Below are positions 1 through 64,000 of a DNA stretch of 64,000 bases, one piece after another. A program made the position numbers and the translations under genes. This stretch comes from Cenococcum geophilum 1.58 (taxonomy: Eukaryota > Ascomycota > Dothideomycetes > Gloniales > Gloniaceae): NCBI GenBank assembly GCA_001692895.1, contig KV748216.1, forward strand, positions 620,001 to 684,000, given 5' to 3'. Each line of letters begins with the position of its first letter. Within the stretch, counting starts at the first letter, position 1. The notes under the pieces were generated by a model, which saw only the letters and a program-made list of their open reading frames with translations, searched no databases and had not been told where the DNA came from.

Positions 1-312
1 TAGGCTATGGCGCTATAGTTCTATATATATAAATCCCTTTAGACAGCTTAATATATACTAGTAGCTATGTCCTAATAGTCTATAAACCTCTAAGTAGGGG
101 TTTACCGCTTCCTAGTAAAGTACTAGGTTGCTAACAACTAATAGGTAGTTTAAAAATAGTAGAGAAGACTAAAAGAAATTACAAAATTACAAAACCTTAA
201 CGCCTACCCCTGTCCTATTTATACCTTATTTCTATTTTTTTACTCTCTAATATCTATCTACTAAAAGCCTAGTAGGAGTTACCTCCCTCTAAGGACCCTA
301 CTGTTATTAGCT
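1..312 (-). mobile_element. LINE 3' end, copy A (cut by window edge)
   Basis: This is 3'-UTR sequence of a non-LTR retrotransposon, recognised by its close match to two other stretches in the window (from about 44310 and from about 48930). All three share a block running from GCTATAGTTCTATATATA through GGAGTTACCTC. The other two copies end in a T-rich tail on the + strand, meaning a poly(A)-like tail on the minus strand. Here the tail lies beyond the window start. Similarity stops near position 312, so this copy looks 5'-truncated. No coding capacity remains. Confidence 0.6.
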
Positions 313-439
313 ACTTTCTTTCTTTTTTTTTATATCTGTAAAACTGTAATGCGTTAATAGAGCCTATAGTTATTAACTATTACATATCTACAGAGCTTAT
401 ACGGCCTTAGGATAACCCTACTAAACGGCTTACCAACGT
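313..439. other. Unassigned AT-rich junction
   Basis: This is the sequence between the LINE fragment and the recognisable Helitron frame. It has a short T-rich run and no interpretable frame. It may be the RIP-decayed upstream part of the Helitron Rep region. Confidence 0.3.
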
Positions 440-1453
440 TATACGGCCTATAATAGTCTATAGGCCCTGCGGTACTAATAACCTAAACGCCCTATATATA
501 GTCGCTGATACTCTAGGCCGTCTGCTAACCTACTTAAAGCGATTTCTAAAGCTATTCTACCTGTTAAGGGAGCCACCCGCGCACGTTCGTCCCGTAACAC
601 CTACGCACGTCCTATAACTACCCCTATTTCTTTTACCACGTTAACCTAGCCTGTTCTATTTCTATATCTAAATATCTTTATATTAACCACGTATAGTTAC
701 GCGTATATAGCCTTCTTTAATTACTACCCCGTTTAGTATATTGTATTCTAGCTCGTGCCCTCTTCCGTAACACTACCCTATAATAGCTATGCATAATAAT
801 AGTTACCCTTAGTGTTGCCGCCGCAATAATTTACGGTTATAGCCTGTCCGCATACTGGGCGATAACGGTGCTATTATAAACCTTAATAACTGCTAGGTCG
901 TACTATATAATTCCTATCTTAGCGTAAAGTATAGAGCCTATATTAACGTTAAGGTCTACGCCTCTATATAGGCCGTAAAGTATATTTATAAGTATATTTA
1001 TAAGGGGACCAACTAAACAACTATATAGCTCTTAGACGATAATAACAAAATTAGTAAGTACCTTTATAGTAGATATATCGGCCCTATAGAGGCCGTCTAG
1101 CGGCTATTTAAGTTCCTAGTTTATAAGGAATACCCCCCTATAATATAGCTCGCCGTATACCTTTCTAGCTAATAGCCTGTTTATTTTTAGCTAAACAAGT
1201 TTATAAAGGACCTATAATAGCGCCTTAAAATAGCCCATTTAACTTTAACTACTTAGTTTTAGTATAACTCTAAAAATACGGATAGTCGTACTACGCTTTA
1301 TTAGGACTTCCCTTATAGATATACCTTTATAGCAAAAATACATTAATAGCAGCGCCGGGTCCGCCTAAAGGATACCGTTATTAGCTATATATATTACTAT
1401 AGCCTTATTACTAGTAAATGGTATTATTTATAGCTGCTACTTACCATTGTTTC
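440..1453 (+). pseudogene. Helitron Rep/helicase polyprotein, upstream half
   Basis: This is the decayed N-terminal part of a Helitron rolling-circle transposase. With TAG/TAA read as former Gln/Trp codons, the + strand gives segments typical of the Helitron helicase-like region: VKYIYKYIYKGTN near 965-1010, YIGPIEAV near 1075-1100, and KEYPP followed by LAVYLSS near 1125-1170. The frame runs to LLLTIV at about 1435-1451, where Gypsy-1 interrupts it. It resumes after 21349 with SSAMSF, the usual next segment in this family. The HUH Rep motifs expected further upstream are not readable. It is RIP-inactivated. Confidence 0.75.
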
Positions 1454-1797
1454 TGTAAGGGCGCGAAGAGACTTTAGGAAAGATTTAAAGGAACGATATA
1501 AATTCTATCTAAATCTAAGGGTATATAGCTCTCGCTAAGAACAAGACGTTATATAAAGAAGAGAAAGGAATAACGGGAGAATTATATAATTAAATAGTTA
1601 GGGGCTTAGTGGTCAATGCGTGCGCATATATACACGCGGTCTTTAATAGACTTTAATAAAATTTAATTAATCTAGCAGAACTTGGCGGAAGTTAATTAAG
1701 CTAGTAGAATTTAGTAGAATTTAGTTAAAGTGTTAGAATTTATCTATTAAGTGTTTTACTAAGATATTCCTACTATAACTAGGCTAGTTTTATTATA
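1454..1797 (-). repeat. Gypsy-1 3' LTR (344 bp)
   Basis: It pairs with 21005-21348 over its full length, and the differences are mostly C/T or G/A. Its internal edge is followed on the + strand by GTACCCCCCCCCACC, which reads on the element's strand as a G-rich polypurine tract, as expected just upstream of a 3' LTR. Confidence 0.9.
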
Positions 1798-1924
1798 GTA
1801 CCCCCCCCCACCTTCAGCTAAAGGTCTAAAACAATTCAATTTAGTTAAAACTTTATAACTTATTGCGTTTTCGTGTATTCGCGTTAAGTAGCGGTATAGC
1901 GTTTTACCGGTTCTAATCGTGAAT

Positions 1925-2076
1925 AGACTAATTAGGATTTTCCATCCCTAGGATAGAAAATCGCTATTAGCTCGGCTAAGGTAATAAGCAGAACTAATAT
2001 CTTTATAGTAGGTCTTAGCAAGGAAAATCTAACTAATTAAATAACTTTAACCGCTAGTTAAAGTTCCATAATATTT
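1925..2076. repeat. Palindrome-containing repeat, copy 1
   Basis: It contains a hairpin (GATTTTCCATCC, 3-nt loop, GGATAGAAAATC, at 1936-1962). About 70 bases later comes AACTTTAACCGCTAGTTAAA. The same pair of blocks recurs at 10285-10440 inside the Copia-type element, there with the flanks of the hairpin inverted. It is probably a small mobile or foldback sequence in the 3' untranslated part of each host. Confidence 0.5.
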
Positions 2077-3664
2077 TATATATTATATAACCGTATTATA
2101 AATATTATAACGTATTTTAAGTTCTTTTTAATTTTAAGCTTCCTGCTATTATATTTCGTATATTCGTGTTAAATAGTAGTTATTTACCTTTATATTATAT
2201 CTATCTAGCTATAGCAGGCCGTAAAGGATAGTCTTTATAGAATTCTCTTACTAGGGAAGGCGTATTAGTCTTAATCTAGTTATAGGTTTCCTAAGTTTAT
2301 ATTTTATATCCTTCCCACTTAATAAGGAGTTTAAATTACTTAGATTATGTTTTTTATTATATATTGTTAATTAAGTTAATAAAGTAAGAACTATTACCGT
2401 TGTTAATAATTATAAAAGGTAGCGGCGGTACTTCGCGAGTTATAGGTTTACCCTTTAAAGGTTACAATAAGCTTATATAAAACGTTAAATATATCTTTAT
2501 TTTAGTTAGTAGTTTAAGCTTATAAGTATACGGGGTTAGCCTCTTCTTAATTTAGTATAGGCCTGTAAACTTCTAATTAAGTTCCTTTAAGGGTCGTTAA
2601 GTCTTTAGGTTTTATATATTTAAGTAAACTATATTACCTTCCTTAAAGTTCTACGCGGGAGCTTATCCTTTATTTATATACTATTCGTATACTATTTAAG
2701 CGTACACTAATTTACTTTATAATAGTTCCGTTAACTGCTTTATTTAATTAGCAAAGTTATACGCGTTAATTAGTTAAATCCTCTTAATTATAGGTCCTAT
2801 TATATTAATTTTAGGTTATAGTTTAAATCTAAGTTAAGGGTCTTATTTGTAGGTTATATAGAATAGCATTACGCCTATTAATTTATTTTTTATATTATTC
2901 GCAATAAACTTAATTAAAGGTAGCCACTTTTCCTAGTTATCTTATAGGTAGGAGCAGTATATTTATAGGTATTATTTTATAATCGCGTTTACAATTTCGG
3001 TTTAACCGTCTATTTCTAGATAAAATATAGTTAAGAGTTATATTTATATACTTAATTATTTATATAGGGCTTACTAGAAGTCTAAAACGAACTAGCTTCT
3101 ATAGTTAGATATTATTAAATTAGGAAGTCTATATAGCTTAAAGACGTATTTAATAAAACATTTAGCTACTAATATTATATTAATTAAGTCTATAGGAATT
3201 ATATATTGCATTTTTATAAGATAGTTAATAACTACTATAATATTTATAAACCTATTACTGTTAAGTAGGTTAACTATAAAGTTAATTAAAATATCTCGCT
3301 CTCTTGGTATTAGAATTGGCAATAATTAAAGTACTCTTTACTTTTTTTATATAAGAGGTCTTCCCATATACGTATATTCTATATACTTAAACGTATTTTT
3401 ATATATAGTTATACATTATAGGCCAGTAATATACTTATTAGATAATCTTATAGGTCTTTATATAGCCAGGATGCCCTACTATAGGGGAATTATATACGAA
3501 TTTAAGTATCTTAAATTATAAGGGTTTAGAATTTGGGCTTACTATCTTCTATTAATAGTATAACCAATTATTACAAATTTCGCATTTAGCGAGTATAATA
3601 TCCTTATATTACCGTTTCCCTATTTAAATTACTTTTATTATATCTACTATTTAGGGGTTATTCT
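2077..3664 (-). pseudogene. Gypsy-1 pol, integrase C-terminal half
   Basis: This is the decayed integrase end of the Gypsy-1 polyprotein. Read on the minus strand with RIP stops as Gln/Trp, the segment around 3060-2830 gives a DGQTE-like motif (from the TDGQTE signature of Gypsy integrases), then a stretch resembling QYLQIYCSYLQDNWEKWLP and a following FIANN. These belong to the DDE catalytic-core end and the post-core region. The frame is cut at 3664 by Gypsy-2 and continues upstream at 17538. The 76-codon open frame at 3092-3322 is a surviving piece of it. It is non-functional. Confidence 0.8.
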
Positions 3665-4088
3665 TGTTACGGACGCTTTAAGTACGATATTATGACTACT
3701 TAGAGAAGAGTCGGAAGAAGCTAGTTAGTTAATATAAGCACGGTCCAAAATAGAGCCGATAGAACCATGTAATAAGGAATAGTAACTAAGGTCATATAAT
3801 GTGATCTATATAATCTATATAATCTACATAATCTATTATAGAGTAGATAGAGCACACGTTTATTATATATAAGAAAGATTTTATAGGAGTACGGTTGTGT
3901 ATTTAAGGACCCTTAATCCCTACCTAAATAGTTCCTTCCTTGTAGTGATTCTCAGAATATAATTAGAGTTAATCTATTAGGCAATCACTCCACTAGTTGT
4001 TATTACGTTGTTAATTTTAATTTGCATTACCTACACACCTAGCCTATTAACGAGCCTATTATAGTTCTTACTATAAGGTTCCGTTACA
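3665..4088 (+). repeat. Gypsy-2 5' LTR (424 bp)
   Basis: It matches 17109-17532 from end to end with TG...CA termini. It contains a short run of CTATATAATCTATATAAT repeats near 3800-3835. Differences from the 3' copy are mainly C/T and G/A transitions. Confidence 0.93.
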
Positions 4089-4129
4089 TAATTACTACCT
4101 AGTTACGGTATTAAATACAGAAAGTTAAA

Positions 4130-5210
4130 TAATATCCCACCAAAAGCAGCCACCACAACGCCATTAACGGCGGCAACTACTTTAAGGTTAGGTAACGACA
4201 CCAATATAGCAGACACTAACTCACAGCAACCTGTAACGGTCGGATAACTATAAGAGATAGTTAACTAGCTAATAGAAAACAATGCGATGTTAGAAAATAG
4301 GATCAATGGGATAGGCGTAGTAAATATTAAGTTACTATTAATTAAGAGGTACTTAGGAGAAAGGTTAAAGCTTAAAGGATTTCTTACGCAAATATACTTT
4401 AAGGTTACATAAGAAGGAGCGAAGCTGCTAATACCTATAGATCGAATAGCGTATACGGGACTATTCCTATTAGAAAGGGCACTTAAGTAGTTTAAGCCTT
4501 ACCTTATAGAGATGTAAGCGAACGGCATAATGACCACTAACTAAGATGTATAGTTTATGTTTATAAGTTAAAAAGGGTTTACGGAGCAACTTATATAAAT
4601 ATTTAAAGACCTAGAGGCAGTAACTACAGTAAAAAGAAAACTCCAAGACATTACGCAATAAACCTCAGTAATTAAGTATATAACGCAGTTTCAGACGTTA
4701 GTAACGCAAGTAGAGTGGAATAATAAGGCACTTATGGCATAGTATAAACAAGGACTTAAGGCTAAAGTCTAGGACGCGATTATCCTAATAGAAGATGCGG
4801 ACACCCTAAGGGAACTAATAGATTAAGTAATTAAGATTAATAATTAGATCTACTAAAGGGAACAGGCTAAGAGAGGCTAGGATAGAGTTTTATAGTTATA
4901 TAAGGCGTAGAGCACGCAACAACCAAAGCTAAGTTAGAAACTATAGTATGGCGTAGAGCCAATAAACCTAAGCGGTACTAGAGAAGCCTATAAGAGATAG
5001 AGTAAGAAACTATAGAAACGTAGAGGTTAAGAATTAATTAATTATAGGACTAAGGATCAGAGGCTAAACTAGGGATCTTAATAGCAGAAGACGTTTAGGC
5101 GGACTCTATAGCAAGAAAAATAGTTTAAAGAAGGAGCTTATATAAATTATAGAAAATAAGGTTATTACGCTAAAGACTATAGAAGTGGTTAGAGTTACCA
5201 CGCAGTAAAA
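4130..5210 (+). pseudogene. Gypsy-2 gag
   Basis: This is the decayed capsid/nucleocapsid frame just after the 5' LTR. Near 5140-5190 the translation gives YINYRK-GYYAKDYRSG, which is what a CCHC zinc knuckle of type CxNCGKxGHYAxDCRSG becomes when its Cys codons (TGT/TGC) are turned to TAT/TAC by RIP and CAC to TAC. That identifies the nucleocapsid end of gag and the coding strand. The upstream part is rich in charged residues, with no distinctive motif. The start codon is not determinable. Confidence 0.65.
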
Positions 5211-5289
5211 GGGACGAGATTAGTGGACAATATATACAGATAAAGGGACAATAATATACTGCGAAGAATAAGAGAATGTTTAATCCGAA

Positions 5290-7090
5290 GCTTTACGTTT
5301 TATTACAATAACGCATACCAAATTTATAAGGACGCTAAGTATAGCGCAAGCTATTAGCTATAAGAGCTATATTTAGCAGAATATAAAGGAACTAATAAAC
5401 CAGTTCATAGATCGGATATTAAAGATAATAAATTCGACGTAGGCGAAATATTTTATAATAATAAGGCAATATAGGCGGTTTACTAGGAACACGTAGCTAT
5501 TAGAGATGTTATATAAGAGGCAAAGGATAATTCCACTACAGAATAGGGAATATTAGTAGGGATTAAGACCCCACTAGATACGATATCTATCGCTTTATAA
5601 GACGCAAGAGAAGTAGAATAGCAAGCTACTTTGGCACTCAATAAAGGCAAAAGGCTAAAAGCTTAAGATTCTTAAGACGAGATATAAGACGACCAAGATT
5701 CTTAAGACAAGATAAGGCAAGCTTAAGGACCTACAATAGACGATAATTGATAGAGCAGAGCAATAGCTTAGTTTAAAGATATACGAATAAGCTTAGGATA
5801 GAGTTTCCTATAGGTATAAGACTCTTAAAACAAGATGAGAACACTAAGTAAGCCTAGTTAGACTAAGGCAGGAGTAAAGCTTAAGTTAAAAGCAAGCCTG
5901 GGATTAGAGAATCTAAGGGACCAAGAATTCGGAGTATAAATAAGGATACCTATAAGTAGAAGGTAAGGGATTAGAGAATCCGCAATACAAATAGTAGTTA
6001 AACTAGGAGACAGATATATAAACCTAGAGGACTTACTAGGAGAATGTAGTGTTTAGCCTAAAGATCGAAATGTTAATACTAAGATTAAGAAGCAGGAAAA
6101 CTTTAAGGATCTATTTACAAGACGCAAACCAAAAGAAACCATAGAAGAATTTAGATAAAGAATTATTGTATAGCAAGAACAGAAACTAGATAAGAGATCT
6201 AGTACATTGGGATATATAAGGGACAGAGCGCCGGTATAAAGAATCACCAATAGGCCTAGGGCAGGCATATTAAGAGCTAAGTGGCTTACCGAACTAGAAA
6301 ACAAAGAGGACTTAGGAATTCTTACTAGGTTTAAAGAACGACATATAAAGGGCTGTTACAATACAGTAATAAGAAGATACTTCCTTACGGATAAGCTATA
6401 TAAACTCCACCAGCTATACTAAAGATAGTATAGGTAAAGGCACAATAATAAGTGGGAAGATTTCTATATATAGTTAGATAAGAAAGTTATCTAAGACTAC
6501 CCAATTATAAAAAAGGCTATAAGTCACATTAAAGGAGCCTTAATTATAATATTAAAAGATCTAGAGGAACAATTAGAGGACTAGAGAAGCGAGAGGCGTA
6601 TCTTAGTACCCGCGAATAAAGTCGCAACGTTTAGATTAGCACGATAGAGGTTTAAACTTAAGGATAAGGATAAGTTAAGAGTTAACCTAAAGCACCTAGC
6701 ACACTATACGCTATTATAGATTACATGCGTGGATGATATATGTAAAATGCATAAGAATCTAAAGGAAAAGAATCGGAAATACCCTGTAAAAATGTATTAG
6801 GCGCTAGATAAGCGATAGTATAGGAACGCCAAGTATATGCACGGCTGGTATTTAGCAGAAGTTTAGAAATTAGGAGACTTAACACTTTAACTAGGAAGAT
6901 TCCTTACGGAAGAATGCTTAGACGGATAATAGTAGTAGGAATACCCAGAGAACACGTGTCTATGGTATATTAAAGACAAAAAGCAAACTAGATATTAGCC
7001 AAAAAGCAAGCCAAGTACACTAGGATTAAGCAGCTAATAGTTAGGAAAAGTAGAGACCCACGGGACTAAAGGGAGCCAGTGGTAGAGCCT
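5290..7090 (+). pseudogene. Extra ~600-codon frame between gag and protease of Gypsy-2
   Basis: This is a long + strand reading frame lying between the gag zinc knuckle and the protease. I do not recognise it. Apart from RIP-type TAG/TAA codons it stays readable over roughly 1.8 kb and is strongly charged, with many Lys, Arg, Glu and Asp. It includes stretches such as YIRDRAPVQRITNRPRAG near 6215-6270 and MYQALDKR near 6792-6815. Most Gypsy polyproteins pass from the zinc knuckle to the protease within about 100-200 residues, so this is a large spacer or an added domain. Reading-frame continuity was judged by eye. Confidence 0.45.
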
Positions 7091-7119
7091 TAGACCCTTA
7101 AAGGAATTCAAGGACAACA

Positions 7120-9927
7120 CCTAAATTTAAGAGTAAAATAGTAAGATTAACAATTTAAAGCGCTAATAGATAGTGGAGAAATATAAAACCACATCTTACT
7201 AGCAGCAGTTAAGAGAATGGGATTACCTTATAGATAGAAGGAATAACTTTATCTATTAGTTATAATTTTAGGAGATCTAATAGCCTATAGAGGAGGGATT
7301 ATCAATCTTAAAATAGGACCTATTTAGATAACTATTAAAAGGAGATAAATTAAGATGTCTTTTAATATATTACCATTAGGGAATAATAAGGCAGTATTAG
7401 GAATGCCTTAGTTACAGGAATATAACCCAAAGATCGATTAGATTACAGGACAGGTCGATATTAGAGATACTTAATGCCGTAAAATACAACAATAAACTAA
7501 GTTAGTATAGTACTAAGCCGGAGCAATATACAAAGAGACTAAGCGAGGCTTAAGTTACGTACTAAAGAGATACTATAAGTATGGCAAGAAGCTATAGAGC
7601 CTAGAAAGTAAAAAGCCAGCAGATTATATAGTATGGGACTATAAGATAGAGTTAGAACTAGGAATAAGTTTAAGATTCTTTCCAATCTATAAGCTTACTA
7701 AAGAAGAAGGTAGAGTACTAAAAGAGTTTATCTAAGAAAATCCACGAAAGGGATACATTAGACTATTATAGTTATTAGTAGGTTATCTAGTACTATTTAT
7801 ACTAAAGAAAAATAGCAAACTAAGGCTGTATATTAACTACAGACAGTTAAACAGCATTACTAGGAAGGATAGATATCCTTTACCCTTAATTAGCGAAATC
7901 TAAGACAGGATAGGCAACGCGCAAATCTTTACGAAGATAGATCTAAGATGGGCGTACCATTAGATTAGAATTAAGGAAGGTAATAAATAGAAGGCAGCCT
8001 TTAAGTCAAAGGAAGGACTATATAAGCTATTAGTTATGCAATTTAGGCTTATAAACGCACTAGCAACGTTTTAAAAGCGTATTAACAATATATTAGGAGA
8101 ACACTTAAATAAGTTTATTATAGTATACCTTAACGACATTATTATCTACTTAATAACTAAGGAAGAGTACGGGGAACACGTTAAATAGGTTTTAAAAAGA
8201 CTATAGGAAGAACAAATACCAATAGCAATTAAGAAATGCGAGTTCTTTACTAGAAAGACCAATTTTATTAGATTTATTATTAAACTAGGCCAACTTAGCA
8301 TAGATCTAAAGAAGATTAAGACCATAGTGAATTAGTAAGAACTAGAGAACGTCACGCAGCTAAGATTGTTTCTAGGGTTTTATAATTACTATAAAAGGTT
8401 TATAGCGCAATGGTTAAAGGACATTAAACCATTTATATAATTAATAAAGAAAAAAGAACTAGGGGCATAGGGAGAGGAACAGCAAAAATTATTTAAAGAA
8501 GTTAAGAGGTTATTCACCCAGGAGCCAGTTCTTAAGATCTATTAACTAAGACTAGAAACGGTTATAGAGACAAATATATTAGACTTTGCACTAGGGGTAT
8601 GCTTTATATAAAAACATTAAGATAGATAGTACCTAGTAGTATACTATAGTTAGAAGATAACACTACTAGAGTTAAACTATAACATTTACAACAAGGAGTT
8701 ATTAGGTATAGTTATAGCATTAAAGGAATAAAGAGTATTCTTACAAGGTATAGAGAAACTATTTATAGTTAAAACGGACTATAAGAACTTAATAGGATTC
8801 CTAATAACAAAGGACCTTAACTAAAGATAGGTTAGATGGGCAGAGATGCTTATAAAATACTATTTTAAGATTTAGCACACTAAGGGTATAGATAATACAC
8901 AAGCAGACGCTCTAAGTTAAAAAGCTGAACTATAGAACAATAAAAAGCCATTAGGGGCTTTACTGCGAAAAAATATAGATGGACTACTTAGATATAATTA
9001 TCTAAAGATTATAGCAACTTAAAAAGACAACAAGCTAGAAAAAGTCTACGAGATACTAAAAAGCTTTTAGGTATAAAAATTTTTAGAAGTATAGCTAGAA
9101 GATCTACAGATGGATATATACAAAAATTGAGAAGTAAAGTATATCCTAAGAAGTATAGCAGAGTATTTCGTAGAGGATTTTTATAAGGGAATAACTTAAG
9201 GACATAACGGAGCTACAGGATTAGTGTTAAGACTCTAGAAGGAGTACATTATTAATAGAATCTAGGGCTTAGCGCAAAAAGTTATAAAAGAATATCTAGA
9301 TTGCTAAAGGAATAAACTAATAAGGCATAAGCTATATAGAAGGCTATAACCTATTAAAATACTANANAGACTATAGGANGTNATATTATAGNACTTTATT
9401 ATTAAGTTACTAAAGTTAAGAGATCCTATTACCAGATAAGATTATAACGCGATCTTAGTAATAGTAGACAAGCTTATAAAGTGGGGATACTTTATAGTAT
9501 ACACAGAGGAAATATCAGCAGAAGATATCGCTAGAATCTATATTAAGGAAGTATTTGCAAGATATAGAGCACTAAGTAAAATTATATTGGATAGAGATTT
9601 AAGATTCGTAGCAGTATTCTAGGAGGTATTCTTAGCGGAGTAAGGAGTTAGAGTAGTAACTTTTACTATATATTATCCGCAGACAGACGGTTAAATAGAA
9701 AGATTAAATTAGACGCTAGAGTAGTATCTAAGACATTATATTAATTATGCATAGAATAATTAGGTATCGCTATTACTAGTTATATAGTTTATATACAATG
9801 CAATACCATATAAAGGAATAGGTATATTACTATTTAAGGCAAATTACGGATATAAGCTAAGAATATTATTATTATCACAATAAGTAAAGAAAACAAGTAG
9901 CACAGCTAAAGAAAGAATAAAGATATT
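7120..9927 (+). pseudogene. Gypsy-2 pol: protease, RT, RNase H, integrase (first part)
   Basis: This is a decayed Ty3/Gypsy pol. The aspartic protease appears as ALIDSGE near 7165-7185, with AVLGMP near 7390-7410. Reverse transcriptase follows: the [12 protein letters not shown]-type block near 7820-7850, a TKIDLRWAYHQIRI block near 7930-7970, and YLNDIIIY (from the YLDD active-site box) near 8128-8152, with one catalytic Asp changed by RIP. RNase H and the connection region run to about 8930. Integrase begins near 9000, with DRDLRF near 9590 and a DGQIERLNQTLEQYL-type segment near 9686-9730. The frame is interrupted by the Copia-type element at 9928 and continues after 15863. Confidence 0.85.
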
Positions 9928-10083
9928 TGTTGGTTTTATAAGGTAATATCACGTATCTACAAGTGGTAGGTAGTATGATGATTGTTGTTCTGTTTCTTTC
10001 TACTCAAGGGCGAGGAGCTTAGGGCTCCTCGCCACGCTAGTGCCGCGGCGACACGTGATGGCAACTTGCCTATATTCCCAACA
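9928..10083 (-). repeat. Copia-type 3' LTR (156 bp)
   Basis: It is nearly identical to 15703-15858. It contains the inverted repeat GGCGAGGAGCTTAGGGCTCCTCGC (two arms of about 10 bases), which would form a strong hairpin in the RNA. It looks largely free of RIP, unlike the interior. Two short open frames that cross this LTR are not genes. Confidence 0.9.
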
Positions 10084-10284
10084 CTGGCAACTCTTCTTTT
10101 GCGGTTGCTATCTATATATATATACCGCTCGACTAGCATAACAAATATTAATCCTCCTTACTTACTATTGCTATTATAATATGAGTCTCGCTGTCCTAAA
10201 ATTTACCTCTTAGCACGTGGTGCTTTCTTACTTAGGAGTTATAGGTAGATATCTTATTTAGAGGGCCACTAAGGCGCTAGTAGT

Positions 10285-10440
10285 AAGTGAGCTAATAGCA
10301 ATTTTCTATCCCGGGGATAGAAAATCCTAATTGGCTAGGTTAAGTTAGGGTCTGTAGAATATTATACTTCTCCCTTTAAAAAAGTCTTAGTAAGAGAATC
10401 TAACTAATTAGATAACTTTAACCGCTAGTCAAAGTTCCTG
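10285..10440. repeat. Palindrome-containing repeat, copy 2
   Basis: Related to 1925-2076. The hairpin here is ATTTTCTATCC-CGG-GGATAGAAAAT at 10301-10325. Its two flanks are exchanged relative to copy 1 (GAGCTAATAGC now precedes it and CTAATTGGCT follows). The downstream block AACTTTAACCGCTAGTCAAA keeps the same orientation. Confidence 0.5.
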
Positions 10441-10479
10441 GATATCTTAAGACCTTACATAACTAAGAAATTTCTACGG

Positions 10480-13400
10480 ACTCCCTTTTAACCCAACCTT
10501 TAACTTATACACGTAGAGTATTTATATTAATAAACGTCTTTAGTGCCTTGTTTGGGTTCGCCTTTGTTATTATATTTACTAGGTTATTTTAGCCATTAAT
10601 CTATTAAATCTTAAAGAGTTTTTAACGCTTATAGGATTGCTAAAGTACTATAATATTAATTATAAGGCGCTTNTCCTTTNTNGTACNAAGCTTAACTAAA
10701 NACTTATANAGGGAATATAAGTNNGTGNATANNATTATAGGGATAATAGGAAGTTTAAGTCGATCTATAATTATCTTTAGGGTAGTTCTAATTGTAATTA
10801 CTATATTAACTTTGCTAACTATTCTATATATCTCTAACGCTAGAACGCTTTAAGTAATACGCTTACTTTTAGTTAAGCTTTAATAAATAAGGTTGCCGTG
10901 GATTATAAAGTTATTCTCTTTAGTAGATTTATTTGTGATAATAATCTTATATCCTAACTAGAAGCTAAAATCTTTGTTATTTATAAACGATCTATTAATA
11001 AATACAAAAAGCTTAGCGGTAGGAAGATTAATAGGCACGTAGAGTAGTCCCTAATTAAGATGGTTTATTTGCTAGGAAAGACGCTTATTTAGGGCAAGGA
11101 CATTATCTTTAGTTAGTTCCTAGTATTAAGCCGTAACAGAGAAATTAAATAAAGCCTTAGGTTAACAGATAGAAGTAATATAAGCTCCGTAAGCACGTTA
11201 CTCTATATATTCTTACTTTAGAGAATTAATGTTAATAATGTCAATCTTCTTACCTTAACCCTTCTAGCGTAAAGCAATGGAATCCTTATTTAGGGAGAGG
11301 ATGTATCTATTAAAGAGTAATGGTGTTATTAAATTAAGCTTTTCTTTTAGCTTTGCTATAAGATTTGCCTTTACTAGCTTATCTTCTTTAAGAGCTAAAA
11401 ATTAGTTGTCTCCTAAGATAATTATATTATTAGTCTATATACCAACAATTCTAAATAGAGTTCCTATAGTTGTAATAAGGAAGCAGGGATTAAATATAGA
11501 TATAGTTATTAAAAGCTTCTCTTTGTGGTGCTTGCTATAGATAGCCTACTAGTAAGTTCCTATTTCTGCAATTCCGTATAATGGCTTAAGCATAACTATA
11601 ATTATATCTTTAGGATATTGGTAGCGAATTTGCTCTAGAAGGTGTGCTAATATTAAGCGCTAAAGGTGCGTCTCTAATTAGGTGTAGGCCTAGGTAATAT
11701 CTTATAAATAAACCGCTATTCTATTCTTTATTAAGGAGGGAGCTAATATAATAATAACTCGNTAACTAGCTNNTTNAATTATAGGAGATTANNTAANAAT
11801 TATCTCNTTACTATTATNNTTGTAACCTTAGATAATAAGCCTTAATTTCTTAAATAGGGCGTTAGTAGCCTTACCCTTAATCTTATTAACCATCCTTAAC
11901 TTAAAGATGCGAACTTTATTAAACTTAGTAGGGTTATACTTCTTAAATTTAAAGACTCCTCTTATAATAAAACCGTTAATCTCCTACTTATTAGATGCTT
12001 AGAAAGGAGCTCCTAAGGTTATAATACAACCTTCCTTTTAGAGCTATTTTACGAGCTTAAAGTTAGCCTTCTCTTTAGCTGTTATAAAGGCCATTAATAA
12101 CTTAACTCTATTCTTAATGGCGGCAACAAATTATTCTTTAAAATTAATAAAATATTAGCGATTTTGTAATCCCTTCGGGCGACCTCTACCGTGTCATAGT
12201 TATAGCGCATCTACTATAATTATATTGGGATTATAGTCGCCTTTTAGAGTACATTAATCGTGGTTTTTCTTTAGGATATCTTCTAGGGCATCCTATAAGG
12301 GCTCGGAATTGTTATTTTTATAGTAAGGCTTAATAATAGTTAAACGGAATTAAGTGGGTCTGTAAGGCATCTAAATAGTACAAGTTTAACCATTAATTAT
12401 AATAAGTTAGTGTAAACCTAACTATTCTCCTTTTTTATGCTATACGCGTACTTTAGACTAGAGTGGCAGATTAAGCGTAGTTAAGGTGTTTAGGCCATTT
12501 CTTATTCCTAATGCGTTATTAACCTGGCGTATAGCGTAGAGACGTTATACCTCCTTTATTACTTTACGAATAGCCTTAGCTTATTACATAACGGAGGGAA
12601 ATAGTGGAGAATTATTAGTTATTTAAGGGTAGGCGCTAAAGACTAGCAACGTAGGTATAAGTCCATTTAGGCCAGCGGAATCATTAATAGCTTTAACAGC
12701 TATTTATAAGGTAAGTTCTTTACTAGTATCCTTTAGTTCTAAAGAGATAATCTTATATACGCGGCGTAATAGCGCGTGATATTGCTCTACTTTTTTAATA
12801 CTATTATATGCCTTAATGGGGACTTCCTTAACCTTAATTGCCATTGCCTTTATCTGTTATTGGAACTCTATAGATAAGAAGTTCTTTCCTGCGTTATAGA
12901 TAATTTAATTAGGGGGTCCTAAATAGACATTAATCTAGCATAACTAAAGGGTATCCTATGCGTTTTTGGCTAATATATCTTTTAAGAAACGCGTGGCTTA
13001 GAAGGAGGTTAAGAAGTTAATAACTTAGAGCACTGGCTTACCGCTAAGATATATAATGTGAATAATAATATAGAAGTTAAAGTTATAGTTATTCTTAAGG
13101 GTGAACTTAAATCGGCCAGGGGACTTCTAGTTTATTTAGTAGTAATAGTAGTACTTTATAAGATACTTAATTGCCTTAACCTTAACTTTATGGCCTGCTT
13201 ACTAAAGAACCCTAAGTAATTAATAAACGGATAGGTGGCCAAAACGATGGTATAGTTGGCGTAATTCTAATTTAGTTAAGTGGTTTTAAGTAATACTCTT
13301 TTCTAGTTAATAAAGGAGTAACTAGGGGTAACCCTATTTGCGTATAATAGGCACCCAATTATCTCCCTAAATAAGTATATTCTTAAGGTTATTAAACCTA

Positions 13401-15300
13401 ACGCCTAACTTATCTATATCTTTAATATAAAATAGAAATAGAGTGTTTATAGGAATAATATAGAAAGTAATATATCTTAAGGGGGTTTAGACCCTAATTA
13501 TGCCGGGAGAGATTATAGTACCTTTACTAAAGCGAATCGTATGTTGGCCTGCCGTTAATTGGTTAATCTAAATAGAGCTATTAAGCTACTAAAGAGCTCA
13601 AACTTAAGGTTCTCCTACTATAGATACTTCTGCGGCTCCTATATCCGGCATAATACTATAAAAGACGTACGCCAAGTATCTATCGTTAAAGGAAAAAGCG
13701 GAACTCTCCTTTAGCTCGTTAGGGGTATTCAATTTTATAATAGAATGGAGCGTAGATTAATTATTAAGAATAGTGATGGTTTATATACTATCTACCTCAC
13801 CATACTTAGTAAAGTATTAGTTAGGGGAGTAGTTCTCAATTTCCATATCTATAAGGAGCTATTTGACCTTATTAACCTCACCCTTAAGATCTTTTACGCC
13901 TTTATATTAAACTAGGAANCTTTAAAAGTAGGCCGTAGTGACCTTATAATTTCTAATATTTCTTATACTCTAACAGAACTTATTATATACCTCTTTTCGC
14001 TTATTAAGGGAGTATCTAGTTAACTAGTAATTTAGCTTCTTATAAATATAGCATTTCTTCTAGCGATTACTTCGAAATGAACCTCTATAAGGACCTCTAT
14101 AATTACCTTATAGTTAACATTAATTATACCCTCTTCCGTATTCCCTACCACGGCTACTATATATTTAATTAGTCTAGTTATAATTGTGTTAGTTAGGAAT
14201 ACTTAGTTAGGTAAGATTTTTAGTATAAAACTGTTAAGATTCTTATATTTACATTATAGTACCTATAGCAGAGTGTAGCTTAGTATATACTCCTTTAAAC
14301 GTATCCGCAGGTTTATATAGCGCTAAGTTATACTTAGGAACACTATAGCATGCTAAGATAACCTAGTCCCTTAGGCTATTCTTATTTTAGTAAGTTTTGG
14401 TAAAGCTATATTAGATTTTCTAAAGTTTATTAAAGAGTAGTTAAAGGCACTCTAAATAAGTCTTTATTAGGTTGGAAGTAATAACTCTCTAAAACGTAGT
14501 TTCCCGCCATTTAGATATATAAAGTTGGCGATTCTTATTAGTCTTAAAGTGAGCTCTAGTAAGCTAAAGCATTATATTAAAGCTATAGTTTTTACCCATA
14601 ATATAGTCGTAATAGAATATTATTACCTGTCCTTTTAATATAATAGAGAAAGCGTAGTAGTACTGGTGGTATTAAATTTTAACCTTATTATAACAGTTAT
14701 AGAAGACCTATAGTTTTGCTCTAAGTATATTGTATAGTTCTCCTCTAAACTTCTTTTCTTTATCCAAATATACCTTTATTAAATTCGTAACTTCTTATAG
14801 TAGAGGCTTACCGGTTGGCTGGGATGGAGGGGGTAGAGGTGGCAGAGGGGGTGGCGGAAGAGTACCTCTAGGTGGGGGATTAGCGTTCTAGGGGTTTTAA
14901 TACGAATTAAAGTTGCCTTCTAAAGAATATAGGTTGGTTTTAGGTTTTTATAGTTAACGTATAATCCTAGCTTCTGTCTATACTGGTTCTTCTATACTAA
15001 TAATAACGGCCTGAATATTACTAGTAATTGGGTTACTATTCTTAGTAACGTATACCCTATTCCTACGGAGGAAGTCTTAAAAATTCTAAATAATATTAAC
15101 GTTGCCAAGTGCCTAGGTATCAGCAGTCCATCCTATAAAATCCTCCCTAAAGTACTCCCATAGTTATAAATCGGCGTAGTATCTATTTTGGTAAAATATA
15201 ATATAGTATAGGAGAAAGCCGTTAACTTGTTTTATGGTATAAGTTGTTATATTAAAGGCGAATTCGTCCTAATCTTTATTAATAAGTTTTGCGTGCTTAG
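10480..15300 (-). pseudogene. Copia-type gag-pol polyprotein
   Basis: This is a decayed polyprotein read on the minus strand from right to left. A proline-rich stretch PPPRGTLPPPPLPPLPPPSQ lies near 14875-14815. Around 13650-13630 the frame gives an MPDIGAAEVS segment, matching the DTGAA-type aspartic-protease motif of this fungal group, followed by RFNNLKNILIQGDNWVP near 13400-13345. The integrase region appears near 13130-12965, with a KSPGRFKFTL-type segment and SGKPVL. Reverse transcriptase and RNase H should lie between about 12.6 and 10.5 kb but are poorly readable. Stops are TAG/TAA of RIP type. It is non-functional. Confidence 0.72.
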
Positions 15301-15424
15301 CTACCCCTAATAGTAAGGAGTCTTTCTAGTCGTTTGGCGTAGCTATGCTTTTAAAGGAAGGGAAGTGTTGTCGGTATAGGGATTGTCGTTTAGTACGCGT
15401 TTGTGACGTATATTTGTAATTATG

Positions 15425-15602
15425 GGGCTTAGGACCAGTTCTGGCCTTAAATCGCGAAGACTCGTAAAGCGTATTGTTCTGTATAATGGACGCAAGAATC
15501 TATAATCTTGGAAAGGCTTAGGACCAGTTCTAGCCTTTAGATCCTTAGATTTGTGGAAGAGTTCTATTTAAGGTTTAGGACCAGTTCTAACCTTAAAAGA
15601 CA
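15425..15602 (-). repeat. Three spaced copies of a 17-bp motif in the Copia leader
   Basis: TTAGGACCAGTTCTGGCCTT occurs at about 15428, then as close variants at about 15518 and 15578, so the spacing is roughly 90 and 60 bp. The core AGGACCAGTTCT is nearly self-complementary. All lie between the 5' LTR and the polyprotein, where a packaging or regulatory RNA structure could sit. No function is shown. Confidence 0.6.
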
Positions 15603-15702
15603 GCTTCCTCTAGCACAAGTAGCACTGGTACAGTGGCTCGTCTCTTCTTGGTGGAATACCTAGCTATTCTATAGTATAACAGTAAAGTTAACCACTAATT
15701 AG

Positions 15703-15858
15703 TGTTGGTTTTATAAGGTAATATCACGTATCTACAAGTTGTAGGTAGTATAATAATTATTATTCTATTACTTTCTGCTTAAGGGCGAGGAGCTTAGGGC
15801 TCCTCGCTACGCTAGTGCCGCGGCGACACGTGACGGCAACTTGCCTATATTTCTAATA
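15703..15858 (-). repeat. Copia-type 5' LTR (156 bp)
   Basis: It is the partner of 9928-10083, with the same TGTTGG start and hairpin. The right edge is fixed by the ATATT duplication at 15859-15863. Confidence 0.9.
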
Positions 15859-15863
15859 ATATT

Positions 15864-17085
15864 AATAAATTTTTATATAGACCTTATAGAATTAGTAAAA
15901 AAAGTATAAGAAAGAATAAAAAGGTACTATAATGCTAGGAGATCTAAGGGACCAGATCTTAAGGAGGGAGATAAAGTATGGCTACTATATAAAATTTTTA
16001 AGAGTTGACGACTAAGTAAAAAGTTGGACTATGTTAAACTAGGACCTTTCGAAATTATATAGAGAATTTCACTAGTTATATTTAAGTTAAACCTACTAGC
16101 TAAGATAAAGATCTACCCTATATAGCATATTATAATACTAGAGCTAGTATACGGGAATATTAAGTCACTAGTTTATAAAGTAGATATATATAGAGGATAA
16201 AAGGAAGATAAATGGTAAGTTTTAAAGATTATTAGTTATAAGGACATTGACGATAAAATATGGTACGAGGTTAAGTAGATAGGCTACACTAAGACTACTT
16301 GGGAACTACTAGAAAATTTAAAGAATGCTATAAGAAAGGTATAGGAGTATCGGAAGAAATTAGGTTAGGCAGCATTAATATAGAAGGATCGCTAAAAAAT
16401 GAATTACCTAAGGGGGACCTAAGAAGAGTAGTTGCTAAGCTACTTAGATCTATTTCCTTCTCTATTAGAAGAGAATCCGTTTTTTTATTGCTAAGTTCCT
16501 ATAAACCTTATTCTATAAGCTTCCACTCCTTAAAACAAACCTTCTTATAACCCTTTTTAAGACGAATTAACCAAGCGGACGCCGTAAGACGAGACTTAAG
16601 GGCCCGTTACTAAGTATCGGCAGCCTCCCATTCTATATTATAGAAACGGCGTAACTTTACCAGAGTAATGGACAGTTTATTATCTAGCCGCGTAGCAGTA
16701 GATTAAATACAAGACCCTAAGATAAATTAATTAAGGAATTAGACGACTATTAAGGGTAATAAGTTACGTATATTTAGTATTAGAGACGGAGCGAACGTTA
16801 TAGGACGAATAAATATTCGCTTTAGTGCACTTTAAACAAGAGGACGGTTATCGCGAAAATGGGTTCGCTAACGTAATATAAACTAATCCCTCTTCTAAAC
16901 AACAAGAATATAGAGACGGCATAATCTTACTAAGAGATAGTATTGCAGCAATAGTATAAACACAACAAGCAGTTGAAGATAAAGAAATTGCTTTAGGTAT
17001 AATAAGTAATAATAATAACTAAATTAATTAGATGGATATTATACCTTTAGTAAACAACTTAGAGATATTAGGAATCTTTAAGGAC
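15864..17085 (+). pseudogene. Gypsy-2 integrase C-terminus and chromodomain-like end
   Basis: This is the continuation of the Gypsy-2 integrase after the Copia-type insertion. The frame gives YNARRSKGPDLKEGDKVWLL near 15930-15990, the conserved post-core element of Gypsy integrases. Then come LDYVKLGPFEII near 16026-16062 and a YEVKQIGYTKTTWELLENLKNA-like stretch near 16266-16330, resembling a chromodomain tail (W...P with aromatic residues). About 700 bp of low-information sequence follow up to the polypurine tract. The reading frame is continuous apart from RIP-type stops. Confidence 0.75.
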
Positions 17086-17108
17086 GAAGATAAAGAGGAG
17101 GGAGATGG

Positions 17109-17532
17109 TGTTACGGACGCTTTAAGTATAATATTATAACTACTTAGAGAAGAGTTAGAAGAAGATAGTTAGTTAATATAAGTACGGTCCAGAATAGAGC
17201 CAATAGAACTATATAATAAAGAATGGTAACTAAGGTTATATAATATAATCTATATAATCTATATAATTTATATAATCTATTATAAAGCAGATAGAGCATA
17301 CGTTTATTATGTATAAGAAGGATTTTATAGGAGTACGGTTGTATATTTAAGGACCCTTAGTCCCTACCTANATAGTTCCTTCCTTATAGTAATTCTCAGA
17401 ATACAATTAAAGTTAATCTGTTAGGCAACTACTCCACTAGTTGTTATTACGTTGTTAACTTTAATTTGCATCACCTATATACCTAGCCTATTAACGAGCC
17501 TATCGTAGTTCTTGCTATAAGGTTCCGTTACA
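17109..17532 (+). repeat. Gypsy-2 3' LTR (424 bp)
   Basis: It is the partner of 3665-4088, with equal length, TG...CA ends and an adjacent purine tract AAGATAAAGAGGAGGGAGA. The target duplication ATTCT follows at 17533-17537. Confidence 0.93.
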
Positions 17533-17537
17533 ATTCT

Positions 17538-20500
17538 TATATTTATACTCTATTAATTTATTAATTTTTATATCCTACTTATTAATTTCTAATTTATTCC
17601 TATTAAGCTCCACGTTTAAAAATATAGGGTGTAGTTTCTTAAAGCGTTTAAGGGGTAGTAGAATTTATAATTAATTTGTAATCCGTTTATTAGAGATATT
17701 AGTAAGTAAGTTCTATAATTATTATATTAATAAGTTAGGCTTCTAATTAAGTTTACTAGGTTAGTATATAATCTTAAAATTAAATTATAAAAGGTATTCT
17801 ACCTAATAAATTTACCGTTATATTAATTGCTTTATAGTTATAAAGTACTGCAGGTTTTTATAGTCCATTAATATATATATTGGAAATAATAATCCTTTAA
17901 GTTTTAGACGCCATTATTTAAAATACCTAATAATTATAAGCAGTTCCTTATTATAAATCTTATAGTTTAATTTAGTAGGGGTAAGTTTCTAAGAGAGAAA
18001 GGCTACTAGGCGTAGCTCGCCGTTCTTATTATATTGCAATAATACTCCTCCTAATACATAATTAGATAAGTTTATTTTAATAATATATTTAAGGTTTAGA
18101 TTAAAGTGGGTAAGAATTAAAGTAGTTATAAAACAAATATTTTAGGTTATTAAAAGCTTATTTATATTTAGTAGTCTATTTAAATCTTATATTCTTCCTT
18201 ATTAAGTTTACTAATAGCTAAATAATTTTTAAGAAGTAATTAATAAATTAATAATAGAAATTTGCAAATCCTAAAAATTCTTAAATATCTTATATATTAT
18301 TAGGACTTTCCTAGTTTATAATTATAACGATTTTTTTAGGGTCTATTTTAATTCTATTGCGGGATATAATTAGGCCGAAGTACGTAACTTTAGATGCGTA
18401 GAACTTATATTTCTTAATATCGCATTATAAGTCTATATCTTATAGGCGTTTAAGGACTATTTAGATATATTTCTAATGCTTATAAAGTGAAGATAAATAG
18501 ATTAAAATATTATTAGTATACGCGGTAATAAATACATTAAGGAATTCGCGAAGTATATTATTAATATATTACTAAAACGTACTAGGACCGTTCTTTACAC
18601 TAAATGGCATTACTAGGTATTTAAAAAGTCCCTATTATATACGGAAAGCTATATACTCCTTATCTCCTTTATAAATATAGATTTAATTAAAGGTAGTGAC
18701 TATATTAAGCTTTATAAAGTATTGTGCTTTCACTAAGTAGTTAAGCGTTTCATAAAGTAGAGGAATTAGATATTAGTTTTAAATTATAATTATATTTAGG
18801 GCTTAATAATTAATGCAGAACCTTAAGCCTCCTTTAGGTTTCTTAATAAATAGTATAGGTAAGGTAAATAGTAATTAACTAGGGTAAACAAATCCTTTTT
18901 CTAGGTACTCTTTAAGATTTATTATATTATAAGCAGTTCTTCTTATAATATACCCTATAACGGGCCAAACTTTAGCGTTATACTAGGTTTAAGTTCTATC
19001 TTAAAATTATACTTATTTTAATATAGAGGTAGTTAGTTTACAAAACGTTTTTTAAACGTATTAATTAGATTATAATATTCTTTAGGTATAAGAGGTTGGG
19101 GGTTAATATATTGCTTCGGTTCTAACGCCTTCTTAATATCTTTTAGTGTTATAGTAACAATTATATAGTCTTATTTTCTTACTAATAAATTTTAAGAGGT
19201 TTTAATATATTATCTTCGCATTCTTTACCGTAATTAGTAGTTATAACTTTATTATATTATTTTGGGGTTTATAGTAAGGGTAATTTATATTATATTAAAT
19301 TTAAATAGTCGTGTGCATATTTATAAGGTAAGTAGTATTTTAAGTAATAACTTTAGCAGTAGGTTGTACGCAATTTCAGTATTTCTTTAACCCAGCTAAT
19401 TAAAGGGTTATATTATTTTAGCTATCTATATCTAAGTATTACCTTATAATACTTTATGGGTATTATAAATAGGGAAACGTATTTAAGGTGTTTGTTTATC
19501 CGCATCTTTATAAGAATATAATGCGTTAGTTTACCGTATATTTAAGGCTTACTATTAAAGCCTTATAGGCCTTAAAGCTTATTAAGTTTCTTTAATTTTA
19601 AGCGTTAAGTTTTTACGTAGTTTATATTAATAAAGCCTATACTAATAGCTCCGCTGTTTATAAGGATTTATACTTTCTTCTATTTTCTAAGTATTTAAAT
19701 TTCGCTAAGTATATTAAGGGAGTTATGTTATATATTAGCGCTAAAAGAGCCTAGATACTTATACTCTTCTACTTCTTATCTTAAGGCGTAACTTAACCCT
19801 AAGATAATTCGTTTTCTAAATTAACTAAAGGTAAGATACTTTATAGTAACTAAGTATAATTTATAAAATAAGTATAATTTAAGGACTAAGAGGAACTACG
19901 TTAGACCTTTTTAAAAGGGTAAGTTTAGTAATTTATTTAAATATATCCCTTTTTACTACATCTAAGGCATTCTCTATTTACTGCTTATATTCTTTATTTA
20001 TTAGTTCTTAAAGGTATATAGGATTAAGTAGTGTTAAGGTCTATAGGGTTATATATAGGGCTTTTTAGTTTTAGAGACGGATCGCGCTTTAGGGTATATA
20101 CTAGGTTTGTAAAGTTTTAAATATAAGGTGTAGTTAGCTTTATGGAATAAGTCTATTCATTATATTAAAGGTCCTTATTAATTTATTAATATATTATAGC
20201 AAATTTAGGTAAGTCCTTTAGTAGTTCTCTACCTACTAACTATACTCTAATTTTATCTAAAATAGCTTAATAGAGAGCAGTAACTTTAGCTGCTTTATTT
20301 TAATCTAGTTCACTAATAAGGCCTGAAAATTCCAAAAAGCCAGTAAAGTCTCGGTTTTGTTATTATAGGTTTTTAAGTTTAGTAATAGCTATATATTTAT
20401 AGCTAGCGTTATTATATATTTATTCTAATAGAGAGATAAAGATTTTAAAATTAATAAAGGTGCTATTATAGAAGAATAGGTCTATAATTTGTATAGCGTC

Positions 20501-20990
20501 TTTACTTAAATAAGATATTCTATAGCTAATCTTACTAGCTTTAGTAGGGTATTAGTTATAGTTTATTAAAAGTTTAAGACGGAGCTTAGTTATAAAGGGA
20601 TATAGGTTATTTTAATTTCTATTAAATATTAGAGAGTTAGGAAGCTTTTTAGATTTTATAGTAAGCACTAGGTTTATTATAGGTATAGGTTAAGCTACTA
20701 TTACTAGTTTAGGGTTTATATTTAACAGGTCAGGTTTATATATAGTTATTTTAATTTTATTTATAGGTGTTACTATTAGGGTCTCTAATATAAGTGCTTT
20801 AAGGTTACGGAGTTCTTTATAAATTGCTCCTATTAATTATTAGTACTAAGCTTCTAATATTACTCGCTGTTGGGCCAAAGTATCTATAAAGGACTGTTAT
20901 ATTATAGTTAACTATTCCCTAGCTAGGTCTATAATACTTATAGTTAACGCAGAGGGTTTAAGTTTGTTTACTATTTTAATAGTAGTTATT
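17538..20990 (-). pseudogene. Gypsy-1 gag-pol, upstream part
   Basis: This is the decayed gag, protease, reverse transcriptase, RNase H and integrase start of Gypsy-1, read from right to left. The RT active-site region is visible on the minus strand near 18545-18455 as FITAYTNNILIYLSSLYKHQ, the RIP form of an AYLDDILIYS box. The gag start lies next to the 5' LTR near 20940. The segment 20150-20990 is matched by the second copy at 39076-39541 and 41024-41250, which confirms orientation. The integrase continues at 3664-2077 across the Gypsy-2 insertion. Confidence 0.8.
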
Positions 20991-21004
20991 TTAATATAAC
21001 GTAA

Positions 21005-21348
21005 TATAAGGGCGCGAAGAGACTTTAGAAAAGATTTAAAGGAATAATATAAATTCTATCTAAATCTAAGGGTATATAGCTCTTACTAAGAACAAGACGT
21101 TATATAAAGAAGAGAAAGGAATAATAAGAGAATTATATAATTAAATAGTTAGGGGCTTAGTGGTTAATGCGTACGTATATACGCACGCGGTCTTTAACAG
21201 ACTTTAGTAGAATTTAATTAATCTGGCAGAACTTGGCAGAAGTTAATTAAGCTAGCAAAATTCGGCAGAATTTGGTTAAAGCGTCGGAATTTATCTATTA
21301 AGTGTTTTACTAAGACATTCCTACTGTAACTGGGCTAGTCCCGTTACA
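21005..21348 (-). repeat. Gypsy-1 5' LTR (344 bp)
   Basis: It is the partner of 1454-1797 and ends with CCCGTTACA immediately before the GTTTC target duplication at 21349-21353. It contains TGGCAGAA/TTGGCAGAAGTT direct repeats near 21220-21270, shared with the LTR of the second copy. Confidence 0.92.
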
Positions 21349-23406
21349 GTTTCTAGCGCTATGTCTTTTAAATACCTCTGTCCTATCGCTGGTACTATTT
21401 ACCTAACCTTTTAAGCCGCTTATATGGCTCTCAGGCTCCTTAATAACTACTATAAGTAGGTTAACCGCCTAGAGGAAGTATTTGTATTTGCTACCGGCGC
21501 CTAGCTGCTGTCTCTTTTTATAACTGCTTTAATCTATAGCCCTATAAGCGACCCTCCTACCCTTTAGGCGAAATTTAAGCCATCTCTTTATAATAATCTC
21601 CCTTATGTTTTAAAGCGTTGGCCTAATCTTTTAGGTAGTATTAATAATATATATCTAGATTACGGCCTATATCTTATCTAGTAGGTGCTTATAAACTATG
21701 GTAAAACTCTTATAAATTACTTTTTACCTTTATTATAACACCGCTAGGACCTTATAGATAGTAACCTACTTATTGCCGTAGAGCTTAATTACAGCACTAC
21801 TAAGAAAGGCCGCCTTTTTACGGAGCTGCGTTCCCAGCTAAATTCTAACTAGGCCACCTACTTTACTATAGTTACTACTACTATAGATACGGACCTATAA
21901 ACCGCCTATTTTTTTCTATAGGGCCTTATAAGTACTAGTAAAACCTTTCTTTACCGCTATATTTGCCACTACTACCGCTTTTACAGCCGTATTATTCTCT
22001 ATATCGCCTCTTCTAGTATAGCTACCATTTTACTGCCTAGTAGCTAAACTACCTACTCTTGTTTTTGCATTCCTATTAATCTATATAAGGAATCTATATA
22101 CAGTATGCCTAAAGACTCCTAGCTAGCACGGTTTCTGCGCTTTACTACCCTTATAATTTGGGACGAAGTGCTAATATAGCACCGTTACTACTTTAAAGCC
22201 GTGCACTATATGCTTATAGACGTCCGTTCTAATACCTAGGCTTTTTTCTTAGCGGTGTTCCCGTTATTTTAGGTGGTAATTTTATTTAGATTTTGCCTAT
22301 TATAAAATAGGGGACCCGTGCTAATGTTATTGCGGCCTACTTACGGCAGTCCTTTTTATAACCTTCTCTTTATATTTTATCGCTACGCTAGAATATACGC
22401 GTTTTAGAAGGCGAGCTAAATTAGCACTTTGCTACCTGGGTCTATAGTCTTTTTTATAACCCTACTCTTACTAGCTATATCTAGTCACCTACCGGTATTA
22501 CCTAATTTATTAGTCCATAGCCTTTTTTTATAACTTTATTTACCCTCTCGCTCTTTTATAGTAAGCCTATAATAATCTCTATACGTTCTATGGCCGTACT
22601 ATCTTAACTATCCGTAATAATACCGTTACTGCTATTAATAATACTATTCTCTACTCTTTATAACCCTAAGTTAGTTTTCTACTCTACGGATACTATAGAA
22701 CTAGATATTCTAAATGCCAAAAATATTTCCCCCCTAAAACTTTTATAGAGCTTTAATCCTATAGGCCTTCCTCCTATACGTCTCTGCCTTAAGGTTAGCG
22801 CCTTAATAATCCTTTTACGGAACCTATATCTTAAAAAGGGCCTCTATAACGGTACCCGTATAGTTTTTACCTAAATAGGCCGCCGCTATCTTAAAGTTTA
22901 TACTCTTGGCGGTGTTACGGCTCGTATAAATGCCTCTAAACCAAAGCTTGTAGAATGCTGTATTACGAAGATACTAAGCTAAGGAGCAGAAGAAGGTCGA
23001 GGAAGGGCTAGGTCTATATACACGAGCTAAGTCTCCAAGCGAGCCCCTGACTAGGCTGCATGTAGACGTCGCAGGGGCGGTGCCCCAGCGCCGTCACAGG
23101 CGGTACCTTTTCTAACTAGCTACGGGTTATTCTATAGATTAAGCTATCTTTTACGGAAGGCGAGCTACCGTTTATTATTAATTAACGGCAGTTTCCTATC
23201 CGTTTATCTTTTATAATAATAGTAAATAAGTTATAGGGTCAGTTTTTTAACTTTATAGGCAGTAATTTACGGATACTGGTTTTTATATACGGCTAGCTCT
23301 ATATTGCACTGTCTTAGGTTACTACCGTAAATAGTATTTTAGTACTGCTTCTCCTAAATTAAATAGAAACGGACAATATTATATATCCAGAAGTTTTGCT
23401 TTTATA
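21349..23406 (+). pseudogene. Helitron PIF1-type helicase, downstream half
   Basis: This is the continuation of the Helitron transposase after Gypsy-1. The Walker A region reads GPISTSKTFLYRYI near 21930-21970 (from GPGGTGKTFLY). An IIWDEV Walker B segment follows near 22155-22175, with IALR-type text around it. GGNFIQILPII, the PIF1 motif III (GGDFRQILPV), lies near 22268-22300, and NVIAAYLRQSF follows. The C-terminal motif GLPPIRLCLK lies near 22770-22800. After a solo LTR (22913-23098) the frame resumes and gives an LYIALSRVTTVN-like motif near 23300-23335 and ETDNIIYPE near 23370-23395. It is inactivated by RIP stops and two insertions. Confidence 0.85.
22913..23098 (+). repeat. Solo LTR, family S (186 bp)
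   Basis: It starts TGTTACGGCTCG and ends GCGCCGTCACA, flanked by a 5-bp duplication GGCGG (22908-22912 and 23099-23103), with no internal retroelement. It is GC-rich and shows little RIP although its host is saturated. Related solo LTRs lie at 29846-30069 and 31573-31765. Confidence 0.93.
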
Positions 23407-23408
23407 AT

Positions 23409-23412
23409 GTGT

Positions 23413-23472
<60 letters not shown>

Positions 23473-23560
23473 CAGTTGTAGTAGTAGCGGGAGTAAAAGT
23501 AGGAGCAGGAGTAGGAGCGGCAGCACCAGCGGTAGTAGTGGTGATAGTAGTAATAGTAGT
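23409..23560 (+). repeat. GTA trinucleotide microsatellite
   Basis: A run of pure GTA/TAG repeats (about 20 units) decays into GTAGGAGCAGGAG-type imperfect triplets. It begins directly after the Helitron helicase frame ends. An open frame through it (poly-Val) is an artefact of the repeat. Confidence 0.9.
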
Positions 23561-24300
23561 ACTAATACTATTACTTAAAGAAAAAAACGATAACGACGAC
23601 GATATAAATAGCTATTGTTAATATATATTACGTAATTAATTATATAAATCTATATTACGCGATTATTATATAAAGGCTACCTAAGTTAAAATAGCGAAAG
23701 GCTACCTAAGTTGAGACAGTGAGACGCCACCTTGTATAATGAGGTAGTAGACCGGATTCCCTCCTAGTACTATGCCTTACCCTAAAATATATACCTTAAT
23801 ACTCTACCCCTTAGCCACCTAGAATCTATAAGGACCTTAATACTATATATATTAATATTAGAACCTTCTAAAAGGATCTATTAAATATAAATAATATATT
23901 AAATATAGCCTTTATTTAAGAAGCGGAAGTAACACTTATATCTTAAGCTACTACTCTATTCTGCTGCCTTAAATATATATATTAATAATAAGTATAGGCA
24001 GTATACTGTTATTTTAAATATATAAATAGATAGTTAATATAGGTAACAATTACCTTAAATAAGCCCTATTTACTAACCCTAATTATTATCTAGTTTTAAC
24101 TCGTCTTTTAATAAGTACTATTTATAAGAATAAAGCTATACCTAATATACTATAAGAACCCCACCTTAATCGCCTCTAAAAGAAAGGTCTTAGAGCTAAG
24201 TCGCTCTTTAGGACAGCTCTACCTTAGGATTTTATTAAATGCTTTAGATATTATAAACTCTAACTCTTAGGATTATAGTATAACCGTTAATATCTGTCTT
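23561..24300. other. Unassigned AT-rich stretch
   Basis: It probably contains the Helitron 3' end and the start of Gypsy-3. A direct repeat AAAGGCTACCTAAGTT occurs twice near 23664-23712. I see no Helitron terminal hairpin with CTRR that I would defend, and no 5' LTR for Gypsy-3. Confidence 0.35.
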
Positions 24301-27300
24301 TAGTAGAATAATTAATGAGTTAATATTTAAGTCTGAATTAATATTGAATTTATTAATAAAATCTTTATATAAGATAATAGTTTTACCCTAATCCTCCTTA
24401 ACCGACATATTAATATATTTAAATTTAATAGTAAACATACTATCTTAGGTTATATTATCTATATAGTATTCCTAAATCTTTAATACCTAAACTATAAAGA
24501 ATTGATTAGACTTTTTATTACTACCCTAGATTTCTTAGTAATTCTTAAACAACCCTAGATAAAGCTATATAAGGTAACTATTAATTAAAATAACCTTAAG
24601 CTTCTATTTACTACCTCCTATTATAAATAGAAGTCCTTTATAACTTACTACTTAGACTTAAATCTAAAATCAAAAAAATCTACTAGGATCTACTAGTCTA
24701 AAATTTCTACTAATGTCTATTTTATACCTAAGAAGTTTACCTAATTCCACTAACCTAGGAATTCGACCGCATTCTACTAATATAAGCCTTCTACTAATGT
24801 CTATTAAGAATCTAAATTTTCTACTAAACCTTATAAACTAATTCTAATTACTATACCGCCCTAAACTAAATAGAGGCTTAAGCTTAATATATAAAAGTAC
24901 TAGAAGAACTGGTATTCTACTATAAAAGGATACTTAAAGAACCCGCACCTAAATCTAATACTAACTCCGTACCTAATATTAAACCTAAAGCTAAATAAAA
25001 AACTATATAAGAAACTTTAAATAGCCTAAGCAAGCTTAATACCCTAGATATCTATGACGATCGCCTACTAAGCCAAATGAACGCAACTAGCTAAAAAGGT
25101 ACAGTGTTGAACCGAATGGTTTGACGGCTCGGTAACTAATATATATACGTTCGTTGCCCCTTATCGTCACCTAACAATATCCGTATAATTAGAGCTACTT
25201 TACTAATATAACTTGTTAAAAAACCTAAATATATAATCTCCGCTATTATAATAGCCGATATTAAAAAGGCCTTAGTACTAAAAAGTATAATAACCCCGCT
25301 ATAAAGGTACTAATAGAATACTATAAACGTCTAGATATATTTATATAAAAAAAGCTAATAAGCTACCGGAATAGTATTATATAACTATAAAATCATAATT
25401 AAAGAAGGAAAATGGCCTAGATTTGGACCTCTATATAGGATATTTTGAAACAGACTCTAAGTATTATAAAAGTATTTAGACGGAAACCTAAGTAAAGGAT
25501 TTATTATAGTAAGCTCTTCGTTTATAACTGTGCTAGCAATCTTTATTAAGAAACCTAGTAGTAGTTAACGCTTCTATATAGACTACTAAGCTCTTAATAC
25601 TATTACTATTAAGAATTAATATCCAATTCCGTTAATATAAGAGACGCTAAACTAAGTAAGGCTCGCTACTATGTAAGGCTTAGTATTATCTTTACATTTA
25701 ACCGCCTTCGTATTATAAAAGGAGATAAATAGCTTACTATATTCCGTACCCAGTAGAGATTATTTAAGTGTTTAATAATACTATTTGGCCTTATAAACAC
25801 CCTAAGCTTATTTTAATATTATATAAATAATACTCTATATTTCTATATAGATATTGTCTATATAGCTTATATTAACGATATATTAATATATAGTAATAAC
25901 CTAACTAAATATTAGAAATATATTAACCTTATTTTATACGCCCTATATAGAGCTAGTTTATAGTTAGATATAAATAAATATAAGTTCTATAAAACGGAAG
26001 TCTTATACCTTAAACTTTTTATTTCTATAAATAGTATATAAATAGATCCAAAGAAACTTAAATCAATTATAAATTAGTAAAAATTTAAAAACATTAAGGA
26101 TATTAAAGCCTTTATGGAATTTACTAATTTCTACTAATAGTTTATTAATAACTTATTTGCTCTAGTTTTACCCCTTATAGCTTTAACCTAAAAAGATATA
26201 ACCTTTATTTTTAATAAGAAATATAAGGAGGCCTTTATTTACCTAAAGGTTATATTTACTACTACGCCTATACTTTAATACTTTAACCTAAACTAAATAA
26301 GTATTATAGAAGCTAATTTATCTAACTACGTTACTAAAGATATTTTATCCTAATATAATAAGGATACAGTATTATACCCTATAGTATACTTCTTAGGGTA
26401 ACTAAGCCTGGCTAAATATAACTACGAGATCTATAATAAGAAATTATTAGCTATAATTAAATATTTTAAATAATAGCGACCTAAACTAGAAGACACTAAA
26501 TTTCTAATTAAGGCCCTTAGCAATGATAAGAACCTATAGTACGTTACAACTATAAAACAGCTAAGTTAGTATTAGGCCCGCTAGTTAAAATTGTTATACC
26601 TAAGCCTAACCTACTTAACTATACAAACAACTAAAAAGGTAGCAGTAATGTCTCGCGACTAAATAGGCTGCCGATTAGAATACTTTATAAGCTCTCTAGC
26701 CTATATATACCGTATAGATAGCGTAAAGTCTAATAAGAATATCTATTTTGTTTTTAATTCTTAATTATATACCACCTAGGCGTTTAAGGTTAAAAGCCTA
26801 ATACCCTAACCTAATGCTTATAAGACGCGCCAGCACTAAAACAAGCGCGCTTTTACCGAAATTAGACCCTACTTCGCCCTAAACTATTTAACCCTTCTAT
26901 TAAAGATTTTATAGTATACATCCTTAAAATAACTAATTAATTAATTAAATAGATTATAATTGATAAATACCTAAATAGCGAGTTTATCTAAGAAACACTT
27001 AAGCTAATTTAAAAGGGCGTTAAATACTTTAAAAAGATCTTTTTAAGTAAATATAAAGCTCGCGGAGACCGCTTATACTATTAAACCTACCTAGTTATAC
27101 CTAACCACGATAAGCTTAAGCTTAAGGTTTTTAAATATATATATAACCTACTAGTAGCTAGCTACCTAGGTTAAGGAAAACCCTTAAAACCACTCTAGTA
27201 AAAATACTATTAGCTTTCTATATATAATATAACATAGAGGTATATCTCTAGCTGCTATACTTACTAATAAGCTAAAGCCTTATATAAGACATATAATGGC

Positions 27301-28586
27301 CTTCTAAAGCTACTACCTATTCTAAACTAAAGATAGAAGGATATCTTAATTAACTTTATTATTAATCTCCCTATAAGCAAAGACTATATAAATATTATAG
27401 CAGTTATAGACCAACTATCTAAGCTAAGAGACTTAATCGCCTATCCCGATATATTAATACCTACTATTGCCTAATTATTCCTAGATTATATATATAAACT
27501 CCATAAACTCCCTAAAACAATTATATCTAATAGAGGTAGTTAGTTTATTTTTATATTCTAAAAAGAACTAACTCTATATTAAAGCACTATTATTTACTAT
27601 ATATTACCTAAAAACGGACAGTTAAATAGAATATATAAATGCTATAATGGAATACTATAATTGAATATATACGTTATATTTATAGAATAACTAGATTAAC
27701 TAGCTTATATTTACTAAGTTTACTATAAATAATTCCGGTTTTAAAACTATAAAGATCTCCCTATTTTTAGCCAACTACGGCTAGTATCCATAAATAGGTT
27801 TTAACCCCTTTAGTAATATTTCTTGCCACACTTATTACGCTTTATAAATTATAGAAGTAAATAAATTTATAAAGAAGATAGAGGAACTATAATAGTTCCT
27901 TATTAATAAAATAATATAGACTTAATCTATTTATAATGCCGCAGCAAATGAAAACCAAACGCTAATATTAGCCTACTAAATTAATAACTTTATCTAGCTA
28001 GATTTAAGAAATCTAAATATAAAACAACCTATTAAGAAACTTAATTAAAAGAATGCTAGCCCTTATAAGGTTAAGAAGGTTTTTTTTACACCTACTAATT
28101 AAAGCTTCTGAATATGGTTAAAATCCACCTTATATTCCATACGTTAGCCCTTTACCCTACTACCCCTATATTAGACGCCCTATCTAGGTAGGTATAATAC
28201 TCTCTCCTACTAGTTAAAGTAGATAGTAAGAACGAGTAATTTATTAAAAGAATTAACAATATTAAGTATAATAAATAGAAACGCCAATATATAACGTGGG
28301 TGACAGGGTTTTGACGGTTTGATGAGTTTTGACGGTTTTAAGGTTTCCCATACAAACTTTGTCTGTGTCCTCTCGCTTAAAGTTTTAATGTTCAAAACCG
28401 TCAAAACCCATCACACCGTCAAAACCCTGTCACCCACGTTATATTTTATAAAATAAAGAGGCTTTATTAAGTTCTTATAAGAACCTGTTAACTCTATAGG
28501 ACTTATATAAGCTATAGAAGACATTTATAAACTTTACCTAGAACTACTATAGTCCTATTTTACAAAAGCTTAAGTTTAAAGGGGGG
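24301..28586 (+). pseudogene. Gypsy-3 gag-pol, RIP-decayed
   Basis: This is a Ty3/Gypsy polyprotein on the plus strand. The best part is reverse transcriptase/RNase H. AYINDILIYSNNLTKY (from AYLDDILIYS) lies near 25864-25912. SINSIQIDPKKLKSI lies near 26025-26070, then FTNFYQQFINNLF near 26120-26160. PIVYFLG and KYNYEIYNKKLLAIIKYF (RNase H) lie near 26378-26470. Integrase follows with CYTYQQAKA near 27257, a VVIDQLSKLR-like block near 27400, and ISNRGSQF near 27522, where the core Asp is now Asn. A chromodomain-like end near 28200-28480 is interrupted by a MITE. No 5' LTR was found. It is non-functional. Confidence 0.82.
28294..28439. mobile_element. MITE-1 (146 bp, long terminal inverted repeats)
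   Basis: It begins ACGTGGGTGACAGGGTTTTG and ends with the inverted complement, with arms of about 46 bp and few mismatches. It is flanked by TA (or TATA) on both sides. It lies in the chromodomain end of Gypsy-3 and shows no RIP. The arms repeat the word TTTTGACGGTTT. The same architecture, including GAACATTAAAACTTTA next to one arm, recurs at 31507-31933. The TA target and lack of coding suggest mobilisation by a Tc1/mariner-type transposase. Confidence 0.88.
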
Positions 28587-28930
28587 GTACTATTATAGGA
28601 CACCCTTATAATACCTTATATACATCTACCTATTTTTACTAATTTAGTAATTGGAGACTAATTATAAGACAGTAATCTAATAGCAATTTAATAGCAATCT
28701 AATGGCAACCTATGCCATTTTGCTATATTTTGCTAAGTCTACTAAATCTTACTAAGTTCTGCTAGGACCGCAATCTATTCTACTTTGTATATATATTAAC
28801 TAAGTAATCAAGTTAATAATATATACCCTTTCTTCTTATTTTCTTACCTTTTTTCATATATAACGTCTTAACTTTATTATATAGTTTATATATATAGCTT
28901 AATAATATCTACTTTGCTATATATTATCGC
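28587..28930 (+). repeat. Probable Gypsy-3 3' LTR
   Basis: It is preceded by a purine tract (AAGGGGGGGTACTA) directly after the pol frame. It begins near TATTATAGGACACCC, a plausible RIP form of a TGTTATAGG start. The right edge is uncertain because a truncated Crypton starts close by and no partner LTR is available. Confidence 0.5.
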
Positions 28931-28934
28931 CGCT

Positions 28935-29813
28935 TATACTTACTCTATAATATTCCTCCTCTATAGCTATAGCCGCGGCTACCCCTATAGCTACCCCTAT
29001 GGCTACCTTTCCCCCTAGCTACTCTTCCGCCCGTTTAGCTATCTTCTACCTCTTTTTTACTCGCTTATTATCTTTCTATATCTTTTTCTATTTTAACTTA
29101 TATTTTTAATAGCTAGCGGCCTGTAATTCTTGGTTAATAACTTACTACTCTAAAAATATATAAAGCTTATCTTCCGTTACCTAGGCGCCGTCTATATTAC
29201 CTCTTAGTCTTATATACTAGCCTTCCTACTCTTTCTACTTTAGCTTATACGTCCTTATTATATTCTTTACACGCTAAGCCTTACAAATATTATATAGCCG
29301 CGCTGCCTAGGCCTTAAATTTGCTCTAGAGGCTATATAAGAAGGAGGAGGTTAAGGGGGCCTCCTTTAACCATAAAGTGGACTATATAGTAAGAAGGTTC
29401 TTAAAAGACTCTATATCTATAAGAGGTAAGGGAGAGATACGTAAGTGTAGCGTAGGTAAATAAAGTTACTAAATGGGTAAATATTAAAGAAGAAGAAGAA
29501 GAGGGCTCTGTATTATAGAATTAGAATTATAGTAGACCTTTTTATATAAAATTAGAAGCCTTATATAAGCCATTACAGGCACAAAAATAGAAAAAGGTTG
29601 AAAAATGGATTGTTAAGGTAACGATAAGGCTAAAGGCGCGCTAAGGCCCTCTATACTAAACTAGTACTAACCTAGGCCTTAAAAACGCGTCTAAAAAGTA
29701 GGGGCCACTACTTAAGAAGAGGGGGGGGTAATATTTAGATAATATATCGCGGACCTTAGGGGGTTATATATAACCTAAGGTTATACCAAGTTTAACCCGG
29801 ACCTCTAATACCT
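28935..29813 (-). mobile_element. Crypton copy 3, 3'-truncated and inverted
   Basis: This is a minus-strand match to the first ~870 bp of the tandem Cryptons at 49477 and 53027, including the leader and about the first 150 codons (counterpart of 49477 to ~50330). Its outer boundary carries the same junction word: read on its own strand it starts AGGTAT (29808-29813) followed by TAGAGGTCCGGGTTAAAC. It stops inside the coding region, next to the Gypsy-3 LTR. RIP is heavier than in copies 1 and 2, and the start ATG is ATA. Confidence 0.82.
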
Positions 29814-29845
29814 TTCTTTATTACTAGCTTTATATACCTAGTAAG

Positions 29846-30069
29846 TATAACGGCGCTAGGGCGTATTGCTTAGATTAGGGACCTAGTTAGGGTCTTGTTT
29901 AAGAGCTTAGCGCCCTAATATATGCATAGCACGCCTCTCCATCCTATATATACCTCTTCTTCTTTTCTTTAGCTTAATATCTTTAAAATATAGCATTCAT
30001 TTGCGTTATCTTACAAGTATTTATTTAAGCCTCCGTTGAGGTATTTATTTAATAGTTTAAGCCGTTATA
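29846..30069 (-). repeat. Solo LTR, family S, RIP-mutated (224 bp)
   Basis: It starts TATAACGGCGCTAGGGCG and ends GCCGTTATA, the RIP-altered form of TGTGACGGCGC...GCCGTCACA. It is flanked by GTAAG at 29841-29845 and 30070-30074. It is the same family as 22913-23098 (opposite strand) and 31573-31765, but it is the only one of the three that is heavily mutated. Confidence 0.88.
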
Positions 30070-30074
30070 GTAAG

Positions 30075-30419
30075 ATCTACTAAATATCTACTAGTGTACT
30101 TAAACTTCTATCTTTAGGTCTATTGGAATCTTTAAAAGAGACTAAAAAACCTTCTTCTTTTACTAATTCTTCCAGTATCTACTCTTGGCCAGTTAATTCG
30201 ACCTCTTATAATCTTTAAAGGAAAACACCTCTAATTAACGAAGTTATACTAGGGCAAGGTGCCTAATTAGCTATATATAACCTTGGGAAGTGATTAGAGA
30301 GCTAATTATATTATTTCTAGCTACTTATTGACATCTTCTTACTATATATTAGCCTTTCTTTACACCTTCTCTTATAAAGGTTATACAATTCTTAAATTTA
30401 CTTTAGTTATACCCTATTA
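30075..30419. other. Unassigned stretch
   Basis: It is partly less AT-rich. Two similar blocks, CTCTAATTAACGAAGTTATAC and GTGCCTAATTAGCTATATA, lie about 35 bases apart near 30230-30290 and could be remains of a transposon end. No frame is supported. Confidence 0.3.
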
Positions 30420-30835
30420 ATTCGTCCACTTTCTATCGGTTAGGCCAGTATAGATTAAATACGAAGATTCTATTTAAAATAGCTAGCTATCTATACTTTA
30501 TTAAGGGGTTTAGTGTCGCCGTTTTGACTAAGGATTTAGGTCGCTAATTTTTATAGTTAAATATAAGGGAGTAAATCCTTATAAGTCCTATTTAAGTACC
30601 TAATTGGTAAGGAAGGCTTCTTATATAGGAGTTAATCGCTGCTTATATTAGTGTGCAAACATTTATAGCAGCTTACTATTTAATTAATCGTTAAATGTTG
30701 GCAAAGGGATACTATACGTAAGCGCAGTTTTCCTACCAAACTTAAATTTGCCCGCTTTGAAATCAGCCAAAGCTAAGTGTAGGTTCTGCTCCTTTTGGTC
30801 TATATTAAAAGGTCGGTGGTTTAATTTTAATCTGG
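30420..30835 (-). pseudogene. Pogo/Fot-type transposase, N-terminal DNA-binding part
   Basis: This is a minus-strand fragment of a Tc1/mariner-superfamily transposase of the pogo/Fot group. The frame reads LALADFKAGKFKFGRKTA near 30795-30740, then an IPLPTFNDQL block and HQYKQRLTPIQEAFL near 30660-30615. This order (a psq-type helix-turn-helix, a short linker, then a Tc5/CENP-B-type helix-turn-helix starting at the LTP-EE motif) is typical of the N-terminus. The DDE catalytic half is missing. It is inactivated by RIP stops. Confidence 0.6.
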
Positions 30836-31506
30836 TGGCTAAGTTTAGGGGGCAGTCGAGTTTTGGGGATCTAAGCTTATAAAAAATATTTTTAATTATT
30901 ATTATTTATTCTATTTAATGTCTGATGCGGTCCCCATTTAGGTCTATACAGACTAATGCCGTAATATAGGTACAAAAAACCTCTAAGGGAGGCGTGAGAG
31001 GTAATACAGTATACACCCCACTAGGTAGCACCCCCTCTACGGCGGAGTAGAAACTGGCCGAAATTGGCACGTGCGTTAACACTAAAAAATCATATATATT
31101 ATATAGTTAATATCTCGTCATTTGGCCTCCCACGCGCTCGTGGTTATATAGTCTTTAAGTATACCAATCGTATATCTTCTAAATTAATCCCTAATCCATT
31201 TCTTTGTTAAAAAGGTGTTAAAATCCAGCCATTGCAACCTTCTCTGTCATACAGCGTTGCGCATAAAATTTCCTCTTAATTGGATACGCTATAGACTTTT
31301 AAGAATAGAGAAGTCTAGAAAGACACCTAGTAGTGTAATAAAAGAGATTTAATTATCTGTGCAATAATTTACCGTTGCTTTACTTTTATACGCAGAATCG
31401 GCATTTTAGTAAAGGGTTAAACCTTGATTTAAAAGCTTATCTTTAAGCAATAGAAGAACCACTTCTATATATACCTTCGTTGTTATCTTTCCTACCGTAT
31501 TCGGTA

Positions 31507-31933
31507 ACGTAGGTAACGGGGTTATAACCACTCCCTAGGTTATAACCGCGCTAGCGTACCGCCTGCTATTTTCGTGACGGCGCTGGAGCGCGTCACCTAG
31601 TCAGGGGTTCGCTTAAGACTTGGCGTGTGTATATAGACGTGGCCTCACCACCTTCTCTTGCTCCTTAGCTTAATATCTTCGTAATACAGCATTCGTTCGC
31701 TTGATCTTGCAAGCATTCGTTCAAGTCTCTGTCGAGACATTTGTTCGATGGTTCGAGCCGTCACAATTTTAAGTAAAGTTTTGTTGTTTTGCTAAAATTA
31801 AAGTAACACATACATTTAAAAGGCGGTGTGTCGTGCTAAGGCTTACCTAGGCGTGATAGATATAACTTAGGTAAAGTTTTAATGTTCAAAACGGTCATAA
31901 CCTAGGGAGCGGTTATAACCCCATTACCTACGT
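31507..31933. mobile_element. MITE-2 carrying a solo LTR
   Basis: It starts ACGTAGGTAACGGGGTTATA and ends with the near-perfect inverted complement. It is flanked by TA at 31505-31506 and 31934-31935. It shares with MITE-1 the general start ACGT.GGT and the block GAACATTAAAACTTTA beside one arm. It lies in the transposase gene of the mariner-like element and was itself hit by the LTR at 31573-31765. Confidence 0.82.
31573..31765 (-). repeat. Solo LTR, family S (193 bp)
   Basis: It runs from CGTGACGGCGCTGG to GAGCCGTCACA, flanked by ATTTT at 31568-31572 and 31766-31770. It is nearly free of RIP. On the opposite strand it aligns with the solo LTR at 22913-23098 over most of its length (shared GCTGTATTACGAAGATA and TAAGCTAAGGAGCA). 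Confidence 0.92.
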
Positions 31934-33165
31934 TACTTCGTATAGAATAACTTTCCACTAATTATAACCAATTATTACGCCAATATTTAAAAGCTTTAAG
32001 GGCTCTTCTTCTCGCGCCTTTACCTTTATATCCTGTAATATAACCCTTTTCCGATATATGTTTAAGGGTTTATATTAAGCTTCTTTCCTACGACGGCGTT
32101 TTATTTATTTTATTATTTAAGGACTAATTCTAAAGTAGAATTTATTATAAAAAGCGACGTCTTTCTAAAGGTAAGAGTTAGGGCGTATTAGGAGTTGAAT
32201 ATTAATCTAAATAACCCGGCGTTTAGCTTATGGTAGTGTTAATTCCTTCTCTTCTTTATAAACAGCGTTTATAAGTCCTTTATTATCTTTATACGCTTAT
32301 AAATGACTTTGCGGTTTAATTATTTAATAGCCTATAGGCTTAAAGTGGTATGTTTAAGGTAAAGATCCGCCGGCTTCTTGCGTAATATCTAACTAAGGCT
32401 TTCCTTTGTTATTGAGGGGAATTAAATCGTTGTTAAGATAGTTGGCAATTGCGGCTATTTCTAACTATGTAATTAACCTTTTCTTTCCTTATAGATTTGG
32501 ACCCTTATCCTTTTAATTATAGCGCGTTTGTGTCTCGTTTAAAGAAAGGATTCGGCTTTAAATACGCTCTATAATACTAGTAACTTTATAAATAAGAGAC
32601 TAAGGGATTAGGAGGCCGAGCTCTTAAGAGTAAAGCTTTGCGTAGAGTACTCCACACCGCTGTGGGGTCTTAATTTGGCCTTCTGTACACGCAAGATCTA
32701 GAGGAGGTGTAAAATGACGTGCGTGAGTCTTACGGGATCGAATGCGGGCCATTTATGCTCTTGAATTGATAAATTGGTTGGTTTATTTACATGTAAACAG
32801 TAGATTTTTGGTATTAACGCACGTGCTAATTTCGGCCTGTTTTTACTCCGCCGTAGAGCACCCCTATACTACGTCAACGGTAGGAAAAATACCGTTAGGT
32901 CGTTGCTCTGAGACTCCCATAAGGGAGTGTCCTGATTGTCTATCTTGCCCTGTCTGCCATTCGTACCATGCTTCCAAACGATTGTAGGTTGCCGTAAGAC
33001 TGCCGTAAGGTCTTGTATGCCTGCCCTTCCCACCCTATATCCGTGTATATACGTCGCCCCGCCTGTGGTCCTCCTGCTTGCAGCATGAATTCAGTCCTAT
33101 ATGACCTTCCACCCCAAAAGAACAGCGGGATAAACTAGGTGTCTTGTCCTAGGGCCCCAACCTAG

Positions 33166-33907
33166 GTCCCCTATCCCCTATCTCCGCATCCAATAACGTG
33201 CTCAACCTAGTGTTGTACTCCCAGCCAAGTACCTATGCTGCCGACGATACCAGAATAAAGCTGGGTAGACTAAGGTATAGAGGAAGACGAAATACCGAAT
33301 GCCGTGCGTTTGGTAAATCTAGGCTGTCGGGTAGGGTGTAAGGCGGGTGATTGAGAGGCTCATCACAGGCCTCCCACCTGCGAGGTGTATGTAGTCGACT
33401 GCGCGTATAGTAGTTATACCGTATAGGAGGAAGGAGACGCCAGAGGTAGATTGCCGTGGTTCGATAGCTCGAATCGTACGAAGAGACGTAGTAACTGTGT
33501 TCTTCAGTCTCTGCTGGGGCTCACCCTCCCAGCAAGAAAATTTTTCCCGTCGCCACCACGTCGCAGCGCCCGCGATGCACTACCGTACGTACGTCTCTCC
33601 GTTTGCTCTAACAGTCTATTGACACGATCCTGATGGAACACCAATAGTACTGCTAGGTTCCCGGGCTCCACCGCGTGGAGGTGCAGAGGCCGATTTCATG
33701 GAGCCCTTTATTTTTAATTAGGTAATAGTACTAGGACTTTAGGTTATTATACATTAAAAAGAGATATAATAATATAAAAGAGAGGACTGTAAAATAGCGA
33801 AGTGGATAGTGGGGGGTGGGTGGGATATGTCTACGAAATCCAAAACTCCGCCTGAACGCATATGGTCTTACACATTCACTACAGTGCATCCCGTGCTTAC
33901 ATCTCGT
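33166..33907. other. GC-balanced non-coding stretch downstream of the NLR gene
   Basis: This is non-RIPed sequence with balanced base composition. Small open frames here have no recognisable content. Near 33690-33780 an AT-rich segment (TTATTTTTAATTAGG, AATAATATAAAAGAG) separates it from the NLR 3' end and may include the gene's transcript end. It contains the inverted repeat CTCCACCGCGTGGAG at 33667-33681. No gene is supported. Confidence 0.5.
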
Positions 33908-36900
33908 TCATCTACTCCAGTACCAGACCAGGCTGTCAAATAAGTGGTTCGGATCCTTATCTTCAGGCAAGTCCTTGCCAAAAACAGAATGGAGGTATTC
34001 CATTGCTTCTGCTTGCAACCCGGCCGCCTCTTTACGTACCCCGGGACCCTGGGCATCGAGGACACTTCCTAGCTTCCACTTGGCGCGAGCGGCGAAAGTT
34101 GCCCAATCGGAATTTTGCGCATTAGCTGGATGTTGTGCGATATCCAGTGCCTGGCGGAAACATCGTCTACCATAATGTCAGTTGCGATATCCGGCCATTC
34201 TATATATTTTAAAGCGCCAAAACTCACTCAGCTTCACGTAGATCGTGACCTGGGAACTCAGGCATCGCAAAGATGGTACCTATCTTGTGCCAAGAATCCC
34301 CAGTCGTAGGATGGTTTGGGCCTATTTCCTTCAAATACACCCGCAGGGCTTCTTTGTGGAGTGCAATCGCCTCATCGTACTTCTTGAGCCTCAACATCAC
34401 GTTACCTAAAGTGTACTGAGCACCCTCTCGGTTTACATTAGGCTGCAGAAGAGCTTCTTGGAGTATATCGTATGCCCTTTGAAGGTCTCCACTCCACAAG
34501 TAGCATGAGCCCAGGTTTTGCATAAGGTTACCCATGCTGCATTCTTTCTCCATCCCAAGCCGTTCGCAGTGCTCGATCGCTTGCCTATGGAACTCTTCCG
34601 ATTCAGCATATTGTTCAACAGCGACGTAGGCTATTCCGTGATTGGACAGAAGCCTAATGTAGAATGTCGATTCGAGCAGCTCGGGCCTTTCTTTCGCAGC
34701 TTGATCAAGGTGCAATTTTGCTAACTCGATCGCGTTAACAGCATCCCATGACCTGACCATCTCGCTGCATAGACGGCATTGGTAAAAATACAGCATGGAC
34801 TGTTGATAGTGATCGGAGTTGGTGGTTTGCTTGATCAGCTCTTGCGCATTTCGAAATGCCTGCTCTCCGAGGGCGTATTGGCCAGACTCGTACCCGTAGC
34901 TGCAAGTAAATTAGCTATCTGCTTACTACTCCCGTATGTCTCGCGGCAACAAACTTCAAAATCTTGGTCAGACACTTCAGAAGTAGCTTTGACCCATATT
35001 CGGATATGCTGCCAAGGCATCGAGAGTGGACGCTTTGGACGTGGCTCAAGCACTTCTCAATGGTGCTCCATTCCTTGGGTTGTCGCACGGACGAGAAGTC
35101 ATCCTCTGGTATGAAACTGTGAATTAGCTCGATTGCAAGCTGTACAACACCTCTAAGTCGCCGTGGATTTTCGCTGAGCTTGCGGAAAGTGGCGTCCTGA
35201 AAGAAACGGTGAAGACTGAGACAGCGGCTGTGAGGGTTGTAATCTACCAACGATTGGTTAGCGAGCCCCTCGACCGCACTCAAGACGCTGAGCTGGTCCT
35301 GAAGGAACTCTCCATAGTCGGGTCTAATATCTGTGATGTAGAACAGCTCCATGGGTATGGAGTCTGGATCGAGTAGTGCCACAGTATCTAGAAGATCGCG
35401 TGAGTGGTCTGAGAGAGTGCTTGAAGACATAGTCCACACGTCAGCAACGGTCTTATCGTAGCCGGGGATGTTGAATCCATCAATCACGTTGAACCAGCGC
35501 TGATATATGGTTGCGAATTGCGCCACGGGGCATCTTTTGCTTTTCATGAATGACGCTGCTTGGCGGAGAGCAAGAGGCAATCCGCCGAATTGGCGTGACA
35601 GGGCGTTAGCGGCCACCAAATCCTCGTCAGTCAAAACATATCCTTTGGGCAGCAAATTTAGGAGATACCTGGCCCCCTGCTCGTCGTCAAACGCTTTAAT
35701 ATGTAAGCCTTGCTGCGCGAAGCCTTCTTCGCGAGTTGTCGGGTTGCGGCTTGTGATGACGATGGAGCCACGTACTGAATTTGGCCAGTAGGGCGACAAT
35801 ACCGACGGATCGTCCGCATTGTCAAACACAAGGAGGAACGGCTTCGCTAGCGGCCAGTCAGCTCCGACTGGCATGTATAATGGTACAGCCAATTTTTGTT
35901 GGTTAGGAGGCGGTATCTCGACGAACCTAAATGATTCATCCAATGTAGAATAGCCTGCCGAGTTTGGCCTTCAGCTGTTGTGATCCCTAATACCCTCGCT
36001 AGATGAATGTATTGGCTGTCTAGTTTGCCTGGAGTGTCCGCATACATCCACAAAGTAACACTGTATCTTTCAAAACGGCGATACATGTATTCCTTTGCCA
36101 CCGAAGACTTCCCGCAGCCACCAAGTCCATGTAATACAATACTTCGCATGCCGGTGTGCTTCGAGCGGTTCGAAAAAAAATGCGAATCCAAGTCCTGAAA
36201 ACAGTCCTCTCTACCAAAGAATTGGTCATTTTTAACACAATTCTGAAGAAAGCGGAACGGAAAGGTTATAACTGGTGGCGGGCTGGGTTTCGGAGCAAAC
36301 GTTTCGAGGAGCTTAAGCATGCCTTGATCCCGTTGCTGAGAGGACTGAAGCCCCGCAGTATTGACTTGAAGGTCGAGATGTCTGGCTTGACGCTTGATTT
36401 TCTCTTCGCACTTCGAAAATCGGCCTTCTAGGCTAGTAGAGAAGAAGACTCGCAAAACGTTCACTAGAACATTTAATCAGTTTTGTTACGGGTTTGGCAA
36501 AGTTTTGAGTAATTACGAAATGGTGGTCTTCGAAAGTATAGGATTGCCTCGACAATGAAAGCAACGAACTCGCTACAAGTTTTCTTTATACAATCGGTAA
36601 GCTGCGCGTAATCCGTTGCCGGAAAAAGCTTCGTCCATGCCTCAAATATCGGCAGATAGATTGAAAGTGTCTCAAGCATGTCGAGAACTTTGCCATGTAA
36701 CTGAGATCTACGGCTGGATACCTAAGAAATTTAGTGGTCTTGAAAGATGTACTCTTTTTTTTCCGTTTGATCAATTAACCGGACTCCAACAAGGGGAAAT
36801 TATACCTCCAAGAGTATCCTTATCCCTCCCCAAATGAAGCCAGCTGCCATGGAGCCGTGGCCAACAACAGCGTCAATGGCCATTCCGAAAGACCGGATAT

Positions 36901-37279
36901 GCGACAAGACCGGGCTAATTCGTTCTAATAGACGCTGGAATAGGCATTTGTCATACTTCGCTCGCAGCGGTTCGAAAAGTGCCCCTAATGCATCTTGGTC
37001 AAGCGATGCGTTGCAGCGTATATGTAGACAAAAACCTCTGTCGCGCGCGTTTAGCTTTTGTAAATGTTCCTTCAATACTTCTTCCCAAATATTAACCGTG
37101 CTAGAGTTATTTTGAGTCTTGTTGGCCTTCGCAACAAGTAAACTTGTAGCATTTGTTGTGCTACTTGGCTTTACTTTGCGCTTAATTACGGTCGTGGAAG
37201 TCGATTGGTCTTGGGAATCTCCCGAAGACGTCCCTACCAATGCCGAACCGTTGTATTTGGTAGATGTATGATTTAACAT
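33908..37279 (-). CDS. NLR-type immune-receptor-like protein (DUF7708-like, NB-ARC, TPR)
   Basis: This is the only intact gene in the window. Proposed exons (minus): 37279-36806, 36721-36517, 36427-35927, 35867-34955, 34899-34228 and 34166-33908. They total 3024 nt (1007 aa plus TGA), with all phases consistent and no stop. Introns are 84, 89, 59, 55 and 61 bp with GT-AG ends; several have CTAAC/CTGAC-like branch sites. Residues 1-62 are Ser/Thr/Asn-rich. About 65-225 resembles the fungal DUF7708 domain (GFIWGGIRILLEV at the exon 1/2 joint). NB-ARC follows: P-loop GLGGCGKSS (327-335), Walker B FLLVFDNADD (404-413), GSIVITSR (427-434), GGLPLAL (488-494). TPR units occupy about 690-960. Such proteins act as cytoplasmic STAND switches in non-self recognition and heterokaryon incompatibility; ligand and output are unknown. 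The frame stays open upstream to about 37402, so an extra 5' exon is possible. Splice sites were chosen by eye; the first two introns and the 34954 donor (GTTTGT) are least certain. Confidence 0.9.
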
Positions 37280-37900
37280 GAGCGAATCATCCTTGATTCT
37301 TCTGTTTATCGAAAGTAAATCGGCCGCTGAGCCTTTATCCGTCTTTGTGTAGTAGCTATGTCGGCGTAAGGTTGCTGCTGCAAGTGCAGGTGTGGTTTAG
37401 AATCATCTTGACAAATCATTGTCCCACATGGCCGCGCCTATACAGGCGGCACCTTCATTTTTCCAGCCAAATCATATTCGAGGCGAGCATTATCCACAGA
37501 AATTGGCTAACGCCAAAATGGCTGATCATATTTGATAATACAAGGCTATAAGTCCGTGACGAAACTCGTTGCCTTCAGAAAGGTCGTCATACCCCAACGT
37601 GTGCTGACATCAAAGGTCACCGGTGGGAATGTGGTGCACACCTATTCGACAACGGTGATGGTCCTTCAGTTGACGGAATGCGTAAAGGCTGATGGCGTCA
37701 AATCCGTGGTGTGTTCAATTGGGGTGCGATTAGAAACGGGGCGTTTCGATCCTTCAGTTGATGGATTCTCCAGATGAGTAACCTATTAATCGAAGCAGAT
37801 CTGCGGGGTTACGCCGCCAAGCCACCCTCCATTTTCTTTTGGGTCCGAACCTCGGAGAATGTAGGAGAAAGCTCGGCTACTTTTAAAATACGCCACGTTG
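37280..37900 (-). promoter_or_regulatory. 5' region of the NLR gene
   Basis: This is GC-balanced sequence upstream of the NLR start. A possible splice acceptor (TTGCAG, minus strand, ending at 37378) lies in an open frame that extends the N-terminus. The word TCCTTCAGTTGA.GGA occurs twice, about 88 bp apart (near 37664 and 37751). No core promoter element can be named. Small + strand open frames here lack recognisable content. Confidence 0.35.
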
Positions 37901-38257
37901 TAAAACTTACACTAGATAAACCTTAAAACGTAACACTTATACTTACTAAGTTTTAAACACTAAATTACTTTAAAGTTACTAATATAATTTCTTATAATAT
38001 AATATTTAATAATATCTTTAATATATATAGGATAGCATTATCTTATATTTTAAAATAGTCGATAATATATAAGTACTATCTACTTTTTTAAGCTCTACCT
38101 ATCTTAAATAGATTTCTAGTCTATCCCAGATATTATACGCGTAGCTATATATAACTACCTATACTAATAGAAATAATGTAACCCCTAGCCAAAGATCTCT
38201 TTATAAATGGTAATAAATAATAACGTTAATATTATTATCTCTTGCTTAATATCTAGT
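37901..38257. other. AT-rich transition, unassigned
   Basis: Base composition changes sharply near 37880 from balanced to AT-rich with a TA excess. I see no frame or repeat partner before the flanking repeat starts near 38258. Confidence 0.4.
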
Positions 38258-38780
38258 GCGGTCCTCTAAGAATCTATATAGACTTATACTATTAGATAGG
38301 TATATAAAAAACCTTCAAGGGAAACGTAAGAGGTAATACTTTAGATAGTATCTATATTATACTAACGGAAGGAAAAATACTATTAAGTCACTACTTTAAG
38401 ACTTAGTTAGTTTAAATAGGAAGGATTTATATATATAGAGCTATAACGATATAGCCTAGAGGCTGCATACGTGGTATTATATGCAGTATAGTATAACGGA
38501 TATAAATATATAAAAAAAGACTTAGTCGGGGAGGGGAATATAAAATTCCTATCCTATCTTATCTACTACTTTAACTATACTTCTATATCTTATAGATTGC
38601 CGTAAATTGCTATATAGTATATACCCACTCCTAGCCCCCCTAAATCTCTATTATATATATATATATACGCGCCGCCTACAGTCCCCCTACTTATAGTATT
38701 ATAATTTAGTCCTATATAACCTTTCACCCTAAAGGAGTAATAAGATAAACTAAAACAACTAAGTATTTTATCTTAGGGCC
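38258..38780 (+). repeat. Flanking direct repeat, right copy (RIP-mutated)
   Basis: It matches 30916-31034 joined to 32859-33165 in the same orientation, mostly with C-to-T and G-to-A changes. It lacks the mariner-like insertion but carries a 110-bp LINE tail at 38408-38517. The match is cut at 38780 (TTAGGGCC) by the second Gypsy-1 copy. Confidence 0.75.
38408..38517 (+). mobile_element. LINE 3' tail, copy D (severely 5'-truncated)
   Basis: The last ~100 bp of the LINE family plus an A-rich tail (GGATATAAATATATAAAAAAA). It is flanked by a 9-bp duplication AGACTTAGT at 38399-38407 and 38518-38526, absent from the left copy of the host repeat. It is complementary to the left ends of the copies at 44251 and 48862. 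Confidence 0.85.
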
Positions 38781-39075
38781 TATAGCGGGACTAACCTAGT
38801 TATAGTAGAAATGTCTTAGTGAAACTCTTAATAGATAAAACCCAATACTTTAACCAAATTCTGCCGAATTCTACCGAAGTCTATTAAAGACTGCGTGCGT
38901 ATATACGCACGTATTAACCGCCAAGACCCTTAACCATTTATTTATAAGATTCTCGCGTTATTTCTTTCTCTTCTTTATGCAACATCTTATTCTCTATAAA
39001 AGCTATACCCCTAGATTTATATAGAATTTATATTGCTTCTTTAAATCTATTCTAAAGCCTTTTCGCGTCCTTATA
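38781..39075 (+). repeat. Gypsy-1 copy 2, 5' LTR (295 bp)
   Basis: It aligns with the complement of 21005-21348 from TATAGCGGGACTAACC (formerly TGTAACGGGACTAGCC) to CGCGTCCTTATA. It is about 50 bp shorter than the other two LTRs. The 5 bases before it are GGGCC, and the matching second copy of that target site is not in the window. Confidence 0.8.
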
Positions 39076-39541
39076 TTACATTGCGTTAATATAACTACTA
39101 CTAAAATAGTAAACAAACTTAAACTCCCTATGTTAACTATAATATAATAGTCCTTTATAGATATCTTAGCCTAATAGCAAGCTGTAATAATGTTTAGCAC
39201 TAATAATTGGTTAAAGCAATCCGCGCAGAAGTTCGTAATATTAAAGTACTTATATTAAAGACCCTAATAGCAGCACTACCTATGAATAAGATTAAAATGA
39301 CTATATCTAAACTCGGTCTATTAAACATGAACTTGAACTGGTAATAGTAGATTAACCTATGCCTGAAATAAACCTAATACCTATTATAAAACCTAAAAAG
39401 CTCTCTAATCCTCTAATATTTAATAGAAATTAAAATAACCTACGTCCCTTTATAACTAAGCTTTGTTGTAAACTTTTGAGGAACTATAATTAATACCTTA
39501 CTAAAGTAAAGACGCTATATAAACTATAGACCTATTCTTCT
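39076..39541 (+). pseudogene. Gypsy-1 copy 2 gag, first part
   Basis: It is collinear with the complement of 20990-20470. It begins with the same leader (GTTAATATAACTACTACTAAAATAG) and gag start. Cut by the insertion at 39542, it continues at 41024. Decayed by RIP, with no intact frame. Confidence 0.7.
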
Positions 39542-41023
39542 CCTATTGGTTGCAAAATATCGGGAACTCGCTAAGAGTCATGACGTGCGTATCTACCCCA
39601 TTATCAAAACAGTACACCCCCTATAACCCTACTATTATAGCTCCAATATATATAAATAAGGACTTATTTATAGCTTTACTTTAAGGCTATAAAATAAAGT
39701 TTTATTTATATAATTTAAAGCTAAATTAGTAGAGCTATAGGGGGTACCCTACTAAGGCTATAAAACTTAAATTAAGGCTCTACGCTAACTAATATAGCCC
39801 CTCTCCCCCTAAAAATAAGTACCCCGTATAGCTCTACCAATTTGGCTTTAAATTATATAAATAAAACTTTATTTTATATTCTTAAAGGAAAGCTATAAAA
39901 TAAGCCCCATATTTATATATATTAGAGCTATAATAATAGGGTTATAGGGGGTGTACTATTTAATAGTAGGGTAGATGCGCATATTATAGCTCTTAGCAAG
40001 GTCCTAATATAGTTGTTTTAATAATATTAGTAACTTAGAGCTAAACGTCGCATATCGCCCATTTTATTAAAACTATATACCCCCTATAATTTTACTAATA
40101 TACCTTTATATTTTATAAATAGGGTATTATTTTATAGCCCTTTACTAAAGCTATAAATCTGGCCCCTATTTATATAATTTAGAGCTATATTAGTAGGACT
40201 ATAAGAGGTAAAGCTAATTATCGCGTATTTCCCACCCTTTTAAAATAATATACATGTAACGGAATTCCCCAGAAGGTACATATCAGATGAGACAGAAGGA
40301 GGTCTCATCTATGTTCCAGAAGGAGGTCTCATCTATATTCCAGAAGGAGGTCTCACCTATATTCCATCTACGTCCCAGAAGACACGGTCAGACAGATAAG
40401 GGGCAAAGGGTTTTGCTGGCGTCTTAGAAAGATTATATAGGGAGCTGGTTCTCCTCTAGAGAAGAACCAGCGATTAGTCTCTGAATAGAAGTGGTCAGAA
40501 GCATTTGTCCTTTAATACGTGAAACTCATTCTACCTTTAACTTACCTTCTATTTACCTTCGACTTACCTTTTACTTACCGGTGACACTGTCGATTAGATA
40601 ATCATACGTTCCGGTCAGGCTGGCCTCTTACAATACACCTTATAACTTTATTAATATAGCTTTAATTTATATAAATAATAGCTAATTTTATAGCTTTATT
40701 CTAAATTTATAAAATTAGCCATTATTTTTAAAATATAAAGCTATATTTGCGGAGCTATAGGGGGTGTTTTACTAAAGTTATAAAATTTTAAATTAAGGCT
40801 CTGTACTAACTAATTTTGGCTACCTTACCCTAAAACTAATACCCTATAATACCCCTAATAGTCCTACTAATATAGCTCTGATTTATATCAATGGGGGCTT
40901 ATTTTATAGGCCTAGTAAAAGGCTATAAAATAAAGCCCTATTTATAAAATATGAACGTATATTAGTAAAGTTAAGTAAGTTACCGATATTATTGGAACGG
41001 CTATATTTTACAACCAACAGTAA
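39542..41023. mobile_element. Composite foldback insertion
   Basis: A ~1.48-kb insertion in Gypsy-1 copy 2. Its ends are short inverted repeats (TTGGTTGCAAAATAT near 39547 and, in complement, TTGGTTGTAAAATAT near 41010). Inside, the word ACACCCCCTATAA or a close variant appears about six times in both orientations (near 39612, 39948, 40088, 40636, 40768, 40852). Each is followed by an AT-rich hairpin, so 39590-39970, 40065-40220, 40633-40790 and 40850-40960 fold back on themselves. No coding frame is visible. A solo LTR sits in one hairpin. It appears to be several non-autonomous foldback elements nested or tandem in one carrier. Confidence 0.6.
40255..40632 (+). repeat. Solo LTR, family T (378 bp)
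   Basis: It starts TGTAACGGAATTCC and ends CTCTTACA, flanked by ATACA at 40250-40254 and 40633-40637. It contains three 24-bp direct repeats (40293-40364, unit CAGAAGGAGGTCTCATCTAT plus 4 bases) and a run of TTTACTTACC-like words near 40535-40580. It has balanced base composition, no RIP and no second copy in the window. It splits a foldback arm. Confidence 0.93.
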
Positions 41024-42166
41024 AATAACATCTTTATTAATTTTAAAATCTCCATTCTACTACTAGGATAAACGTATAATAACGCCAGCTGTAAATGTAT
41101 CGCTATTATAAAGGCTAAAAACTTATAATAATAGAACTAAGATTTTACCAGTTTCCTTTAAAAAATTTATGCCTTATTAGCGAACTAGATTAGAATAAAG
41201 CCGCAAGAGTTACCGCGCTTTATTAAGCTATTTTAGATAAAATTACAGCCTAGTTAGTAGGTGGAGAACTGCTAAAAGACCTATCTAAATTTACTATAAT
41301 ATGCTAACAAATTAATAAGAACCTTTAATATAATAAATCAACTTATTCTTTAAAGCTAACTATACTTTATATTTAAAACTCTACACAACTAGTATATACC
41401 CTAAAGCGTAACCCTTCTCTAAAACTCAAAAGCCTTATATATAACCATATAGATCTTAATACTCTTAATCTTATATACTCTTAAGGACTAATAAATAAAG
41501 AACTTAATCTCTAAATAGAGAATGCTTTAGATATAGTAAAAAAAGGATACATTTAATGGAATTGCTAAACTTACCCCTTTAAAAAGGTCCGCCGTAATTT
41601 CCCCTAGTCCTTAAACTATACTTATACTATAAATTGTGCTTAGTTGCTATAAAGTATTTTATATTTAATTAACTTAGAAAACAAATTATCTTAAGGCTAA
41701 GTTACGCCCTAAGATAAAAGCTAGAAGAGTATAAGTATTTAGGCGCTTCCTACGCTACTATATAATATAACTCCTTTAATATACTTAATAAAATTTAAAT
41801 ATCTAAAAATTAGAAGAAAGTATAAATCCTAATAAATAGTGGTGCTATTATTATGGGCTTTATTAATAAAAACCATATAAAAACTTAACGCCTAAATTTA
41901 AAGGAACTTAATAATCCCTAAGGACTATAAAGCTTTAATAGTAAACCCTTAATATATAGCGAACTAATATATTATACTCTTATAAAAAAATAAATGGGCG
42001 AATACCTTAAATACGTATAACGTGTCCCGCCTCTACGTCACTATATAATTAAAAAGACTAAAAGTGCTTATAAACTTGTTATAAGCGCGGTAGAATCTAA
42101 TATATATACTCTTACAATATATTTCTCTATTTATAACCCCCTTAAAGTAATATAAGGTAATACTTA
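41024..42166 (+). pseudogene. Gypsy-1 copy 2 gag-pol, second part
   Basis: It is collinear with the complement of about 20460-19430. Shared words include CTTTATTAATTTTAAAATCT at its start and AATAGGGTATTCGC-type decayed text further on. It ends in the ACTTA target site of Gypsy-4, and the frame resumes at 48601. Confidence 0.75.
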
Positions 42167-42384
42167 TATTATAGCACTGGTAGAAAATGGTAGAACCTGG
42201 CTAGTAGAGCTTTATAGAACTTTACGATTATATAACGTAAGGATCTTATAAAATGTTAGGCGGCGCTATTCTTTTTCTCCTTTCCTTTCTCTATATTTAG
42301 ATCCTTGTTTATAGACAATCTAATTATATAGGCTTATGTGTCCCTCTTGCCGTACTCGTGCCTTAATTAACTAAGTCGCTAACA
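42167..42384 (+). repeat. Gypsy-4 5' LTR (218 bp)
   Basis: It is the partner of 48378-48595, equal in length. Differences are almost all C/T or G/A, for example CTGGCTAGTAGAGC versus CTAGCTGGCAGAAC near the left end. Confidence 0.92.
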
Positions 42385-42599
42385 TTATCCAAAGCTTATA
42401 CTACTCTTTCTTCCTAAAAGGGAACTTAAAAATATCTATAAGACTATAAATAGGACAAGGACATTGAATAGGACCTTAAGGATATTACTAGGACTATAAA
42501 AATAGGACAGAACCCTAAGAATATAAAAGGAATATAAAAAAAACCCTAAAAACCGGCTACGCACGGACTAGAACCCTTAAAGAAATTACTAGAATTATC

Positions 42600-43760
42600 T
42601 AATACCCTTACTACTATGTGAAGAAATATAGCAGCCGGCAAAGTAGCTGTAGGACCCTTAAATACCTCTAATAGTAAAATAATTACCATCTTAACCCCTT
42701 AGGCAGAGCTCGTAGTAGCTAATACTAAAATTAAATAACTGCAAGAGCTGCTTAAAGCTAGAGATACCCCTATATCTAATAATAAGCCATTACTAAACAC
42801 CTAGAGACTCGCGATAGCCCTATAGGCTTTATCTTGGCGCCTTAGTAAATCTACTAAGTCCTATATAGCACTGTTACGGTCCGCAACGGTTATAAACCCC
42901 CTATTACTTATAGATGGAATAGACCCTATATTTAATAACTGGAAGCTCTAATTACAGGATAAGCTTAAAGTTAATGTAGATTACTTCCCTACTCCCTAAG
43001 CTAGAATGGCCTATATCTGTATAGGCGGGGACGCTTAGATATATATGCGATTATAATACGCTAAGGGCTTAGCAGACCCCTTTACTTCTAAAGAAGAGAT
43101 ATTAATTTATTTATCTTTTATTCGTAAGGACCCCTTTAAGGTATAAAACGCCTGCCTTAACCATAAAGGCCTAAATATAAAAACAACGGAGACCTTTTCG
43201 GCCTTTTAGACCCGCTTTTTATACCTAGCCAGCTAGGCCTAAATCCCCTAGGAAGATCTACTACTAGACCTATTTAATAAGCTTACCTTAGACCTATAGC
43301 GAGCTATATTACTAGTTTTTACTACTATATAGACGTTAAAGCAACTTATAAATTAGTGCTTAGCTATTAACTAAGGCCTCCGTTAAATTAAGGTATATGC
43401 TAAGTAGTATAAAGCTAGGAACCCTTTAAACTAAACTATAAGCATTATAATAATAGCTAATAGTGCCCTAGTATAGGCCGTAACTCCTATAACCCCAACT
43501 GTTTAGCCCGCTATTAATTTAGTAGCTAGTTATAGAGCTAGTCCTACTACGGGCCTAGTATATACTCGGCCTATATATAGCAACCCCTATAGATAAGCCC
43601 TTAGTAATTAAGGAGCTTGCTTTATATATAACTAAAAAGACTACTTTAGAAAAGACTGCCTAATAGCAGTAAAGATAAATAAGGTCCTATTAATTTAGGA
43701 GAATAGTATAAAGTTAGAAAAAGAGGAACCCTAAAGCAAGACTCCTCTTTAGGGTTAGAA
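42600..43760 (+). pseudogene. Gypsy-4 gag
   Basis: This is a decayed gag frame with the nucleocapsid end recognisable. Near 43617-43660 the frame reads ACFIYN then DYFRKDC, the RIP form of a CFxCGxxGHFxxDC zinc knuckle. Upstream lies a capsid-like region with conserved Trp/Leu-rich text (for example PLLINGIDPIFNNWKL near 42895-42945). It is inactivated. Confidence 0.6.
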
Positions 43761-43789
43761 GGGAATAATATATTGCATATTAATCTAGG

Positions 43790-44250
43790 TTGGCTAATTA
43801 GTAGAAAAAGCTGCACTATCCCTTATACTTTATTCCGTAATAGATATTAAGTTTTAACCTCTGCTTTAGCTAACTTCAGAGTAAATACCTTTACCTTAAT
43901 TAATATAAAATGCGCTGTAAAACTTGCTAACTTCTTAAATATACCTTTTAAAGAACCGCCTAAACTAATCCCTATTTAAGCGTATAATAGATAGATAGGC
44001 CCACCTATTATAACTATCTTGCAGATCTACCTCTATGTTAACGGATAAAGATAATATAATATCTCCTTCCTTATTACGGACCTTAGAAACTATAATAAAA
44101 TATTAAAAAGAAAATGGCTAGCCTATTTAGGCTTATAGCTTAATATATAAAATAGATAGCTTATCTAGCCTAAAACTATACCCCTAATACCTTCCTTTAT
44201 AAAAGAAATTAGTATTATAATAGAGAACTATATATGGCTATAGATAAATA
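43790..44250 (+). pseudogene. Gypsy-4 pol, protease and RT start
   Basis: Decayed pol upstream of the LINE insertion. The frame contains an LIDSG-like region made unreadable by RIP, and later text such as ELYMAIDKY near 44225-44250. It resumes after the LINE with FFTKKLNRGLCFYINYYKLN. Confidence 0.5.
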
Positions 44251-45484
44251 CTTTTTATTTTTATTTTTATATCTGTTGTATTATACTACGTACAATACTA
44301 CGCATGTAGCCTCTAGGCTATAGCGCTATAGTTCTATATATATAAATCCTTTTAAGCAGCTTAATATATATTAGTAGCTATGTCCTAATAGTTTATAAAC
44401 CTTTAAACTAGGGGTTTACTAGTCCCTAGTAAAACACTAGGTTGCTAACAACTAATAAATTGTTTAGAAAAAATAGAAAAGACTATAAGAAATTAAGAAA
44501 CCCTGACGCTTATCTATGTCCTATTTGTAGTTTATTCTGTCATTTTACTCTCTAATATTTATCTACTGGAATCCTAGTAGGAGTTACCTCATTTTAAGGA
44601 TTCTGCTGCTATTAGCCACTTTCTAGTAGCTATTTCTGTCCTATTTAGAAATAAAAAGAGCGCCTCTCTTCCTTTCTTTATGTAAAATAGTTTCTTTAGA
44701 GAGAGAGAAGATCCTAGTTGCCTTTGCATCTCCTTTCTCTCTCCTCTATATAGGTTGTAGTCTAGTAGTAAATGCTTAGGAGTTTGTATAGCTCTATATT
44801 CTCTAAAGTATCTACCTTCTTTATCTTTTCCTATTGTCTTTAAGAAGGACTTACAGTAGCCTTTTCCTAGCTTTAGCTGAAAGAAAGCTACTATAGCTTT
44901 TTAGGATATCTATCCTTAGGGGCTTTAAGAGAAAAGAAATGGTTTCCTTTATAGATCCTAGCATAGTGTTTTCCTTTATTTTTATTTAGTTGCTGATTAT
45001 TTTTCCACTGTTCTAGTATCTTTTCTCTTGCTACTCTCCCTACGTAGGCTAAGGAGGTATAAGAAGACTGTATTTTTTTTTAGAAAGACCCTTTTTAGCT
45101 AGTTTAACTGCTATCTCATTTCTATAGATTTTTAGGTGGCTAGGAGCCTAATAGAAGTTAATAAAGACGCCTTTACTAGCTAGGTAGGAGTAACTTTGCG
45201 TAATTTTAAAGACTAGTTCTTGTCTACCTGTAAGAGAATTTAGTTATAATCTTTTAATAGCCGCCTGGCTATCTATAAAGATATAAACCTGCTTCTCTTC
45301 TAGTCTTTACTACTTTAGGTATTCTAGGGCCCTATAGACTGCATAGAGTTCTATATTTATAATTTCCATATAGGGTCCTAGATCCCAGTTTGTTGCATAT
45401 TTAATCTTATTTCTCTCTCCTATTTTATATACGGCTGCTATACTTAATTTACTATCTTTTAAATAAGGGCTTTATTAAGCCTAG
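44251..45484 (-). mobile_element. LINE copy B: RNase H, ORF2 C-terminus and 3' UTR
   Basis: This is a 5'-truncated non-LTR retrotransposon on the minus strand. Its left end is an interrupted T run (TTTTTATTTTTATTTTTATA), a poly(A)-like tail in complement. From 45480 to about 45080 the minus frame is an RNase H domain: WDLGPYMEIINIELYAVYRA, then VYIFIDSQAAIKRL and APSHLKIYRNEIAVKLAKKG. These carry Glu, Asp and His positions expected for that fold. A C-terminal region follows (about 44900-44640), ending KKGREALFLFLN. It lies inside the Gypsy-4 reverse transcriptase. It is less RIP-damaged than its host, and the precise 5' edge and target duplication were not resolved. Confidence 0.85.
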
Positions 45485-48360
45485 CTAAGCTCCTTTTAAT
45501 TTACCTACCTTTTTTACTAAAAAGCTAAATAGAGGACTATGTTTTTATATTAATTACTATAAGTTAAATAATATAACCCGTAAAGACCGCTATCTACTAC
45601 TCTTACTTAATAAAACACTAGGCTAAATAAATAGAGCTAAGGTCTTTACAAAGCTTATTATTCGCTAGGCTTTCTACTAAATTATAATAAACCCTAGCTC
45701 TAAAGATTTTATTATATTTTAGACCTATTACAGAACGTATAAATATAAGGTACTATTTTTTGGGCTAACTAACGGACCGGCTACGTATTAGCGGTATATA
45801 AATAATATACTTTTTAATTATCTTAATAACTTCTATACGGCCTACCTAGATAATATTATAATCTACTTTAAGAATAAGCTAAAATATAAGAAGTATATCT
45901 ATAAAGTCCTCTAATAGCTCCGCGAGGCTAGCCTCTAGGCTAATATTAAGAAGTTAGAGTTTAGTGTTAAACGTATAAAGTACCTAGGGTTTATTATTAG
46001 TATAAATAGAATTAAGACCAACCTAAAGAAAGCGGCCGTAATTATCTAGTAGGTACCCCTAAGGACCGTAAAGGGGGTATAATTATTCCTAGATTTATAT
46101 AACTTTTACTAACGCTTTATTAAGAACTACAGTAAGATTACTAAACTCCTTAACTACCTTACCCAAAAAAACCAGCCCTTTTACTTTAATGCTATATATA
46201 GGTAGGCCTTTAATAAAGCTTAAAAAACGGCTAGTCTTGGCTCCCCTATTTACCTACTTTACCCTAAAATAGCCCTTAATACTAGAAACTAATGCCTTAA
46301 ACAGTATAATAGATAGAATTTACTTCTGAAAGTAGACAGATAGAAACACCCTGTTTCTTACTATTTAAAGACTATAATAGATACTAAGCTAAACTATCTG
46401 ATTTACGATAAAGAAATGTTGGCTATTATCTCTAGCTTTTGGCACTAGCGAGCGCAGCTAAAAGGGACCCCTAAACCTATTTAGGTAGTTTTAGATTACT
46501 AAGCCTTAGAATATTTTATAATAATAATGGCCCTTATTCCTCGGCAGGCGCAATAGGCGGATATTCTATCTTAGTTTAACTTCTTAATTATATATAAGCT
46601 AGGCGCCACAAACCGTGCGGATGCCTTTATTAGGTATAGATAGGACCTAGACAACTAAGTAGCTATAAAGATCTTATTATAGACCTAAACGCTTTTATAT
46701 CTAGAATATCTTAACTCTTAAATATAGATAGAACTAAGTATAGACTCTATAGACAGCAAGATATATTCTATTAACTCTATAGAATTTAACCTTATTAATA
46801 AACTACTATAGATAAACCGTACGGCCCCTTCTCTATAGAAATACCGCAAAAAGATAAAGGGCGTTACTAGCCTATAGTCCCTTAAAAAAGGACTACTTAA
46901 GTACTATAAATAGATAGTAGTAGTAGAGGAATAGAACTTATAGACTTAGCTTATTACTAAAGTATATACCTAGATTTTTACAGCCTACCCTAGAGAGAAT
47001 AAACCTATAAGATTATTAGTAAACAATACTACTAGCCTAGAATAGTTATAAATATTAACTATTATATACGGAACTGTAATAACTACTATAGGTCTACAAT
47101 TCCACAAGATAGGACTTTAGAACTATTAAAACCCCTTTTAATACCAGAACGCCCCTAGTAGTATATCTTTATAAAGTTCTATAAACTACCTCTAGACTAT
47201 AACGGATATAATATAGTTATAATTCTAGTTAACTGCTTTAGCAAGCGCCTGTTCTTAATTCCCTATTATAAAAATATTAATGCTAAAGAGGCGGCCTAAC
47301 TATATATCTATTACGTCTACTAAATTTACGGGCCGCTAAATACTATTATATTTAATTACGGGCCGTAGTTTATATCGGCCTTCTAAAACAAGTTTACCTA
47401 GATTTTAGGCATTAAGCTAAAGCTTTCTATAGTATACTACCCCTAGATAGACGGTTAGACAAAGATTATAAATTAATACTTAAACTAAAGACTTTAGCCT
47501 TTTATTAACTACTTCTAGGATAACTAGGCCAAACTGCTACCCTTAATAGACTATACCTAAGTAATCTTGCCCCATAACTCTATAGGATTTACCTATATTT
47601 AACTAGAAATAGGCTACTTACTCTATATAAGCTTCGATTAGAATAGACTAAAAAAACCCTAAACTATACGCGAAAAACTATTCTATAAGGAAGCTTAGTA
47701 GTACGCTAAGCGCTTAGAAGAAGCCTAGGCAGTAGCTTATATAAACCTAAAAAAAGCCTAAAAATTAATAAAATAGTAGGCAGGTAAGTATAGACGCCAG
47801 CCTAACTTTACTATAGGCGATATAGTCTATGTTATAATAAAGAATTAGAAGACAGGACGGCTTAGCCATAAGCTAGATTATTAGATAGTAGGACTATATA
47901 AGGTCCTTAAGAAGAGGGGTAACTTATATAGGGCAAAGTTTCTAAATTTAATAAAGGTTTACCCTATCTATTTACCGGATGAGTTACGGAAAGCTATAGA
48001 TAACCTATTTCCTGGATAAAAGAATAAACCTCCCCTACTAATTTAAGTTAATGGCGACGACAAATAAGAAATTAAAGAAATACTAGCTTATAAACTAGTA
48101 AGGAGAACACTAAAATACCGCGTTAGTTAGAAAGGCCATAACCTAAATTCTACTTAGTACTCTATATAGAACTTTATTGGCAGTCTCTATAAGCTTTAAA
48201 AATTCTATAGCCGTTACCCTAATAAACTAAGATCCCTAAAGTACCTAGATAAATAGATAGAGTGCTAATATAGTAAAGATAATAAGCTATTAGAAGAATA
48301 TAAGCTTAAAAACGCCCTATAGGGGTAATATAGATATATAAAGCCTAAGAGCAGGCTTTA
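45485..48360 (+). pseudogene. Gypsy-4 pol: RT, RNase H, integrase
   Basis: Main body of the Gypsy-4 pol. Reverse transcriptase: NNITRKDRY near 45560-45590, then GLTNGPATYQRYINNILF near 45760-45815 and AYLDNIIIY near 45838-45865 (YLDD with Asn in place of the second Asp). YLGFIISIN follows near 45980. RNase H: YLIYDKEMLAIISSFWHQR near 46395-46455. Integrase follows from about 46900, with poorly readable core motifs and a VYPIYLPDE-like end near 47950-47980. TAG/TAA stops throughout. Confidence 0.82.
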
Positions 48361-48377
48361 CTAAGGGGGGGAGTTAA

Positions 48378-48595
48378 TATTACAGCACTAGTAGAAAATG
48401 GTAGAACCTAGCTGGCAGAACTTAGCAGAACTTTGCGGTTATATAATATAAAGATTTTATAAAATATTAAGCGGCGCTATTCTTTATCTCCTTTCCTTTC
48501 TCTAGCTTTAGATCCTTATTTATAGACAATCCAATTATATAGGCTTGCGCGTCCCTCTTGCCGTACTTATGCCTTAATTAATTAAGTCGCTAATA
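48378..48595 (+). repeat. Gypsy-4 3' LTR (218 bp)
   Basis: It is the partner of 42167-42384; the ACTTA duplication follows at 48596-48600, after which the Gypsy-1 copy 2 frame resumes. Confidence 0.92.
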
Positions 48596-48600
48596 ACTTA

Positions 48601-48842
48601 GATATAAATAGTTAAAACAACACAATGCTTTAATTAGCTAGGTTAAAGAAATACTAAAGTTCTATATAATCTATTACTAAAGCTATTACTTAAAATATTA
48701 TTTACCTTATATATATATATAACTATTTAAATTTAATATAATATAAATTGCCCATATTATAAACCTTAAACTAATATAATAAAGCTATAACTACTAATCA
48801 CGGTAATGAATATAAAGATATTATATTAAAACCTGTTAAAAT
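48601..48842 (+). pseudogene. Gypsy-1 copy 2 pol, last recognisable part
   Basis: It is collinear with the complement of about 19410-19190 (shared TAATTAGCT.GGTTAAAGAAATACT and AATATAATATAAATT). The match is lost where the LINE tail starts. It carries no readable motif by itself. Confidence 0.75.
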
Positions 48843-48861
48843 TTACATAATATAAGCAGCA

Positions 48862-49470
48862 TCCTTTATTTTTTTATTTTTTTTATATCCGTTGTATTAT
48901 ACTACGTATAATACTACGCATACAGCCTTAGGCTATAGCGCTATAGTTCTATATATATAAATCCTTTCTAGGCAGCTTAATATATACTAGTAGCTATATC
49001 CTAGTAGTTTATAACCCCCTAAGCTAGGAGTTTATAGTTCCTTAGTAAACTACTAAGTTACTACAACTACTAGAGAATAAGAAAACGGTAGGAAAAACTA
49101 TAAGAAATCCTAATACCTGTCCCTATCCTTTTGCTCTCTAATATCTTTTTAAGAGCCTAGTAGGAGTTGCCTTCTTCTAGAATCTTATTTATTTTATTCT
49201 TCTATAGAATCTCCTTTACTAGTACTATATACTAGTTTAGCTACTTTAAAAGTCTCGTAGTCTTTACTATTAGTAAAGTGTTTTTTTTTACAATTAATAT
49301 AAAGAGGGGTAGTATGCTTATAAGGCTTACCTATTTTTATATAGATAGAATAGGTATAGTTTTTAGATAGATATACAGCCGCATAATATCTATAGATCCT
49401 AGTAAAGTATCTGTCTCCTATATAGCCAAATTTTTGGCAGCTAGTGCACTGCGTAGTAGGAGAGACTTCG
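48862..49470 (-). mobile_element. LINE copy C: ORF1 zinc-knuckle fragment joined to 3' UTR
   Basis: A minus-strand LINE derivative with a T-rich left end (the tail) and the family 3' UTR to about 49190. The minus frame at 49470-49194 reads CTSCQKFGYIGDRYF, RYYAAVYLSKNYTYSIY and YINCKKKHFTNSKDYETFK. These are ORF1-type CCHC knuckles in which several Cys and His codons have become Tyr by RIP. The whole of ORF2 is absent between the knuckles and the 3' UTR. Upstream, the frame is interrupted at AGGTAT (49471) by the Cryptons and resumes at 56577. Confidence 0.75.
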
Positions 49471-49476
49471 AGGTAT

Positions 49477-49864
49477 CGGAGGTCCGGGTTAAGCTTGGCA
49501 TAACCTCGGGTTACGCACAAGCCCCTAAGGTCCTCAACATATCGTCCAAATATCGCACTCCCCCTAGGTGGTGGCCCCTACTTTTCGGACGCGTTTTTGA
49601 GGCCTAGGTTAGTACTAGGTTAGTATGGAGGGCCTTAGCGCGCCTTCGACCTTATTGTCGCCTCAATAATCCATTTTCCAACCCTCTACTGTTCTTGTGC
49701 CCGTGATGGCTTGCGTAGGGCTTCTAATTTTATATAGAAAGGCCTACCGTAATTCTAATTCTATAATATAGAGCTCTCTTCTTCTTCTCCTGTGATATTT
49801 ACGCGTTCAGTGGCTTTATTTACCCGCGCCGCGCTTATGCGTCTCCCCCTTACCTCTTGCGGAT
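49477..49864 (+). other. Crypton 1 leader (5' non-coding)
   Basis: About 390 bp between the AGGTAT core and the first ATG. It is shared with copy 2 and with the inverted copy at 29807-29430. It contains GGCATAACC/GGTTACGC inverted words near the left edge and a CTTCTTCTTCTCC run before the gene. No promoter motif can be named. Confidence 0.5.
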
Positions 49865-52575
49865 ATGGAGTCTTTTAAGAATCTTCTTACCCTATGGTCC
49901 ACTTTATAGCCAAAGGAAGCCCCCTTAGCCTCCCCCCCTTATAGCCTCTAGAGCGAATTTAAGGCCTAAACGGCGTGGCTATAGGATATTTATAAGGCCT
50001 AGCGCTTAAATAATACTATAAGGGCGTATAAGCTAAAGTAGAAAGAGTGGGAAGACTAGTGTATAAGACTGGAAGGCAATACGGACGGCGCCCGGGTAAC
50101 GGAAGATAAGCTTTACCTATTTCTAGAGTAGTAAGTTATTAACTAAGAATTATGGGCCGCTAGCTATTAAAAATGTAAGTTAAAATGGAAAGAGATATGG
50201 AAAGATAGTAAGCGGGCAAAGAAGAGGTAGAAGACGGCTAAGGCGGGAGGGTAGCTAGGGGGGAAGGCAGCCGTAGGGGCAGCCGTAGCTGTAGGGGAAG
50301 AAGCTATAAAGGATAAGGAAGAAGAGATATAGGACGAGGAGGCCCTAAATGCCCTTTTTAACAAAACAGTCCGATACTTAGTTATAAATAGCTACGTCTC
50401 CGCTATTACTAAGCTCTATATATAGCAATCGGAAGGTAAGGCCTCGTAGCCGCTATAGGGGGCAAAGCTCTTGGCGATACTAGATAGCATCCGCCGCGAT
50501 AAGAACTAGATTTAACGCGTTAACTTTATTAACCGAGGTTTATTTATAATTACTGGCGGCTATAACGTTAAAGGGCTTAAAAGGGTAATTACTTGGTACT
50601 AAGAGACGGGCTTTAAAATGCCGAGTTTAGTTAAGTTTTACCTTTAAACTGCGGCCGAGTATTTATTAGGTTCATATATTACTAGTTTATATAGCTACCG
50701 TTTTCTAACCTGTTCCTTTCCTTAGGCTATACTACCGTTACCTAGGGTAAAAGTAGACGGGACGTTTAGCTTGCTAACCTCGTCCTTATTAAACTAGAGA
50801 ACAAAGGGCCTAAACCGGATAAGCTAGCGCTATATATAATTATATCAATAATATAGGGGAAGTAGAATTAGTACGGCAAGGTTGAGTATATAGGCTATAT
50901 GCGTAATACTAACCCTATCCTCTACCCTCTCTCTATAATAGCCTTCTACTTCTTTAACTGCTAGGGTAAGGACGGCGCTAAAAGCTTCCTATCCTTTTAG
51001 TAGCTAGAGGACTACTATAACCTATATGTCTTCTCTAGCAGTATTAAAGTACCATAACGGCCGCTAAGCTATTATACGCAGTTTAAATGGAATAAGAAGA
51101 TATTCTAGGGGGTAGGGATTTATTTAAAAGAGAAGACCTATAGCGCCTATAAGTAGAGTATCCGGCACGCCGAGCTTAGCGGCGTTAAGGAGACCTAAAT
51201 TAGACGGGCCGGACGCTAAAATACGGACGCGATAATGGGAGCCTACCTTAGCTACCTACCCTATGCGTTTATATAATCGATCGCCGGCTTTCTAAAGAAG
51301 GAAAAGGGCTACTTTCTTCCCCGCGCGCGGGAGGTGCTAGAGAAGGCCCTCTGCTTAAAGATATGGCCTAAGACTAACGTCTGGCTAAAACGTATAGAGA
51401 CCTACCACCCAAACAGGGCTGATAATGAGGTCGTACGGCTTGACCTTACGGGCTTAGGATTTCTACGTCTCCTCCGTGCACTTAGGGTAATCCTATTATA
51501 GGACTTAATAATCCTATATAAGCAGTTCCCGCTCTACCCCCTATAGAAGAACTCCCTCTTTGGCTGCGAGGAGTACTAGAGGTTTACCGCGCAGGTAGAA
51601 AGCTTACTGGCTAACGTAGTTACGCCAAATGAACTAATAATATAGAAATACTGGCCCGCCTATAAGGCCGTAGCTAAGCTAAGATATAAGGCCGCAATCT
51701 TAGAAATTAAGGGGGTTTAGTTACACGTATATACGATCTTAGAACGCCTTAGCAAGATAGAAAGGTTATTAGCATTATTTATACCTACACCTATATAGAT
51801 CTAGTAAGGAAAGATAGGTATCTAGATAGGGCCTATAGAGTCCGTATATCTACCGTCTACTATAACGTCTACCATAACGTCTACCATATTTGCGCTACCT
51901 GCTTAGCTATCTACTATATCCGCACCGCCCGCTTAGCTGTCTACTATATCCGCACCCCCCGCTTTGCTATCTGCTATATCCGCACCCCCTACTTAGCTGT
52001 CTGCTATATCCGCACCCCCTACTTAGCTGTCTGCTATATCCGTACCCCCCGCTTAGCTGTCTACTATATCCGCACTACTTACTTAGCCATCTACTATATC
52101 CGCGCCACCCCCACTAGCGTAGGCGTAAGTAGATACTTAACTACCTTTCCTATTTATTCTTAACCTATAAGCGCTGCCAAGAAAATATAAGATGCTTTGG
52201 GGCGGCAATTTGGTATTCTAGCTCTAGGCTAAGTGGACTTTAGGGCTAGCGGGTAAGCCATTAATTGAAGCTCTTGATTGCTGCTAGGGGGCGCGCTAGT
52301 AGGTTAACGGCGAGGCTATATTCTATAGCCGTCGCCGTAGGATAATTAAGGATATAAGACGGCGCGTAGAAGACGGTATAGCAAGAGATAAGAGACAGGC
52401 TATTAACCAGCTAGAGCAGCTATGGGGCCGGCGTTCTTTAGATTAGCTTTATAAGAATATTTAACTGCTAGCTCTTAAGGCGGGGGAGGAAGGGAAAGGC
52501 TTTGTATTAAACAGTATATATATATATATAATACTATCTTACTATAGGACTACTACAGTGACTAAGACGCTTTAA
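49865..52575 (+). pseudogene. Crypton 1 tyrosine recombinase (Ndc10-like, GCR1_C-like)
   Basis: This is a decayed Crypton recombinase. ATG at 49865 (MESFKNLL) opens a frame that stays collinear across a predicted 56-bp intron at 50670-50725 (CTAAC branch site, CCTTAG acceptor; AAEYLLG|YTTVTQG at the joint). It ends near 52575, about 880 codons. All in-frame stops are TAG or TAA from Gln/Trp. The Ndc10-like catalytic part includes AFYFFN, then RHAELSGV and QIRRAGR near 51163-51228, and AYLSYLP, fitting the H-x-x-R and Tyr region of tyrosine recombinases. A 10-residue repeat linker (AQLSTISAPP x7, 51901-52110) follows. The C-terminal GCR1_C-like part reads FYSRRRRIIKDIRRRVEDG near 52321-52377. 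It should catalyse core-site recombination, but is dead here. Confidence 0.85.
51901..52110 (+). repeat. 30-bp x 7 in-frame repeat, Crypton 1
   Basis: Seven exact-length 30-bp units encode a Pro/Ser-rich 10-residue repeat in the recombinase frame. The same seven units occur in copy 2 at 55451-55660. The open frame crossing it in another phase is not a gene. Confidence 0.92.
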
Positions 52576-52788
52576 TGTAGGACTATACTATAGTAACTAA
52601 GACGTCTTGATATAGGACTACTGCAGTAACCGAGACGCCTTAATATAAGACTATACTGTAGTAACCGAGACGCCTTAATATAAGACTATACTATAGTGAT
52701 TAAGACGCCTTAATGCAGGACTATACTTTAGCGACCGAGACGTCTTAATATAGGACTATATTATAGTAACTAAGACGCCTTAATATAG
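52548..52788 (+). repeat. 33/35-bp x 7 minisatellite, Crypton 1
   Basis: Seven units of 33, 35, 33, 35, 35, 35 and 35 bp, built on GACTATACT.TAGTAAC.GAGACGCCTTAATATA. They start at the end of the recombinase frame and run into the 3' region. Copy 2 has the same at 56098-56338. Confidence 0.88.
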
Positions 52789-53020
52789 GAATGGCACGCG
52801 TTTAGGTGTTTAAAATTTAGAGTAATATTACGCAACCGTCTAGAAGTACTAATCTAACTTAAATTATGTACCTTTTTGCCCAAAATCGCGTGTAAAGGTA
52901 CTTGGGGGCGGTTGCTGCGCGACTGAGTGTGGGGTTCGCGCTAATTATCAGCAGGGGTGGCCCTAACCTCGTATTAACCTGGGCCGTAACTGAGCTAAAT
53001 GACCCCCCCTAATATATGAT
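52789..53020 (+). other. Crypton 1 3' region
   Basis: GC-rich compared with its surroundings. It contains ACCTTTTTGCCCAAAATCGC and an inverted pair ATTGGCGCGAACC/GGTTCGCGC-like words. No gene. It ends ATATGATAGGTAT at the junction with copy 2. Confidence 0.5.
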
Positions 53021-53414
53021 AGGTATTGGAGGTCTAGGTTAAGCTTGGCATAACCTTGGGTTACGCACAAGCCCCTAAGGTCCTCGACATATCGTCTAAA
53101 TATCGCACCCCCCCTAGGTAGTGGCCCCTACTTTTTGGACGCGTTTTTAAGGCCTAGGTTAGTACTAGGTTAGTATAAAGGGCCTTAGCGCGCCTTCGAC
53201 CTTATTATTGCCTCGATAATCCATTTTCCAACCCTCTACTGTTCTTGTGCCCGTGATAGCTCGTGTAGGGCTTCTAATTTTATATAGAAAGGCCTACCGT
53301 AATTCTAATTCTATAATATAGAGCTCTCTTCTTCTTCTCCTATAATATTTACGCGTTTAGTAGCTTTATTTACCCGCGCCGCGCTTATATGTCTCCCCCT
53401 TACCTCTTGCGGAT

Positions 53415-56125
53415 ATAGAGTCTTTTAAGAATCTTCTTACCCTATAGTCCACTTTATGGCCAAAGGAAGCCCCCCTAGCCTCCCCCCCCTATAGCCTCTA
53501 GAGCGAATTTAAGGCCCAGACGGCGCGGCTATAGGATATTTATAAGGCCTAGCGCTTAAAGAATACTATGAGGGCGTACGAGCTAAAGCAGAAAGAGTAG
53601 GAAAACTAGTACATAAGACTAGAAGGTAATACGGACGGCGCCCAAGTAACGGAAGATAAGCTTTACCTATTTCTAGAGCAGCAAGTTATTAACCGAGAAT
53701 TATAGGCCGCTAGCTATTAAAAACGTAAGTTAAAATAGAAAGAGATATGGAAAGATAGTAAGCAGGCGAAAAAGAGGCAGAAGACGGCTAAGGCGGGAGG
53801 GCAGCTAGGGGGGAAGGCAGCCGTAGGGGTAGCCGTAGCTGTAGGGGAAGAAGCTATAAAGGATAAGGAAGGAGAGATATAGGACGAGGAGGCCCTAGAT
53901 GCCCTTTTTAACGAGATAGTCCGATACTTAGTTATAAATAGCTACGTCTCCGCTATTACTAAGCTCTATACATAGTAATTAGAAGGCAAAGCCTCGTAGC
54001 CGCTGTAGGGGGCGAAGCTCTTGGCGATACTAGACAGTGTCCGCCGCGATAAGGACCGGATTTAATGCGTTAACTTTATTAACTAAGGTCTATTTATAAT
54101 TACTAGCGGCTACGACGTTAAAGGGCTTAAAAGGGCGATTACTTAGTACTGGGAGACGGGCTCTAAAATGCCGGGTTTAGTCAAGTTTTACCTTTAAACT
54201 GCGGCTAAGTATTTATTAGGTTTGTATATTACTAGTCTATATAGCTACCATTTTCTAACCTGTTTTTTTCCTTAGGCTATACTATTATTACCTAGGGTAA
54301 AAGTAGATGGGATATTTAGCTTGCTAATTTTGTCCTTATTAAACTAGAGAACGAAGGGCCTAAACCAGATAAGCTAGCGCTGTATATAATTATATTAATA
54401 ATATAGGGGAAGCAGAATTAGCACGGCAAGGTTGAGTATATGGGCTGTATGCACAATACTGACCCTATCCTCTGCCCTCTCTCTATAATAGCCTTCTACT
54501 TCTTTAACCGCTAGGGTAAGAACGGCGCTAAGAGCTTCCCATCCTTTTAGCAGCTAAAGGACTACTATAACCTATATATCTTCCCTGGCAGTATTAAAGT
54601 ACCGTAACGGCCGCTAAGCTATTATACGCAGTTTAAATGGAATAAGAAGATGTTCTAGGGGGTAGGGATTTACTTAAAAGAGAAGACCTATAGTGCCTAT
54701 AAGTAGAGCGTCCGGTACGCCGAGCTTAGCGGCGTTAAGGAGACCTAAATTAGATGGGCCGGACGCTAGAATACGGACGCGATGATGGGAGCCTACCTTA
54801 GCTACCTACCCCGTGCGTTTATGCGGTCGATCGCCGGCTTCCTAAAGGAGAGAAAGGGCTACTTTCTTCCCCACGCGTGGGAGGTGCTAGAGGAGGCCCT
54901 CTGCTTAAAGATATAGCCCAAGACTAACGTCTAGCTAAAACGCATAGAGACCTACTACCTAGACAGGGCTGATAATAAGGTCGTATGGCTTAACCTTACG
55001 GGCTTAGGATTTCTATGTCTTCTTTATACGCTTAAGGTAATCCTATTATAGGACTTAGTAATCCTATATAAGTAGTTCCCGCTCCACCCCCTATAGAAGG
55101 ACTCCCTCTTTAGCTGTAAGGAGTACTAGAGGTTCACCGCACGGGTAGAAAGCTCGCTGGTTAACGTAGTTATGCTAAATAAACTAATAATGCGGAAATA
55201 CTAGCCTACCTATAAGGCTATAGCTAAGCTAAGACATAAGGCCGCAATCTTAGAGATTAAGGGGGTTTAGTTGCACGTATATACGATCTTAGAACGCCTT
55301 AGCGAGATAGAAAGGTTATTAGCATTATTTGTACCTGTACCTATATAGATCTAGTAAGGAAAGATAGGTATCTAAATAGGGCCTACGGAGTCCGTATATC
55401 CACCGTCTACCATAACGTCTACTATAACGTCTACTATATCTGCGCCACTTGCTTAGCTATCTACTATATCCGCACCGCCCGCTTAGCTATCTACTATATC
55501 CGCACCCCCCGCTCCGTTATCTGCTATATCTGCACCCCCTGCTTAGCTATCTGCTATATCTGCACCCCCTACTTAGCTGTCTACTATATCCGCACCCCCT
55601 ACTTAGCTGTCTACTATATCCGTACCACCCGCTTAGCCATCTACTATATCCGCGCCGCCCCCGCTAGCGTAGGTGTAAGTAAATACTTAACTACCTCTCC
55701 TATTTATTCTTAACCTATAGGCGCTGCTAAGAAAATATAAGATGCTTTAGGGCGGCAATTTGGTATTCTAGCTCTGGGCTAAGTGGACTTTAGGGCTAGC
55801 AGGTAGGCCGTTAATTGAAGCTCTTAATTGCTGCTAGGGGGCGCGCTGGCGGGTTAACAGCGAGGCTATGTTCTATAGCCGTCGCCGTAGGATAATTAAG
55901 GATATAAGACGGCGCGTAGAAGATGGTATAGTAAGAGATAAGAGACAGGCTATTGACCAGCTAGAGCAGCTATAGGGCCAGCGTTCTTTAGATTGGCTTT
56001 ATAAGAATATCTAACTGCTAGCTCTTAGGGCGGGGGAGGGAGGGAAAGGCTTTATATTAAATAGTATATATATATATGTAATACTATCTTACTATAGGAC
56101 TACTATAGTAACCGAGACGCTTTGA
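53415..56125 (+). pseudogene. Crypton 2 tyrosine recombinase
   Basis: This is the direct repeat of the gene at 49865-52575, shifted by exactly 3550 bp. The start codon is ATA instead of ATG, a G-to-A change typical of RIP. The predicted intron lies at 54220-54275. Motif segments are the same (RHAELSGV then QIRRAGR, AYLSYLPRAF, SRRRRIIKDI), and the 30-bp repeat is at 55451-55660. Some stops are at different Gln/Trp codons from copy 1, so the two copies were mutated independently after duplication. In some places this copy keeps the presumed ancestral C/G and in others copy 1 does. Confidence 0.85.
55451..55660 (+). repeat. 30-bp x 7 in-frame repeat, Crypton 2
   Basis: It is collinear with 51901-52110. 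The unit count is the same, so no slippage has occurred since the duplication. Confidence 0.92.
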
Positions 56126-56338
56126 TGTAGGACTGTACTGCAGTAACTAAGACGTCTTAATATAGGACTACTGCAGTGACTGAGACGCCTTAATATAAGA
56201 CTATACTGCAGTAACCAAGACACCTTAATATAAGACTATACTATAGTGACTAAGACGCCTTAATGCAGGACTATACTCTAGTGACTAAGACGTCTTAATA
56301 TAGGACTATATTATAGTAACTAAGACGCCTTAATATAG
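56098..56338 (+). repeat. 33/35-bp x 7 minisatellite, Crypton 2
   Basis: It is collinear with 52548-52788, with the same pattern of unit lengths. Several C/T differences between the copies fall in the GACGCC and GTAACCGAG words. Confidence 0.88.
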
Positions 56339-56576
56339 GAATGGCACGCGTTTAGGTGTTTAAAATTTAGAGCAATATTACGCGACCGTCCAGAAGTACT
56401 GATCTAACTTAAATTATGTACCTTTTTGCCCAAAATCGCGTGCAAAGGTACTCGGGGGCGATCGCTGCGCGACCGAGTGCGGGGTTCGCGCCAATTATCA
56501 GCAGGGGTGGCCCTAACCTCGTATTAACCTGGGCCGTAACCGAGCTAAATGACCCCCCCTGATATGTGATAGGTAT

Positions 56577-57000
56577 CTACACGATGGCCCGCGCGCTGTC
56601 ACGTGACACGCCGCTGAGCTTAAAGAGACTGCCCTAAGTACCCCCCCCTACTAACAGATTATATAGGTGCCTTAATAGGAGAATAGCGTAGCTAAATTGT
56701 AGAGGGCCATAGTAGTGGTTTTCGAGATCTCACTATCTAAAAAATTTTCACCACCGCCTATAACGCTTACAACCACGACCACTAGGTCCTATCGCACGCT
56801 ATATAACGTCTTTGCGTTGGCTCTAAGTCTGAACTTTAAAGACCTAGGTTCGTAGCCGTCACCACGTATAGGTGCAAAGTCCGTTTTTAACGGCCTAATA
56901 TTATATATCATAGCTAAATAAGATAGACTCTTAATAATTATAATCTCTAAAATAGATAAGTGTATTATAGTAAAGACAACCTAATTTATAAAGCCTAGTA
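56577..57000 (-). other. Right flank of the Crypton pair (interrupted LINE ORF1-like frame)
   Basis: The minus frame at 56640-56577 (SLSSAACHVTARGPSC) joins across one AGGTAT to YLEVSPTTQCTSCQKFG at 49470. An uninterrupted ORF1-like frame is therefore restored if the Cryptons are left out. The first ~75 bases are GC-rich and unmutated; an 8-C run lies near 56642. Further right the sequence becomes AT-rich with no clear motif. Confidence 0.5.
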
Positions 57001-58850
57001 ATCCTAGTTTCTATCCCTTTTAGGCTAGTAGTTAATTAATACTAATCCGTAATCTAGATTTTAAGGGGTTATTTAGTTATAATCTATTACTTTTAAATCT
57101 GAACTAAAAGTCTGGTAAAAAAAAACGTATTCCTTCCCGATTTAATACACGTTTATAACTTTATAGGTTATATAGATATATGCAATCTAAAGCCTTTAGA
57201 TTTAATTTAGAGTTTAAATAAGGAGCTTTAAGCTCCTAATTTAAACTAACGCCAAGACCTTAGTTTAGATTCTGTATATAGTAAGTTGCCAACTTTTTAG
57301 TAACTTTTAGCGTGTTTTTTAGAATATTAAAAATTTATAGCTAAAGTTAAGTTAAACTAGAATTTAACGGAACGGTTACCTTAGAATTAGATTAGAGCTT
57401 TAAATTAACTCTATTTTAAAGCCCTTATTCTAATTTAAACTTATAACTAAACGTTCCCTAAGTACTTAACCAGTTAGATTATAGTCTAGACATCTCGCTA
57501 ATAACCGCAACTATTATTAATTACTCTCCGTATAGTATAGGCCGCCTCTATTTTTGCTAAACTATAATAGCCTTAAATAGGATCTAATCCTTTTCTTGCT
57601 ATAGCTGCCGCTAAGGTAATATAACCTAACGCCCTCTCTTACTTATATTGGGTATGCTATTCCTAATATTAGTACGCTGTTACTATATCTTAAGAAACTT
57701 GTCGCTAATGCTATAGGCCCTTAGAATGATACTTATCTTACTATACTAGCTACTAGCTAGTAAAATATAGGACAAATATAATGTTTATATAGTTGCCCCT
57801 AATAGAAGAGCCTATAGTAAAGGCAATTCGCTATACTATATTTGGATAACCTAAGATTGTATATACAGGTAATAATTTTAGGGCTTCCTAGTGTAATAGG
57901 AGGTCTTACTATAAGGCAAACTTAACTAAAGTTACTATCTCTACGTAGATTAGATTAACTGTAATTAATTAATACCTTTTAGCTCGCCTAGCGAAATATA
58001 TCGCGCTAAAGATAGGGCTAGATAAACGTTAGTAATATATTATAATTACAACAGATACCTATATACCATCTCTATAGATAGCCGTAAATATAACCTAGCC
58101 CACCCTATAATAAACTGCCCTTAATAGAGTAGCCCTTAAGGCCCTATTGTTTCGGATAGGCATAGTCTCTATATAGGCGGCCTATATCTACTTCTTATTA
58201 CAATCTACCCCGGCCTCTAAAAACATCTTAACTAGTAGCTGATATTTGACTATACGTAGGTCTTAAGGCGCATTAGATAGTAATACTAAACTTAAGGCTA
58301 TATCTATACTTAGGACTAAGTTTATACTATCTAGTTTCCGCCTATAAAGTAGTATAATAAGTTGTTTAAGATTATAGCCGCAGTTCTATATATGGTTAAG
58401 CTGGAATAAACTCTATAAGTTTACGGTAGCCGTATACCCCCTTTTCGTATTTACTATATAGTTAATACTAGGCCGCCCTAGTACCTTTATCTTCTTATAT
58501 ATATTTAACTATATACGGGCTAGCATATTCTATATAGCCTTATATACCTATAACGCTAGTACCTTCTTATATTCCACTACTTAATGGATAACTTTTTAGA
58601 TCGCCTACTCGCGTAGCAAATTGTTTAGTTATTTGCAAAATAAAACATATAGGATGCCGTCCTTAATAATAACCTGCTTAAAAGTCCGCTTAATAGTATT
58701 AAGTCTCTCCATAGTAATGCCTAAGCTAGTAATAAGCTATATATCTTTTTACGGGTCTGTGGCGCTTACAGGGTTATACTATACCGTATTTACGGCATAC
58801 CGCTGTTATATATCGCGTCCTATTGTAAAAAATAGTCTAGTATCCTAAGT
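57001..58850 (-). pseudogene. Unrecognised decayed reading frame
   Basis: I do not recognise this. On the minus strand, reading RIP stops as Gln/Trp, the frame is fairly continuous from about 58840 to 57540. Examples are MERLNTIKRTFKQVIIKDG near 58710-58655, YKKIKVLGRPSINYIVNTKR near 58500-58440, and DLRIVKYQLLVKMFLEAGVD near 58265-58205, followed by an AAYIETMPIRNNRALRATLL segment. The LEAGVD text resembles an ankyrin helix but one unit is not enough. It may be a second gene of the neighbouring Plavaka element or an unrelated captured gene. The 57001-57540 part is not readable. Confidence 0.35.
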
Positions 58851-59269
58851 AGGGAATAGTGGTGTTTAGAATTTTGTGCTTAGTATAATAGAGAGGTGGC
58901 GCGACGTTAGTAATAAGTAGAGTCTCCTAGCCTAACGTAACGCGATTTAGCGTAAATTAGCATAAAACGTAACGGGTTGCGCTATTTAGCGCGTTAGTGT
59001 CTACAGACATCGCCATGCTCTTACTATACTCCTCCTATCTTAACTGGCTTATAATATAGTATAAGCTATAAACACTACTTTAAACATATAGTTCCATACG
59101 GATATTATTTTCGGCCCCCTTCTAACTAAACTATAGCAAATTATAGCTTAATGCGGTAATTTATAAATAAGCTTTATCTAGCGGCAATATAGAAAGTGCG
59201 GGACTAAAGTAAAAAGCATAGGCGGTCTAATATATTATAAATAATATTGTCTAAGATAATAGAAACGGA
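58851..59269. other. Intergenic stretch with repeated AACGTAACG words
   Basis: Near 58935-59000 the words TAACGTAACGCGATTTAGCG and AAACGTAACGGGTTGCGCTA follow each other, then TTTAGCGCGTTAGTG. These could be subterminal repeats or an end of the Plavaka element, but no matching right end is in the window. Confidence 0.35.
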
Positions 59270-62200
59270 AGAAGGGTAGACATAAGGGCGTTAATATTAA
59301 AGAGATAAACAATAATGCACCCTTATACTATTAAAGCTTAAAGAAGTATTAAATAGCCTATTATAGAGCTAAGCTAGAGTAATATAATAAGTGGCCACTT
59401 ATATAATATATGGACAACGATGCACTATTATATTATTAAACCTCGGAAGGGCATTATATAACTAATTATAAGGCCGAATCGGAGTAAGGTAATAAGTGGC
59501 TACCTATATAAGCTCTATGTGATAATATTATTAATAAGCTAAATAATGGGGCTGCGGATATGCACTATAATAATAATTCTATAATATTTAATAGGGTATA
59601 TAACCTGGCGATAGTTAAGACTAATTAGTAAACTTTAACTAAAATATCTATGGACGTCTTTTAAACTAAAACATTTAAAGAGGCCACTAGCTATACTATG
59701 GGAAAGCCTCTAAAACGGAACTAAGGAAATCCGCAAACTACGGACGATACTAAGGCAGTATACGATATTATGCCGCGTATTAAGCGTACTGGTAGTATAC
59801 TAGATAAAATACCTCCCCTATTTTATCCGTTTAGTAGTAAGGCAGAATATATATAGGTCTTATAGTGGGTAAGCTACAGGACTTTTAACCGCGCTATTAA
59901 TGAGTGGTTTAATAATATTAGGCTTTAGGGAGTATTTGCTAACTATTTTTCTTACTAAAGTGCTAATAATGTTAAAGCAAAACTACTTTTAAAATAGATG
60001 TAATCTAAGAGTAATTAACCACAGTAAATTAAAATAATTATAACTATAGGGGACTAGTAGCCGCTAGTATATTACTAAAATGCTTTAGAGATCGTGTTCT
60101 TTCTTATTAGTTACGGCCCTTTCTAAGAAGATATAACTTTCTTACTAGTAAGGTAGTACTTGTTAGTAAGAATAAGAATATATAATAAGCTTAATATAGT
60201 AGACTGGTAGTAGGAGACGTAAGAGTAGCTACCGCTTAGCGTAACTATAGTGCCGATTATATTAGCCAGTAATAAGACCTAACTAATATAATACGCTGGC
60301 GGCAAGAAAGTATAGCCGCTCTATATTTTAATTAGAAATATTAAACTACGCGTTTAATAATCTGTAAATTAGCTAGTCCTATTACTGCTTATATACCTTC
60401 TGGTCTATATACCTAGTAACTAAATAATATAACTAGCGGTATAATATAAGACCCTTATAGCTATCCTCAAACGTATACTTTAGTAATAACCCTACTGCTA
60501 ATACGGTTATGCTAATAATGCCTATAGCGTTAGAGAAAGCTAGTAAAAAAGGAGTATATCTTCTATACGCGGATGGCTAGGATTAACACTACTTTTTACT
60601 TCTAGCTGTATTTATAGCTAATTATAAAGAACAGGTCACGCTTATAGGTATTAAAAGTAGCTGTAAATATTTAACTTATTATATATATATAAATAAACGG
60701 TATAATCTAATAACTGCTATCTAGCGACCGTGGCTGTTCCGTATATACTAATTGATAAAAGACTAAATATAAATGCAGTAGGAAGGTTGCGATACTAATA
60801 AGAAGGATAACTTAGATTATATTTAGCCGTTCCGTAACTTTATATAGGGCTATAATCTATTTAATATCTATAAGATAATAGCGCCTAATTTCTTACACTA
60901 GGTGCTTAAAGGCCTTACTAGTAAATATCTTATATACTAGATTAAGGGGCTTATACAAAGCGAAATATAGGCCAGAAAATATTAGGGCCTTAACATCCCA
61001 CGTATAGATAGTTGCGGCTAGGAGATATTAAATGTTAATGCATTTATTACCACCCGCTATATATAGGTGGAATAATTTTCTAATATAATAGTGTAGGATA
61101 GCTAGGCAAATGTCGGCTAATAGATAAGAAAGATGTATAAATCTCTGTTATAATAATTGGTCCCTACTATAGCACCCTTACTAAAATAGAATAAAGGCAC
61201 TATACTATTTATCCGGGCGTTTATAGATTTTACTATACTATCTTAATATGTATTACACAACGAATTAACTATCTAGTACCTAGTAGCAGCTATTTATAGA
61301 ATAGATAAGACAAAGGATATATTTCTTCCGTTTTAACTAAGTAAGGTAGGACTACTACACTTTAATATTCCTAAGCTATATACTATTATTTACTATCTAG
61401 AGAGTATCTAGCAACTGGAAGTAATCGGAGGTATAAATATAAAGTATTTAGAGTAAGCATATAAGCTGTAAAAGGTATTTTACCGCAGGACTAATAAATG
61501 GAATAACTATAAAGAGCAGATGCTACGATATAACACTATATATCTTAACACTATACTTTAGAACGAACTCAAGCTATAGGCGTTAACTAATTTAATTAAT
61601 ATAGTAGACCTAATAAGCGCAATATAGACAATATAACTAGGCCCTGCAGTTAATATATACGCATATTACTTATATATATAGAACTTTAACAACTATATAA
61701 CTTAGACACTTTAAGATTAGAGAATTAATATATCTATCTAGCGTATAGTTAAGGAGGTATAGCGCTAGATAGAGATTACCGACCTTATATTTAAATCAGC
61801 CCCCTTTATAAGGGAATGCCATAAGCAGATTAACGGAATTTAGCGAATAAACTAGGACGTTAACCAACTAGAGGCCGATGACAATTAGGTATTAAAGATG
61901 CCCTAAAGCATCTATTACAGCGTTATATGCTATATTTACTTTAGGAAGGACGCCACTAATACTAATAAGCTTAATAAGGTGTTTGCTTAATATACCCCAA
62001 TATAGGCTAATACTAGAGCCCCCCGCTATAATACTATAATAGTATAAGAATATAAGCGGGTAAATAACAGCCTCTATAGCAATAAAGTAGGAAAGCTTTG
62101 TCTACTACTTATAATCTAGGATACTAGGCGATTAGATAGTAAGGGCAAACACCTAAAATACGCCGGTGCGTTAGTAGAGACCCTCTAAGTTTATAATAGT

Positions 62201-62480
62201 GGTAAGATTAATATAAAAACCAAAATGCTTAGAGTATAGAGTATAAAGCTATTTAATAGCAGGACGAAACGTACGCTAGATACCCTTTAGATATACGACA
62301 TTAACCATATTATAAGGCTTATCTTACTTATACTAACGGACATTAACGTTATAGACTGTTTCTTTATAAATAATTATAGTGATTGGGATATATATAATAC
62401 TATATATAACGAAGATTTTGAGCGAATAAATAGGGTATAGGTTAATGTATATATGAGGAAATAGGCTCGCACTAGGTGGT
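59270..62480 (+). pseudogene. Plavaka-type transposase
   Basis: This is a long decayed + strand frame matching the Plavaka transposase group, a CACTA-related DDE family of fungi. Order of readable blocks: LFYPFSSKAEY near 59815-59850 and LQGVFANYF near 59920-59950. Then VPIILASNKTQLI near 60248-60290 (from the IPIIxSSDKTQLT signature), HYFLLLAVFIANYKEQVTLIGIK near 60580-60655 and IAPNFLHQVLKGL near 60880-60925. FNIPKLYTIIYYLESI near 61363-61415 and a YRRTNKWNNYKEQMLRY block near 61480-61535 follow. The catalytic Asp/Glu positions are partly lost. RIP stops are frequent but the frame rarely shifts. The N-terminal zinc finger usual in this group is not readable. The right end is beyond the window or lost. 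Confidence 0.75.
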
Positions 62481-64000
62481 AAATAAATATAACTTAGCTA
62501 AAACAGCGGTAAGTTATAACTAGCGGCGCCGGATTATAATAAAGGGGTAGATTACTATAACTATAACAAACTAGAATATAATACTACTATATATTACCCT
62601 CCATGCGCTAGCTACCCTTTATATCCTATATACCGTATTATCTACCTTAAGAGTAGGTAAATATCGCGAGGAACTAGGCTTCTGTGCGGTATAGAAAAAA
62701 TATTATATAAAGTAGGACCCTACGCTATAGTAAGGTAATCTAATCGCCCTATTATAAAGCCTAATAAACAGTTAGGCCGCCCTCCTAACTTAGTATTATA
62801 AGTTTATTAAAGCTTCTTTCTATATACTTGGTAAGAAATGCCTAATTTATATTATAAAAGTTAACTAGGTTATTATTTAAAGTATATTAGATATAAGACT
62901 CTAAACTATCTAACGTTTTTTTAGGAAGTAAAGTGCGTATAAAAGCTAAATAGTTCTACTAAACTAATATACTTATCCTCTACTTATCCCGTAAAAAAGT
63001 AAATAAAGACGCCGTAAGTTAAGTAGTAGCTCCTAAGATAATCTAGATCTTAAAGGGGATAATATTAAGCTCTATACCGTAACTGTCTCTATTAAAAGGC
63101 AAGGCTATTATTAATATACCATAGTACAACCTATTATTATTAATTTCGATAATATCATCCTAACGGATAGTCCTATTCTTATTGGACAAAAACCTATAAA
63201 CCCTAAGCGACCCTAAGATATCCAAAACCTATACTTAAAAGAAATGTATATATTACTTAAATAAATAACCGCTATGGAATGACTTTAGACAATATATAAA
63301 GCAGCTACTTAGCCTAGTTAATATAAAGATATATGGTATTACTTAGACACGTCTTATTATACGAGTAATAATAGGCTTTATACCTAAAGAGCTTTATCTA
63401 TCTCCCTAGCCAGAAACAAATATAAGCGGTCTAAACACACTAATAAAGCAGACGTGGAAAGAGGCGATTGCTATTATAGACCGTTATAAAAACCTAATAA
63501 ATAGAGTATTAAATATACTACTGGGGCTAGTAGTACGTAAGGTTCGCGGTCTTTAGATTTAGTAGCACTATACTAACTAATTTTCTAGCTATATAACCAG
63601 CTTAGCGTGTTTTGGTATTATATAATAAATATAATACGCGATACTATTGCTAGGAGCTATTACTTCCTTAAACTAGATACTAAGGCTATAGCAAAAAAAG
63701 TAGCGGAACTACTTAAGGATAACCGCTTTATACTTGGTAGCCTAGTTAGTACTTTACCTTTTATTATACCTAACTAACTAAGGCTAGGATAGAGAGATAA
63801 GATTTAGGGCGCCGATTATCGCACGTTATATTAAGCGTGTGTTCTTTAATACTAGGCTAAGGTCACTTGCCCTTAATAAGAATAGTACTAACTTCTTCTT
63901 GCTTATTACAGCTAATACAATATAGCTTATATACGTGGCGATTTAATATACTTTTAAGGACTATAGAAGCGGAATATAAGTTATTTATAAGTTTAAAGCT
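62481..64000. other. Unassigned decayed sequence to window end
   Basis: The + strand gives readable but unfamiliar text interrupted by TAG, for example near 62920-63060 and 63280-63560 (RIP-type decay of a former coding region). It may be a further ORF of the Plavaka element or another transposon cut by the window edge. No motif allowed a family assignment. Confidence 0.35.

Follow-up and report, generated by a model that had tools for sequence, protein, structure and literature searches.

Tandem CryptonF arrays in the genome of Cenococcum geophilum suggest insertion of circles at short AGNTAN words and at the ends of resident sister copies

The CryptonF elements of fungi and oomycetes have been described, in the accessible text of Kojima and Jurka (2011; PMC3212892), as elements of around 3.5 kb that encode a protein with a tyrosine recombinase (YR) and a GCR1_C domain and that are devoid of terminal inverted repeats. 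According to the same text, 6-bp direct repeats occur at both termini of most fungal Cryptons, a circular intermediate has been proposed, and movement has so far been argued by analogy, from the short repeats and the presumed circles (PMC3212892). Regarding tandem organization, that portion of the paper names no tandem Cryptons; in the corresponding parts of two other papers, Crypton elements fall below a cut-off of 10 (PMC4522978), and one Crypton is placed on one chromosome, with more on other accessory chromosomes (PMC3599309). No report of tandem Cryptons was found in the open literature, including these three papers as far as their accessible text goes; subscription papers lay mostly outside this search.

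In the window, the stretch of 64,000 nucleotides of C. geophilum 1.58 analysed here, two units of this kind stand head to tail. Alignment of both places Crypton copy 1 at 49471-53020 (forward strand, 3550 bp including its left word AGGTAT, 49471-49476) and Crypton copy 2 at 53021-56570 (forward strand, 3550 bp), whose left word, AGGTAT at 53021-53026, is also the head-to-tail junction word. The right boundary word, AGGTAT at 56571-56576 on the same strand, is native to the flanking repeat. The original prediction of bodies of 3544 bp, a period of 3550 bp and AGGTAT at 49471, 53021 and 56571 is exact, base for base. It had also pointed to an inverted third copy with the same word at its left boundary, and this copy is real (28990-29813, reverse strand, with ATACCT at 29808-29813 being the left word AGGTAT in opposite orientation), though it is truncated and the match, running from 29813 to 28990, is limited to around the left 813 bp, at 82% identity. 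The two tandem copies align without gaps over their full length with 292 mismatches (91.8% identity), and all but one of these differences are transitions (291 of 292, plus one transversion), the pattern of repeat-induced point mutation (RIP).

The coding region is broken in both window units, since the sole listed ORF of at least 80 aa between 48000 and 58000 straddles the left boundary of copy 1, extending into the flank. Judged from the domains of a less damaged copy, the window unit is a CryptonF. This copy, C79, has a higher GC content (0.535) than any other full-length copy and contains two ORFs, of 286 and 542 aa, around 110 bp apart. In Pfam, the second one matches NDC10_II (E 7.5e-47) and GCR1_C (E 4.4e-13, better than the curated cut-off), the only two domains above cut-off across the two ORFs, and the earlier assignment of the pair to Cryptons is thereby borne out. 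Transferred to copy 1, which has the same length of 3550 bp, the first ORF would correspond to a degraded ORF at 49865-50725 (forward strand; element positions 395-1255) and the second one to a degraded ORF at 50836-52464 (forward strand; element positions 1366-2994), with the NDC10_II tyrosine-recombinase region and, near its end, GCR1_C. Separating the two domains, a 30-bp tandem repeat (51901-52111, forward strand) is seen as a repeated decapeptide in the C79 ORF and differs in length among copies; another tandem repeat, of 35 bp, is located near the right end and outside the ORFs (52538-52790, forward strand). The stretches HSAR and RRAGRW and a Y further on may contain the catalytic R-H-R-Y residues of the C79 ORF, an assignment made by eye in which the first R was not located. 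Solved structures searched by sequence gave no significant relative (best E 0.74), and terminal inverted repeats are absent, none of the 14 inverted pairs found in the element being at the termini.

The window tandem is one of many in its own genome of 177 Mb, which was the search space. A junction motif of 35 places (right end, AGGTAT and left end, with at most one mismatch) matches the genome 80 times and, when read backward, not once, so the junction is not due to chance. The left-end motif has 272 matches (reversed control 0) and the right-end motif 248 (reversed control 11), all these counts missing the ends with more than one mismatch. Motif matches were used for counting because the whole-genome DNA searches assign scores to the top candidates alone (the best 26 of 433 and the best 40 of 502); with a 300-bp junction query, 39 of the best 40 of 502 candidates span positions 1-300 and one spans 2-300. 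The 80 junctions are distributed in 59 arrays (41 contain a single junction, 15 contain two and three contain three), which hold at least 2-4 copies each, and around three in ten left ends adjoin the right end of another copy. Tandem Cryptons had been thought to be rarely captured, a view that these numbers from a single genome do not support. The word AGGTAT is found 92 times on both strands of the window, which scales to around 250,000 in the genome; with so many words available, random choice would almost never strike a Crypton end. The motif counts therefore show copies to abut at the word far above what random choice among such words would give.

The words at both boundaries occupy the same position and are related, as in a terminal direct repeat, but they behave differently. 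Outer left words are AGGTAT in 16 of 18 loci, the exceptions being AGTTAT (C31) and ATGTAT (C24), whereas the outer right words of 19 loci are AGGTAT in only six, AGATAT in seven, and otherwise AGGTAG (twice), AGCTAG, AGATAC, AGATAA and AGATCT (share of AGGTAT, 16/18 vs 6/19, p 6e-4). In all 19 outer right words A1, G2 and T4 are kept. Exact left-end matches with other words are few in the whole genome (AGATAT 3, AGTTAT 2). Right-end letters are available for 26 of 140 matches, 10 of them junctions, with a motif restricted to the words AGGTAT and AGATAT, and the 16 outer right ends among them comprise 12 AGATAT and 4 AGGTAT; the comparison of these counts with the three AGATAT left ends and the 100 AGGTAT left ends listed (of 272 left ends) gives p 8e-11. 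At 77 of the 80 junctions the word is AGGTAT; junction words resemble the left words and differ from the right ones (p 8e-7, for words that depart from AGGTAT by no more than one letter). These tallies show the left word to behave as the element's own and the right word as the target's, and they do not support the single symmetrical core that had been claimed for every boundary. The five bases 5' of the word have no common sequence among the 17 outer left ends tallied, and an overlap located upstream of AG was rejected because these bases are not shared.

Further evidence comes from empty sites. The locus C66 sits in an abundant repeat, and all 40 matches listed to its joined-flank query span the join; for the other five loci in the query no match appears among those listed, and C46 was left out of the empty-site and flank searches. 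Two of these empty paralogues of C66 read GAGAAGG AGATAT ACTAGATAG (C23) and AAAAGG AGATAT ACTAGATAAT (C11), and the filled site reads GAGAAGG AGGTAT at its left boundary and AGATAT ACTAAATAG at its right one. Another example is C7a, in the repeat X that also flanks the window tandem, with AGATAC when empty (two other X copies) and AGGTAT and AGATAT at the left and right when filled. In C16x, inserted in a 30-bp tandem repeat, neighbouring units have AGATGC, and the filled site again AGGTAT and AGATAT. The changes that separate the right word from the empty one at C7a and C16x are transitions, and RIP or repeat variation could account for them. Comparison of the empty and filled forms of these three loci indicates that insertion adds AGGTAT and the body ahead of the target's AG word, and shows insertion, as far as paralogues reveal it, to occur without duplication and, at the three clean sites, without loss. 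Empty sites bounded by AGGTAT had been expected: the boundary does fall exactly on the word position, but the three empty words are others, a mixed outcome that narrows the model (AG shared, the rest variable) and does not end it. At C66, target-site duplication is ruled out by the contrast between the empty AGATAT and the filled AGGTAT (left) and AGATAT (right). A conventional transposase with AGGTAT as a 6-bp target-site duplication can practically be discounted: AGGTAT does stand on both sides in the window, where it is native in both flanking repeats, but the target word appears only on the right at C66, C7a and C16x, left and right words are unlike in most loci, terminal inverted repeats are lacking and a tyrosine-recombinase domain is present.

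Eight loci allowed a verdict on their flanks, and insertion is clean at three of them, namely C66, C7a and C16x. At C15, 122 bp of repeat Y are absent between AGATCT and AGATAT, and flanks are discordant at C2, C79, C25 and the window array (C41); flank searches for C9 and C7b returned their own loci only. The window tandem bridges two different repeats, each one broken at a native AGGTAT. On the left, repeat Y (49351-49470, unstranded; LINE-like, with what we take to be a zinc knuckle) runs on into AGGTAT TTTACTACC elsewhere, two other copies reading ...GACTTCG AGGTAT TTTACTACC; on the right, repeat X (56571-56656, unstranded) has the native sequence ...CCCCGAGA AGGTATCTACACGATGG, with at least 40 matches listed. 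Because AGGTAT is native in both repeats, the outer words at the window cannot by themselves separate element from target, and because the flanks are discordant the window tandem does not represent a single event left undisturbed. The missing repeat half was sought in around 1.5 kb of flank at C25, C79 and C2, and in the window for C41, and only chance-length matches of 11-20 bases were found. Beside C79, one of the two repeat copies read has GGACAT instead of AGATAT. The simplest cause of the discordance would be ectopic homologous recombination between dispersed copies; it is preferred over adjacent deletion or transduction by the recombinase, a possible but less simple cause, because each flank ends at a native word.

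Since RIP makes transitions useless for following descent, transversions were used. Typing was possible for 75 of the 80 junctions (L103 in C21, C20:896416, C23:683410, C30:113791 and C34:635457 were left out) and gave 13 A-A, 61 non-A/non-A and one mixed junction, "non-A" being a mixed group. With A/non-A as the main lineage split, neighbours thus belong to one and the same group at 74/75 junctions, against around 53 expected; shuffling predicts 22 mixed junctions and gave never fewer than nine in 100,000 trials. Within non-A, the left-end and right-end types of neighbours agree weakly (44 junctions, each from a different array, after removal of L056 and L082 for a non-homologous end; Mantel r 0.20, as high in 4 of 20,000 permutations). 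Waves with one lineage active at a time could produce such agreement, and so could homologous recombination. Array partners share private transversions in four of the eight arrays tested, two in the window array and one each in C31, C3 and C43, whereas those of C68, C12, C1 and C16 have none in common; among non-array pairs sharing was seen in 0 of 77 (13 A-type copies). In C31, this private change is that of the word itself, which reads AGTTAT at the left and middle boundaries and AGGTAT at the right, with no other exact match of AGTTAT left ends in the genome. These shared marks, together with the small size of the arrays (2-4 copies), are what would be expected if arrays arrived whole, as dimeric or multimeric circles (formed, for example, by rolling-circle or unresolved replication) inserted once at an ordinary AGNTAN word. 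As a general account this is unlikely, though it deserves some weight, given that the partners of C68, C12, C1 and C16 share nothing private and that one multimer of one copy cannot produce a heterotypic array; for some arrays it is compatible with the explanation preferred below. For the window pair, a dimeric circle or the re-insertion of a sister circle fits as well as the arrival of a circle beside a resident copy, since its copies share two private transversions.

The only heterotypic junction among the 75 is that of C32, where an A-type copy is flush with a C15-type copy at AGGTAT; 11 transversions are spread across positions 51-514, and the downstream piece of 682 bp has none with respect to C15. 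Two other candidates for heterotypic neighbours were withdrawn because their transversions are clustered in non-homologous edges (positions 837-978 in C51; beyond 1122 in C43). The C32 array also bears on local duplication of a solo copy with its word, by unequal crossing over or replication slippage. The sister relationship of the window copies would agree with such a process, but it cannot yield C32, the breakpoints are at the same word in 59 arrays and 6 bp are short for homologous exchange, which makes it very improbable. Similarly, if circles entered resident copies by ordinary homologous recombination, a single crossover anywhere in the body would leave flush copies with one internal word and would predict the lineage agreement observed at 74/75 junctions; for identical sisters such as those of C41 and C31 it is indistinguishable from site-specific insertion. 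In C32, however, A-type sequence extends through 3.5 kb of the upstream copy, and the downstream copy is C15-type from position 51 onward, which would require a crossover at the extreme end.

A further difficulty for homologous recombination is found in C4. Here, a copy downstream of another one has its first 649 bp or so inverted, with breakpoints at its left AGGTAT and at an internal inverted AGGTAA, and by its end positions this composite appears twice in tandem. Since 6 bp is little for homologous recombination to act on, this inversion is the best sign of a recombinase that may use stray AGNTAN words, and ordinary homologous recombination as the origin of the arrays is considered improbable. 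As to age, a CG that escaped RIP after the word is retained in 3 of 29 junction left ends and in 42 of 71 others (100 of 272 left ends listed; p 6e-6), and because junction left ends so rarely retain it the arrays would already have been present when RIP acted. The same difference speaks against an assembly artefact in which solo copies or ends were misjoined or duplicated, for junction ends are RIPed where outer ends are not. The proximity of some arrays to contig ends (C51, from 3171; C68, from 8190) and scattered N in some copies would suit such an artefact, but the window copies differ at 292 sites and there are 80 junctions, and it can hardly be credited.

The explanation that we consider likely, from sequence evidence, is that of a RIP-degraded CryptonF family whose circles insert site-specifically at AGNTAN words and favour the ends of resident sisters, the window tandem having been built in this way. 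The circle would carry the right end, AGGTAT and the left end, and the tyrosine recombinase would cross it with an AGNTAN target at, within or just 5' of the shared AG; after the crossover the left word would stay with the element and the right word would be the target's. Either an overlap of around 2 bp or a 6-bp overlap with exchange of one strand may account for this. New circles, or dimeric ones, would prefer the half-sites provided by the termini of a resident sister copy and so build arrays of 2-4 copies, afterwards mutated by RIP; the two flanks of the window tandem may have been joined later from different places. A stricter version, in which recombination is polar, with the crossover confined to the shared AG with which the word begins, the left word inherited and the right word a footprint of the target, and in which circles home to sister ends and arrays grow by self-targeting, is plausible and is put forward tentatively. 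The original prediction is borne out in part: core-directed integration of circles is supported by the exact empty site of C66 and the flush junction of C32, and a symmetrical core is not supported; the arrival of a circle beside a resident copy is best supported at C32, and elsewhere we infer it.

When compared with known systems, the window family resembles CryptonF, as far as the text of PMC3212892 extends, in its YR and GCR1_C protein, its length of around 3.5 kb, the absence of terminal inverted repeats and the short word at both ends, and differs in its hundreds of ends, its tandem arrays, and a left word that is fixed and a right word that follows the target. Another close system is that of the strand-biased circularizing integrative elements (SEs) of bacteria, for which the accessible part of PMC9345347 describes a tyrosine recombinase and one flanking 6-bp word that is carried, the other being the target's; the version of the Crypton mechanism with one-strand exchange resembles them. 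In SEs, however, the donor's left word is carried to the right of the new site and words turn over, whereas the Crypton left word keeps its side and is passed on with the element; SEs also have several core genes and one or two copies per replicon (PMC9345347, same part). The SE-type transfer of the word was not seen here, C66 having the target word on the right and the element word on the left, nor were the core genes intA, tfp, intB and srap, the element measuring 3.5 kb and the two C79 ORFs having no domain above cut-off other than NDC10_II and GCR1_C. Tandem accretion of bacterial integrative elements (e.g., ICESt1) is similar in its head-to-tail stacking at att sites, but it is prokaryotic and uses one conserved att site per element, and here a eukaryotic transposon has a short degenerate target. 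The coupling sequences of Tn916-type elements are alike in their six-base overlap and in that element and target need not match. In Tn916 circles both words are present as a heteroduplex, and the Crypton left words, in contrast, barely vary. Starships are marked by a Captain-type recombinase (DUF3435) and by cargo, and this assignment was rejected on the Pfam result (NDC10_II and GCR1_C) and the size of 3.5 kb; a target-duplicating DNA transposon was also rejected, since the target word is not repeated on both sides at C66, C7a and C16x. This genome provides hundreds of ends, paralogous empty sites, a lineage marked by AGTTAT and an inversion from core to core, from which the position of the crossover may be deduced from sequence alone. 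Finally, its arrays suggest self-stacking by a eukaryotic recombinase transposon, of the kind practised by the integrative elements of bacteria.

A 30-bp tandem repeat occurs once in each copy of the window tandem (51901-52111 and 55430-55653), and in C79, a less damaged full-length copy, this repeat codes for a repeated decapeptide located between the tyrosine-recombinase region and GCR1_C. Full-length Crypton copies vary in length (3490, 3521, 3550, and 3580 bp), a variation that probably reflects units of the 30-bp type. Another tandem repeat, with a 35-bp unit, lies near the right end and outside the ORFs (52538-52790 and 56088-56340); it could supply candidate binding sites for the recombinase or an accessory factor.

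With regard to target words, repeat X, at the right flank of the window tandem (56571-56656; 278 candidates in a genome search, the best 40 of which were listed), carries words that overlap one another, one set on each strand (AGGTATCT / AGATACCT). Crypton insertions in this repeat have been found in both orientations (in the window and at locus C7a), and repeat X is a possible insertion hot spot. Across the genome, tandem repeats with 14-bp units like AGGTATAGATAGGT contain AGGTAT repeatedly and represent a large reservoir of possible target words.

Other copies in this genome show further arrangements. To the left of the C25 copy (L014, reverse complement; about 400 bp), the flank resembles a small inverted-repeat element that ends flush against the Crypton word. 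At C21:1969507-1969595, a pair of right ends stands tail to tail, ~40 bp apart. Finally, a copy with an inverted first part lies at C4:685812-692921 (L043:112-7221), in which the initial ~649 bp, bounded by two core-like words, are inverted; judging from end positions, this 7.1-kb composite is present again as a repeat.
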